In this document: in pieces, positions 1-42,067 of the stretch
Numbering within the stretch: position 1 is the stretch's first letter
Layout: every line of letters begins with the position of its first letter
Virus record (IMG/VR): IMGVR_UViG_3300025128_000101
Span: 1 to 42,067 of that record
Source of the DNA: a virus
DNA length: 42,067 nt
Reading direction: 5' to 3' (one strand)
Made by a program: the position numbers and the translations under genes
Notes under the pieces: model-generated
Told to the model about the DNA's origin: nothing
Databases searched by the model: none
What the model saw: only the letters and a program-made list of their open reading frames with translations

Positions 1-2
1 TA

Positions 3-2630
3 CCAAACGGCGGGATTAGGATGATCGCAACTGACGGTGCTGGTTCAGGTGCTGCGGTTACTGATGTACTCGATGTACTAGGCGGTACAGGCAACGTAGG
101 GCTTGGTTCAGGTGCGTTTGGCACAGGGCTTACCACAGGCACAGATAATGTAGCTATAGGTGAGGCTGCTGGTGATGCGTTGACTACTGGGTCTGACAAC
201 ACGCTAGTCGGTGACAACGCGGGTGGCGCATTAACCACTGGGTCGAATAACGTAGCCATTGGGTCTGCTGCATTATCAACTGAAGATGGAGACTCAAAAT
301 CTGTTGCAGTAGGTGTATCAGCTCTTGCGACTCAAAACGTAGGGTCAGATTCCTTTAACACAGCAGTCGGATATGAGGCAGGAAAATCAGTAACAGCAGG
401 AGCCTCTAACACTTTAATTGGATCAGGGGCGGGAGACGCTATAACAACAGGAGGAAGCTCTGTAGCAGTTGGAACTGATGCGCTTACTGACGTTACAACT
501 GGAAATCGAAACACGGCTGTCGGTCAAGGATCGGGAGCAAATATCTCTACGGGCGATGACAACGTAGCTATTGGTAGAGCGGCATTATTTACAGCGACTA
601 CTGTAAGTGACTTGGTTGCGGTGGGTAAAAACGCGCTGTATGCAAACACTTCGGGGGTTCAAAACACCGCCGTGGGATATGAGGCGGGAGCAGCTAACAC
701 CACAGGACAGGATAATACTTTTGTAGGTTACATTGTCGGAGATGCAAACACGACGGCAAGTTATAACACCGCCGTGGGATCTCTTTCTTTTACGGCTAAT
801 ACGACAGGCGCGAAAAACACCGCACTTGGATATGCGGCTTTAATGTCTGCTACAACAGCTTCTTTTAATACGATGATCGGAGCTTTTGCTGGAGATGCTT
901 TAACTACAGGCGCACAAAATACTGGAGTTGGATTACAAGCATTAAGCAGTGCTGATGAATCAGATAACAACACGGCTGTCGGGTTTCAAGCTATGTTATC
1001 TATTACCACAGGTGCTGGAAATACAGCGGTGGGAACTAATGCTCTTGATGCAACTACTACCGCTTCAAACAACTCGGCTTTTGGCCTTTCGTCTCTAGGA
1101 GCCAACACAACAGGTTATAATAATGCAGCCTTCGGTAGACGTTCTGCGGTTAACAACACCACAGGAGCCAGCAATACTGCTATCGGAGTTGACTCTTTAT
1201 ACTCAAATACTACAGGCGGCAGCAATGTTGCCGTTGGCGTTGACGCTTTGTTTGATAATAATGCCAGCTATAATACGGCGGTGGGACATAGTTCTTTAGC
1301 AAATGTTACCACGGGAACATACAACGTAGGAGTCGGCTATCAAGCTGGAGATGCGTTAACTACTGCTAGTTATAATACGGCGGTTGGAGCTATTGCGCTT
1401 ACAGAGTCAACAACAGGTGGTTCTAATACGGCGTTCGGGTATCGAGCCTCTGCGCTAGTAAGCACTGGAGGAGCAAATACCTCTGTCGGGTTTGCTGCTT
1501 TAGAAGACTGCACTACTGGAAATTATAATGTTTGTATGGGGTATGAGGCTGGAGAAGCTATTACCACAGGATCAAACAATGTGGCAATTGGGTTTAGAGC
1601 ATTAGAAAGCACCACAGATGATGATGAAAGCACCGCAGTTGGTATGTATGCGTTAAATAATGCTACTGTTGGGGGTAACACGGCAGTTGGGTATTCGGCG
1701 GCTGGGGCTAACACCACGGCTACGAATAACACTGCTGTTGGATATAGGGCGCAAGAAGATGCTACTACTGGTGCTAACAATACCTCGGTGGGGCATTATG
1801 CAGGTCACTCAATAACGACTGCCGCTCAGTGTACATTTATGGGTTCTGTAGCAGGTAACGCAACGACAGCGACTACTGGTATTTATAATACTGGGTTTGG
1901 TTATGGCACATTAAACCCAGTCACTTCAGGAACTTACAATACTGCGACTGGTGGATTGAGTGGTCAAAGTATGACAACAGGCTCATTCAACACATCGTCT
2001 GGATATTATTCTGCTGGAGCGTTAACCACGGGCAGTTATAACACCTGTATTGGTGCTCTCGCTGGAGACATTATTAGTGGAGGTACTCACAATGTTTGCA
2101 TTGGAGCTGAAACAGGTTCTTCTACTAACAACCTTACCACGGGTACTGGAAACACCTTAGTAGGAAACTACGCACATCCTTCTGCTAGCGACATAACGTA
2201 TGAAGGTGTGTTTGGTTACAACATGACGGGAAGAGGCAGTGAAACTTTTGTATGTAGAGGTACACCTTATAACGGCGCAAACTCTTCTACATGGTCAACT
2301 ACCTCTGATATTCGTATTAAAAAGAACGTAATTCATGCAACTCTCGGATTAGATGCTTTAAATGAAGTTCAGGTTAGGCAGTTTGAATATCGAGAAAAAG
2401 AGGAAATGGAAATTGATGTAGAGGAAAAATACCCTACTGGAGAAGTTGTTACTGGGGTTATAGCTCAAGAAATAGAGAATGTCATCCCAGAAACAGTCAC
2501 CGTGAGAGATAACGGTTTGTTAACAGTAAAAACCGATGCTGTTCTTTGGACTGCTGTTAAGGCAATCCAAGAGTTGTCTGACAAGGTGGACGAGTTGACT
2601 GAAAAACTTAATAACTGCAATTGCGAATAG
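3..2630 (+). CDS. Tail fibre / receptor-binding protein with YadA-like repeats and C-terminal S74 chaperone (5' partial)
   Basis: Most of the protein is a long run of imperfect repeats of about 15-20 residues built on TTGxxNTAVGYxA. Such repeats form the left-handed beta-roll of YadA-like heads and many phage fibres. From about residue 760 it has a peptidase S74 intramolecular chaperone domain, with the Ser/Lys motif SDIRIKKN and a terminal coiled coil (QELSDKVDELTEKL). In this family the domain trimerises the fibre and then cleaves itself off. The first ATG is at 21, but the frame is open to the left edge with no stop and no good ribosome site before 21, and the upstream codons (PNGGIR) read naturally into the protein, so the gene is probably truncated. 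It likely binds the host surface. Related but decayed repeats occur on the minus strand at 21523-21935. Confidence 0.88.
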   Translation, partial: PNGGIRMIATDGAGSGAAVTDVLDVLGGTGNVGLGSGAFGTGLTTGTDNVAIGEAAGDALTTGSDNTLVGDNAGGALTTGSNNVAIGSAALSTEDGDSKSVAVGVSALATQNVGSDSFNTAVGYEAGKSVTAGASNTLIGSGAGDAITTGGSSVAVGTDALTDVTTGNRNTAVGQGSGANISTGDDNVAIGRAALFTATTVSDLVAVGKNALYANTSGVQNTAVGYEAGAANTTGQDNTFVGYIVGDANTTASYNTAVGSLSFTANTTGAKNTALGYAALMSATTASFNTMIGAFAGDALTTGAQNTGVGLQALSSADESDNNTAVGFQAMLSITTGAGNTAVGTNALDATTTASNNSAFGLSSLGANTTGYNNAAFGRRSAVNNTTGASNTAIGVDSLYSNTTGGSNVAVGVDALFDNNASYNTAVGHSSLANVTTGTYNVGVGYQAGDALTTASYNTAVGAIALTESTTGGSNTAFGYRASALVSTGGANTSVGFAALEDCTTGNYNVCMGYEAGEAITTGSNNVAIGFRALESTTDDDESTAVGMYALNNATVGGNTAVGYSAAGANTTATNNTAVGYRAQEDATTGANNTSVGHYAGHSITTAAQCTFMGSVAGNATTATTGIYNTGFGYGTLNPVTSGTYNTATGGLSGQSMTTGSFNTSSGYYSAGALTTGSYNTCIGALAGDIISGGTHNVCIGAETGSSTNNLTTGTGNTLVGNYAHPSASDITYEGVFGYNMTGRGSETFVCRGTPYNGANSSTWSTTSDIRIKKNVIHATLGLDALNEVQVRQFEYREKEEMEIDVEEKYPTGEVVTGVIAQEIENVIPETVTVRDNGLLTVKTDAVLWTAVKAIQELSDKVDELTEKLNNCNCE
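42..2170 (+). repeat. Tandem degenerate repeats encoding the fibre beta-roll
   Basis: About forty degenerate units of roughly 45-60 bases encode the TTG-N-AVG pattern. DNA identity between units is low but the protein pattern is strict: Thr-Thr-Gly, then Asn two or three residues later, then Ala/Val-Gly. The array could change length by recombination between units, which would alter fibre length and possibly host range. Confidence 0.7.
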
Positions 2631-2639
2631 GAGAATAAA

Positions 2640-2981
2640 ATGGCAGTAAAGAGAACACTAATACAAGCCGTTCCAGGAAACGAGGATGGTAAGGTAGTTC
2701 GTTGGAATCTTGAAATGAAATACGAGCAAGGCACTGAAGGCCAAGCGGATTACTACACAAATACTAAACGTGAATCAATTGAGGCTACTGAAACAAACGC
2801 AGACGGCTCAACTACTTCCAACTTTACCCCAAAAGCTGAAGGTGATTGGACTAAAAAAGAACTTGAAGATCTTTGCCCAATAGCTAAATGGGATGTGATA
2901 TTTGCAAGTCAGTATGATTCTGTAATTACTAACCCCGTTAAAAATCCAGAACCAAATAACGAGTTTGTGATACCTAGCTAA
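2640..2981 (+). CDS. Hypothetical protein downstream of tail fibre
   Basis: A 113-residue acidic soluble protein with no signal peptide or membrane segment. It starts 9 bases after the fibre stop, behind AGGAGAATAAA, and its last codon overlaps the start of the oxygenase gene, so all three are probably one transcript. The N-terminal half is rich in charged and polar residues, and the C-terminal part (DLCPIAKWDVIFA) looks folded. I do not recognise the family. The position suggests a fibre accessory or assembly protein, which is inference only. Confidence 0.7.
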   Translation: MAVKRTLIQAVPGNEDGKVVRWNLEMKYEQGTEGQADYYTNTKRESIEATETNADGSTTSNFTPKAEGDWTKKELEDLCPIAKWDVIFASQYDSVITNPVKNPEPNNEFVIPS

Positions 2982-3685
2982 TGGAGCCGCAACCCTATAC
3001 ATTTCATACGCTACCCGCAGTATTTATGATGGAAGCGCAACTGTCTGAAAAAATGGTAGGTACACTTAACGACTACCTAGACAAGCTAATGGTAGATGAA
3101 AGCCGAATAGATCACTCAGGTACTTTGGTAGGGCAAATAGGCCACGGGCAACAGCTTACAATGGATCATCTTTGTGAGGAGTTAAAAGATTTTAATTGGT
3201 TGATTCAAGGTTTGGCAATGGACTATGTAAAGCAGTTCTGCGCTCAGTCTGGTAATTCGCTAACAGGTAAAAGAGAGGTATTAACCGATGAGCTTTGGTC
3301 TGTTCATTCTTACGCTGGCGATTATAATCCCATACACGATCATGGTACTAAAACTATTATGGGAGTCTCCTGCACCACATGGACAAAAGTACCACAACAG
3401 ATCTTAGATCAGCCTGCGTCAGGAAGCCCAGAATACAGCCTGTATAACGCATCTGGTAATGCAGACGGTTGCCTTGCGTTTAGTTATGGCCGAAACAGTT
3501 TATTAGATACGGAGCGTTTAGCTCCCCCGCAAAGTTTTGTAATTAAGCCAGAAGTCGGAAAGTTTTTGATGTTTCCTAGCTGGCTAACACACATGGTTTA
3601 CCCCTTCGAGGGTGATGGAGAACGGCGCACTGTCGCTGCAAATTTAAACGTATGGAAGGTAGAGGAAGATGGAACAAGACACTAA
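2981..3685 (+). CDS. 2OG-Fe(II) oxygenase family protein
   Basis: The 234-residue protein matches the putative 2OG-Fe(II) oxygenase type common in marine phages. NPIHDHGTKT (His119, Asp120, His121) supplies the proximal metal ligands. FPSWLTHMV (His204) supplies the distal His. Arg215/Arg216 after GDGE are placed to bind the 2-oxoglutarate carboxylate. Members hydroxylate protein, nucleotide or small-molecule substrates; nothing here shows which. It lies in the fibre operon, overlapping the previous gene by one base and the next by 17. Hydroxylation of a virion protein is one possibility. Confidence 0.82.
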   Translation: MEPQPYTFHTLPAVFMMEAQLSEKMVGTLNDYLDKLMVDESRIDHSGTLVGQIGHGQQLTMDHLCEELKDFNWLIQGLAMDYVKQFCAQSGNSLTGKREVLTDELWSVHSYAGDYNPIHDHGTKTIMGVSCTTWTKVPQQILDQPASGSPEYSLYNASGNADGCLAFSYGRNSLLDTERLAPPQSFVIKPEVGKFLMFPSWLTHMVYPFEGDGERRTVAANLNVWKVEEDGTRH

Positions 3686-3914
3686 AGAAGATACAGTTAC
3701 AGTTACGGCCCCAGAAGAGGTTGTTGAAGAATCTGAGGTTGTTGAGCTTCCTCCGAATATTGAACAGCTTAATTCTAGGCTAAACGATTTAAGAGAAGAG
3801 GTCGCTCAAATTAGCCAAGTAATTAATTCTAATCAAAAAGAATTAGATACTCGTATGGCGGCATTTAACTGGTATTCGCAGCAACTAGAAGCGGCTACTG
3901 CGGAAGATCAGTAA
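3669..3914 (+). CDS. Small acidic coiled-coil protein
   Basis: An 81-residue protein with a Glu/Val-rich N-terminus and a coiled coil over about residues 28-75 (EQLNSRLNDLREEVAQ). It has no membrane segment. It begins inside the 3' end of the oxygenase gene and its stop overlaps the next start, so translation is probably coupled. Function unknown. Small coiled-coil proteins here could be structural or part of membrane-protein assembly. Confidence 0.65.
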   Translation: MEQDTKEDTVTVTAPEEVVEESEVVELPPNIEQLNSRLNDLREEVAQISQVINSNQKELDTRMAAFNWYSQQLEAATAEDQ

Positions 3915-4168
3915 TGGAAGCTATTACAGAGATTATTACTGTTGTAACCTCTATCGTTTGTGTTGCAAGTATTGTATGCAGTTTAACCGAAACTCCAAAG
4001 GACGACGCTCTGATCGGAAGGCTGTACAAGATACTAGAAATCGCAGCTCTAAATATAGGCAAAGCGAAACAAACCAATGCGGATGTAAAGCCAATCGAAG
4101 TCAACGAAGTAAAACCAACATCGAAAAAGAACAGTGCCAGCAAGAAAAAGACAGGAAAAAACAAGTAA
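3914..4168 (+). CDS. Small membrane protein with basic tail
   Basis: An 84-residue protein. Residues about 3-24 (ITEIITVVTSIVCVASIVC) form one hydrophobic helix. A conserved-looking block TPKDDALIGRLYKILEIAALNIGKAKQ follows (seen in pieces around residues 27-53), then a Lys/Ser-rich tail. I recall similar short proteins of unknown function in other tailed phages. The one membrane helix and the position before another membrane protein would fit a holin-like or lysis accessory role, but this is not demonstrated. Confidence 0.65.
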   Translation: MEAITEIITVVTSIVCVASIVCSLTETPKDDALIGRLYKILEIAALNIGKAKQTNADVKPIEVNEVKPTSKKNSASKKKTGKNK

Positions 4169-4397
4169 AACTGTTAAGTCAACCACACCTACAGCACTGG
4201 CTTTAGAGGCGCTAGAGCGTATTGCGCAGCACGAAAAAGAGTGTGGTGAGCGTTGGGCAGAGTGTACTATTGAGCTGCGTGAGTTAAAAAACGCAAGTAA
4301 GGCCCATGCTGCTCGTTGGGAAAGATTGGCATGGTTGGTAATAGGAACAGTTATCACTACCGCTCTTGCGGGGTGGGTAACAATGATACTGAAGTGA
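4134..4397 (+). CDS. Putative XhlA/holin-like membrane protein
   Basis: An 87-residue protein with a basic N-terminus, an amphipathic helix (about residues 22-58) and one C-terminal membrane helix (about 66-85, LAWLVIGTVITTALAGWV). This layout matches XhlA-type haemolysin/holin accessory proteins. The start is a GTG that overlaps the end of the previous gene by 35 bases. Function as a holin or holin partner is inferred from topology and from the endolysin two genes downstream. Confidence 0.6.
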   Translation: MPARKRQEKTSKTVKSTTPTALALEALERIAQHEKECGERWAECTIELRELKNASKAHAARWERLAWLVIGTVITTALAGWVTMILK

Positions 4398-4400
4398 TAT

Positions 4401-6290
4401 ATGCCATTACAAAAATTCTTATTCAATCCAGGGATCGACAAAGAAGGAACTTCTTATACAGCTGAGGGAGGCTGGTTTGACGGGAATTTAATTCGATTTC
4501 GTAAAGGATTACCTGAAAAAATAGGTGGGTGGGCAAAAAACACCCTTAACACTTATAAAGGAACGGGGCGTAGGCTCCATGCGTGGGTTAATCTTCAAGG
4601 CACTAAATTCTTAGGTCTTGGCACCCGTCTAAAACTTTATATTCAAGAAGGGGATGTTTTTAATGACGTAACCCCTCTTCGTTTAACTACCAGTGCTGGG
4701 GATGTCACTTTTTCTGCCACTAATGGTTCTTCTACTATTACAGCAACAGACACAAACCACGGAGCTGTGGCAGGGGATTTTGTTACTTTTAGTGGAGCAG
4801 CCACTCTAGGCGGCTTAGTTACCGCCGCTGTTCTTAATCAGGAATATGAAGTTCTTGCGGTTACTTCGGCTAACGCCTACACCTTCACGGCTAAGGATAC
4901 TTCGGGAGACACCGTTACTGCTAATGCCAGCGATAGTGGCAACGGGGGAGGTAGTGTTGTTGGTGCGTATCAAATTAATATTGGATTAGATGTTTATGTG
5001 TCTGGTTCTGGTTGGGGTTCCGGTACTTGGGGCAGCGGTACGTTTGGCTCAGTTAGCGCATTAAGTGCATCTAGTCAACTACGCCTGTGGTCTATTGATA
5101 ACTTTGGCGAGGATATGTTAGCTTGTGTTAGAGCGGGGGGAATCTTCTTCTGGGATAACTCAGACACAGTTTCTGTAAGAGCTAAAGCATTAGAAGACTT
5201 AACCAGTGTTAATTTACCGCCAACTGTAGGGTTACAGGTACTTGTTTCAGATATAGATCGTCATGCGCTTGTTTTAGGAGCTGATCCTATTGATTCAGCA
5301 GGAGTTGCACGGACAAGTAATGTAGATCCTTTATTAGTTGCTTGGTGTGACCAAGAAAACATTTTAGAGTGGGAGCCAAAAAGCACTAACACGGCGGGTT
5401 CTTTGCGACTATCTTCGGGGTCTCAGATTATAGGGGGCTTAAGAGCGCGTCAAGAAGTTTTAATTTGGACGGATACTTCGTTATACAGCCTCCAGTTTAT
5501 TGGTCCTCCGTTAACCTTCGGAATGAACCTAATCAACGAAGGGGTTGGCTTAATTGCTCCTGGAGCCGCTATTAACTCCCCTGCAGGGGTGTTTTGGATG
5601 GATCGTAAAGGCTTTTATGTCTATAACGGGTCCGTACAAAGTATTCCTTGTTCGGTACACAGCTATGTGTTTGATGACATTAACGAGTCTCAAAACTTCC
5701 AGTTTTTTGCTTTCTTAAACAGACAGTTTAATGAAGTAGGTTGGTTCTATAGTTCTAGTGATGTTGACATTCCTGACCGCTATGTGACGTTTAATTATGT
5801 AGATAATGTTTGGGCAATAGGTCAATTATCAAGAACCGCATGGCTTGATGAAGGGATTGAAAATAACCCACGTGCCGCAGGGTCTGCTAGTAGTAGCAAT
5901 TATATCTATGACCATGAGTTAGGTAACGATGCTGACGGTTCGCCGATGACTGATGTTTATATTGAGTCTGGGGACTTTGATATTGGCGAAGGGGAGGACT
6001 TCCAATTTATACGCCGTATGATCCCAGACGTTAGATTTACGGGGACAGCGGGTACGGGTCAGCAGATTAATACAGTTTTAAAGACCCGTAATTATCCTGG
6101 TGATTCTTTAGCAACAGACAGTACAAGTGTTCTTACTGCTTCAACAACTAAGGTTGATTTACGAGCTAGAGCACGACAAGCAGTAGTGCGTTTTGAATCA
6201 GATGATGATGCAAGTACAGAAACACAATTAGGAGTAGGCTTTAGGGTCGGTGGCACCCGTTTAGATATTAGACCAAACGGAAGACGATGA
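4401..6290 (+). CDS. P22 gp10-like packaged DNA stabilisation / head-tail protein
   Basis: A 629-residue protein. It resembles the large proteins annotated as P22 Gp10-like DNA-stabilising proteins in marine podoviruses: the opening FNPGIDKEGTSYTAEGGWFDGNLIRFRKG, beta-rich blade-like repeats in the middle, FWMDRKGFYVYNG around residue 400, and a C-terminal DFDIGEGEDFQFIRRMIPD block. In P22, gp10 plugs the portal channel after packaging and connects to the tail needle. A Gly/Ser-rich insertion near residues 185-215 is probably a flexible loop. Assignment is by overall likeness, so a tail-hub role remains possible. Confidence 0.6.
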   Translation: MPLQKFLFNPGIDKEGTSYTAEGGWFDGNLIRFRKGLPEKIGGWAKNTLNTYKGTGRRLHAWVNLQGTKFLGLGTRLKLYIQEGDVFNDVTPLRLTTSAGDVTFSATNGSSTITATDTNHGAVAGDFVTFSGAATLGGLVTAAVLNQEYEVLAVTSANAYTFTAKDTSGDTVTANASDSGNGGGSVVGAYQINIGLDVYVSGSGWGSGTWGSGTFGSVSALSASSQLRLWSIDNFGEDMLACVRAGGIFFWDNSDTVSVRAKALEDLTSVNLPPTVGLQVLVSDIDRHALVLGADPIDSAGVARTSNVDPLLVAWCDQENILEWEPKSTNTAGSLRLSSGSQIIGGLRARQEVLIWTDTSLYSLQFIGPPLTFGMNLINEGVGLIAPGAAINSPAGVFWMDRKGFYVYNGSVQSIPCSVHSYVFDDINESQNFQFFAFLNRQFNEVGWFYSSSDVDIPDRYVTFNYVDNVWAIGQLSRTAWLDEGIENNPRAAGSASSSNYIYDHELGNDADGSPMTDVYIESGDFDIGEGEDFQFIRRMIPDVRFTGTAGTGQQINTVLKTRNYPGDSLATDSTSVLTASTTKVDLRARARQAVVRFESDDDASTETQLGVGFRVGGTRLDIRPNGRR

Positions 6291-6625
6291 GTAGACTGCT
6301 ACAAGGCCGTTTACCTTTAATTTCACCATATCGACAGCAGTTTGTTGATGCGAATACGTTTAACAGATTTGTTCGAATATTAGAACTTAGTTTAGACGCG
6401 GTTGATTTTGATGCAACACCTCAGTACACAAACGAGGAACTAGACGAACTTAAGTTTCCAGCTGGGGATGTGATCTGGAATACAACTGAAGAAGTTCTTC
6501 AAGTTTGGTTAGGAGATAGGTGGGAGCATATCTCTACCCCAGAAACATCTGGGTTAAGTGCAACTGCCACGTTAGGTACAGTACAGGTGATTGCAAGTGG
6601 TAATATAACCGTGGAGGTTGGTTAA
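6287..6625 (+). CDS. Hypothetical virion-associated protein
   Basis: A 112-residue protein overlapping the gp10-like gene by 4 bases (ATGA) and the endolysin by 1 base. The N-terminal half is helical (FNRFVRILELSLDAVDF). The C-terminal half contains GDVIWNTTEEVLQVWLGDRWEHIS, a beta pattern seen in small phage fibre or tail accessory modules. I do not recognise the family. Tight coupling to the gp10-like gene suggests a structural partner. Confidence 0.65.
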   Translation: MSRLLQGRLPLISPYRQQFVDANTFNRFVRILELSLDAVDFDATPQYTNEELDELKFPAGDVIWNTTEEVLQVWLGDRWEHISTPETSGLSATATLGTVQVIASGNITVEVG

Positions 6626-7080
6626 TGAGTGAGAAACTAACTGAGCATTTTACATTAGCAGAGTGTTGTCGTAGTGAGACCGCACAACGCCAAGGTATAG
6701 ATAATACCGCTACGGGGGAGGAACTAGAGAACTTAAAGCGCGTACTGGAGAACGTAATAGAACCCGTTAGGGTGCATTTCGGAGTACCTTTTACGCTTAA
6801 TAGCGGATACCGTTGCTTAGAGCTAAATACCGCTATAGGCTCTAACCCAAATAGTCAGCATTGTAAAGGGCAAGCGATAGACTTTGAGATTCCAGGAGTA
6901 GACAATGATAAAGTTGCTCGTTGGGTAAAAGAAAACATTGACCATGACCAGTTAATACTAGAGTTTTATGACGGGGTAGATCCTAACAGCGGCTGGATCC
7001 ATGTTTCATATGTTTCTTCAGAAGAGAACCGAAACCAAGCCTTAGTTTATCATGGTAAGCAATACACGCCATTTGAATGA
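6625..7080 (+). CDS. Endolysin, M15-family peptidase (D-Ala-D-Ala carboxypeptidase type)
   Basis: The 151-residue protein matches the Peptidase M15_3 type used as phage endolysin. Metal ligands visible are His79 and Asp86 in SQHCKGQAIDFEI and His126 in WIHVSY. Glu113 in LILEFY is a likely catalytic base. LNSGYRCLELN is the usual upstream helix. No signal peptide is present, so release needs a holin. It should cleave peptidoglycan stem peptides or cross-links. It is one complete domain with no cell-wall-binding module, as is common for Gram-negative hosts. Confidence 0.85.
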   Translation: MSEKLTEHFTLAECCRSETAQRQGIDNTATGEELENLKRVLENVIEPVRVHFGVPFTLNSGYRCLELNTAIGSNPNSQHCKGQAIDFEIPGVDNDKVARWVKENIDHDQLILEFYDGVDPNSGWIHVSYVSSEENRNQALVYHGKQYTPFE

Positions 7081-7304
7081 AAGGTGCCGTCCTAGCTTTT
7101 ATGCTGATCACAGTTATAGAAGGTAATGTTGTTGATGGCGCACAACAAATGTTATTTAGGGACATTCATCGTTGTCAACAGTTCGCCTATTGGATTGAAC
7201 ATAACTGTAGAGATTCCCGTTGTAGAGGGGGAATTAAACAACAAAATATCACAGCTTATTGTAAGCCCGTGATGACTGGAGCGAACCAAAAATTCTGGGA
7301 TTAA
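7077..7304 (+). CDS. Small cysteine-containing protein with possible signal/anchor
   Basis: A 75-residue protein. The first 17 residues (MKGAVLAFMLITVIEG) are hydrophobic, like a short signal or anchor. The remainder has four Cys residues and several His (CQQFAYWIEHNC, RDSRCRGG, AYCKP), fitting an exported disulphide or metal-binding protein. It overlaps the endolysin stop by 4 bases and sits in the lysis cassette. Function unknown. Confidence 0.6.
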   Translation: MKGAVLAFMLITVIEGNVVDGAQQMLFRDIHRCQQFAYWIEHNCRDSRCRGGIKQQNITAYCKPVMTGANQKFWD

Positions 7305-7305
7305 T

Positions 7306-7629
7306 ATGAGCGCAAAGAAACTTGAACCAAAATCTCGCTACGCAGAGTACGATACTGATGGAGACGGGATAGTAAGCGATGAAGAACTCGCAAGACATCA
7401 AGAAATGCTCCAGTTGGAGTTACAGGAAGAAAAAGCAGATAGCCAACGGAAAATGGCATGGGTGGCCATGGTTAGCATGTGTGTATTTGCTCTGCTTCCT
7501 CTTGTTCCTTTCGTCCCTGCTGATCGGCTCTCCACTTTAGCTTCGCTGAGCGATATGCTATTTCTTTCTCAAGCCAGTGTTGTAGGACTGTATTTTGGTG
7601 CTACGGCTTATATGTCTCGCAAACCATAG
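7306..7629 (+). CDS. EF-hand membrane protein, holin-like
   Basis: A 107-residue protein. Residues 16-27 form a canonical EF-hand loop (DTDGDGIVSDEE), with acidic or polar side chains at positions 1, 3, 5 and 12 and Gly at 6. A charged helix follows (about 28-47). Two hydrophobic segments come next (about 49-70 and 80-101), ending in a short basic tail. The topology is that of a two-helix membrane protein with a cytoplasmic Ca2+-binding head. Placed between endolysin and spanins it is a good holin candidate, but lysis function is inferred. Confidence 0.7.
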   Translation: MSAKKLEPKSRYAEYDTDGDGIVSDEELARHQEMLQLELQEEKADSQRKMAWVAMVSMCVFALLPLVPFVPADRLSTLASLSDMLFLSQASVVGLYFGATAYMSRKP

Positions 7630-7643
7630 TTGGGAGGTGAGTC

Positions 7644-8108
7644 ATAATTATCGAAAGCGTGGCTGCTGCCGCTGCAATCTTAAACCAGATTGGCAAGCTA
7701 ATAGAGACTGCCGGTGAAGCTCAGGGCGGGGCGCAACGGGTTATGTCTGCAATCCTTGATTTTGGTCAGGGGTTAGATGATCTTGAAAAGAACGAAAGAG
7801 AGAAGTTTGTTAATGTCAGCCACAGTGATCTTTTAAAAATATCTATGATGCGTAGACAACAGGAAAGATATGAAAAGGATCTCGAGGATATGCTAATTGT
7901 GGTAGATCCTCAGTTGCATACGCAGTATAGACAAGCCAAGGCTGACCAAGCGGCAAAACGCAAACGGCACATGGAAATGCTGGCCCAGCAGAAAAAACAA
8001 CGGGCAGAGTTAGTCCAACGTATTATATTGATAACAGTGATTGTAATTACCGGTTTAGTTGCTGCTGGAATTGTAGTTGGCCTAGCTATATTAATGTTTA
8101 AGGCTTAG
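7644..8108 (+). CDS. Membrane-anchored coiled-coil protein (rare start codon likely)
   Basis: The protein has an Ala-rich N-terminal helix, a long charged helix in the middle, and a strongly hydrophobic C-terminal membrane segment (IILITVIVITGLVAAGIVVG). The first standard start is a GTG at 7659, but the only good ribosome site, GGGAGGTGA at 7632-7640, lies 18 bases before it. ATA at 7644 or ATT at 7647 sits 3-6 bases after this site and adds only a few residues (IIESV). I place the start at 7644 with doubt. A tail-anchored lysis or virion accessory role is possible. Confidence 0.65.
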   Translation: MIIESVAAAAAILNQIGKLIETAGEAQGGAQRVMSAILDFGQGLDDLEKNEREKFVNVSHSDLLKISMMRRQQERYEKDLEDMLIVVDPQLHTQYRQAKADQAAKRKRHMEMLAQQKKQRAELVQRIILITVIVITGLVAAGIVVGLAILMFKA

Positions 8109-8116
8109 GAGAAGTT

Positions 8117-8323
8117 ATGGACGTAGGAGCGACAAATCCTGCCAACCAAATAGCGTGGAGGCAGGTAGCCGAACAGAAGTACCAGCGGTTAATGGATGAT
8201 CTTCAGGTTGAAGAACGTAAGCAAAGAGTGGAGCAATTAAATACTACACTGTATGTAGCTAAAAATAATAAGATACAGCTTCAGTCGGGAAAAGCTCCGA
8301 CAAACATTAATTTTTTGGTGTAA
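8117..8323 (+). CDS. Small helical protein
   Basis: A 68-residue polar protein, helical and coiled-coil-like over residues 12-50 (QVAEQKYQRLMDDLQVEERK). No membrane segment or known motif. It follows GGAGAAGTT and is two bases upstream of the next gene. Function unknown. Confidence 0.6.
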   Translation: MDVGATNPANQIAWRQVAEQKYQRLMDDLQVEERKQRVEQLNTTLYVAKNNKIQLQSGKAPTNINFLV

Positions 8324-8325
8324 GT

Positions 8326-8616
8326 ATGCCTCCTAAAAAAGATCCAAGATTGTCGAGAGCGGGGGTGTCTGGTTTTAACAAGCCTAAACGAACACCTAAG
8401 CATCCTAAGAAATCTCATGTTGTTGTGGCGAAAGAAGGGGATAAGATTAAAACCATTCGTTTTGGACAGCAGGGTGTAAAAACTGCGGGTAAACCGAAGA
8501 AAGGTGAGTCAGAAAAACAAAAGGCGCGTCGTAAGAGTTTCAAGGCTCGTCATGGAAAGAATATCGCAAAAGGAAAAATGTCAGCGGCTTATTGGGCCGA
8601 TAAGGTGAAATGGTAG
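8326..8616 (+). CDS. Conserved highly basic phage protein
   Basis: A 96-residue protein, about one third Lys/Arg, opening with PPKKDPRLSRAGVSGFNKPK and ending with KMSAAYWADKVKW. I recall this pattern from many tailed phages as a conserved protein of unknown function. The charge suggests nucleic-acid binding, for example with packaged DNA. It is followed after 3 bases by another tiny basic protein. Confidence 0.7.
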   Translation: MPPKKDPRLSRAGVSGFNKPKRTPKHPKKSHVVVAKEGDKIKTIRFGQQGVKTAGKPKKGESEKQKARRKSFKARHGKNIAKGKMSAAYWADKVKW

Positions 8617-8619
8617 CGT

Positions 8620-8787
8620 ATGAGCAAAAAAGTTAATAAAAGTTTTAACAAGAGACAAGAAGCTGCGTTGAAAAAACACGCACCCCACCACACTAAAAAG
8701 CATATGACTGAAATGAAAAAGTTAATGCGAGCAGGTAAGACTTTTACAGAGTCCCACAAAGTCGCGATGAAAAAGGTTGGTAGGTAA
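8620..8787 (+). CDS. Tiny basic phage protein (55 aa)
   Basis: A 55-residue Lys/His-rich protein reading MSKKVNKSFNKRQEAALKK at its start and FTESHKVAMKKVGR at its end. It starts with ATG three bases after the previous stop and ends just before the spanin start. Short proteins of this pattern recur in phages next to the preceding basic protein. The helix-turn-helix-like spacing (HMTEMKKLMRAGKTFTESHK) suggests a small helical DNA-associated protein. Function unknown. Confidence 0.65.
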   Translation: MSKKVNKSFNKRQEAALKKHAPHHTKKHMTEMKKLMRAGKTFTESHKVAMKKVGR

Positions 8788-8788
8788 T

Positions 8789-9229
8789 ATGGGCTTGAAG
8801 CTTAGTGCAGGGCTGGGGGTGATTTTAATCATTGTGGCTGGAGCTTTTAAGATGTATTACGATAAGTCTCAGGCTGAGATTAAATCGTTTCATTTACAAT
8901 TAGAACGTTCAATCCAGAACCAAAAGACCCTGGAAAGTACCATTGAGCAGCAGAATGAGAACCTTGAACAAACTATCAACAACCAACAGCGTATGGTTGA
9001 ACAGATAGAACGGTTAAGTGATGAAAATCAACAAGCACAGATCGAGGTTGAGAATATCAGAAAAAAGTTCTCAAAGCACGACTTGAATGTATTGTCATTG
9101 AGAAAACCAGGACTGATAGAAAATATAGTGAATCGCGGAACGAGGACCGTGGGGGCAGAGTTTGAAAAACTTACTAACCCGTACCAGTTTAATGAAAGTC
9201 ATAATAGTATTAGTATTACTGCTAATTAG
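8789..9229 (+). CDS. Inner-membrane spanin (i-spanin, Rz-like)
   Basis: A 146-residue protein with an N-terminal membrane helix (about residues 4-24, LSAGLGVILIIVAGAFKM) and then a long Gln/Glu-rich coiled coil to about residue 100. This is the Rz-type inner spanin layout, with the body in the periplasm. An upstream TTG at 8777 is in frame, but ATG at 8789 is preferred because it gives the signal anchor directly. The outer spanin gene starts inside this gene in another frame. Confidence 0.72.
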   Translation: MGLKLSAGLGVILIIVAGAFKMYYDKSQAEIKSFHLQLERSIQNQKTLESTIEQQNENLEQTINNQQRMVEQIERLSDENQQAQIEVENIRKKFSKHDLNVLSLRKPGLIENIVNRGTRTVGAEFEKLTNPYQFNESHNSISITAN

Positions 9230-9581
9230 TGGTTGTTCATGGTTCGGGGGTTCAAAAACCTCGATCCCTGAAGTTAGACCAGTTGAGGTTGTAACGGTGG
9301 TGAAAGAGGCTCCGATGTATCATCCCCCGTTACCAAACGCAATAACATTTCTTCCAGTAGAATGGAAGATATTGACTCCTGAAACGATGGAGGAGTATTT
9401 AAAGGACTTAGAGGAAGGAAACGCCCCTGCGAACGCTTGGCATTCACTTACTTCTAAGGGTTATGAGAACTTATCAGGTAATATTGCAGATATAAAACGC
9501 TATATCCGTCAGACGCTTTCAATAGTAAAATATTACCGCGAGCTTGACGACAAAAAGCAAGAGGAGCAGGAAACAGAGTAA
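9192..9581 (+). CDS. Outer-membrane lipoprotein spanin (o-spanin, Rz1-like)
   Basis: From ATG at 9192 the protein opens with a lipoprotein signal, MKVIIVLVLLLISGC, whose Cys15 is the lipidation site. A Pro-rich segment (PEVRPVEV, PMYHPPLPN) and a helical C-terminus follow. It overlaps the i-spanin by 38 bases in another frame, an arrangement typical of Rz/Rz1 pairs. The pair would fuse inner and outer membranes at the last step of lysis. A longer frame beginning with TTG at 9162 exists but hides the signal peptide. Confidence 0.72.
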   Translation: MKVIIVLVLLLISGCSWFGGSKTSIPEVRPVEVVTVVKEAPMYHPPLPNAITFLPVEWKILTPETMEEYLKDLEEGNAPANAWHSLTSKGYENLSGNIADIKRYIRQTLSIVKYYRELDDKKQEEQETE

Positions 9582-10612
9582 TGCCTTCTATATACAGTGA
9601 CGAAATGAGAGAGAATATTTTGGCAGATTTCTCTAGTAAAAACCCTAAAGTCTCTGCGTCTATTATAGAACGCTTTGGAGAAAACCCTCGTAGTAAAGGT
9701 ATTGGCGCATTAGAAGCCGAGCAGTATCGTGCGATGGTAGATGCACCGTTACAAAGCAGCCCTGTTATGGCTTGGGGGGGATGGCGAGCTAAGAGGAGAG
9801 CAGGGGAAAAACCTTTTAGAGATTGGTTTAAGAACAGATCCTCTGTCGATACTGATCTTGTTGATGCGGAACTTAGCGCAGAAGACATCACATTCGGAGA
9901 AGATTTAGATACTTCTTCATTTGATAATCTTCAACCAGAAGATTTAGCGGGATACACACCCGAAGCTAGTGCCAGTGCTAGTGCTGAAGCTAACCCTTGG
10001 GTTAAGGGTGCTTCAGGTATAGTTGATGCGGTTTTTGCGTTAGCTAATTTGGCACAAGCAGGAAAGGACACAGAAGCCCCTACTAAAGCTCCCCGATGGA
10101 GAGCACCTAGGACCAGTGAGATAAAAGGAGTTGGTGGCATAGGTATGGCCTTGGGCGGTAGACCTAGACGATACGAAGAAGGGTCTGAGGGTGGTATACA
10201 AGACCCAATACTTGAACACGGTGATCCTGGTTTGATTGAGACACTGCGTTTTCTTGGACTAAGCGATGAAGCAATAGTTAAATTTGTAAACACCGTAGGA
10301 GATATACCTAAAAGCGTAGCAGACTCAGCTATTTATCTTGGACAAAAAGCTAGAGACGCAGGAATATTAGAAGAACCACGACAGCCTGATAACGGTATGA
10401 ATGACGGAGGAACCGTCCTTAACCGTAGGTTGTTTCTTGGCGGTGGTGAAGTAGACGGGATCGGTGGTGAGCGAGATGATTTAGTACCGATATGGGCCAG
10501 TGATAGAGAATACGTTGTCTCTGCTAATGGAGTACGACGAATGGGAGGGGGCAACCACGCACGTGGGATTGAAGCCCTTGATAAAGTAAATAACAATGGA
10601 AGACTTGTCTAA
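9581..10612 (+). CDS. Putative virion structural protein
   Basis: A 343-residue protein. Around residues 130-140 it has an Ala/Ser-rich linker (EASASASAEANPW). The C-terminus contains GGGEVDGIGGERDDLVPIW followed by REYVVSANGVRRMGGG, a pattern repeatedly found at the ends of phage virion or tail proteins ('SDGEYVVNA...' type). It overlaps the spanin and the next gene by one base each, so it belongs to the late structural operon. Exact role unknown. Confidence 0.6.
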   Translation: MPSIYSDEMRENILADFSSKNPKVSASIIERFGENPRSKGIGALEAEQYRAMVDAPLQSSPVMAWGGWRAKRRAGEKPFRDWFKNRSSVDTDLVDAELSAEDITFGEDLDTSSFDNLQPEDLAGYTPEASASASAEANPWVKGASGIVDAVFALANLAQAGKDTEAPTKAPRWRAPRTSEIKGVGGIGMALGGRPRRYEEGSEGGIQDPILEHGDPGLIETLRFLGLSDEAIVKFVNTVGDIPKSVADSAIYLGQKARDAGILEEPRQPDNGMNDGGTVLNRRLFLGGGEVDGIGGERDDLVPIWASDREYVVSANGVRRMGGGNHARGIEALDKVNNNGRLV

Positions 10613-11817
10613 TGGCAGATCCAGCATATAGTTATCAGAAACCGGACCAATACCTTTATAACCTGTTAGCCGGTACAGGAGGTCTTCTTCCAGGAGTTTC
10701 TGATTATTACAAAAGCCAATTTGAGAACCTAGGAGCTGCAGATAGTAGCCCGTTTACTTATACCGGTGAGCGTATTGCAGGATTCTCTCCTAGAGAACAA
10801 TATGCAATGCAGCTGGCTGACCAAGGGGTCGGTTCTTATCAACCTTATTTTCAACGTGCTGCAGGATTAACTGAAGACTCCCTCGCTACGCAAGGAGCCG
10901 GTGCGTCCGAAGCAGCAGCCGCTATACGCCGCGCACAGGGTATGGGGGAGGATTATACCCGTTTAGGCTTAGATACGCTTAAAGAGGGTTATAGGCGCGG
11001 AGATCAGCTAACGGGAGAGTCGGCTAGGCGGTTAAGAGATACGGCTTCGGCTCAGTACGATCCTTCTCAGGCATATAAAGATTACATGAATCCTTACGAG
11101 GATGAAGTAGTTCAACAAGCAATGAAAGATATTCGAGAATCATCAGCCCAAGGAGATATTGGTCGACGGGCCGGTGAGATAGGACAAGGTGGCTTCGGTG
11201 GCTCTCGTTCCAGATTAACCCAAGGTGAGTCTGAGCGAGCCAGAGACCGTGGAATGATGGAAGCAGTATCCGGTATTCGTTCTCAAGGGTATCAACAAGC
11301 TCAAGAACAGGGTATGAGTGAGTTCGGTAGACAACAACAAGCTAGACAAGCAGCGGCAGCGGGTCTTGGAGGACTAGGACAGCAACGCTTTGGGATGGCT
11401 TCAACTACTGGACAAGGACTCGGGGCCGGTGGACAACAAATGTACGGTATGGGTTTTGGGGCTGGTCAAGGTTTACAAGGTATTGCAGGTCAACTAGGTG
11501 CAGCACAGGCCGCTGGTGCAGGACAGTATCAAGGTTATGGCTCGGCAATGCCAGGATTAATAGCAGGAGATGTACAGTCTCAACTAGGTATCGGCGGTAT
11601 GAACCGAGCTAGAAACCAAGCTCTAATGGATCTCAACTACCAGAACTTCGTAGGCCAGTACAACTTACCGGCTCAGTTGTTCCAAGGTTACGGAAACTTC
11701 CTAACAGGCGCAGGACCACTACTAGGTGGTACAGGGTACTCTGGGCCTACAATGCCGACTTATACAGCCGCTGGTGCCGCTGGTACTGGCGCTGGGTACG
11801 GCGGCGGGACATACTAA
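10612..11817 (+). CDS. Gly/Gln/Ala-rich virion protein
   Basis: A 401-residue protein. The first third is helical, with FSPREQYAMQLADQGVG and EAAAAIRRAQG. The middle (GEIGQGGFGGSRSRLTQGES) resembles proteins of phage tail or internal-virion modules. The last 150 residues are dominated by Gly, Gln, Met and Ala. I recall similar proteins only as hypothetical virion proteins of marine phages. An ejection or internal role is plausible from composition and neighbours. Confidence 0.6.
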   Translation: MADPAYSYQKPDQYLYNLLAGTGGLLPGVSDYYKSQFENLGAADSSPFTYTGERIAGFSPREQYAMQLADQGVGSYQPYFQRAAGLTEDSLATQGAGASEAAAAIRRAQGMGEDYTRLGLDTLKEGYRRGDQLTGESARRLRDTASAQYDPSQAYKDYMNPYEDEVVQQAMKDIRESSAQGDIGRRAGEIGQGGFGGSRSRLTQGESERARDRGMMEAVSGIRSQGYQQAQEQGMSEFGRQQQARQAAAAGLGGLGQQRFGMASTTGQGLGAGGQQMYGMGFGAGQGLQGIAGQLGAAQAAGAGQYQGYGSAMPGLIAGDVQSQLGIGGMNRARNQALMDLNYQNFVGQYNLPAQLFQGYGNFLTGAGPLLGGTGYSGPTMPTYTAAGAAGTGAGYGGGTY

Positions 11818-11819
11818 TA

Positions 11820-14045
11820 ATGGCATACCAGTTTCAACCAATAGGACCGGCAAAAACCGAGGGCATTGGAGGGATTTTAACTCCTAAGCTGCAGCCAGCT
11901 GCTAAACTGCAGACCGGTACGCCAATAAGACCTAAAGATGAACCGGACAGTAAGAAACAGCTTACCGGTGCTTTATTAGGAATGCTGGGGCCATCTCTAG
12001 GTAAGCTGGGTGTTAAAGGACTTGGTGCATTGATGGGAGAAAAAGCTCCCGACTGGATGCAATTAGAAAGAGAAGATGAACGCATTGTTCAAGAACAAGC
12101 ATTAGAAGCCCAAAAACTAGCTGAAATGTCTGCCCCGGAACGGTATGAGTATCAGAAAAGAAAACAAAAAGTAGACCAGTTTTTACCTCAATACAAAACG
12201 CCCAAAAGACCTACTGCATTAGGTGAACTTATAGAAGGACTAGGTACTTATGCTCCTGGATTCTTTCTAGGTGACGATGCAACCGAGGCTTATATTAAAG
12301 GCGCACAAACCACGTCTAAAAGATTAGGTGATTATGATGACTCTGTTCTACAAGCAGCTCTTTCTAGGATAGAGGAGCGGGGTAAGGTTTTAAGCGAAGA
12401 CGTAGAGTTAGACAGAGAAACAAAATACTCGGCTTATTTAGACGTAGCAACAAATAGAGCTGTACCAGTAACTAGGGACACACTTAAAAGTTCAGATGGT
12501 TTAGTACAATGGGTTGTAAGCCAAGGTGATTCTAATGTTGATTTTTACCACGATTCAAATACAAATAAGAAAATAACTGTTCCTAAAGGACAAGCCTATA
12601 CTAATAACCGTTTTGCTTTTGACGACCAGGATCTTCCTAGTGCCCAGCAAGTAAACTTTATAAATGAAGACGATCCGACCGAACGTGCGTATGGCGTATT
12701 TTACCCTGAAGCAACTAAACCTGACGGAACTCGTGGACCGTTAACTATAATACAGGATCCTGATGGTGGGGTTCCTAGAACTATAGATGAGTGGAGAGCT
12801 CTCAAGAAAAATTGGATACTTGATCAACGGGGTATAGAAGGCGCACCGGCTCTAAAGAAAGGAAAGCAAGAAATTGCTGATATGTTTGCAGATAGAGATC
12901 TTGCATATACAATGCTTAATGGTGTGTTGGACTCAGGCCATGTCGTTTTATCTATAGCTAAACAGGCTGTAGATGATCCCTCAAAAGGCTTAGAAGCGTT
13001 TACGAACACAGGAGTCTTAGCTAACAGGTTGTTTAACGGCCTAAACAATGAAATAGCTACTCTTGATTCTTTTGTATCTAAGAACTTTGGGCTTGATACG
13101 AAAGACATCATTACCGCCCAAATGCGGAACGCGCAAGCAAATAACCTAGCTACGGCTAACGTACTGGGTGTTTATGCAGCAGCTAATCAACATGCAGCAG
13201 CTTATCAAAATTACACAGGAACAGGACCTCTAACGAATGCTCAAAAAAGAGCAGACCAAGACTTAATAGATGCATTGGCTCGGTTAGAAGGCGGTACTTC
13301 TGGTGATGTTATGCGCCGTGACGGAAGTGTTTTTAGTTTTGGAGACCCAGACTCTATTAGACAAAACGTAACAACTCGAGGCCGTTTAATTGCTGCTCAA
13401 ATACGACTAGCTTATTCGGCTGCTGCCGCTTCTGGTCAAACAGGTAGAACTTTGTCAGATAAAGACGTTGCCAATTTCTTACAACAAGTTGGTTATGAGT
13501 CAAGCGAACCACTGGACGTAGGTACACGAACCGCAGAATTCATAGCTAGTCAAATCAGGCAGTTCGACACAACAAGCCCAACTTTTAGTAATTTGTTGAA
13601 TTTATCTCGCTCTCAAACACAAGGAGACGTTAAAAATCTAAACGAAGAAATTTCTAATATTTTTAGAATAGAGCCTTCTAAGTTAAAACAGCTAATGGAA
13701 AGAGATGAGGCCGGTAATTTTGTTTTAAATGAAGACGAAGCAGATGCACTTAGAGCTGAAATTAAGCGAGATATATCCCTTAACAGTAACGCCCGAGCTA
13801 ATCCGTTTTTTGCATATAATCCTCAAACGAGACGGTGGACTTATCAAGGGTTTGAAGACCAGTTTAAGAAAAGAGCTACTATCGATCCTGTAATTAAAAG
13901 ATACATGGACAGGGGAGGGTATTTCGACACCTTCAATATCAATAAGAACACTTTCTTATATGAATCTCCTGAAGAACAAGAGAAAAACACACAACAAGGT
14001 ACTGGTAAACGCCCTAGTGGTGGAAAGCCTCTGGGTAGCACATAA
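11820..14045 (+). CDS. Large putative internal virion / ejection protein (741 aa)
   Basis: The N-terminus is low-complexity and Pro/Gly-rich with hydrophobic helices (LTGALLGMLGPSLGKLGVKG at about 50-70, LIEGLGTYAPGFFLG at about 138-153). The rest is helical and polar, including GQTGRTLSDKDVANFLQQVG near residue 545. The end is Lys/Gly-rich. No enzymatic motif is visible. It is the second of four large consecutive genes, which in podoviruses usually encode ejected internal proteins. Function inferred from context only. Confidence 0.6.
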   Translation: MAYQFQPIGPAKTEGIGGILTPKLQPAAKLQTGTPIRPKDEPDSKKQLTGALLGMLGPSLGKLGVKGLGALMGEKAPDWMQLEREDERIVQEQALEAQKLAEMSAPERYEYQKRKQKVDQFLPQYKTPKRPTALGELIEGLGTYAPGFFLGDDATEAYIKGAQTTSKRLGDYDDSVLQAALSRIEERGKVLSEDVELDRETKYSAYLDVATNRAVPVTRDTLKSSDGLVQWVVSQGDSNVDFYHDSNTNKKITVPKGQAYTNNRFAFDDQDLPSAQQVNFINEDDPTERAYGVFYPEATKPDGTRGPLTIIQDPDGGVPRTIDEWRALKKNWILDQRGIEGAPALKKGKQEIADMFADRDLAYTMLNGVLDSGHVVLSIAKQAVDDPSKGLEAFTNTGVLANRLFNGLNNEIATLDSFVSKNFGLDTKDIITAQMRNAQANNLATANVLGVYAAANQHAAAYQNYTGTGPLTNAQKRADQDLIDALARLEGGTSGDVMRRDGSVFSFGDPDSIRQNVTTRGRLIAAQIRLAYSAAAASGQTGRTLSDKDVANFLQQVGYESSEPLDVGTRTAEFIASQIRQFDTTSPTFSNLLNLSRSQTQGDVKNLNEEISNIFRIEPSKLKQLMERDEAGNFVLNEDEADALRAEIKRDISLNSNARANPFFAYNPQTRRWTYQGFEDQFKKRATIDPVIKRYMDRGGYFDTFNINKNTFLYESPEEQEKNTQQGTGKRPSGGKPLGST

Positions 14046-14047
14046 AC

Positions 14048-17000
14048 ATGGCCCAAGCACCTCAAACAATATCACAAGCAACAGCATTAAAAATCTCTGA
14101 TGATTCGTTGTTCTATACAAACCCTTCTTTTTTAGACTATAGAGACAGTCGTGTAGGGGAATTTAACAACACGGCTTTTGCTAAAAAAAGTCCGGCTACG
14201 GATGAAACTTATAATGTTCTTGATATTATTAGAACGGCTCCTTATGAAACCGATATAGCGTTCGGGGTTGAGTTTGGTGATGGTACCTCTAAACAATTTT
14301 TTCCTGATGCACAAGAACGATTTTTACAACTAGATTTTTTAGAAAACATATTAGACGACAGTTTTACTAATGAGTTTATAGAAGAAAAAAGAGAAAAACT
14401 AGCGGCAGCTGGGTACACTAGAGAAAAATTAGAATCTCTTTACAACCGCGAGCAACACACAGAATTTTTAAAATATCTAACAAGTGTTAAAGATTTAGAA
14501 GGATTGGAATACACCCCAAGAACGAGAGAAAAACAACCCCCAACTGCTCCTTTTTTACCAATACAAATGGTTCTCGAAAAAGGAAAAGAAACTTTATTCG
14601 ATATGAATGAAGATCAAAGAGCACAATCTGCTGCTAGAGGGGCTGACCCAGATGTAAACTATATGTCTCTTGTTAAAGATAGTGATTTAAAAGTTGGCGA
14701 TTTAGACGCTTATACAGACCTAATTAGAGGTCGTCAACTAGGTTCTCGTGAACCAGATGTGATAGAGATGGAAGATTTAATCCACCGTTTCGACCCTACT
14801 GCTCAAATTTCTCCAATGGATTTTAACAATCCGAATGATGGTCAATTTGTAATAAAAAGTGAGTTATTAACAGGGGGAAAACCTGTTCCTTTTGGAAATA
14901 TTCAACCAACAGAAGACCCTGAGTCACTGTGGGCTGAAACCAAAACTATATTAGGCCAAGAAGCTCCTTCTGCAATAGTTGGTGGTGGTTTTATATCGTT
15001 AGCTCAAAAGGGGATTAGAAAATCCATAGAAAAACAAACTAAACGCAATGCAGATCGTTTAGAAAAAGGGGAGTTAGATCTTGAAACTTCAGGTATTTTT
15101 AGTAGAACAGGAAGGGTTGCAAAACTAGCAGCTGTTTCTGGTATAGCGGAAGCGGTTGCAGAAGCATCAAGACTATATGCAGGAAAACTAACAGGTCGCA
15201 ACCCTAGAATGTCTGATTATCAGATATTTAAAAAATCTGGTCTTGCAGCTGCCTATGCTGCGGCAGGAGAGTTTGGAGGAGAACTTGTTATAAAAGCCTT
15301 CGGTAAAGTAAAAAATATGTTTACTGGGGAAAGGCTTCCTGAAACACTCCTTGCGCGGTTACGAGCTAGTGGTGAAATATTAAGGAGAAAAAAAGCAAGA
15401 CTAAAAGATGAAACTGATCTCGATATTTCTCAAACACTGCTTAATGAGTATGTAATAGATGCAGGAGGAGAGGTCGGCGAAGAACTTTTTTCTTTAGGAG
15501 ATTTAACTCAAGACAAAGTATTGCAAGCTATTGAAAATAATCTTTTACAGGTTATGGACAGAGGATCAGAAGGGTATATAGCTCTTAATCGTCTTTTAAA
15601 TAACCAAGGTAATTCTTTAGACCGTTACTATGAAGCTATTAATATTCGATTAGGACCAGATCAAGAGCTGGGTCGCGAAGCCTTTAATGAAATAGTTAAT
15701 CGAATAAAACTTGAAAGAAGACAAAAACAAAAACAAGCTGTAGAAGAAGATATTTACGGTATTGAACAACAACTTGATCTTGACGAAATGGTTCCTGGAG
15801 CACGTCCTGACGCGCCTACTTCTGATTTAACAGATTCAGTTCAGAAAATAGTCGAAGGTGGGAGAGTTGACTACCCTCAGTACACCTCTGAAATTATGAC
15901 AATGTATCGTCAACTTGTTGATCCGATTCGAGAAGAATATCGAGAAGTGTTTGACAAGACGGTAGCTGATATAGATGGTAATGATTTTAAACCTTACGAA
16001 GAAAAACTCGTTACATTACCTAAATACATTAGCAAACAAGTCCAAGATATGGTCAGGGCAAATAGACCTGAAGATAGAATTTTTAGCACAACTGATGACG
16101 CAGAAATTGCAGAAGTTATGAGGACGATTTTACAAAATCGTGCTGATGAAGGCATTAGTATCGAACTGTTAACTGCTCCGCAACCTTTTACAGAACAGCG
16201 ACGAGTTTCAGTAAGAGAGCTACAACAAACAATAGACGGGTTAGAAGATCTTTTTAATTCTCATCAAAACCCAAAAGTAAGAGAAGAAGGCAAAAAATTA
16301 ATAGCAGGGTTAGTAGAAGCTAGAGAAGATGCTTTTAGAATTCTTTATAAAAGAATGACAGGGGCAAAAAGCGCACCTACCCTTAAGGGTAATCCGAAAG
16401 GGTATGAAGAGATGTTAAACACTGTCGGTGGTGACATTGTAGACATAAAAAGACGAATAAGAGAAGCGCAAGATGAAGCCGATGGCTCTTATATTTATCA
16501 AATTGCCACTAAAGAACCTAGTGAATTAGGTGCGTATGTGCTTAATAGTAAACCCTCTAACTTAGAAGGACTGACAAAAGTTCTTAGTCAAAGCCCAGAA
16601 GGTTTAGAAAAACTCCAACAAATAAGGCAACTTGTTTTTGATGCCCTAGAGCGAGAAGTGAGCGGGGATGGCGCAACTCGAGTACAACAAGCTGATCGAC
16701 TTCGTAAATTATCAAATCGAAATAAAGAACAATTTGAAATTTTATTCCCAGACACTGAGTTTAATCCAAAAGAGTTTGCAAAATTAAAACAAGATTTGCA
16801 AAATAAAGAGGGAATACTTCGTCAAGTAAACGCTTTACTTGAAGGTATGGTTAACCCAGAAACAGGTGAAGCTATAGGAAGTCCAATAGAACTTGTTGAT
16901 CTCTATATGAATATGAGTCAAAAACAAAAACAAGATTTTAGAGGGACTGATGCATTCTATAAACTACAAGAACTTTCTAAATTAGCTGACCAAGAACCTA

Positions 17001-17677
17001 ATTTAAGAACTGCATTTAAAACTGATCTTGAACGAAGAATGCGTAATCTTATGGGCTTAGATGCAGCTACTGCACTAACCCGTGGAGAAGTATTTAGAAA
17101 GGCAAGCACTCGAAGCGAAAGTGGGTTTGATTTAACTGAATTACAAAATATGTTTTTAGTTCCTTATCAAAACGAAAAAGCGTTGGCAGACGACTTAGGT
17201 CTTATTGTTGGAGAAGAAGACGCCTTAGAATACGCTAAACATTTAAGAAATTTTGCTAGACGTGCAAGACTATTAACTCAAAAAGAAAAACCAAAACCAG
17301 GAGATCCTAATAAGCTGCAGACTATTATGGACCATGCAGCAGGAACAGTTACTCGTCTTCGTAAAGGTTTTTTTGGCCAGCTTTCTCGAGCAGGGTATAG
17401 AAGTCATTTGATTTTAGATGAACTTGGCCCAAAAGTAGCAGACCATTTAGCTATTATTTTCGCAAACCCTAAAAAACTAGATGAGTTTATGAAGGTTTAC
17501 GATAATAAACGTGTACCCCTCAACGGTGTTCAACGAGTAATTGCTCAAATCGCACTTGGACGAGAAGGGGCTGAGGACGTAGAAGAAACAGAAGTTGAAC
17601 AGTTTAAGAGAAAAGTTTCAGAAGAATTCGACCTTCCTAGGTACGATGTATTTTTAGAAAACGTGTACGGTAGATGA
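14048..17677 (+). CDS. Giant helical virion protein, probable ejection protein (1209 aa)
   Basis: The largest gene in the window. About residues 305-430 form an Ala/Gly-rich part with hydrophobic helices (SAIVGGGFISLAQKG, VAKLAAVSGIAEAVAEA, AAYAAAGEFGGELVIKAF) that could contact membrane. The remainder is charged and helical (for example KLERRQKQKQAVEEDIYGIE). No transglycosylase or protease motif is evident. Size, helicity and position in the late operon fit a podovirus ejection protein (T7 gp16-like role) without detectable homology. It is more AT-rich than its neighbours. Confidence 0.6.
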   Translation: MAQAPQTISQATALKISDDSLFYTNPSFLDYRDSRVGEFNNTAFAKKSPATDETYNVLDIIRTAPYETDIAFGVEFGDGTSKQFFPDAQERFLQLDFLENILDDSFTNEFIEEKREKLAAAGYTREKLESLYNREQHTEFLKYLTSVKDLEGLEYTPRTREKQPPTAPFLPIQMVLEKGKETLFDMNEDQRAQSAARGADPDVNYMSLVKDSDLKVGDLDAYTDLIRGRQLGSREPDVIEMEDLIHRFDPTAQISPMDFNNPNDGQFVIKSELLTGGKPVPFGNIQPTEDPESLWAETKTILGQEAPSAIVGGGFISLAQKGIRKSIEKQTKRNADRLEKGELDLETSGIFSRTGRVAKLAAVSGIAEAVAEASRLYAGKLTGRNPRMSDYQIFKKSGLAAAYAAAGEFGGELVIKAFGKVKNMFTGERLPETLLARLRASGEILRRKKARLKDETDLDISQTLLNEYVIDAGGEVGEELFSLGDLTQDKVLQAIENNLLQVMDRGSEGYIALNRLLNNQGNSLDRYYEAINIRLGPDQELGREAFNEIVNRIKLERRQKQKQAVEEDIYGIEQQLDLDEMVPGARPDAPTSDLTDSVQKIVEGGRVDYPQYTSEIMTMYRQLVDPIREEYREVFDKTVADIDGNDFKPYEEKLVTLPKYISKQVQDMVRANRPEDRIFSTTDDAEIAEVMRTILQNRADEGISIELLTAPQPFTEQRRVSVRELQQTIDGLEDLFNSHQNPKVREEGKKLIAGLVEAREDAFRILYKRMTGAKSAPTLKGNPKGYEEMLNTVGGDIVDIKRRIREAQDEADGSYIYQIATKEPSELGAYVLNSKPSNLEGLTKVLSQSPEGLEKLQQIRQLVFDALEREVSGDGATRVQQADRLRKLSNRNKEQFEILFPDTEFNPKEFAKLKQDLQNKEGILRQVNALLEGMVNPETGEAIGSPIELVDLYMNMSQKQKQDFRGTDAFYKLQELSKLADQEPNLRTAFKTDLERRMRNLMGLDAATALTRGEVFRKASTRSESGFDLTELQNMFLVPYQNEKALADDLGLIVGEEDALEYAKHLRNFARRARLLTQKEKPKPGDPNKLQTIMDHAAGTVTRLRKGFFGQLSRAGYRSHLILDELGPKVADHLAIIFANPKKLDEFMKVYDNKRVPLNGVQRVIAQIALGREGAEDVEETEVEQFKRKVSEEFDLPRYDVFLENVYGR

Positions 17678-17678
17678 T

Positions 17679-19187
17679 ATGCAAGTAAAATTTTTTCAGC
17701 CTCCTGTCGCGTCTGTCCCAGAATTAAGGACCGACATTGAACCACGTAGGATGCAACTAGGTGGTAATTTAGGCAGCGAATTTCGTTTCGGTGACTTTTT
17801 TGGAAGTAAACCAGGAGCAGGAACAGGGTATTATGAAGAGACCCCACAGTTTGTAGATGCTGCTGAGGAAGTTACTACAGAACAGCCGACAGAAGAAGAA
17901 ATGCGTCAAGGAGCTGGTGGTAATCCGCTTAACGCAGCTCAACAAAAATTGGTAGAACAGGGTGAATTACAATATTCTGACCTCGGGTATCTTCCCCAAG
18001 GGCAGATGTCTAAATATAACCTAGATCCTGGGATCGTAGAAGATCCATTTATAGGGTCGTATACTGAGACATATGGGGGTGCCCCTGCGTCGACGACGAC
18101 ACAAACGCAGACACAAACACAAACACAAACTGATCCTGTAGACACCGGCCCCACTACTCGTGAACTAATTATTCAAGCAGAGCAGTGGTTTTTAGATAAT
18201 AACGTAGGACTACCGTACAGTCGTCAAGATTACGGGTCTGATGAAGAGTATCTTAGTGCACTAACCGGTTATATTGATACTTATGTTCCACCTGAACAGG
18301 TTGTTGAAGCGACCACAGAGACAGGTACAGGTACTACAGAGACAGGTACAACCACCGGTACTACAACAACTACAGGCACAGGTACAGGTACAACCACGAC
18401 CGACGGTACTCGTTTAGATCAGCTTTCAGCAGAGCAGCTTCGCGAGATGGGTTATCTGACCCAAGAAGAAATCGCAGCTATGGGGTATTTAACCCCTGAA
18501 CAAATGGCTGAACAGGGCTATATGAGCCAAGCTGATTTCGATGCGTGGGTTGCGGAACAAGCTCCTGGATTGGTTTCAGACCAAGTTCAGAATATGCTCG
18601 ACCAGCAAGATTATGAATCAACTATGGGCGAATTAACAACGCGCTTAGATGATCTAAATAAAAAGTATGAAGACTCGCAGTCTCAATACGATGCTGACGC
18701 TGCAAAAGCGCAAATAGATAAGACGCAAGGAGACATACGAAATTTCTTTGCAAGCTCACAGCCTAGCGGCCCAAGGACAGGGGCTACTTCTCAGTTTAGC
18801 AAGCAACCCAGTTTCATTTCTGGTTCTGCTAACCCAATGGCCAATTTAATTAAGTCTCAACGAGAAGGTACAGGCCAGAAGCCGTATGACTATTACTATA
18901 GTAGCTTTACGCCCTCTTATTCAGACTTTGATGAGCCTATATCTGCCGAAGAATACGGAAAAAGATCAGGGCCGAAGACTTTTGATTACCCGAACCCTTT
19001 CACACAGGGAGCGGCTAACGGGGGTTCAGTTTCTAACTTTCAACAACCTCAACAACCTAGTTTATTAAAACACGGTGGGGGTATCGACCAACCGTCCAAC
19101 AACCAAGGCATCGGAGCCGCATTAAACTTTCAAACTAATGTAGACCCTTTTCAGAGTGCCTTTAGACCCAACGTGAAAAGGAGATAG
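17679..19187 (+). CDS. Low-complexity Thr/Gln/Gly-rich virion protein
   Basis: A 502-residue protein starting two bases after the preceding gene. It contains a Thr-Gln dipeptide run (about residues 140-152), a long Thr/Gly/Glu tract (about 213-248), and a short repeat block in which GYLTQEEIAAM is echoed by GYLTPEQMAEQ and GYMSQADFDAW (about 256-288). A coiled coil follows (LTTRLDDLNKKYEDSQSQYD). The C-terminus carries GGSVSNF and LLKHGGG, Gly motifs seen in neighbouring virion proteins. Probably a flexible virion or internal protein. Confidence 0.6.
   Translation: MQVKFFQPPVASVPELRTDIEPRRMQLGGNLGSEFRFGDFFGSKPGAGTGYYEETPQFVDAAEEVTTEQPTEEEMRQGAGGNPLNAAQQKLVEQGELQYSDLGYLPQGQMSKYNLDPGIVEDPFIGSYTETYGGAPASTTTQTQTQTQTQTDPVDTGPTTRELIIQAEQWFLDNNVGLPYSRQDYGSDEEYLSALTGYIDTYVPPEQVVEATTETGTGTTETGTTTGTTTTTGTGTGTTTTDGTRLDQLSAEQLREMGYLTQEEIAAMGYLTPEQMAEQGYMSQADFDAWVAEQAPGLVSDQVQNMLDQQDYESTMGELTTRLDDLNKKYEDSQSQYDADAAKAQIDKTQGDIRNFFASSQPSGPRTGATSQFSKQPSFISGSANPMANLIKSQREGTGQKPYDYYYSSFTPSYSDFDEPISAEEYGKRSGPKTFDYPNPFTQGAANGGSVSNFQQPQQPSLLKHGGGIDQPSNNQGIGAALNFQTNVDPFQSAFRPNVKRR
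18098..18131 (+). repeat. CAGACA/CAAACA microsatellite encoding Thr-Gln repeats
   Basis: About five six-base units of the type ACACAA(A/G)C(A/G)C encode alternating Thr and Gln inside the low-complexity virion protein. A second Thr/Gly-coding tract of ACAGGTACT-like units lies at 18320-18410. Both are prone to replication slippage. Confidence 0.7.
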
Positions 19188-19189
19188 AC

Positions 19190-19777
19190 ATGGCGGGATA
19201 TGATAAAATGAATTCACTAAAAGCACGCTTAGGAATGGCTCCTAGAATGCAAGCGGGAGGACAACCACCTCCTATGCCGCCTATGCCTCAACAACCGCCT
19301 CCAGCTGTACCCTCTGTTGGTGGTGGGCTACCAAGCATTGCTGATGGTATGAGAAATTCTATGCCTCCAGCAAGACCTATGCCTCCTCCTCCCCCACAAG
19401 GTGCGGGTCCAATGGGGCCTCCCCCACAAGGTGCGGGTCCAATGGAAGGCATGGCTGACGCTGAAACTATGCAAGTAGAAGAGATGTTGGCGGGACTAGA
19501 CCCTGACGCTAAAGCAGGAATGATGGGAACAATAGAGGAAAGCGAAACCCCTGAAGAAATGCTGCCCAATGCAATGGCTTCTAGTGTTGCGGCTGTTTCT
19601 GACTCAAGAGAAGAAATCATAGCTCTGTTTGACATGGCTAAAGAAAAAGCTCTTGTTAAGTTTGACTCCATGATGGGTCCTCAAGCTGGAATGTCTGAAA
19701 CAGACATGGGTATTATGGATCTCTTAGGTGGCGGCGAAGAAATGGCTATAGCCGATGAAATCAATATGCTAAGTTAG
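19190..19777 (+). CDS. Pro/Met/Gly-rich protein at the end of the structural operon
   Basis: A 195-residue protein. Residues about 20-90 are Pro/Met/Gly-rich, including a duplicated PPPQGAGPM unit. The rest is acidic and helical (AEEMLAGLDPDAK-like, REEIIALFDMAKEKALVKFD). It begins three bases after the previous stop behind AAAGGAGATAGAC. It is the last plus-strand gene of the structural block, and its end overlaps the convergent helicase gene by 9 bases. Function unknown. Confidence 0.6.
   Translation: MAGYDKMNSLKARLGMAPRMQAGGQPPPMPPMPQQPPPAVPSVGGGLPSIADGMRNSMPPARPMPPPPPQGAGPMGPPPQGAGPMEGMADAETMQVEEMLAGLDPDAKAGMMGTIEESETPEEMLPNAMASSVAAVSDSREEIIALFDMAKEKALVKFDSMMGPQAGMSETDMGIMDLLGGGEEMAIADEINMLS
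19388..19447 (+). repeat. Tandem duplication of a ~30-base unit
   Basis: Two consecutive, almost identical copies of a unit beginning CCTCCCCCACAAGGTGCGGG encode the duplicated PPPQGAGPM block. The near identity points to a recent slippage event. Confidence 0.75.
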
Positions 19778-21211
19778 CCAAGACTTCCATTTTTCATCGC
19801 CCAAGACTTCCTGAGCTAGATCTAGTTTGTTTCTAAGAGCCTTGACGATATTTTCGTCAACGGTTTTTGGAGCAACTAGGTCCACATACGTTACCTTATT
19901 CTCTTGCCCTATCCGATGTGCGCGGTCTTCGGACTGTAGCCTCTTTTCTAAATCAAAGTTATTTGAATAGTAGATCACGTTCTGCGCTTGCGTAAGAGTG
20001 ATCCCATAGCCCCCTGTCTGTGTATTCCCCACAAAGTAACGAAGTTCTGAATCAGGATCCTGGAATCGTTCTATAACCCGTTCTCTTTCTTCGTCAGAAG
20101 TGTCACCGTAGTAACCCGCTACGCAATCAGGCCCACCTAGTTCCTGCATTGTTTCTACAATCTCTTTTATGTTGTGCCGGTAGTTCGCCCAGATAATAAC
20201 CTTGCCGCGCATCTCACCAATAACATTGATCAGTTCGTCTATCCTATTGTTTTCTATAGGTATTTCTGTTCCTTCGTCTGTCTTAGTATATCCACAAACT
20301 ACTTGGTGAAGTCTAAGCATCTGCGTTAATACGTTGTTCACTGACACCTGTTCTAATTCACCTAGTTCTGCTATCGCATACTCCTTTAGCTCCCCGTAAA
20401 CTTTCTTTTGTTCAGGGGTTAGTTCTACTTCTCTGCGAAGATAAACTTTGTCTGGTAGATCTAAGCACTCCTTCTTTAGTACACGATAAGAAAACTGGTC
20501 AACACGTTCCGAAAGTTCGTCTAGGTTTTGGTAGCCTACCACTTGTCTAAAAGATCTTGCACCGAAGTGTCGCTTAACTACCTGACCGTAGTGATTCTGA
20601 AACGAGTAAAACGAAGTAAAACCTAGCAAACTAGGAGAAAGAACCTCGGTCTGTGAATACAGATCTAAGGGAGACTGTGTAATAGGGAAGCCTGTAAGAA
20701 TCCTACGATACTTCGCATTAAGAGAGAGTTTAATAAGAGCTTTAGTCCGAGCCGCTTTAGGATTTTTAATCGTAGTTGATTCATCAATCGACAATAGCGT
20801 CTGGTGAGCTAGTATAAAGTTCTCTGCAAAGGTTATTCCCTTCTTAGTGCTAAACGCTTCCACGTTCATAACTAGAATCTTTAACTCATTAGTTACCTCG
20901 AATAGATCTAGCAGCTTTTGTTTTTCTTCTTTCTTGGGCGAAGGAGACCAGACCCCTATCCGGTGAGTAATGTACTCCGGTAAGTGGGTAGGCAGTTCCC
21001 TTTCTGACCAGTTACGATAGACTCCTTTGGGAGCTACTATAACAACTGCGTTAATGGATCCCTTGCTATATAGAATTGCAAAGTTGTCTATTAAGACTTT
21101 TGACTTCCCCGTACCCATCTCCATAAAGAACGCATAGTGCTCTTTGTTCCAAGCCTTAAGCAGTGCGTCTTTTTGATGAGCATACGGTTCAGTTTTAAAC
21201 TCGTATTTCAT
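19769..21211 (-). CDS. SNF2-family helicase / DNA-dependent ATPase
   Basis: A 480-residue SF2 protein of the SNF2 type. Motif I is MGTGKS (about 32-37), preceded by the Q-like PYAHQKDALL. Motif II is DES (about 143-145). Motif III is LTGFP. The second RecA domain has KVIIWANYRHN (motif IV) and motifs V-VI (GGYGITLTQAQNVIYY, QSEDRAHRIGQ). Such phage proteins remodel DNA-protein complexes in replication or recombination. It is one of two minus-strand genes in the window. It is preceded by a regulatory module (21236-21450) and a ribosome site, AGAAAGGA. Its 3' end overlaps the convergent structural gene, with no terminator between. Confidence 0.85.
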   Translation of the reverse strand: MKYEFKTEPYAHQKDALLKAWNKEHYAFFMEMGTGKSKVLIDNFAILYSKGSINAVVIVAPKGVYRNWSERELPTHLPEYITHRIGVWSPSPKKEEKQKLLDLFEVTNELKILVMNVEAFSTKKGITFAENFILAHQTLLSIDESTTIKNPKAARTKALIKLSLNAKYRRILTGFPITQSPLDLYSQTEVLSPSLLGFTSFYSFQNHYGQVVKRHFGARSFRQVVGYQNLDELSERVDQFSYRVLKKECLDLPDKVYLRREVELTPEQKKVYGELKEYAIAELGELEQVSVNNVLTQMLRLHQVVCGYTKTDEGTEIPIENNRIDELINVIGEMRGKVIIWANYRHNIKEIVETMQELGGPDCVAGYYGDTSDEERERVIERFQDPDSELRYFVGNTQTGGYGITLTQAQNVIYYSNNFDLEKRLQSEDRAHRIGQENKVTYVDLVAPKTVDENIVKALRNKLDLAQEVLGDEKWKSWLT

Positions 21212-21235
21212 CTCAGTCCTTTCTAAGTTCTAGGC

Positions 21236-21450
21236 GTAGAATAATATATAGAGAGAAGAATATATATGAAAAAATTAAAAGTTTTCTCACGGCCTCTTTA
21301 CTTTCTAATAACTAATAGAATTCCTATTAGTTCTCACCTAGTTAAAAAATTCTTATAAAACAGATCTTTAACACCTTATCTATTAGTTCTATTACTCTAT
21401 TAGACGATTCTGTTAACTTTTTTATAAAAAATAAAATTCTACAGATAGAC
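21236..21450 (-). promoter_or_regulatory. AT-rich regulatory module (left copy) upstream of the SNF2 gene
   Basis: Read on the minus strand, this region has three octamers, CTAATAGA, GTAATAGA and CTAATAGA, at 21403, 21395 and 21386. Next comes an inverted repeat with 8-bp arms ACTAATAG / CTATTAGT at 21311-21331. A box AAAGAGGCCGTGAGAAAA (from 21299) is followed 55 bases on by TTATTCT (from 21244), then the helicase start. The same elements, in the same order and with nearly the same spacing, occur in the inverted copy at 41795-42022. I infer a promoter/operator region shared by two transcription units. Confidence 0.65.
21311..21331. repeat. Inverted repeat, 8-bp arms, 5-base spacer
   Basis: ACTAATAG and CTATTAGT flank AATTC. 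The arms contain the octamer core TAATAG that recurs through both regulatory modules, so this looks like a dimer-binding operator. Confidence 0.7.
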
Positions 21451-21476
21451 TATAGAAGTAATAGAAAGCCCGTTTC

Positions 21477-21527
21477 CAACTACAAGGGGGCCAGACTTGC
21501 TCCGAAGGATGAGTCATCCTTTAGTTG
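21477..21527. repeat. Nested palindromes
   Basis: A perfect inverted repeat AAGGATGA-G-TCATCCTT (21505-21521) lies within longer arms CAACTACAAGG (21477-21487) and CCTTTAGTTG (21518-21527). It lies between the regulatory module and the tail-fibre-like remnants. It may be an operator, a terminator for the zinc-ribbon gene or a recombination site; the sequence alone does not decide. Confidence 0.6.
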
Positions 21528-21645
21528 TATCTGCTACTAAAGCGTTGTAACCGATTGCCGTCCTATCGACTTGTTATTTGTGCCTGTAGTATTTGCGTTC
21601 AGCGAAAACTCCTACAGCGACGTTATTGTTTCCAGTAGTATTAAT
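21523..21645 (-). pseudogene. Decayed tail-fibre repeat fragments (part 1)
   Basis: On the minus strand three short frames encode fibre-like repeats: INTTGNNNVAVGVFAE (21645-21598), NANTTGTNN (21599-21573) and TAIGYNALVADTT (21561-21523). A frame change and about 11 extra bases separate them. The TTG...N...AVG pattern and register match the intact fibre at the window start. No start codon or long frame survives, so this is a relic, not a gene. It begins within the stop codon region of the zinc-ribbon gene. Confidence 0.7.
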
Positions 21646-21835
21646 CCCAAAAGCTGTCTGGTTTCTCTTCATCCACAGTCATATAACAAGGTTGCCCACA
21701 AGAGCCACACTCCATTACGTGTTCCTCAAACACTCGCCAATAGGGGCTTTCGCAGTTAGGGCATACTAATGCAACTTTTTCTTCCTCTTTAACCAGATCG
21801 TTGGTGTATGGAAAATCTATAATTTTTGCGGTCAT
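21641..21835 (-). CDS. Small zinc-ribbon protein
   Basis: A 64-residue protein with two CxxC pairs, CPNC (Cys25, Cys28) and CGSC (Cys43, Cys46), which together would bind one Zn2+. The start is ATG behind TTTGGAGTAGTT, a clear ribosome site on the minus strand. Both flanks are decayed tail-fibre repeats, and the last codons share bases with the relic. Role unknown; small zinc ribbons in phages often bind nucleic acid or host RNA polymerase. Confidence 0.7.
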   Translation of the reverse strand: MTAKIIDFPYTNDLVKEEEKVALVCPNCESPYWRVFEEHVMECGSCGQPCYMTVDEEKPDSFWD

Positions 21836-21840
21836 AACTA

Positions 21841-21935
21841 CTCCAAAAAACCTACAGCAGTATTATAGTATCCTGTCGTTATGAATAGAAATGCTTATAA
21901 CCGACAGCAACATTTTTCATTCCAGTAGTAACATT
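21841..21935 (-). pseudogene. Decayed tail-fibre repeat fragments (part 2)
   Basis: On the minus strand NVTTGMKNVAVGYKHFYS (21935-21882) runs into a stop. One base out of frame, TTGYYNTAVGFLE (21879-21841) continues the same repeat. The gap between the repeat cores is 17 bases, where 18 would keep frame, so a single-base deletion broke it. The match to the fibre repeat is strong (compare NVTTGTYNVGVGYQ in the intact gene). Confidence 0.72.
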
Positions 21936-21943
21936 AAAAACCC

Positions 21944-21974
21944 CTTTACTTTCAAGAGGCTTATCCCTTAGACT
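21944..21974 (+). promoter_or_regulatory. Putative promoter, CTTTACTT type (copy 1)
   Basis: CTTTACTT (21944-21951) supplies a -35-like TTTACT. After 18 bases comes TAGACT (21969-21974) as a -10. The gene start is at 22004 behind AAGGAGAAAG. The same CTTTACTT and spacing occur before the genes at 26800 and 35213. Confidence 0.5.
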
Positions 21975-22003
21975 AAAAAAGTTCGTATAAAGGAGAAAGA
22001 AGA

Positions 22004-22351
22004 ATGACTGTATTTGTAGTCCAGGAAGTTGCTGGACGAAACCTAACACCAGCGTATAAGTACGGGGAGTTAGAGCTTCTATTAGGAGCTAAGACGAACC
22101 TTATGTTAGGCACTGCGAATGTAGTTCGCGAGTTACGGAAACATCTTAATGACTTTAACGACGATGATTACTTATTGTTGATGGGGGATCCTGCGGCTAT
22201 TGGACTCGTGTGCGCGTTAGCTGCACACCACAACCAAGGGAGATTTAAGGTACTTAAATGGGATCGACAGGAGTCGATGTACTACCCAGTAAGTATAGAT
22301 GTCCACGGTTACAGCCCCGCTAAAGAAGAATTAGGAGAACTCCATGTCTGA
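22004..22351 (+). CDS. Conserved phage hypothetical protein, first gene of replication block
   Basis: A 115-residue soluble protein beginning MTVFVVQEVAGRNLTPAYKY with LLLMGDPAAIGLVCALAAHH in the middle and FKVLKWDRQESMYYPV near the end. I recall this pattern from other phages, always without assigned function. It follows a putative promoter and a strong AAGGAG site, and overlaps the next gene by 8 bases. Confidence 0.72.
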   Translation: MTVFVVQEVAGRNLTPAYKYGELELLLGAKTNLMLGTANVVRELRKHLNDFNDDDYLLLMGDPAAIGLVCALAAHHNQGRFKVLKWDRQESMYYPVSIDVHGYSPAKEELGELHV

Positions 22352-22916
22352 GAAAGAGTTAAGTTTTGAAGAACTTACAGGGTCTTCTTCTGTCGATGAA
22401 TGGCAGCAAGAAGCATCGGATACTGAACTATCTAAAGTATCCACTAAAGCTCAAGAGCAACTAGATCTAGAAAAAGAGATAGAGGATCTTGAGGCACAGC
22501 TAAAGGAAACGAAAGAAAAGCACCGTACAGTGTCAGAAGTCGAACTTCCCGAAGCGATGCAAGAAGCAAACCTTGCAGAGATTGTTTTAACTAATGGGTC
22601 AAAGATTACGATAAAACCTTTTTATAAAGGATATATATCGGAAAAGCATCGTGAAGATGCTATGGATTGGTTAGTTAATAATAATCACGGTAGCTTGATT
22701 AAAAATGAAGTTACTTTGAAATTTGGCAAAGATGAAGACGATAAAGCCGCAGCGACTGTGGAGTCGTTAAAGCAACAGGGTCTAGATCCTAGCCAAAAAC
22801 AAGGGGTACATCCACAAACGCTCAATGCATTTATAAAAGAGCAAATAACCAGCGGGAAGGACATTCCCTCTGACATCTTCGGGATATATGTGGGATCCCG
22901 CGCCAACATAAAATAG
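22344..22916 (+). CDS. Conserved phage protein near SSB
   Basis: A 190-residue protein with an N-terminal coiled coil (EIEDLEAQLKETKEKHRTV), then LPEAMQEANLAEIVLTNGSK and a C-terminal domain ending in PSDIFGIYVGSRANIK. The pattern is familiar from phage replication regions, but no function is known to me. Placed directly before the SSB-like gene, it may act in replication or recombination. Confidence 0.7.
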   Translation: MSEKELSFEELTGSSSVDEWQQEASDTELSKVSTKAQEQLDLEKEIEDLEAQLKETKEKHRTVSEVELPEAMQEANLAEIVLTNGSKITIKPFYKGYISEKHREDAMDWLVNNNHGSLIKNEVTLKFGKDEDDKAAATVESLKQQGLDPSQKQGVHPQTLNAFIKEQITSGKDIPSDIFGIYVGSRANIK

Positions 22917-22924
22917 AGGTGACA

Positions 22925-23704
22925 ATGGCTAGTAAACAAGTAGCAGAAAAGCAGGATAGCGAAGTAGCTATCTACGACACCGACTTATTGTCGGAAGGTA
23001 CTGGTTTGGAAGAAGCAAGTGGTAATGATTTCGCGATACCTTTTCTTAGGGTAATTCAAGCGATGTCTCCACAGCTTAAAAAGAACGACGGTAAATACAT
23101 TGACGGTGCACAACAGGGGATGTTGTACAACACCGTTACGAACGAAGTGTTCGACGGTGACGAAGGTGTATTAGTTATTCCGTGTGTTTATTCTAAACAG
23201 TGGATTGAATGGGTTCCTAGAACACAAGGCGGGGGTTTTGTTACCGCTGACCACGATGCTTCTATCTTAGATAAATGCACTAGGAACGATAAGAAAGAGT
23301 ACATTCTGGAAAACGGTAACGAGATCAAAGAAACCGCCCAGTATTTTTCTCTTATAGTAAACGACGAAGACGAACCAGAACAGGTTCTACTGAGCTTTAC
23401 TTCCTCACAGCTAGGGTTTTCAAGGCGTTGGAATTCAATGCTACGAACCGCCCGAGTTAAGAATGCAGAGGGCAACTCAGTCCTCGCACCTATATTCTCT
23501 TATATCTACCGACTAAAAACTGTTGAGCAGTCCAATGACTTAGGCTCTTGGTTCGGTGTAACAACCGAAAGAGAAAAGCCGACTCCAATAGAACTTGCTA
23601 GGTTGTCTTTAGACTTTATGAAGGCGGCTAAAGGAGGTGCTGTTGTAGTACGTCAAGAAGGGGCCGCTGACGACACAGCCAGCGACGACGAGGTTCCATT
23701 TTAG
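22925..23704 (+). CDS. Putative single-stranded DNA-binding protein
   Basis: A 259-residue protein. The first part contains DFAIPFLRVIQAMSPQLKK. The central part is beta-rich and suits an OB-type fold. The C-terminus is a flexible acidic tail ending DDEVPF, close to the DDDIPF tip of bacterial SSB that recruits partner proteins. It precedes primase, helicase and polymerase. I chose ATG 22925 (behind AGAGGTGACA) over the in-frame GTG at 22919. The acidic-tip argument is strong; fold assignment is inference. Confidence 0.68.
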   Translation: MASKQVAEKQDSEVAIYDTDLLSEGTGLEEASGNDFAIPFLRVIQAMSPQLKKNDGKYIDGAQQGMLYNTVTNEVFDGDEGVLVIPCVYSKQWIEWVPRTQGGGFVTADHDASILDKCTRNDKKEYILENGNEIKETAQYFSLIVNDEDEPEQVLLSFTSSQLGFSRRWNSMLRTARVKNAEGNSVLAPIFSYIYRLKTVEQSNDLGSWFGVTTEREKPTPIELARLSLDFMKAAKGGAVVVRQEGAADDTASDDEVPF

Positions 23705-23723
23705 AAAGGTAGAAAGGTGAGGG

Positions 23724-25247
23724 ATGTCTTTACAAGAGCAGTTTGCCCACCGTTTCGCGGGGTTGAGACACGGTCATAGTGTCTTTACCCCGACGAAAGA
23801 AACACGGGAAGATGGGAAAGCAAAAGGTAATTATGTAACTATTTCGAAAACCATAACCCAGAAAGAGTTATATGAGCTTTGGAATCAACATTTAAAAGGA
23901 GAAAAAGGACTCGGCTTAGTACCGATAGACGAAGACAACACTTGCGTATGGGGAGCCATAGACATTGATGAGTTTACGCTGGACCTTAAAGGCTTGGCCA
24001 AGAAGCTCAAAAAGTTTAAACTTCCTCTAGTGGTTTGCCGCTCTAAGAGCGGAGGAGCTCACGTATTTCTGTTTGTTTTCGATCCTGTACCGGCCTCGTC
24101 CATGCAGAAGAAACTACGGCAGGTGGCTTCTGCAATCGGGTTCGGACAAGCAGAAATATTCCCCAAACAAACTAAGCTCTTATTGGAGCGGGGGGATAGA
24201 GGAAGTTCTCTGAATATGCCTTACTTTGGTGGAGAAGACTCTACTGGATACGGCTTCGGAGCAACAGGAAAGGCACTAACTCCTCAGGAGTTTTTAGACT
24301 ACGCAGATGGGTTAGTTCTCACCGAGGACGAATTAAACAAGCTAGAGGTAGCCCCAATTATTGAGGATTCTCAGTGGTTGGAACAGTCTCCCCCTTGTTT
24401 AGAGCATTTAATCGCGCAGGGCTTTCCTAAAGGAATGAGAAACTCAGGGCTGTTTAATGTTGGGGTCTTTCTAAGAAAGAAGTTCCCTGACGACTGGGAA
24501 AAGCAGCTAGAAGAAATAAACCACAAACACATGCAACCCCCGTTAAGTGCACAAGAAGTATTAGCGGTGGCCAAACAACTACAAAAGAAGGATTATTTCT
24601 ACAAGTGTAACGATCAACCGATCTCAGGGTTTTGCAACAGTCCTTTGTGCAGAACTCGTAAGTTCGGAGTAGGGGCTTCAGGAGGAACGCCACTATTCAG
24701 TAACTTAACAAAACAGAATAGCGACCCGCCCATCTGGTTCTTAGATGTAGAGGGTGGACGCTTAGAGCTTGAAACCGAGGAGCTTCTTAATCAGACAAAG
24801 TTTCAGCGTAAGTGTATGGATAGCTTAAACATAATCCCACCGAAGGTTCGGGATAATGTGTGGCGGTCTATCATACAACAGCTGTTAGATGTCTTGACTA
24901 TTATCGAGGTTCCTAAAGACGCTTCTACAGAAGGTCACTTTAACGAGTTGTTAGAAACTTTCTGTACGGAGAGACCGGCTAGGGAAAAGGATGAGATCCT
25001 ACTAGGTAAGCCGTGGTCTGATAAGGGAAGGACTTATTTTAGACTTGCGGATCTAATGGACTTCTTACACCGTAAGAATTTTAGAGATTACCCTAGAAAC
25101 AAGCTCACTGCTAAGTTAAAAGATCTCGGAGGGGAAGCTCACTTCTTTAATATAAAAGGAAGGGGCGCGAACGTGTGGCATATTATTGAGTTTGAAACCC
25201 AGACTGAATCGCACGACCTACCCGACTTTGATGAAAGAATAATTTAG
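23724..25247 (+). CDS. DNA primase, archaeo-eukaryotic primase type (TOTE-like)
   Basis: A 507-residue protein. It shows AEP active-site features: hhhDhD in WGAIDIDEF (Asp80, Asp82) and SGGAH (about 109-113) in CRSKSGGAHVFLF, with RGSSLNMPYFGG downstream. A Cys-rich segment (CNDQPISGFCNSPLC, about 292-306) resembles the metal site following TOTE-system primase domains. The C-terminal 180 residues are likely a helicase-interaction or DNA-binding region. It should make primers for the family A polymerase. It is coupled to the helicase gene by a TAGTG stop/start overlap. Confidence 0.75.
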   Translation: MSLQEQFAHRFAGLRHGHSVFTPTKETREDGKAKGNYVTISKTITQKELYELWNQHLKGEKGLGLVPIDEDNTCVWGAIDIDEFTLDLKGLAKKLKKFKLPLVVCRSKSGGAHVFLFVFDPVPASSMQKKLRQVASAIGFGQAEIFPKQTKLLLERGDRGSSLNMPYFGGEDSTGYGFGATGKALTPQEFLDYADGLVLTEDELNKLEVAPIIEDSQWLEQSPPCLEHLIAQGFPKGMRNSGLFNVGVFLRKKFPDDWEKQLEEINHKHMQPPLSAQEVLAVAKQLQKKDYFYKCNDQPISGFCNSPLCRTRKFGVGASGGTPLFSNLTKQNSDPPIWFLDVEGGRLELETEELLNQTKFQRKCMDSLNIIPPKVRDNVWRSIIQQLLDVLTIIEVPKDASTEGHFNELLETFCTERPAREKDEILLGKPWSDKGRTYFRLADLMDFLHRKNFRDYPRNKLTAKLKDLGGEAHFFNIKGRGANVWHIIEFETQTESHDLPDFDERII

Positions 25248-26740
25248 TGTTAACCAGTAAGGCTCAGATTATATTGGGACCTCCTGGAACGGGCAAAACA
25301 AGCACGTTACTAGGATTATTGGAAGAGGAACTCGAAAGGGGGACTGAGCCTGAACGCATTGGATTTTTCACGTTTACTAAACAAGCCGTACAAGAAGGAA
25401 AGACGAGAGCAATCTCCAGGTTTGAAATTAACAAGAACCAGTTACCGTATTTTCGTACACTCCACTCGTTATGCTTTTTACAACTAGGGCTGACAAAAGA
25501 GAGTGTGCTTGGGGGGTCAGACCTCCACGATTTAAATGAGAAACTTAACCTAAGACTCTCCGGTTCAGGAACATCGGACGAAGGACATATATCAGGTATT
25601 TCTAAAGACGACCGTCTTCTGTTTATAGAGAACCTAGCGCGTATGCGTCAGACCTCGTTAGAGAACCAGTGGCAAGAAGTAGATGACGCAGTAGGTTGGT
25701 TTGAATTAGAACGGTTTGCAACAGGACTTAAGTTATTTAAACAAGACCGTCTACTATTAGATTACACTGATATGTTGCAGCAGTTTTTAGAGCGAGGGGT
25801 TGCTCCGAAACTAGATGTGATGTTCGTAGACGAAGCGCAAGACCTCTCACCGCTACAGTGGGCGGTAGTTAGAAAGCTGTGTGATTCAGCGGAGCGTATT
25901 TATATTGCAGGAGACGATGACCAAGCTATCTATCGTTGGGCTGGTGCAGATGTTGATTATCTAATTCGTAATTCTAAAGATGCAATAATTCTCAAACAGT
26001 CCTACAGAATCCCTAAATCTATCCATAACCTTGCTGAGCGTTGTATCGGACAAGTAAGCTCGCGGGTGCATAAAGTATGGAACCCTAGAAAAGAGAAAGG
26101 GCTGGTTAGGTGGGAAGCAGCGTTTGACAACGTAGACATGGCAGAAGGTGACTGGTTAGTCTTGGCTCGTACTAATTATCTGTTACAAAATGTTGAAGAC
26201 TACTGTCGATCTGAAGGATGGTTCTTTAAAAACAAAAATAGAGCTAGTATCTCGGAGAAAAAAGTTAGAGCAGTCCGATCCTGGGAATCGCTCCGCGCAA
26301 AGGGTCTTGTTCCCATGATAGAAGTTACCAATGTTTTAAATTATTTAAAGATCCGCGTACCTTCTTCCCTCGCGGTAATCGACTTTGATACTTTAATTTC
26401 CTTTAAAGAACTGAAGAAACACGTCCCTCAGCTAAAAGAAGGATATTGGTACGATGTGTTCGAAGGAATCTCAGTTAAAGAACGAAGTTACATTCGAGCG
26501 ATGTTGAGAAGAGGAGAAAAAATTACACAAGAGCCACGTATTCGGATTTCGACCATTCATGCAGCTAAGGGTGGAGAAGCAACTAACGTCATTTTACTCA
26601 CTGACATATCTTCTCGTGTATTTAAATCGTATCAACAAAACCCAGATGACGAATCACGGGTATTTTATGTTGGGTTAACTCGGGCAAAGGAGAATCTGTT
26701 TTTAATTGAACCGCAAACTCAGAAGTATTACCCACTATAA
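25247..26740 (+). CDS. Superfamily 1 (UvrD/Rep-like) DNA helicase
   Basis: A 497-residue protein with all SF1 motifs: I GPPGTGKT (residues 11-18), II VDEAQD, III AGDDDQAIYRWAGA, IV LKQSYR, V STIHAAKGGEA and VI VFYVGLTRAK. The start is GTG at 25247, overlapping the primase stop by one base. It is shorter than UvrD (about 720) and lacks most of the accessory 1B/2B mass. In this operon it is the probable replicative or recombination helicase; no DnaB-type helicase is visible. Confidence 0.85.
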   Translation: MLTSKAQIILGPPGTGKTSTLLGLLEEELERGTEPERIGFFTFTKQAVQEGKTRAISRFEINKNQLPYFRTLHSLCFLQLGLTKESVLGGSDLHDLNEKLNLRLSGSGTSDEGHISGISKDDRLLFIENLARMRQTSLENQWQEVDDAVGWFELERFATGLKLFKQDRLLLDYTDMLQQFLERGVAPKLDVMFVDEAQDLSPLQWAVVRKLCDSAERIYIAGDDDQAIYRWAGADVDYLIRNSKDAIILKQSYRIPKSIHNLAERCIGQVSSRVHKVWNPRKEKGLVRWEAAFDNVDMAEGDWLVLARTNYLLQNVEDYCRSEGWFFKNKNRASISEKKVRAVRSWESLRAKGLVPMIEVTNVLNYLKIRVPSSLAVIDFDTLISFKELKKHVPQLKEGYWYDVFEGISVKERSYIRAMLRRGEKITQEPRIRISTIHAAKGGEATNVILLTDISSRVFKSYQQNPDDESRVFYVGLTRAKENLFLIEPQTQKYYPL

Positions 26741-26744
26741 ACTC

Positions 26745-26775
26745 CTTTACTTCCAAATAAAAAGTAAAGTAGAAT
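26745..26775 (+). promoter_or_regulatory. Putative promoter, CTTTACTT type (copy 2)
   Basis: TTTACT (26746-26751), 18-base spacer, TAGAAT (26770-26775). CTTTACTT also forms an inverted repeat with AAGTAAAG just downstream, so the site may be an operator too. It opens the DNA-modification operon at 26800. Confidence 0.5.
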
Positions 26776-26799
26776 TAGTTACTAAGAAAGGAGAAATAA

Positions 26800-27300
26800 A
26801 TGAATATATTTGTTACTGACCCAGACCCAGTAATAAGTGCCCAGACGCTGTGTGATAAACACGTTGTCAAGATGGTACTTGAGTCAGCTCAGATGTTATC
26901 CACTGCGTGGCGCGAATACTCGTCAGAGTATTCAGACGAACACGCACTATATAAAACCGCACATCTTAATCACCCCTGTAGTATTTGGGTTCGACTAGCT
27001 CGAGAGAATTATAGGTGGCTATATAAACACTTCGTTGCGCTATGTGAAGAATACACACACCGTTACGAGAAAAGCCATGCTTCTTCCAGACTTAAAGGGC
27101 CGCTAATGTGGGCTCCTTTCAACCCCCGTTCTGTTTTGGCTAAGATAGAAGACCCCTACGGTTTTGTACTAGCAATGCCAGATGAATATAAGTCAGACGA
27201 TGTATTTGACTCTTATCAAAATTATTTAATAAACGAAAAACAACATTTTGCTAAATGGGAAAAAGACCCTAGCCGCAAACCAACATGGTGGAGAACTTAA
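26800..27300 (+). CDS. Pyrimidine-dimer DNA glycosylase-like protein
   Basis: A 166-residue protein whose layout follows the T4 endonuclease V family. DKHVVKMVLES aligns with the T4 segment DQH...E, and its Glu28 matches catalytic Glu23. ARENYRWLYKHFVALCEEYTHR matches the long central helix. RKPTWW matches the C-terminal PTW. Position 2 is Asn rather than the Thr whose amino group is the T4 nucleophile. It could repair UV lesions or act on modified bases. First gene of the operon, strong AAAGGAG site, stop overlapping the methyltransferase start. Confidence 0.62.
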   Translation: MNIFVTDPDPVISAQTLCDKHVVKMVLESAQMLSTAWREYSSEYSDEHALYKTAHLNHPCSIWVRLARENYRWLYKHFVALCEEYTHRYEKSHASSRLKGPLMWAPFNPRSVLAKIEDPYGFVLAMPDEYKSDDVFDSYQNYLINEKQHFAKWEKDPSRKPTWWRT

Positions 27301-28163
27301 TGGCTTCTATTAGAAAGAAACTCGAAGAAAACGCAAACAACAGTAAAAACACTCGCATGGATATTGCCAGTGGAAATATGCTAGGAAACTGGCGACCTGA
27401 CGAAATAACACACATGACTCGTTACGATAAGATTTCCTCGCTGTGTATCGAAGAAGCGAAAATGTTAAGCAGACCTGTTAATGTGTTAGAAGCAGGGTGC
27501 GGAGAGATATGGGTTCTTAGGAACTTGTACAAAGCCTACACCGTTAAGAAGTCTGATGTGATCGCTTCTTATCGGGGAGTAGATATAGACCCCGCTTGTT
27601 TAAATGAGAAGCAAGGGTACAACAGCCCTACTGGGTTAGTTGAAGACTCTACTTGGTTTAAGAACTTTAACGGCAAGATTGATATTCAAGACCTCACCGT
27701 TAACCCTGTGTTCGATTTACCAGACAACTCTATTGATTTCTTCTGGACTACAGAAGTTATTGAGCATATGGGTAGTCAGTACATATCGGCATGGCTTGAT
27801 GACGCTAACCGTGTTCTGAGACCAGGAGGATTAATTTACGTTTCTACTCCTAACCACGATGGCTCTAACGACAAGCTCCCTGAAGATCATGTATACGAGT
27901 GGGGGTTCGATGAACTTAAGAAAGAACTAACTCGACAATCTCGAGGCTGGTTTTTACAGTCGGTTGTCGGTACGTTTGCTCAGATGCCTAAGTTGAAAGC
28001 AGCTATGCATAAAGACCACGAAGACGGGGAGTGGCGGTTAACGGAAGACCAGTTCGAGCTATTACAGGAACGCTACGGTAAACAGTTTCTTAGAGTAGTA
28101 GCCGCGACGTACTTCCCAGAAGTCTCTAACAACTGTGCTTGGATCCTAAGAAAGAGAATATGA
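27300..28163 (+). CDS. Class I SAM-dependent methyltransferase
   Basis: A 287-residue Rossmann methyltransferase. Motif I is VLEAGCGEIW (about 62-71). The acidic end of strand 2 is GVDID (about 95). Motif IV region is SIDFFWTTEVIEHMG, and the post-motif is RVLRPGGLIYVSTPNH. No target-recognition domain or (D/N)PPY motif is present, so it is not a standard N-methylating DNA methylase. The start is ATG 27300, overlapping the previous stop (TAATG). Between two base-modification-type genes, it may methylate a modified base or nucleotide; substrate unknown. Confidence 0.75.
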   Translation: MASIRKKLEENANNSKNTRMDIASGNMLGNWRPDEITHMTRYDKISSLCIEEAKMLSRPVNVLEAGCGEIWVLRNLYKAYTVKKSDVIASYRGVDIDPACLNEKQGYNSPTGLVEDSTWFKNFNGKIDIQDLTVNPVFDLPDNSIDFFWTTEVIEHMGSQYISAWLDDANRVLRPGGLIYVSTPNHDGSNDKLPEDHVYEWGFDELKKELTRQSRGWFLQSVVGTFAQMPKLKAAMHKDHEDGEWRLTEDQFELLQERYGKQFLRVVAATYFPEVSNNCAWILRKRI

Positions 28164-29065
28164 GCTTTATTGATGAAGAGATCAACCGCTACCTCTACTG
28201 GATAGAGGAGCGGGAGAGTATTCGGATTAAAAAAGAAGACGCTGACGCTGACCCGCCTTGGACTGAAGATGAGATCTTTAAGATGTTTAAGTTCTGCCAA
28301 GTCTATCGAGAAGACGACAGAACGACTCGGTGGTTTGCGGCACATATTCGCAGACCGCTATCAACGGAGCCTGAAGTAATTATGGCTACCATTATCTTTA
28401 GGTTCTTTAATCTGATCGAGACTGGGAGAACTATGCTGGAGCATAACCTACACCTCGACTGGGACAGAGAGAAGGCGATCGAAGAGATCAGCAAGCAGCC
28501 TAAGTGGGTGACAGGAGCTTATATCGTTAAGACTCCTAACCGTATGAACAAGGTCATGGGAGCTGCTGAGTGTGTTACGCATATCTGGGTTGAGCGAGAG
28601 AATCTTATCTCCTCCTTAGAAAAGATGACTACGTTAGAGGAAGCATGGAACTTCCTGCTACAGTACCCGTACATTGGGCCGTTTGTCGCTTACGAGATTG
28701 TAACCGACCTAAGACACACCTATGTGTTAGACGAAGCCACGGACATCTGTAGTTGGGCCAACGCTGGTCCAGGAGCTATGCGAGGGTTAAACCGACTTAC
28801 GGGCAGACCGCTAGAGTTCTGTAAACGCTCTCACGATTGGAACGGGGAGATGCAAGACCTCTACTCTATCTGCAAAGACCGGTTACAGATTAAGTATCGG
28901 ATGCCGTTTGAGATGCGGGAGGTAGAAGGAGGTCTATGTGAGTTTGACAAATACTCTCGGATCTTAAAGGGGCAAGGACGGACTCGCAGTATCTACGACT
29001 ACTCGCAGAGGAAGCGACCGATAATTGAAGACTTAGAAAAAGGGGAAAGCAAATGGGCAAACTAA
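28160..29065 (+). CDS. Putative DNA base hypermodification protein (HMUDK helical / aGPT-Pplase type)
   Basis: A 301-residue all-helical protein. It matches the family described with phage thymine hypermodification, often annotated '5-hmdU DNA kinase, helical domain' or 'putative DNA base hypermodification protein'. Hallmarks are YWIEERESIRIKKE (13-26), PPWTEDEIF (32-40), KFCQVYREDDRTTRW (44-58), TGAYIV (118-123), GPFVAYEIVTDLRHT (173-187) and WANAGPGAMRGLNRL (199-213). In characterised systems such proteins act on 5-hydroxymethyl-dU already in DNA. No P-loop kinase is fused or nearby. The start ATG 28160 overlaps the methyltransferase stop (ATGA). Confidence 0.75.
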   Translation: MSFIDEEINRYLYWIEERESIRIKKEDADADPPWTEDEIFKMFKFCQVYREDDRTTRWFAAHIRRPLSTEPEVIMATIIFRFFNLIETGRTMLEHNLHLDWDREKAIEEISKQPKWVTGAYIVKTPNRMNKVMGAAECVTHIWVERENLISSLEKMTTLEEAWNFLLQYPYIGPFVAYEIVTDLRHTYVLDEATDICSWANAGPGAMRGLNRLTGRPLEFCKRSHDWNGEMQDLYSICKDRLQIKYRMPFEMREVEGGLCEFDKYSRILKGQGRTRSIYDYSQRKRPIIEDLEKGESKWAN

Positions 29066-29295
29066 AGCAGCACCTGATGGAAACATCTAGTTTACAGGTT
29101 ACTTGGGTGATGACTAAGTACGGACAGTTCCTACACCGGTGTATGGAAGATCACAGTCTCCCTAACACTTGGAAGGACGCTATTTCATGGATCCACACAG
29201 AACAACAAAACATCGGAGGTACGGGTTGGGTTTCTCTCCTCCAGATCGAACAAGTTTTAATTGACAATACGGAGAGCTTGTATGAAGACGATTAG
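29053..29295 (+). CDS. Small hypothetical protein in modification operon
   Basis: An 80-residue protein containing KYGQFLHRCMEDHSLPNTWKD and an acidic end. It overlaps the upstream gene by 13 bases and the ThyA-like gene by 14, with AAAGGGGAAAG as ribosome site. No domain recognised. Its place suggests a partner of one of the flanking enzymes. Confidence 0.6.
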   Translation: MGKLKQHLMETSSLQVTWVMTKYGQFLHRCMEDHSLPNTWKDAISWIHTEQQNIGGTGWVSLLQIEQVLIDNTESLYEDD

Positions 29296-30349
29296 AGCTC
29301 GGAATGTAGATGAAGCTCTTTATTTAGGAGTGGACTTCTTTCGAGGGCCAGAGGGTGTTAACTATAGAAAGCAAGAAAGTAGAAATGGAATAACGAGAGA
29401 GTCTATTGGCCCTGTGGTTACGCACTACACGAGACCTTGGGAGCGTGTTTCGTTTCAGAAAGAACGAGATGCAAATCCTTTCTTTCATTTGTACGAAGCT
29501 ATCTGGATGTTAGCAGGATCTAATAAGCTGAAAAAGCTGACTTACTTCAACGCAGGTATGGCTGACTTTTCAGACGATGGCGAGACATTAAACGGGGCTT
29601 ACGGTTATAGATGGGCTAAGACCTTTATGACTAATCAGATTGATCTGGTTATAAAGATGTTAAAGGAAGACCCAGACTCTAGGCGATGTGTTCTACAGAT
29701 GTGGGATGCGACACACGATCTAAATAGCTCGAGTATCGACATACCTTGTAACACAAACATCTATTTTAAAATCAGAGATGGGAAACTACAGATGACTGTC
29801 TGTAATCGGTCGAACGATATGATTTGGGGAGCTTACGGGGCTAACGCAGTTCATATGTCAATACTGATGGAGTACGTTGCCGTTACAGTAAACGCTCCAA
29901 TGGGATCGTACTATCAGATAAGCGACAGCTTCCACGTGTATGAAAATAAAGTATGGGACAAAGTAAAAGACCTCTCAGGAAAGGGCTTCGGTTCGTGGTT
30001 CTCGTCTACTTATCCTACACCTCATTACCCACTAGTCTCAGATCCAGAAACTTTTACTGACGAGTGTCTTCATTTTATAGAAACGACACCTCCTACTCGA
30101 CGGTCTGGAAACCCAGAAGAGGTAGATGACTTTTCAACGTCGTTTACCAAGGAAGTTTACAACAACAAGTTCTTTTCTGATGTGATGATTCCCATGGTTT
30201 CGGCATTTAGAAGCCATAAAGAAAGGAACTACAAGGAGGCGTATGACCATCTTAAAGAAATTAAAGCGTTGGATTGGCAAGAAGCCTCGTTCCACTGGAT
30301 TAAACGAAGACAACTTAACTGGGAGACTAAACATGGGGCTGGATCCTAA
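29282..30349 (+). CDS. ThyA-family thymidylate synthase / dUMP hydroxymethylase-like enzyme
   Basis: A 355-residue ThyA-fold enzyme. It has the catalytic Cys156 in DIPCNTN, phosphate-binding Arg134/Arg135 (PDSRRC), NRSND with Arg176 and Asp179, Asn188 in GANAVHM (equivalent to E. coli Asn177, which selects uracil over cytosine), and HVY (His218, Tyr220). The substrate is therefore probably dUMP. It lacks the usual C-terminal P-x-x-x-AV folate-closing tail and has about 130 residues of helical extension instead. This deviation and the neighbouring hypermodification gene favour dUMP hydroxymethylase over plain TMP synthesis. Start ATG 29282 is behind GGAGAG. Confidence 0.75.
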   Translation: MKTIRARNVDEALYLGVDFFRGPEGVNYRKQESRNGITRESIGPVVTHYTRPWERVSFQKERDANPFFHLYEAIWMLAGSNKLKKLTYFNAGMADFSDDGETLNGAYGYRWAKTFMTNQIDLVIKMLKEDPDSRRCVLQMWDATHDLNSSSIDIPCNTNIYFKIRDGKLQMTVCNRSNDMIWGAYGANAVHMSILMEYVAVTVNAPMGSYYQISDSFHVYENKVWDKVKDLSGKGFGSWFSSTYPTPHYPLVSDPETFTDECLHFIETTPPTRRSGNPEEVDDFSTSFTKEVYNNKFFSDVMIPMVSAFRSHKERNYKEAYDHLKEIKALDWQEASFHWIKRRQLNWETKHGAGS

Positions 30350-30683
30350 ATGGCACAACATTAAATCAATCGCACAAGACGACATTAATAGTCTGATTGA
30401 ATCTGAGAAGTCTTACGGGGACTCTTGGAAGCGTAGGGGAGGAACAGGGGCTTTCATGATGTTAGCCCGTAAGTTCGACCGCATCGAGCAGCAGAGTAAA
30501 GACTGTAACTACGATGTGTTTGAGGCCGGTGGTAAATACACCGGAGAGGACGGTCTGCTGGACGACATAGGGGATCTAAGACGATACCTATTCTTAGTAG
30601 AGGACGAAATTAGAAGCAATAACATAACAGGGAGGATAGAACATTGGGAGTCAAAAGACGAATCAACTACTGGTTCAGACTAA
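30333..30683 (+). CDS. Nucleotide modification associated domain 1 (DUF1599)-like protein
   Basis: A 116-residue protein with ESEKSYGDSWKRRGGTGAFM, LARKFDRIEQQ and DGLLDDIGDLRRYLFLVEDE. These match my memory of the DUF1599/Nmad1 family, named for association with nucleotide-modification genes; members resemble all-alpha NTP pyrophosphatases. ATG 30333 is preferred over the upstream 30243, because it begins at the conserved part and overlaps the ThyA-like gene by only 17 bases. It could sanitise the dNTP pool, for instance hydrolysing a canonical nucleotide in favour of a modified one. Confidence 0.62.
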   Translation: MGLDPKWHNIKSIAQDDINSLIESEKSYGDSWKRRGGTGAFMMLARKFDRIEQQSKDCNYDVFEAGGKYTGEDGLLDDIGDLRRYLFLVEDEIRSNNITGRIEHWESKDESTTGSD

Positions 30684-30820
30684 AGGTTTTAGTGTTGTTC
30701 TTTAAGATGAAATGGAACAAGGCTGCTAAAGTTAAATTGAAGAAGTTCGACCCAGAGTTACACAATAAGAAAGAAGAAGATGAATCAGAGACAGATACCC
30801 CTAATCACTCCAGAAAGTAA
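30644..30820 (+). CDS. Small basic protein (58 aa, TTG start)
   Basis: A TTG at 30644 lies 8 bases after GGGAGG, a strong ribosome site. It opens a 58-residue frame with an aromatic/basic helix (RRINYWFRLKVLVLFFKMKW) and a charged tail. It overlaps the preceding gene by 40 bases and the polymerase start by 41, both in other frames. Could be a membrane-associated peptide or a chance frame. Confidence 0.4.
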   Translation: MGVKRRINYWFRLKVLVLFFKMKWNKAAKVKLKKFDPELHNKKEEDESETDTPNHSRK

Positions 30821-32639
30821 CTGGTCGGCTCCCGACGTTCTACCTCGGTTTGACGAGAAGGAACTGTTGGCGATCGACTTAGAGACTTGTGACCCAGCTC
30901 TCCGTGAAAGGGGGCCAGGATGGGCGGCGGGTGATGGACATATTGTAGGCATCGCGATTGCCTCTTCCTCGTGGAGTGGGTATCTACCCATTAGACACGA
31001 AGGCGGGGGGAACTTAGAAGAAGAAATAGTGCTGCGTTGGCTAAAGCGCACCCTTACCAACCATAAGGGTCCTTTAGTTTTCCACAATGCACTCTACGAT
31101 GTGGGTTGGTTGAAGCGCGAGGGCATAGACTTAACGTGTCAAATCTACGATACGATGTTTGCTGCTCCTCTGCTCGACGAACACCGCCGCTCATACTCTC
31201 TTAACGCATTGGGGAAGGACTACTGTGCGTCAGAGAAGGATGAATCTCTGTTAGAAGACGCCGCTCGATCATGGGGAGTAAATCCCAAGTCGGGGATGTA
31301 TGTTTTACCGGCTAAGTATGTCGGTCCATACGCAGAGCAAGATGCAGTACTCACTCTACAGTTATGGAATCAGCTCTACCCTAGAATCCAGGAAGAAGGA
31401 TTAGAAAAGATTTTCAAGCTAGAGTGTGACTTGATTCCACTGTTGATTGAGATGCGATGGAAAGGAGTGCGAGTTGATTTAGATCGAGCAGAACAAGTAG
31501 CCGAAGAACTGTCGAAAAAAGAACAGCAGCTACTGGTTGAGTTTAAGAGAAAGTTTGGAACTACTGTAGAAATCTGGGCTAACGCCTCGATTCAGAAGGC
31601 TTTTGAAGCTAACGATATCTGGTATCCACGTACCGAGAAAGGTATGGCGAGTTTCCAAGCCCCGTGGTTAGAAGCCCATGACCACGATCTACCAAAAATG
31701 ATTGTTCAGGCCCGAAAGATTAATAAGGCTCGAACTACCTTTGTTGAGAAGATGATACTCGGTCATCAGTCTAACGGTCGGATACACGCGGAAGCCCACC
31801 CCCTTAGAAACGATTCAGGAGGGACGGTAAGCGGTCGGTTTAGCTATACGAACCCGAATCTACAGCAGGTTCCCGCTCGAGACCCCGAACTAGGGAAGCT
31901 AATTAGATCCCTCTTTATACCGGAACAGGACGCGATCTGGGGGGCGTTCGACTATTCCCAACAGGAACCTAGATTAACCGTACATTACGCTAATAAGATG
32001 AACCTACGGGGAGCAGCAGACGCGGTTAAAGCCTACTCGGAAGACGGAGCTGATTTCCACCAGATTGTAGCGGATATGGCTAATATCCCTAGAAAACAAG
32101 CCAAGAATATCAACTTAGGACTCACCTACGGGATGGGTCATGCCAAGTTAATTAAAGAATTGGGGGTAGAGGAGGACGAAGCTCGCACTCTACTCGACCA
32201 ATACCACCATAGAGTACCGTTCATTAGAGCGTTACAAGATCAGTGTGCTAGGGTGGCATTAGAGCGAGGACATATAAAAACACTCGGAGGAAGAAAGTGC
32301 CGATTTGATCGATGGGAGCCTGTCCACGGGGACGGTCTACCTCTACCAGAAGAAGAGGCGCGAGATACCTACGGGAACATAAGACGTTCTTACACATACA
32401 AAGCACTGAACAGGCTAATTCAGGGTTCGGCAGCAGACATGACGAAAATTGCGATGTTAGACCTTTGGAAAGAGGGGTATATCCCTCACTTACAAATCCA
32501 TGACGAACTCGACTACTCGGTCGAATCGGAGAAGGAAGGTGAATTTATTATGGAGAAAATGTCAGAATGCGTAGACTTATCCGTACCACTAGTTGTGGAC
32601 GCAGAATATGGAGAAACTTGGGGAGACTCTGCAGAATGA
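30780..32639 (+). CDS. polA: Family A DNA polymerase with 3'-5' exonuclease domain (PolA)
   Basis: A 619-residue PolA-type replicase without a 5'-nuclease domain. Exonuclease motifs are LAIDLETCD (Exo I), FHNALYDVGWL (Exo II) and YAEQDAVLTLQ (Exo III). Polymerase motif A is WGAFDYSQQEPRL, motif B RKQAKNINLGLTYGMG, motif C QIHDELDYS. At the E. coli Phe762 position in motif B this enzyme has Leu446. It replicates the phage genome with the primase and helicase upstream. Its stop overlaps the next start (ATGA). The weak start region (AAGAAAGAAGAAG) suggests coupling to the upstream genes. Confidence 0.92.
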   Translation: MNQRQIPLITPESNWSAPDVLPRFDEKELLAIDLETCDPALRERGPGWAAGDGHIVGIAIASSSWSGYLPIRHEGGGNLEEEIVLRWLKRTLTNHKGPLVFHNALYDVGWLKREGIDLTCQIYDTMFAAPLLDEHRRSYSLNALGKDYCASEKDESLLEDAARSWGVNPKSGMYVLPAKYVGPYAEQDAVLTLQLWNQLYPRIQEEGLEKIFKLECDLIPLLIEMRWKGVRVDLDRAEQVAEELSKKEQQLLVEFKRKFGTTVEIWANASIQKAFEANDIWYPRTEKGMASFQAPWLEAHDHDLPKMIVQARKINKARTTFVEKMILGHQSNGRIHAEAHPLRNDSGGTVSGRFSYTNPNLQQVPARDPELGKLIRSLFIPEQDAIWGAFDYSQQEPRLTVHYANKMNLRGAADAVKAYSEDGADFHQIVADMANIPRKQAKNINLGLTYGMGHAKLIKELGVEEDEARTLLDQYHHRVPFIRALQDQCARVALERGHIKTLGGRKCRFDRWEPVHGDGLPLPEEEARDTYGNIRRSYTYKALNRLIQGSAADMTKIAMLDLWKEGYIPHLQIHDELDYSVESEKEGEFIMEKMSECVDLSVPLVVDAEYGETWGDSAE

Positions 32640-32827
32640 GTAAAGGTATTAGTGACGAACAGAAAGAACAAAATAGACAGCTCTACCGATCGATCTACGA
32701 AGAGTATAGCAAAGGGGATATCACCCTAGCTCTACTCGGAGAAAAGTACGGGCTGACTAAACAACGAATTTGGCAGATTGTGAGCCGATCGAGCCTAGGA
32801 GAAGGCGACTATTTTTACAAAGACTGA
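32636..32827 (+). CDS. Small HTH protein, sigma region 4-like
   Basis: A 63-residue protein. ITLALLGEKYGLTKQRIWQI (about 30-50) is a helix-turn-helix of the sigma-70 region 4 or Sigma70_r4-like type. The N-terminus is a short charged helix. ATG 32636 overlaps the polymerase stop, and its own stop overlaps the nuclease start (TGATG). Likely a DNA-binding regulator or a sigma-like factor; target unknown. Confidence 0.65.
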   Translation: MSKGISDEQKEQNRQLYRSIYEEYSKGDITLALLGEKYGLTKQRIWQIVSRSSLGEGDYFYKD

Positions 32828-33210
32828 TGCCTAAAGAAGCTCGACTCTGGAATTCGTTAAAGACGAATCTGAAGAACCAGCTTCACTTACAAAGGATCGA
32901 GACGGGAATCACCGCTGCAGGAGTTCCTGATGTCAACTGTTGCTATGAAGGAAAGGAATTTTGGATCGAGCTCAAATCGATCAAAGGAAACCAGTTAACG
33001 CTGAGTCCGATGCAGATTGCTTGGATGTCAACGAGAGCTAAGTTTGGAGGGCTGTGTTACGTGTTAGTGCAAAAAGAGAAAGAAATAAAGTTATTTCGGG
33101 TAGTAGACCTAGCGCAGCTAAAGACTTTGACTTGGAAGAGTGAGCCAACTCTCCACCTAGAATCTCCGTACGAATGGGGCTTACTCCTTAAAGTCTTTAA
33201 AAATGGTTAA
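32827..33210 (+). CDS. PD-(D/E)XK nuclease, VRR-NUC / Holliday-resolvase-like
   Basis: A 127-residue protein. GVPDVNCCYEGKEFWIELKS supplies Asp35, Glu48 and Lys50 of a PD-(D/E)xK core, followed by LSPMQIAWM with the typical conserved Gln63. YVLVQKEKEIKLFRV forms the final strands. The family includes VRR-NUC and Hjc-type structure-specific nucleases. It probably resolves branched replication intermediates before packaging. Last gene before the 33.2-kb promoter. Confidence 0.7.
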   Translation: MPKEARLWNSLKTNLKNQLHLQRIETGITAAGVPDVNCCYEGKEFWIELKSIKGNQLTLSPMQIAWMSTRAKFGGLCYVLVQKEKEIKLFRVVDLAQLKTLTWKSEPTLHLESPYEWGLLLKVFKNG

Positions 33211-33253
33211 AATTCGTACTTTTTTCTTAAAAATCGGCAAGTTATACTATAAA
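33211..33253 (+). promoter_or_regulatory. Promoter of the TACTTTTTTC family (copy 1)
   Basis: TACTTTTTTC (33217-33226), then exactly 14 bases, then GTTATACTATAAAAGG with -10 TATACT at 33243-33248. The same box, 14-base gap and GTTAWAA core occur at 37756 and 39938. It directly follows the nuclease stop and precedes the DUF932 gene. Confidence 0.7.
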
Positions 33254-33254
33254 A

Positions 33255-33277
33255 GGTAGCGCGGCATGCCGCCTACC
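33255..33277 (+). promoter_or_regulatory. Leader hairpin / palindrome after promoter copy 1
   Basis: GCGGCATGCCGC is a perfect 12-base palindrome, flanked by GGTAG and CTACC arms that extend the stem. It would lie at the 5' end of the transcript. It may protect mRNA or act as an operator. Confidence 0.6.
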
Positions 33278-33319
33278 AAAGACCCCGAAAGGGAATAGAA
33301 AGTAGAATAGGAGTTACCT

Positions 33320-34345
33320 ATGGTAGCAGCAGTAGAGACGATGGCGTGGACAGGAGACGTGCCTTGGCACGGGGAAGGCGTAAAAGTCGACCCGAACCTG
33401 ACCCCACGTGAAATGATGGTTGCGGCAGGACTTGACTGGTCTGTTAGCAAACGTCCAGGATACACAATCGACACCCCCAAATACGGGGACGATTCTGGGT
33501 TGATGCAGACCCCCAGCAGTAATTTTATTGTTAGGGATACTGACAACTCGATCCTCGGGCATTGCGGCCCCAACTATATACCCGTACAAAACGAGCGTAT
33601 CTTCGACTTCTTTCAGAAGTTTGCTAAAGAGACGAACGTCACAATGGAAACTGCCGGCAGCTTACGCGGCGGTAAAGACATTTGGGCACTCGCTAAATTG
33701 AACGGGGGCTTTGAACTTCCTGGAGGCGACGAAATAAACGACTACTTGTTGTTTCGACAGCCCCACGAACCAGGACATAAGTTGTTGGTTCGTGACACCG
33801 AGATACGAGTTGTGTGTAACAATACATTGCAGTTCGCACTTGGTAAGGAAGCAAAAGGTGAGTTTCGTATGAGTCATATACATGACTTTAACGAGGACAT
33901 GGCTAGGGAAGCGGCTATGGCAGTCGGTCTTATGAAAGAGACGACAGCTGAGTTCCAACAAACCGCTGAGTTCTTAGCTAAGAAGAAAGCACAGCACTCT
34001 AACGTATTAGAGTACATTGCTCGCATTTACCAACCCGCCGTGTTCGAAGAATACGAAGAAACCCGACGCCTTAAGGCAGACGGTAAGAAGGTTGGTGAGA
34101 TCACACCTTTACGAGACGAGTTTAGCAAGTTTTCAAACTTGGTGGTAGACGCCTTGGAGCAATCTCCAGGAGCTAACCTAAACTCAGCTAAGGGGACTTG
34201 GTGGGGAGCGGTTAACGCCGTGACTTACGTTGAGGACCATATGCGTACAGGTGAGAACCGAGTGTACAACGCCTTGTTTGGTGACAGCTCTAAGCGTAAG
34301 ACACAAGCTCTTGAGCTTGCGGTTGACTACGCGAAGGCGGCTTAA
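33320..34345 (+). CDS. DUF932 family protein
   Basis: A 341-residue protein matching the phage/plasmid DUF932 family: MAWTGDVPWHGEGVKVD at the start, VVAAGLDW-like helix, RDTDNSILGHCGPNYIPVQN, VCNNTLQFALG, and C-terminal RVYNALFGDSSKRKTQALELA. Function is unestablished; the family is frequent in large and marine phages and in plasmids. It has its own promoter and a strong AATAGGAGTTACCT leader, suggesting high early expression. Confidence 0.82.
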   Translation: MVAAVETMAWTGDVPWHGEGVKVDPNLTPREMMVAAGLDWSVSKRPGYTIDTPKYGDDSGLMQTPSSNFIVRDTDNSILGHCGPNYIPVQNERIFDFFQKFAKETNVTMETAGSLRGGKDIWALAKLNGGFELPGGDEINDYLLFRQPHEPGHKLLVRDTEIRVVCNNTLQFALGKEAKGEFRMSHIHDFNEDMAREAAMAVGLMKETTAEFQQTAEFLAKKKAQHSNVLEYIARIYQPAVFEEYEETRRLKADGKKVGEITPLRDEFSKFSNLVVDALEQSPGANLNSAKGTWWGAVNAVTYVEDHMRTGENRVYNALFGDSSKRKTQALELAVDYAKAA

Positions 34346-34346
34346 T

Positions 34347-34628
34347 ATGGGAAGTGTAGTAAAACTTCACAACCATGTTGTGCTAGACCAAGAACTGATT
34401 AGTAGAGTCTGGGCGGTTGCGAACTTCTTGCGCAAGGACGGGGGTACAGCCCCCGCCATGCGTGAGGTAGCTGAGGAATTAGCAGAGGTTATTCCGCTTA
34501 GGATGTACGACCAAAATTGCGGTTTATCCGACGAGTTTGCAGTACACGATGACTTACTAGACGAATGGGCGTCTCCTATACGGGAGCGCATGATACCAGT
34601 ACCACAAGGGGAACAATATGACGGATAA
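34347..34628 (+). CDS. Hypothetical early protein
   Basis: A 93-residue protein with a helical N-terminal part (LDQELISRVWAVANFLRKDGG) and MREVAEELAEVIP, faintly helix-turn-helix-like, and an acidic C-terminus. ATG 34347 is 1 base after the DUF932 stop, and its end overlaps the next gene by 11 bases. Function unknown. Confidence 0.6.
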   Translation: MGSVVKLHNHVVLDQELISRVWAVANFLRKDGGTAPAMREVAEELAEVIPLRMYDQNCGLSDEFAVHDDLLDEWASPIRERMIPVPQGEQYDG

Positions 34629-34926
34629 CGAATGGGAGGGTATCGAGCTAGACACCGATAATGTCTATCCTATACCTAAAGATACGAGAGGAACCCGAGG
34701 GAGTCGATACCCTTGGCCGATATTCGAAGTAGGAAACTCTTTGTTTTTTACTCCTGATGACGATGACGACACGTCTAAGCGGTTAAAGAACCGACTAGAC
34801 CAGTCTTGGCGTACTCACAGTAAGAAACAGGATCCTGAATGGAAATTCACCTCACGTATTTCGTTAGAGAATGACCCTAAAACCAAGAAACAGCGCAGCG
34901 GCGTTCGAGTATGGAGGGTCGAATAG
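34618..34926 (+). CDS. Small phage protein, paralogue of the gene at 35655
   Basis: A 102-residue protein with RYPWPIFEVGNSLFF near residue 38 and a C-terminal GVRVWRVE. The same two ends (FPLLDIGECIFF; GVWRVK) appear in the protein at 35655. I recall this 'YPF..EVGDSFF...RVWRV' pattern as a frequent small phage family of unknown function. Charged residues dominate between the ends. Confidence 0.65.
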   Translation: MTDNEWEGIELDTDNVYPIPKDTRGTRGSRYPWPIFEVGNSLFFTPDDDDDTSKRLKNRLDQSWRTHSKKQDPEWKFTSRISLENDPKTKKQRSGVRVWRVE

Positions 34927-35123
34927 TGGATGAAGACGTCGAAGAAGCTATCGAAAAGGTAACGCTCTTATTGGAAGAGGTTAACAATTTGATGGACGTT
35001 GTGACTCGTGACGTAGCTAAATTAGCTAATTCTTTAGAAGAATTGGAATCAATTTTTCAAAAGGACGAGGACTTTGGGCCTACGGGGGCATATGTCAACC
35101 AAGACCCAGACCTCAAAGACTAG
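34926..35123 (+). CDS. Small coiled-coil protein
   Basis: GTG 34926 overlaps the preceding stop (TAGTG) and is 7 bases after GGAGGG, a better ribosome site than that of the in-frame ATG at 34911. The 65-residue product is an acidic helix pair (EAIEKVTLLLEEVNNLMDVV) with a short polar tail. Function unknown. Confidence 0.6.
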   Translation: MDEDVEEAIEKVTLLLEEVNNLMDVVTRDVAKLANSLEELESIFQKDEDFGPTGAYVNQDPDLKD

Positions 35124-35125
35124 TC

Positions 35126-35155
35126 CTTTACTTCTTAGTGCAGGACTAGTAAAGT
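35126..35155 (+). promoter_or_regulatory. Putative promoter, CTTTACTT type (copy 3)
   Basis: TTTACT (35127-35132), 17-base spacer, TAAAGT (35150-35155). CTTTACT pairs as an inverted repeat with AGTAAAG downstream, as in copy 2. It precedes the gene at 35213. Confidence 0.45.
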
Positions 35156-35164
35156 AATAGACCG

Positions 35165-35182
35165 GCTGTTCTTTAGAGCAGC
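35165..35182 (+). promoter_or_regulatory. Leader hairpin
   Basis: GCTGTTCT and AGAGCAGC form a near-perfect stem with a very short loop. It is followed by an A-rich stretch and the ribosome site, repeating the promoter-hairpin-RBS layout seen elsewhere. Confidence 0.5.
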
Positions 35183-35212
35183 TTTAAATAGAAAGTAGAA
35201 TGGAGAAATACC

Positions 35213-35602
35213 ATGGCAGCAGCAACTGCAAAAAGTCCTTCGGCGACGAAGGCAAAAACCGCGCCAGCGAAACCTGTCGCAAACAAGAACGGCATACCTG
35301 CCCCTACGGTTCAAAAGACCGGTAGGGCATTGCAGCGTTTTGCTTACACGGGTAAGAAAGCCGATGCGCTAAAGCCACCGACACCACAATGTCTGGCATT
35401 GGTTCACGGTATGTCGGGGGATATCGAGTCTAAAGCATTTAACGCTAAGGACTTTACGTTACAGCAACTCGTGGACTTATGTGTTGAGGAAGGCGTTTTG
35501 TCGATGCCCAACACTAAGAAGCCCGAAAACCAGAAGCGACGAATTATTGCTTGCTACAAGCAACGGTTAGTTGACGAAGGTTTCATCAAGCGGATTGGGT
35601 AA
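35213..35602 (+). CDS. Ala/Lys-rich early protein
   Basis: A 129-residue protein. The first 35 residues are a flexible Ala/Lys/Pro tail (KAKTAPAKPVANKNG). The rest is a compact helical domain (LQQLVDLCVEEGVLSM, RRIIACYKQRLVDEGFIKR) resembling a winged-helix or small DNA-binding fold. Own putative promoter and GGAGAAATACC leader. It could be an abundant nucleic-acid-binding protein. Confidence 0.62.
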   Translation: MAAATAKSPSATKAKTAPAKPVANKNGIPAPTVQKTGRALQRFAYTGKKADALKPPTPQCLALVHGMSGDIESKAFNAKDFTLQQLVDLCVEEGVLSMPNTKKPENQKRRIIACYKQRLVDEGFIKRIG

Positions 35603-35610
35603 CACAACAC

Positions 35611-35640
35611 GTGGAAAGGGGGCGAAAGCCCCTAGACCAC
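35611..35640 (+). promoter_or_regulatory. Intergenic hairpin with GAAA tetraloop
   Basis: GGGGC-GAAA-GCCCC (35619-35632) inside outer arms GTGG / CCAC. A GNRA tetraloop hairpin without a T-run, so more likely an mRNA processing or stability element than a terminator. Confidence 0.55.
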
Positions 35641-35654
35641 TTTAGGGAAAACTT

Positions 35655-35909
35655 ATGTCAGAACAACACCCGATAGGGGAAATATTAAAAGACATCCCTG
35701 CCCCCGTACATCATGGGAGGCCAGGACGCACCGCAAAATTTCCACTCCTAGATATTGGAGAATGTATATTCTTCGAAACGATAAAAGAAGCCGCCAGCTT
35801 CACTAGCTCACAAAGACACCAACTTAAAAAGGTTGGAATAACCAATGTACGTGGTATGTTTGTGAGGGAGACAAGAAATGGACAAACCGGCGTTTGGAGA
35901 GTAAAATGA
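35655..35909 (+). CDS. Small phage protein, paralogue of the gene at 34618
   Basis: An 84-residue protein with AKFPLLDIGECIFFETIKEA and the end TGVWRVK, matching the ends of the product at 34618. The middle (TSSQRHQLKKVG) is helical. It is shorter than its paralogue and lacks the Asp run. Function unknown. The stop overlaps the next start. Confidence 0.65.
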   Translation: MSEQHPIGEILKDIPAPVHHGRPGRTAKFPLLDIGECIFFETIKEAASFTSSQRHQLKKVGITNVRGMFVRETRNGQTGVWRVK

Positions 35910-36040
35910 AATCAACTTACATTGGAACGAAAAAAGCCCAACGAATTCAAGCAGTTAACCAAGCAGCGGCTAGAGCAGCTGATCCCCGAATGAGGGATTT
36001 TTGGGAACGAACAGAAAAGATGATTGCACGGAATCATTAG
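35906..36040 (+). CDS. Tiny protein (44 aa)
   Basis: A 44-residue frame starting with ATGA overlapping the previous stop, reading MKSTYIGTKKAQRIQAVNQA and ending ERTEKMIARNH. The basic amphipathic composition and coupled start support a real gene. Function unknown. Confidence 0.5.
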   Translation: MKSTYIGTKKAQRIQAVNQAAARAADPRMRDFWERTEKMIARNH

Positions 36041-36065
36041 GCGTAAATGTCAAAGAGAATTAGAA

Positions 36066-36167
36066 TAGGGGGAGGTCAAGGTGACTCCTTGCCGAACAGA
36101 TCCCCTAGCTGTTCTCAGCACCTAAAGCGCGAGCCTGACCCACTCGCGACCGAAGACGGGTCTTTTT
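36066..36167 (+). ncRNA. Structured leader RNA with possible pseudoknot and leader peptide
   Basis: The intergenic region holds hairpin CAAGG/CCTTG (36077-36091), then hairpin GAACAG/CTGTTC (36094-36114). The loop of the second contains CCCCTA, complementary to TAGGGG at 36066-36071. Next, CGCGAG/CTCGCG encloses GACCC, which can pair with GGGTC just before a run of six T (36157-36167). This is H-type pseudoknot or alternative-stem geometry. A GTG at 36081 behind GGGGGAGG opens a 14-codon frame ending at 36125. The set resembles an attenuator or riboregulator; ligand unknown. Confidence 0.45.
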
Positions 36168-36190
36168 TAGAAAGAGAGAAAGGAAAATGT

Positions 36191-36562
36191 ATGAAAGCAG
36201 AGATAATTGATGACGGAACGCTCGACACTATCGTTCGATATAACGGTAGAGTGCGACGATACGACACCGAGTTTAGATACTCGCACGACTCGGACGAAGA
36301 GTTCTTGAACAGTGCCTTTAATGATTTTTACGACGAGGAGGGTGACGAACTAGACATACTCTACGAATTAATGGAAGGCGATGCAACAATATGTCCTGAT
36401 GAGAACTGCGGAGAATGGTTTAGCTTCGATAAGCCAGACGAATCGAAGTATCATTCAATACAGTGTGAGACTTGTGGGTGGCATATGTTGTTGTCGAAGA
36501 AGTTACCAGAAATACCTCCGCATCTACACAGGAGGCTGGTAAGAGATAATAAGGATATTTAA
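36191..36562 (+). CDS. Acidic zinc-ribbon-containing protein
   Basis: A 123-residue protein with a very acidic first two thirds and a C-terminal CxxxxC...CxxC pattern (CPDENCGEW, CETCGWH) that may bind Zn2+. ATG 36191 follows AAAGGAAAA. The frame is open upstream to 36047, but that would run through the structured leader, so I reject the longer form. Function unknown. Confidence 0.6.
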   Translation: MKAEIIDDGTLDTIVRYNGRVRRYDTEFRYSHDSDEEFLNSAFNDFYDEEGDELDILYELMEGDATICPDENCGEWFSFDKPDESKYHSIQCETCGWHMLLSKKLPEIPPHLHRRLVRDNKDI

Positions 36563-36569
36563 TTGTCCG

Positions 36570-36824
36570 ATGTGTCATAAGATCCGGCGAGTAGTGGCGT
36601 CGGGGAGGATTCCTGCGGCGAAAGCCGTTCAACCGCCCAACCATCGCAGTATGTTGGTTGAGGACAGAAAAGGAGCGATGAAGTGGGGTTGCATCGGGAC
36701 GTGTTTTAGCAACGAATCGACAGGATGGTTCTTGGCACTGTCGAGGGTAGAGGACACGTTGAATTTGCCTCGAATCGCTTCAACTACTACAACTACTGAC
36801 AATAGAAGAGGGAAACATGGATAG
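36570..36824 (+). CDS. Small basic protein with CxxC-like start
   Basis: An 84-residue product from ATG 36570. The frame is open 5' of the ATG and reads NCP before it, so that a longer form would contain CPMC; however, no ordinary start codon exists upstream (only ATA at 36555). WGCIGTCF gives a second Cys pair. The C-terminus is Thr/Arg-rich. It is less convincing than its neighbours, but the frame is uninterrupted and linked to the next gene by an 8-base overlap. Confidence 0.5.
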   Translation: MCHKIRRVVASGRIPAAKAVQPPNHRSMLVEDRKGAMKWGCIGTCFSNESTGWFLALSRVEDTLNLPRIASTTTTTDNRRGKHG

Positions 36825-37005
36825 CGAAGAATTAAATAAACAGGTCGAGGAGTTCCTTAAGAAAGGAGGCTCGATCGAACAGGTTCCTCCAGGAGCAAGC
36901 ACCGAGCGTGCTCTGAGCGAAAAGAAAAAGCTGTTTGGATTAAACAGCCGACGACCAGGATTCGACAAAGAAAGATTAATTTTAACACCAGAGGGTAAAT
37001 TATGA
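36817..37005 (+). CDS. Small polar protein
   Basis: A 62-residue protein: NKQVEEFLKKGGSIEQVPPG is a helix followed by a loop, then a basic stretch. The ribosome site is AGAGGGAAAC. GGSIEQVPPGAST resembles short phage proteins of the 'FLKKGGxIxxVP' kind seen in many podoviruses. Function unknown. Confidence 0.62.
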   Translation: MDSEELNKQVEEFLKKGGSIEQVPPGASTERALSEKKKLFGLNSRRPGFDKERLILTPEGKL

Positions 37006-37313
37006 ACACAGCTGGAGATTTTATGGCTCGCCTCGATGACTTTCTACGAAGAGAGCAAGACGATGCGTGGAGCTACGATGTGCTAAGAGACAACGTCACA
37101 GGTAATCTGATGATTAATCTGAACATCTGGGATCTACAATCACCCAGACGCGAGACAGCGGTCGAGGGGTTGAATGAACTCTGGACGCACCTCAACGAAA
37201 CGGGGAGCGAGGAGGAACTCGAGTCCTCTATCAATAAGATAGCACAGTTTTTACAGACGGATGTGGAAAGCGTAGGCTACGGCAGATTCTACCACAAGCC
37301 AGAGGAGAAGTGA
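37002..37313 (+). CDS. Hypothetical early protein
   Basis: A 103-residue helical protein (FMARLDDFLRREQDDAWSYD, INKIAQFLQTDVESVGYGRF). It overlaps the previous gene by 4 bases (ATGA) and is followed by GAGGAGAAGTGAG. No known domain. Confidence 0.6.
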   Translation: MNTAGDFMARLDDFLRREQDDAWSYDVLRDNVTGNLMINLNIWDLQSPRRETAVEGLNELWTHLNETGSEEELESSINKIAQFLQTDVESVGYGRFYHKPEEK

Positions 37314-37314
37314 G

Positions 37315-37497
37315 ATGGTCGATGTTGCACAGCCCGTGGACGTTCTAGCCGTAAGACGGAACGGTCTATGGACTCTACAGATTTTTGTACCAGAAAACCA
37401 AAAACCAATGGAAACCGTTGTGACTCGAGATTGGAAACACGGGTGTGAATTAGTTGAGAAATGGCTCGAGAAAGGAGAAAGTGTTGGAAGCGAATGA
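37315..37497 (+). CDS. Small hypothetical protein
   Basis: A 60-residue protein with a beta-rich core (VLAVRRNGLWTLQIFVP) and a helix (KHGCELVEKWLEKGE). Good ribosome site AGGAGAAGTGAG just upstream. It overlaps the next small gene by 14 bases. Function unknown. Confidence 0.6.
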   Translation: MVDVAQPVDVLAVRRNGLWTLQIFVPENQKPMETVVTRDWKHGCELVEKWLEKGESVGSE

Positions 37498-37615
37498 ACA
37501 GTGTAAGGACTGTGAAGTAGGCTTGATCTACCAAGAGACTTGTACGCAAGAGATGCTCTACTGTCCTGATTGCGAAAGAAGATACAGGCCGGATGACTTC
37601 TTCGAAAATACCTGA
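37484..37615 (+). CDS. Zinc-ribbon microprotein (43 aa, TTG start)
   Basis: From TTG 37484 (or GTG 37481), 6 bases after AAGGAG, the frame reads CKDC...CPDC with 19 residues between the CxxC pairs, a textbook zinc ribbon (EQCKDCEVG; YCPDCERRY). Below usual length limits but well supported by the motif and ribosome site. Confidence 0.58.
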   Translation: MEANEQCKDCEVGLIYQETCTQEMLYCPDCERRYRPDDFFENT

Positions 37616-37739
37616 TGTAATAAGACAGTGCACTGTCTGTAAAGAATGGAAAAGTTTACTTGCATTTCACCACATAAAGAAGGAGGGAGAGAGTTGGCCA
37701 ATCTATTTAAGAGTCTGCCGAAAATGCCCCGCTCCTTAA
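37593..37739 (+). CDS. Zinc-finger microprotein (48 aa)
   Basis: From ATG 37593 the frame reads QCTVCKEWKSLLAFHH and then RVCRKCPAP, two CxxC pairs in the arrangement typical of small phage zinc modules of the endonuclease VII-like kind. It overlaps the previous gene by 23 bases in another frame. The stop lies just before the 37.75-kb promoter. Confidence 0.52.
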   Translation: MTSSKIPDVIRQCTVCKEWKSLLAFHHIKKEGESWPIYLRVCRKCPAP

Positions 37740-37745
37740 AGTTCG

Positions 37746-37790
37746 TTTTAATTCCTACTTTTTTCGTTTTAATCGCGGGGTTATAATAGG
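37746..37790 (+). promoter_or_regulatory. Promoter of the TACTTTTTTC family (copy 2)
   Basis: TACTTTTTTC (37756-37765), 14 bases, GTTATAATAGGGGTAGC. The -10 TATAAT (37782-37787) is the sigma-70 consensus; the -35 region is T-rich rather than TTGACA. Precedes the gene at 37843. Confidence 0.72.
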
Positions 37791-37796
37791 GGTAGC

Positions 37797-37811
37797 CCCG
37801 CTACTTGCGGG
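37797..37811 (+). promoter_or_regulatory. Leader hairpin after promoter copy 2
   Basis: CCCGC-TACTT-GCGGG at the expected 5' end of the transcript. GGGG (37789-37792) can alternatively pair with CCCC. Confidence 0.6.
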
Positions 37812-37842
37812 AGCGATTAGACCGATTAGAAAGGAGAAAGAT

Positions 37843-38091
37843 ATGCCCAGACGCTACAAGATGCATAGCACCCGTAAGGTTGCTAGACCTGTACCTGACC
37901 GGCCCCTTAGACGGCCCGAGCCGTTACCTCACACCGTCGACCGAGCGGATTACCCGTCTCGATTGCCGACTACAGATTGTACGCAGAAGCGTACAGCACA
38001 GAAGATTCCAGGAGTCACTGTAGCACCCGCGTATAACAAAGGTGCTTACCAAGTTATTCCCGAATCAGACATCAAACACATAGGAAGATAG
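37843..38091 (+). CDS. Small Arg/Pro-rich protein
   Basis: An 82-residue basic, Pro-rich, probably disordered protein. It ends VTVAPAYNKGAYQVIPESDI and KHIGR, an ending I recall from other phage early proteins ('KGAYQ.I...DIK.IGR'). First gene behind promoter copy 2, with AAAGGAGAAAG as ribosome site. Function unknown. Confidence 0.65.
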   Translation: MPRRYKMHSTRKVARPVPDRPLRRPEPLPHTVDRADYPSRLPTTDCTQKRTAQKIPGVTVAPAYNKGAYQVIPESDIKHIGR

Positions 38092-38092
38092 T

Positions 38093-38515
38093 ATGCAAAC
38101 AGCAAAAAACCCAGAGTACTGGGGAACGTCAGACTGCAAGAACTGCGGCACTGCGTTCCAGTACAGGTACTCACAAAAGAACGGAATCTTTTGTTCGAGA
38201 CAATGCACCGGCGAACACACGGTGAAAAAACGAACTAAGAAAGGCACTGATTACAGGTCGCGAGGGCTGCGAAAGCTAGTGTTACGAATACACGGCCTGA
38301 AGTGTGGTGCATGCAACTGGGACTATAAACCCCAACACTTAGAAGTACACCACAAAGATGGGGACAATACCAATAACGAATTAGAAAACCTCGAGCCACT
38401 TTGTCTATTATGCCACGCCGATACCGATACATACGGTTCGCTGAATATATCAGACGAAGGACGCGAGCGTTTAAAAACCAGCACTGGCGGTGACGTCAGA
38501 AAGAAAAACCAATAG
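38093..38515 (+). CDS. HNH endonuclease with N-terminal zinc finger
   Basis: A 140-residue protein. An N-terminal zinc site (CKNC at 15-18, CSRQC at 34-38) is followed by an HNH core: CGAC (71-74), LEVHHKDGDNTNN (84-96) and LCLLCHAD (103-110). It is a free-standing HNH nuclease, either a homing enzyme or a phage DNA-metabolism nuclease. It does not interrupt a recognisable gene, and starts two bases after the preceding stop. Confidence 0.8.
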   Translation: MQTAKNPEYWGTSDCKNCGTAFQYRYSQKNGIFCSRQCTGEHTVKKRTKKGTDYRSRGLRKLVLRIHGLKCGACNWDYKPQHLEVHHKDGDNTNNELENLEPLCLLCHADTDTYGSLNISDEGRERLKTSTGGDVRKKNQ

Positions 38516-38523
38516 GGGATCTC

Positions 38524-38745
38524 ATGGATATAAAAGAAGCGTTACGAATTGTGGTAGACAACGTAGAAGTTAACGGTGACTACAATATCGAAAAAGCGAT
38601 TACTGTCGTAGAGGATGCATTGCAGCTTCTACCAGTGATTAGTTTCGGCGAGGGACAACCGTTCCACTACGTCGAAGAGTACGACGACGAGTTACACCCT
38701 CACTGGGTTCGACGCGAAGCTCTACACTCGAACCAACAACAGTAG
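38524..38745 (+). CDS. Small acidic protein
   Basis: A 73-residue protein with a helical first half (MDIKEALRIVVDNVEVNG) and an acidic second half (FHYVEEYDDELHPHW). Ribosome site GGGGATCTC. No known family. Confidence 0.55.
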   Translation: MDIKEALRIVVDNVEVNGDYNIEKAITVVEDALQLLPVISFGEGQPFHYVEEYDDELHPHWVRREALHSNQQQ

Positions 38746-38753
38746 AGGGTAGT

Positions 38754-39002
38754 ATGCAAAACGAACTAGACAAAGTTATGAAAACATTCGACCTAGTCTT
38801 CATTGATGAAGAACAGGAAGAAGATCCCAACGGGCGGTTTCTACCGCCCACCCTAAAACCAGAAAGGAGAAAGCCGTGGATAAAAGACATGGATCAGCCT
38901 ACGACCGAGGGTCAGCCGATGCGTACTACCATCGAGCACAAGACCCCCACTACTACAAGAAAGCCAGCTACTCGTCGGAACGTGTCGAGAAAAAAGACAT
39001 GA
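38754..39002 (+). CDS. Small protein overlapping the next gene
   Basis: An 82-residue frame beginning MQNELDKVMKTFDLVFIDEE behind AGAGGGTAGT. The first 40 residues look protein-like. The last 42, rich in Thr/Lys/Arg, overlap the better-supported gene at 38876 in another frame and may be non-conserved. A hairpin (38832-38849) lies inside it. Confidence 0.4.
   Translation: MQNELDKVMKTFDLVFIDEEQEEDPNGRFLPPTLKPERRKPWIKDMDQPTTEGQPMRTTIEHKTPTTTRKPATRRNVSRKKT
38832..38849 (+). promoter_or_regulatory. Hairpin before the 38876 gene
   Basis: GGGCGG-TTTCTA-CCGCCC, about 13 bases upstream of the AGAAAGGAGAAAG ribosome site. It repeats the hairpin-RBS layout, although here it lies within the preceding frame. 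Confidence 0.5.
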
Positions 39003-39097
39003 GTGACGAACAAAAAGCTGAATATCTTTTAGGCTACTACGAAACGACAGACCGTAAGGACTGGGGTGAGGAAGATGGAAAACTGGCAACCAGTTAA
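38876..39097 (+). CDS. Conserved small phage protein (DRGSADAYY family)
   Basis: GTG 38876, behind AAAGGAGAAAG, opens a 73-residue protein with DRGSADAYYHRAQDPHYY and EYLLGYYETTDRKDWG. I recall this 'DRGSADxYYxR...PH...EY..GY....RKDWG' pattern from many phages; function unknown. The GTG start and ribosome site are well placed. Confidence 0.7.
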   Translation: MDKRHGSAYDRGSADAYYHRAQDPHYYKKASYSSERVEKKDMSDEQKAEYLLGYYETTDRKDWGEEDGKLATS

Positions 39098-39350
39098 CCC
39101 AAACGACGAAACGATTGAGGTCTACGTTGGAGACGGGTGGCCTGAATCGTTTACGGAACAACGCACCCGACTAGTGGGCCGAGGATCTTGGGAGTCGGAT
39201 GTCGAGGGGGATGAACCCACTCGCGTTCGATTCCTAGAAGCGCAATCGTATGACTTTACATACATCGCGCACCAATACGTGGGATCAGAAAGAGCACCGA
39301 CTGTTTTTAGATACCACAAAAACTTAATCAGATATAAGGAACGAAGATGA
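39075..39350 (+). CDS. Hypothetical protein
   Basis: A 91-residue protein from ATG 39075 (GTG 39066 is an alternative, but its ribosome site would be poor). MENWQPVNPNDETIEVYVGD leads a beta-rich domain. Overlaps upstream by 23 bases and downstream by 4 (ATGA). Function unknown. Confidence 0.6.
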   Translation: MENWQPVNPNDETIEVYVGDGWPESFTEQRTRLVGRGSWESDVEGDEPTRVRFLEAQSYDFTYIAHQYVGSERAPTVFRYHKNLIRYKERR

Positions 39351-39523
39351 GAAAAGAATGTGTAATTTGCAAAGGAACTATCGAAGCACAAAAAGCACCC
39401 GATGGTAAAATATTCTGGAGCGACGGACATAACGCCCAGCCCGTGGCCGACGGGAGATGCTGTGGCGCTTGCAACCACTCGGTTGTGATACCCGCTCGAC
39501 TCGGGAGGTCAATCAATGCCTAG
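39347..39523 (+). CDS. Zinc-binding microprotein (58 aa)
   Basis: A 58-residue protein with ECVICKG near the start and GHNAQPVADGRCCGACNHSV followed by VIPARL. Two CxxC pairs joined by the conserved GHNAQPVADGRCC block mark a small zinc protein family common in marine phages, function unknown. ATGA overlap with the upstream stop. Confidence 0.68.
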   Translation: MRKECVICKGTIEAQKAPDGKIFWSDGHNAQPVADGRCCGACNHSVVIPARLGRSINA

Positions 39524-39809
39524 AGAAGTAATCGAGTGGGAATGGGAAGAAGCATTCGATAAGTTTGGATTCGGAGACGGTGACGGTTGGAACGGAACCG
39601 ACATCGTCGGCGATTTTATCGAGAGCCTCGGCTACGAAACACAGCGAGACGTTTGGGGAATTCATAACTACGTGATTATGGACGTTATAGTGAGATGTGG
39701 ACCGATACAGATATCGGTCATTCCACTGAAGACGAACATTAATTACGATAACCCGAATGACTTTCTACCGAAGGGTTTAGTACAACAGTTGGAGACGAAA
39801 TTTGGATAA
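39516..39809 (+). CDS. Hypothetical protein
   Basis: A 97-residue protein with acidic/aromatic N-terminus (EVIEWEWEEAFDKFGFGDGD) and a beta-rich C-terminus. Behind TCGGGAGGTC, overlapping the zinc microprotein by 8 bases. The D-rich segment GFGDGDGWNGTD could bind Ca2+ but is not a canonical EF-hand. Confidence 0.6.
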   Translation: MPREVIEWEWEEAFDKFGFGDGDGWNGTDIVGDFIESLGYETQRDVWGIHNYVIMDVIVRCGPIQISVIPLKTNINYDNPNDFLPKGLVQQLETKFG

Positions 39810-39933
39810 CGCAGAACTGAAGGCTTGGCTAGAACAATGCCCCACGCACGCTCCTGAAGTAATTCAGGAGTTGAGCGGGATATGTGTTGTGATTTTTAGG
39901 CCGAAAGAAGGAACCGAAAGTAATTCGTTTTAA
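39802..39933 (+). CDS. Tiny protein (43 aa, TTG start)
   Basis: TTG 39802 lies 7 bases after GGAG and opens LDNAELKAWLEQCPTHAPEV, ending in VVIFRPKEGTESNSF. 'LKAWLxxCPTH' recurs in short phage proteins I remember. The stop lies within the start of promoter copy 3. Confidence 0.5.
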   Translation: MDNAELKAWLEQCPTHAPEVIQELSGICVVIFRPKEGTESNSF

Positions 39934-39975
39934 TTGGTACTTTTTTCGCGGTAATCGCCGCGTTAAAATAGGGGT
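39927..39975 (+). promoter_or_regulatory. Promoter of the TACTTTTTTC family (copy 3)
   Basis: TACTTTTTTC (39938-39947), 14 bases, GTTAAAATAGGGGTAGCCCC, with -10 TAAAAT at 39964-39969. Upstream TCGTTTTAATT is shared with copy 2. Confidence 0.7.
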
Positions 39976-39978
39976 AGC

Positions 39979-39996
39979 CCCGCGCCCGCGCGCGGG
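39979..39996 (+). promoter_or_regulatory. Leader hairpin after promoter copy 3
   Basis: CCCGCG-CCCGCG-CGCGGG, a very GC-rich stem directly after the promoter in otherwise AT-rich surroundings. Confidence 0.6.
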
Positions 39997-40026
39997 ATTT
40001 TAAAAACCGATTAGAAAGGTAGAAAG

Positions 40027-40422
40027 ATGGATCTAAAAGATATAACTATTGGAATGTTTTCCGAAAGACCTTGTAGAACTTGTGAGTTTAGTACGGAGTT
40101 GGTTGATGTGCTGAGTAAGGCCGACGTATTACCCGAACAAGGTTCTGGATTTGACGACATGTCGACAGAGCTACTGGATCTTGATGAGAAAGTAGACGGT
40201 TACTACATAGACCACTACGGAGTGGGGTTCGAAAGCAAAGGTGAGGTTTTATGGAAAAAGCCCACCGATACGGTGACCGTTACGGAGTGGCTTGAAACAG
40301 ATTCCACAGATCCTGGAGAATGGATTATTCTATCGTGGAACGATCCTGTTACACGGAGTACTCGAATGGTAGGGCTAACTTACGATAGCCACTGTCACCC
40401 ATACTTAACAAAGATTATCTGA
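40027..40422 (+). CDS. Acidic early protein
   Basis: A 131-residue acidic protein. The N-terminal part has CRTCEF, then GFDDMSTELLDLDEKVDGYY. The rest is beta-rich (TVTVTEWLE, GEWIILSWND). First gene behind promoter copy 3, ribosome site AAAGGTAGAAAG. Strong acidity suits a host-protein inhibitor or DNA mimic, but this is speculation. Confidence 0.62.
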   Translation: MDLKDITIGMFSERPCRTCEFSTELVDVLSKADVLPEQGSGFDDMSTELLDLDEKVDGYYIDHYGVGFESKGEVLWKKPTDTVTVTEWLETDSTDPGEWIILSWNDPVTRSTRMVGLTYDSHCHPYLTKII

Positions 40423-40499
40423 GTAGTTCTACGAGCGGCTTTCGAAAGGAAGCCGTTTTAAGAAACACTTAGTTTCATTAACCAATAGAAAGGAGAAAG
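40420..40499 (+). repeat. Intergenic hairpin-leader element, copy 1
   Basis: Begins at the stop codon of the preceding gene with GAGTAGTTCTACGAG. It contains the hairpin CGGCTTTC-GAAA-GGAAGCCG (40436-40455), then AAGAAACACTTA and ATAGAAAGGAGAAAG before the start at 40502. A diverged second copy lies at 40903-40973. Confidence 0.65.
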
Positions 40500-40501
40500 A
40501 G

Positions 40502-40696
40502 ATGTGCGATAACAGAATAGAAGTCTCAGTACCGAAAGGCTGGGACTATAAGATCGTGGAGTACCGTTGTGGATCCACCGGAATATACGGTCAGATGATC
40601 CTGTGCGAGAAATGCGAATCACAACGAGAGCACCGCGAGTCGTTGGCCGAAGCAGATAATGCATGGCTACGATCTGCGGGATGGGGGGAAATATAA
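40502..40696 (+). CDS. Small Cys-containing phage protein
   Basis: A 64-residue protein: VEYRCGSTGIYGQMILCEKC pairs Cys at 23 and CxxC at 35-38. I recall 'YRCGSTGIYGQ...CEKC' from other phage early proteins. Probably one small zinc site; function unknown. The TAATG overlap couples it to the next gene. Confidence 0.65.
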   Translation: MCDNRIEVSVPKGWDYKIVEYRCGSTGIYGQMILCEKCESQREHRESLAEADNAWLRSAGWGEI

Positions 40697-40905
40697 TGAG
40701 CCGAATACCAAACGAGATCTACACGGTCGAACTCACGGGACAGGAGCTTTGCACCTTAATGGCCGATGCTTGCTACACAGAGGACGAGGTAGAAACCACA
40801 GAAGCGGCCAAGGAAGTACGCCGCAACGCTATCGAAAAGTTGAAAGAGGCTTACTTTCCGAAGGCAACGAAGATATGGAATGAGGAACGTGGCATGGAGG
40901 GCTGA
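40696..40905 (+). CDS. Small helical protein
   Basis: A 69-residue protein: a short beta segment (EIYTVELTGQELC) and a helical rest (EAAKEVRRNAIEKLKEAYFP). ATG 40696 overlaps the upstream stop. Function unknown. Confidence 0.58.
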   Translation: MSRIPNEIYTVELTGQELCTLMADACYTEDEVETTEAAKEVRRNAIEKLKEAYFPKATKIWNEERGMEG

Positions 40906-40973
40906 GTTGTTCTGCGAGTGGCCTTTTACGAGGCCATTCCAAGAAACACTTAACTTGAATAGAAAGGAGAAGT
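40903..40973 (+). repeat. Intergenic hairpin-leader element, copy 2
   Basis: GAGTTGTTCTGCGAG at the stop codon, hairpin TGGCCT-TTTACG-AGGCCA (40919-40936), AAGAAACACTTA and ATAGAAAGGAGAAG. The order and spacing match copy 1, with compensatory changes in the stem. Confidence 0.65.
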
Positions 40974-41135
40974 ATGAGAATGCGTAATAGACTTACCATC
41001 GAATTACCAGAAAAGGTCTACCGACGGTTGAACCGAATCAGCAGGGAGGGCTATCGCAGCCCCGCCCAGCAGATTCACAAATGGGTAGACGAACACGAAA
41101 CACAAACCAATAAACAGGAGACCAACAATGGATAG
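40974..41135 (+). CDS. Ribbon-helix-helix (CopG/Arc-like) DNA-binding protein (53 aa)
   Basis: ATG 40974 behind AAAGGAGAAGT gives a 53-residue protein. NRLTIELPEKVYRRLNRISR is a beta strand plus helix of the RHH type, and SPAQQIHKWVDEHE forms the second helix. Such proteins are dimeric repressors. It lies near the right end of the early block, so it may regulate the promoters described here. Confidence 0.62.
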   Translation: MRMRNRLTIELPEKVYRRLNRISREGYRSPAQQIHKWVDEHETQTNKQETNNG

Positions 41136-41661
41136 ATCCGACTATCAATCGAAAATCATCATGCCATTTCTGAGGGACTACTATAAGTGGCCCGATGACA
41201 TTGCAGACCGGTACGCAAGGGGCATGCTCGAAGCGCACCAGATGGTGTGCACTTCAGACACTAGCGTGTTGATGGATATGCGAGCGGCAGTACCGAACGT
41301 GTTCGACATGGCAATCACATACAGCTATGTGAACCCATACGTTGCAGACCTTACCGAGAGCTGGGTGGACAACCTTGGCTTCGAACCAATACAGACAATC
41401 GTTTGGAAAGATGCCCGACAATTGTGGTTGAATCACTTACTCAACTACACTAACTACCGGATGAACAGAGATCCGAGGTTCCGCACTTACGACAGCGAGG
41501 TGTGGGCCGAGTTTTTTAACGAGTTCAAAAGCGTTCCAGGAAAACACCGTAACGAGTTTATCGTTACAAGTGACGGAGTGCTTCTAGGAGATACTTTAGC
41601 AGAAGACGCTGAGTTTCCCACCGTAGAAAAAGAACATGCCTTGGGTGAGGTTAACGGTTGA
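41128..41661 (+). CDS. Last gene of the early block, hypothetical
   Basis: A 177-residue soluble protein, helical, rich in Trp/Tyr/Asn (YYKWPDDIADRYARGMLEAH, LNHLLNYTNYRMNRDPRF), ending in an acidic tail. Overlaps the RHH gene by 8 bases, with CAGGAGACCAAC as ribosome site. Followed by a structured 3' region and a terminator. No family recognised. Confidence 0.68.
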   Translation: MDRSDYQSKIIMPFLRDYYKWPDDIADRYARGMLEAHQMVCTSDTSVLMDMRAAVPNVFDMAITYSYVNPYVADLTESWVDNLGFEPIQTIVWKDARQLWLNHLLNYTNYRMNRDPRFRTYDSEVWAEFFNEFKSVPGKHRNEFIVTSDGVLLGDTLAEDAEFPTVEKEHALGEVNG

Positions 41662-41722
41662 TCAAGACGCCGAAACTATTTTAGGGACTCAAGGCATCCT
41701 TCTACCCTGAAATAGACTTGAT
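41661..41722 (+). ncRNA. Compound stem structure in 3' UTR
   Basis: Three nested helices: ATCAAG/CTTGAT (41661-41666 with 41717-41722), CTATTTTAGGG/CCCTGAAATAG (41676-41686 with 41705-41715, one wobble) and AAGG/CCTT (41691-41701). The 11-bp central stem is unlikely by chance. It may protect the 3' end or be a processing site. Confidence 0.5.
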
Positions 41723-41723
41723 G

Positions 41724-41757
41724 GCCTCAGTTCATTTAGGTGGACTGGGGCTTTTTT
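41724..41757 (+). terminator. Rho-independent terminator
   Basis: A stem of GCCTCAGTTCA-like left arm and TGGACTGGGGC right arm (10-11 pairs, two wobbles), six-base loop TTTAGG, then a run of six T. It ends the rightward early transcription block. Confidence 0.85.
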
Positions 41758-41794
41758 ATGCCCAGCGATCGATATTGGATATTAGTTATATTGT

Positions 41795-42022
41795 TCTGTG
41801 AAAGATTTAACTTTTTTTTAAAAAATTAACAAAAACGACTAATAGACTAATAGAAGTAATAGAATGGAGGTGAAAGCCTCTAGGACAGTGGATAGTGGTG
41901 AGTGACGAAAGTAATAGAAAATATTAGTTCTATTAGTTTCAAGAGAGAATATAAGGAAAGAGGCCACGAGAAAAGTTTTCTTTTTATTAAAAAAGATTAG
42001 ATATATAAATTATACTTCACCC
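41795..42022 (+). promoter_or_regulatory. AT-rich regulatory module (right copy)
   Basis: Holds octamers CTAATAGA (41839), CTAATAGA (41847) and GTAATAGA (41856), then GTAATAGA (41911) and TCTATTAG (41929). The box AAAGAGGCCACGAGAAAA (from 41957) is followed 53 bases on by TTATACT (42010-42016). This is the inverted, diverged counterpart of 21236-21450. No coding frame is supported from 41758 to 42046. It probably drives the gene entering at 42047. Confidence 0.65.
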
Positions 42023-42046
42023 AGTTGAAACACTCGGAATGACTGG

Positions 42047-42067
42047 ATGAAAGAACTCAAGTACACC
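42047..42067 (+). CDS. Start of a gene cut by the window edge
   Basis: ATG 42047, about 30 bases after the TTATACT box, opens a frame MKELKYT that runs off the end. The upstream GGAATGACTGG is only a weak ribosome site. If the right module is a late promoter, this would be the first late gene, for example a terminase subunit. Too short to identify. Confidence 0.3.

Follow-up and report, generated by a model that had tools for sequence, protein, structure and literature searches.

A candidate thymine modification operon with a methyltransferase and without a 5-hydroxymethyl-dU kinase in a large group of uncultured phages

The window, i.e. the whole stretch of 42,067 nucleotides that was analysed, carries on its + strand all five genes named in the first-pass annotation, at the positions given for them (Table 1). 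The part from 27300 to 30683 is a genuine operon of four overlapping genes, followed by a DNA polymerase gene. The polymerase is found downstream of the cassette in 98 of 103 loci, and the gene order is constant in about 97 loci. The ATG codons at which the methyltransferase (MTase), HMUDK_hel, ThyA-family and last small gene begin in Table 1 are the likely starts in alignments with relatives; the MTase reading frame has an alternative start at 27285, and the MTase and HMUDK_hel genes are joined by an ATGA overlap. The dN/dS values of the operon genes against near relatives, about 0.06-0.13 where they could be estimated, indicate purifying selection. The gene for the 80 amino acid protein had been overlooked earlier, and Pfam and PHROG searches with its product gave no match. 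The carriers of the operon are a large group of uncultured phages. No bacterial or prophage relatives were confirmed in the genome contigs searched, and no dCMP deaminase was found in the clade.

Table 1. Genes of the operon and its flanks, with profile matches and occurrence
Feature	Position	Strand	Profile match (E value) or occurrence
Pyr_excise-family protein (phrog_624)	26800..27300	+	PF03013 5e-12
Class I SAM-dependent methyltransferase (MTase)	27300..28163	+	PF13489 1.4e-10
HMUDK_hel-family protein, stand-alone	28160..29065	+	PF18723 3.9e-41; phrog_2396 1.3e-55
Small 80-aa protein	29053..29295	+	part of the clade only, 36/103 loci
Predicted dUMP hydroxymethylase (ThyA family)	29282..30349	+	PF00303 Thymidylat_synt 1.4e-22; phrog_5131 4.9e-106
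Small conserved protein between hydroxymethylase and PolA	30333..30683	+	99/103 loci; Pam3_54 orthologue
Family A DNA polymerase (PolA)	30780..32639	+	phrog_17 3e-119

The flanking parts of the set had been described differently. The Pyr_excise gene, included in the pathway as a pyrimidine-dimer-glycosylase-like protein, is present in 57 of the 103 loci and missing upstream of the operon in G017, the nearest complete relative. Its family occurs in 598 phage records and is thus common in phages generally. Being both optional and widespread, it was rejected as a pathway enzyme, and it is probably an optional neighbour. T4 EndoV requires an N-terminal Thr as nucleophile after Met1; the Pyr_excise protein begins with M-N at the called start, so the Thr2 of T4 EndoV is not found. 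The label DUF1599/Nmad1-like for 30243-30683 was replaced: the DUF1599 profile PF07659 had zero matches in the window and 11 relatives, the small protein had no match in Pfam, and it is instead an orthologue (41-43% identity) of Pam3_54, which is annotated "nucleotide modification". The description of the set as promoter-led was also given up, since shuffles of the region yield more promoter-like sites than observed (9.2 expected, 3 observed). One 9/12 site is at 26746-26775.

Signature residues and orthology support the ThyA-family protein as a predicted dUMP hydroxymethylase. It is 41% identical to M6 gp58 and retains both catalytic residues, Cys (E. coli C146) and Glu (E58). The residues at E. 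coli positions 143, 146, 147 and 177 are D, C, N and N, the same as in M6, PaMx11 and Pam3. An Asp three residues before the Cys and a replaced Trp83 are traits of the T4 dCH hydroxymethylase (PMC6400193); both are present in the window, with Asp at E. coli Leu143 and F at Trp83, and Trp80/83 are lost. Asn177 is associated with uracil specificity (PMC5175136; PMC8670742), and the Asn at this position is the signature for uracil and not for cytosine, in agreement with the initial reading of a ThyA-family enzyme with a uracil-selecting Asn. It is highly improbable that the enzyme is an ordinary thymidylate synthase, the operon a set of nucleotide metabolism and unrelated genes, and the T in the DNA ordinary. 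Databases do name the family thymidylate synthase, but the Asp at 143, the Asn147 and the loss of Trp80/83 fit hydroxymethylases, and the nearest characterised relatives are the M6 and PaMx11 enzymes.

The identification of the 28160 gene as a base-hypermodification helical protein, and not a member of an unrelated family, was borne out by the PF18723 match, which has 141.7 bits against a cut-off of 25, covers positions 4-275 of 281 and retains the invariant family residues. The polar residues R57, D60, N91, D190, C267, E268 and K271 are invariant in all locus types. A structure model (pLDDT 91) matched MjOgg and the PaMx11 gp46 glycinyltransferase 8z2n in Foldseek with probabilities of 0.99 and 0.98, but with E values of 0.045-0.17. 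The similarity to ADDT profiles is weak (hhalign probability 32%), the motifs GP[WF] and EVE..LC are shared, and a PDB sequence search gave no meaningful relatives. The model points to a helix-hairpin-helix glycosylase or glycinyltransferase-like fold, and HMUDK_hel is proposed as a factor that may bind or present DNA with 5-hydroxymethyl-dU (5-hmdU). The likeness to gp46 and to HhH glycosylases, the common motifs and the residues invariant in all types would also suit a transferase that places a group on 5-hmdU directly, without phosphorylation, the MTase then methylating that group. Such a role is unlikely: in the known cases another protein transfers the amino acid (ADDT, gp46/8z2n), and HMUDK_hel, being retained with ADDT and with glycosyltransferases alike, is not tied to one group.

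No match to the 5-hmdU kinase (PF18748 or phrog_800) was found in the window, where the sole Walker A motif belongs to a UvrD-like helicase, and PF18748 and the kinase part of phrog_800 gave no match on the whole contigs of about 75 relatives. M6, PaMx11, Pam3, Rhizobium phage I65 and SBSphiC matched the kinase profile. ADDT (PF18724) was not matched in the window or in the whole contigs of 38 relatives. The missing part of the genome, proposed earlier as the place to search for a kinase, was covered by way of three relatives of 61-63 kb that are complete by terminal repeats of about 98 bp; no kinase-like Walker A protein was found in them. A kinase hidden in the unsequenced part was rejected on the approximately 75 whole contigs, these three among them, and its absence, already noted from the window, is genuine. 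The helical domain without a kinase had been regarded as a reduced or novel pathway, of which the missing kinase stands, while the stand-alone helical protein is not new, since M6 gp55 and PaMx11 gp50 are stand-alone beside a separate kinase. A standard pathway, with 5-hmdU phosphorylated by a phage or host kinase that escaped recognition, is very unlikely. The family is divergent, with PaMx11 gp49 under the Pfam cut-off, and a few other loci do contain weak P-loop proteins, but the sensitive phrog_800 search was negative, Walker A proteins of kinase type are missing from the complete relatives, and a kinase alone makes no final product, ADDT also being missing. The glycosyltransferase families covered, TAGT (PF20691) and GT1 (PF00534), gave no match above the cut-off in any of 22 MTase-type contigs; these searches did detect positive contigs.

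The 142 distinct HMUDK_hel proteins were found with the MTase (95), with the kinase (21, of which 17 also with ADDT), with a weak P-loop protein (4) or with none of these (22), and never with the MTase together with kinase or ADDT (0/142). Where MTase, kinase and P-loop protein are all lacking, TAGT was present in 10 of 12 viral contigs tested and a GT1-like protein in the remaining two (L281, L287 type); HMUDK_hel with TAGT and no kinase match is also the arrangement in the cultured phages LuckyBarnes and Morrigan. HMUDK_hel loci are of exchangeable types, with kinase and ADDT, a glycosyltransferase, or the MTase. Because the family also occurs with glycosyltransferases, its name does not imply a kinase partner.

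The MTase, 85-92% identical in the nearest relatives, is present in 97 of the 103 loci, and almost every locus that is not truncated has it immediately before HMUDK_hel. Class I enzymes of this kind are promiscuous in substrate. The fold search gave the small-molecule type (RebM, TleD, MitM), and the only match to a DNA amino- or C5-methylase domain was a sub-threshold one to N6_N4 (E 0.078). Five matches were obtained among phage records, including AXL3, MW202510 and MW202621, each with the MTase near a hydroxymethylase. Of 80 viral loci of the AXL3 type, 66 contain a hydroxymethylase no more than 6 kb away, always of dCMP type; the MTases of the window and the AXL3 type are only 24-29% identical. 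HMUDK_hel was not found in the AXL3-type loci, and therefore MTase and HMUDK_hel need not act together; no carbamoyltransferase was found in AXL3-type contigs. The DNA of AXL3 withstands 35 of 37 enzymes (PMC7504290). Co-location of MTase and hydroxymethylase does not in itself prove the hydroxymethyl group to be the target of the MTase.

Judged from sequence and gene context, the MTase is probably the decorating enzyme and would O-methylate 5-hmdU to 5-methoxymethyl-dU. Action on the modified base, suggested in the first-pass annotation, is the best-supported mechanism, with the MTase in the decorator's place and its homologues beside dCMP hydroxymethylases. Alternatively, the DNA may contain plain 5-hmdU, with HMUDK_hel as a DNA-binding accessory and the MTase acting elsewhere, for example in RNA or protein methylation. 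The clear hydroxymethylase signature, the undecorated SPO1-type phages (PMC6400193) and a fold that only says small-molecule MTase agree with plain 5-hmdU, which is nevertheless improbable given that the MTase immediately precedes HMUDK_hel in nearly all uncut loci, takes the place of other decorators, and has homologues that accompany dCMP hydroxymethylases in another setting, unrelated to this one.

The evidence supports an operon for thymine modification, built on the predicted dUMP hydroxymethylase and the HMUDK_hel-family protein. The hydroxyl is phosphorylated and then exchanged for an amino acid in M6/PaMx11-type phages, and other phages glycosylate it. The whole model for the cassette, with a modified thymine in which the MTase caps 5-hmdU, most simply as 5-methoxymethyl-dU, has about an even chance of being right. 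The ThyA-family enzyme would convert dUMP to 5-hydroxymethyl-dUMP, as its signature residues and orthology suggest; by analogy with SPO1 and M6, host kinases would form the triphosphate and the phage PolA would insert it in place of T. The MTase would then O-methylate the hydroxymethyl group, on DNA or nucleotide, as the genomic context suggests. HMUDK_hel, kept with every decorator type, probably recognises or flips 5-hmdU for the decorating enzyme, which is the most weakly founded of the steps. The final product may shield the genome from nuclease-based host defence.

No description of 5-methoxymethyl-dU as a DNA base was found in the literature searched, and capping of 5-hmdU by the MTase would mean a new natural DNA base made by a short two-enzyme route in many environmental phages. 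A wider proposal is more tentative and somewhat more likely wrong than right: that the uncultured clade makes genomic 5-methoxymethyl-2'-deoxyuridine by hydroxymethylase and O-methyltransferase, and that AXL3-like phages make 5-methoxymethyl-dC with a homologue. Methyl-ether capping would then join glycosylation, amino-acid transfer and carbamoylation as a fourth general decoration of hydroxymethyl-pyrimidines, with a homologous form adjoining 5-hydroxymethyl-dC synthesis in the isolated, restriction-resistant AXL3. HMUDK_hel, named after the 5-hmdU kinase, accompanies kinase, glycosyltransferase and methyltransferase pathways and therefore marks the hydroxymethyl-pyrimidine core, not phosphorylation; the comparison makes its function testable and provides a marker for further thymine-modification chemistries.

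The cassette gp51-gp58 of Pseudomonas phage M6, for thymidine hypermodification to 5-NedU, shares with the window the dUMP hydroxymethylase (41%) and a stand-alone HMUDK_hel / aGPT-Pplase1 protein (33%), both upstream of a family A polymerase. It differs in having a P-loop kinase (PF18748), ADDT (PF18724) and Nmad5, all absent from the window operon, as well as PLP and radical SAM enzymes, and in having no such MTase. Pseudanabaena phage Pam3 has HMUDK_hel, the hydroxymethylase and the orthologue of the 30333 protein, but also kinase, ADDT and Nmad5, and no such MTase. PaMx11, also a Pseudomonas phage, has the closest HMUDK_hel of an isolate (43%) and the same hydroxymethylase signature, in a cassette of gp46 glycinyltransferase, gp47, gp48, gp49 kinase, gp50 HMUDK_hel and gp51 hydroxymethylase; the operon in the window lacks its kinase, glycinyltransferase (8z2m/8z2n), FAD enzyme and acetyltransferase. 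Brevibacterium phage LuckyBarnes and Microbacterium phage Morrigan resemble the window in that they carry HMUDK_hel and a hydroxymethylase and give no match to the 5-hmdU kinase, but their decorator is a TET-associated glycosyltransferase and the hydroxymethylase of Morrigan is of dCMP type, unlike that of the window. The gp27-gp31 region of Stenotrophomonas phage AXL3 differs by its dCMP-type hydroxymethylase (D177), dNMP kinase, NTP-PPase and dCMP deaminase and by the lack of HMUDK_hel in the AXL3 type, and has in common with the window a homologous MTase near a pyrimidine hydroxymethylase.

The overlapping genes at 26800-30683, all on the + strand, are listed below; the Pyr_excise, methyltransferase, HMUDK_hel (PF18723) and ThyA assignments were each matched in family searches. 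The 42 kb virus record is incomplete. Many of its genes are collinear with, and 85-97% identical to, those of the nearest genome, G017 (61.6 kb), and G017 has extra genes past the matching part, apparently for packaging and structure. A 2OG-Fe(II) oxygenase (PF13759, phrog_81) is found among structural genes at 2981-3685, distant from the operon, and is 88-91% conserved in the nearest relatives.

Genes of the operon and the polymerase gene that follows it
Feature	Position	Strand	Basis
Pyr_excise-like gene	26800-27300	+	family search
methyltransferase (MTase)	27300-28163	+	family search
HMUDK_hel protein	28160-29065	+	family search
80-aa protein	29053-29295	+	
ThyA-family protein	29282-30349	+	family search
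small protein	30333-30683	+	
family A DNA polymerase, after operon	30780-32639	+	

Aligned to E. coli TS, the ThyA-family protein keeps Glu58, Cys146, Arg166, Ser167, Asp169, Asn177, His207 and Tyr209, has Asp for Leu143 and Asn for His147, and lacks Trp80/83. Asp at 143 and loss of Trp83 are traits of water attack rather than hydride transfer in the T4 dCMP hydroxymethylase (PMC6400193), and position 177 is Asn in uracil enzymes and Asp in cytosine enzymes (PMC5175136; PMC8670742). Because of these traits and a residue pattern identical to that of the M6, PaMx11 and Pam3 phage hydroxymethylases, we call the protein a putative dUMP hydroxymethylase; 5-hydroxymethyl-dU (5-hmdU) would be expected in the phage DNA.

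The operon is conserved in a near-fixed order among 103 viral loci, comprising MTase (97), HMUDK_hel (102), ThyA (102), the small protein (99) and the polymerase (98), with Pyr_excise optional (57/103). Comparison with the nearest relatives gave dN of 0.05-0.15 and dS of at least 0.75, the exception being the hydroxymethylase against locus L004, because the allele is different. The window hydroxymethylase shares 87-91% identity with L006/G006/G024 and only 59% with the otherwise nearest L004/G017, whereas the flanking genes are closer to L004/G017; the identities indicate that the allele was swapped inside the operon.

The MTase (METHYLTRANSFERASE) had tblastn matches in only five phage records. 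In the three inspected (AXL3, MW202510 and MW202621) it lies a few genes from an NTP-PPase, a dCMP deaminase and a hydroxymethylase of the dCMP type (D177). A scan seeded with the AXL3 MTase gave 80 MTase loci, none with HMUDK_hel; 66 had a hydroxymethylase within 6 kb, always of the dCMP type. The MTase is thus linked to two kinds of hydroxymethylase, the locus contexts placing the same family with 5-hydroxymethyl-dU synthesis here and 5-hydroxymethyl-dC synthesis in the AXL3 type, and the hydroxymethyl group is the chemical feature common to both. AXL3 DNA is cleaved by only 2 of 37 enzymes (PMC7504290). The predicted MTase fold is of the small-molecule methyltransferase type, not that of a DNA amino-methylase. 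The MTase would be the decorator, adding a group to the hydroxymethyl, and a methyl ether would be its simplest product. No report of 5-methoxymethyl bases in phage DNA was found among the open-access papers searched, which does not prove novelty.

The distinct HMUDK_hel proteins from a wider scan numbered 142. MTase accompanied 95 of them, kinase 21 (in 17 cases together with the amino acid:DNA transferase ADDT) and a weak P-loop protein 4; the other 22 had no such neighbour. The neighbourhoods were of at most 10 kb, some ended by a contig edge, and the sample follows similarity to the query. MTase was never found together with kinase or ADDT in these neighbourhoods. Of 12 viral contigs of this last type that were searched, 10 carried the TET-associated glycosyltransferase TAGT (PF20691), and L281/L287-type loci of this type have an FkbM methyltransferase and a GT1-like protein; neither TAGT nor GT1 scored above the cut-off in any of 22 MTase-type contigs tested; the decorator types are mutually exclusive. 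Decorator type switches at least 8 times in the HMUDK_hel tree, where the MTase rows adjoin a set with FkbM methyltransferase and GT1-like protein (SH-aLRT 93). Two phage isolates, LuckyBarnes and Morrigan, encode HMUDK_hel and TAGT and gave no kinase match. HMUDK_hel is thus tied to hydroxymethyl-pyrimidine synthesis, not phosphorylation.

In the FkbM/GT loci L287 (10822-13099) and L281 (10850-13189) the order is HMUDK_hel, FkbM methyltransferase, small conserved protein, GT1-like glycosyltransferase and hydroxymethylase, possibly giving an O-methylated sugar on 5-hmdU. The weak P-loop protein sits between HMUDK_hel and hydroxymethylase in L280, L292, L324 and L326, which may represent another decorator type; L280 and L324 have an additional radical-SAM-like ORF. 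The Microbacterium phage Morrigan (L117) combines HMUDK_hel and TAGT with a dCMP-type hydroxymethylase, and the HMUDK_hel family is therefore not uracil-restricted.

The HMUDK_hel model, a confident one (pLDDT 91, pTM 0.89), had M. jannaschii 8-oxoguanine glycosylase and the PaMx11 glycinyltransferase as top Foldseek ranks (prob 0.99 and 0.98, but with E of 0.045-0.17), and profile comparison with ADDT gave only a weak match, through a hairpin motif and an EVE..LC motif. A helix-hairpin-helix protein of the base-flipping type is plausible. The polar residues R57, D60, N91, D190, C267, E268 and K271 are invariant in the kinase, glycosyltransferase and MTase types, so that the function is probably alike in all three; HMUDK_hel may act as a recognition factor. 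The small protein, which has no Pfam family, carries the strongly conserved motif YGDSWKRRGGxGAFMMLARKFDRIE and accompanies hydroxymethylase cassettes of the MTase and glycosyltransferase types as well as, in Pam3, one that has the kinase.

In M6 and PaMx11 a P-loop kinase (PF18748 / phrog_800) is encoded by the gene adjoining HMUDK_hel, with ADDT (PF18724) upstream; PaMx11 gp46 is the solved glycinyltransferase 8z2m/8z2n. The stand-alone helical domain pointed out in the first-pass annotation is not new, since HMUDK_hel already stands alone in both phages; the lack of a kinase is new. GenBank and phrog_800 both label the kinases themselves, M6 gp54 and PaMx11 gp49 (L002:8339-8902 and L003:8348-8917), as terminase small subunit, a label that can mislead automatic annotation. 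The initial observation that a 5-hmdU kinase is lacking was borne out, complete genomes included: profile searches gave no match in the window or about 35 relatives, nor in 40 further contigs, where the sole phrog_800 matches were to the helical half of the profile. ADDT was not found in the window or in whole contigs of 38 relatives by profile search. The Walker A motifs of G017, G021 and G022, judged complete by terminal repeats of about 98 bp, belong to a UvrD-like helicase and large proteins of about 500-590 aa; G022 has one more, in an ORF of 176 aa without a match to any kinase profile. Among the 103 viral loci only L058 and L059, both distant, have kinase/ADDT. The absence of kinase and ADDT is genuine. 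Because the defining parts of the kinase/ADDT pathway were tested for and not found, the window cassette is no member of that pathway, yet it works like a thymidine-hypermodification cassette.
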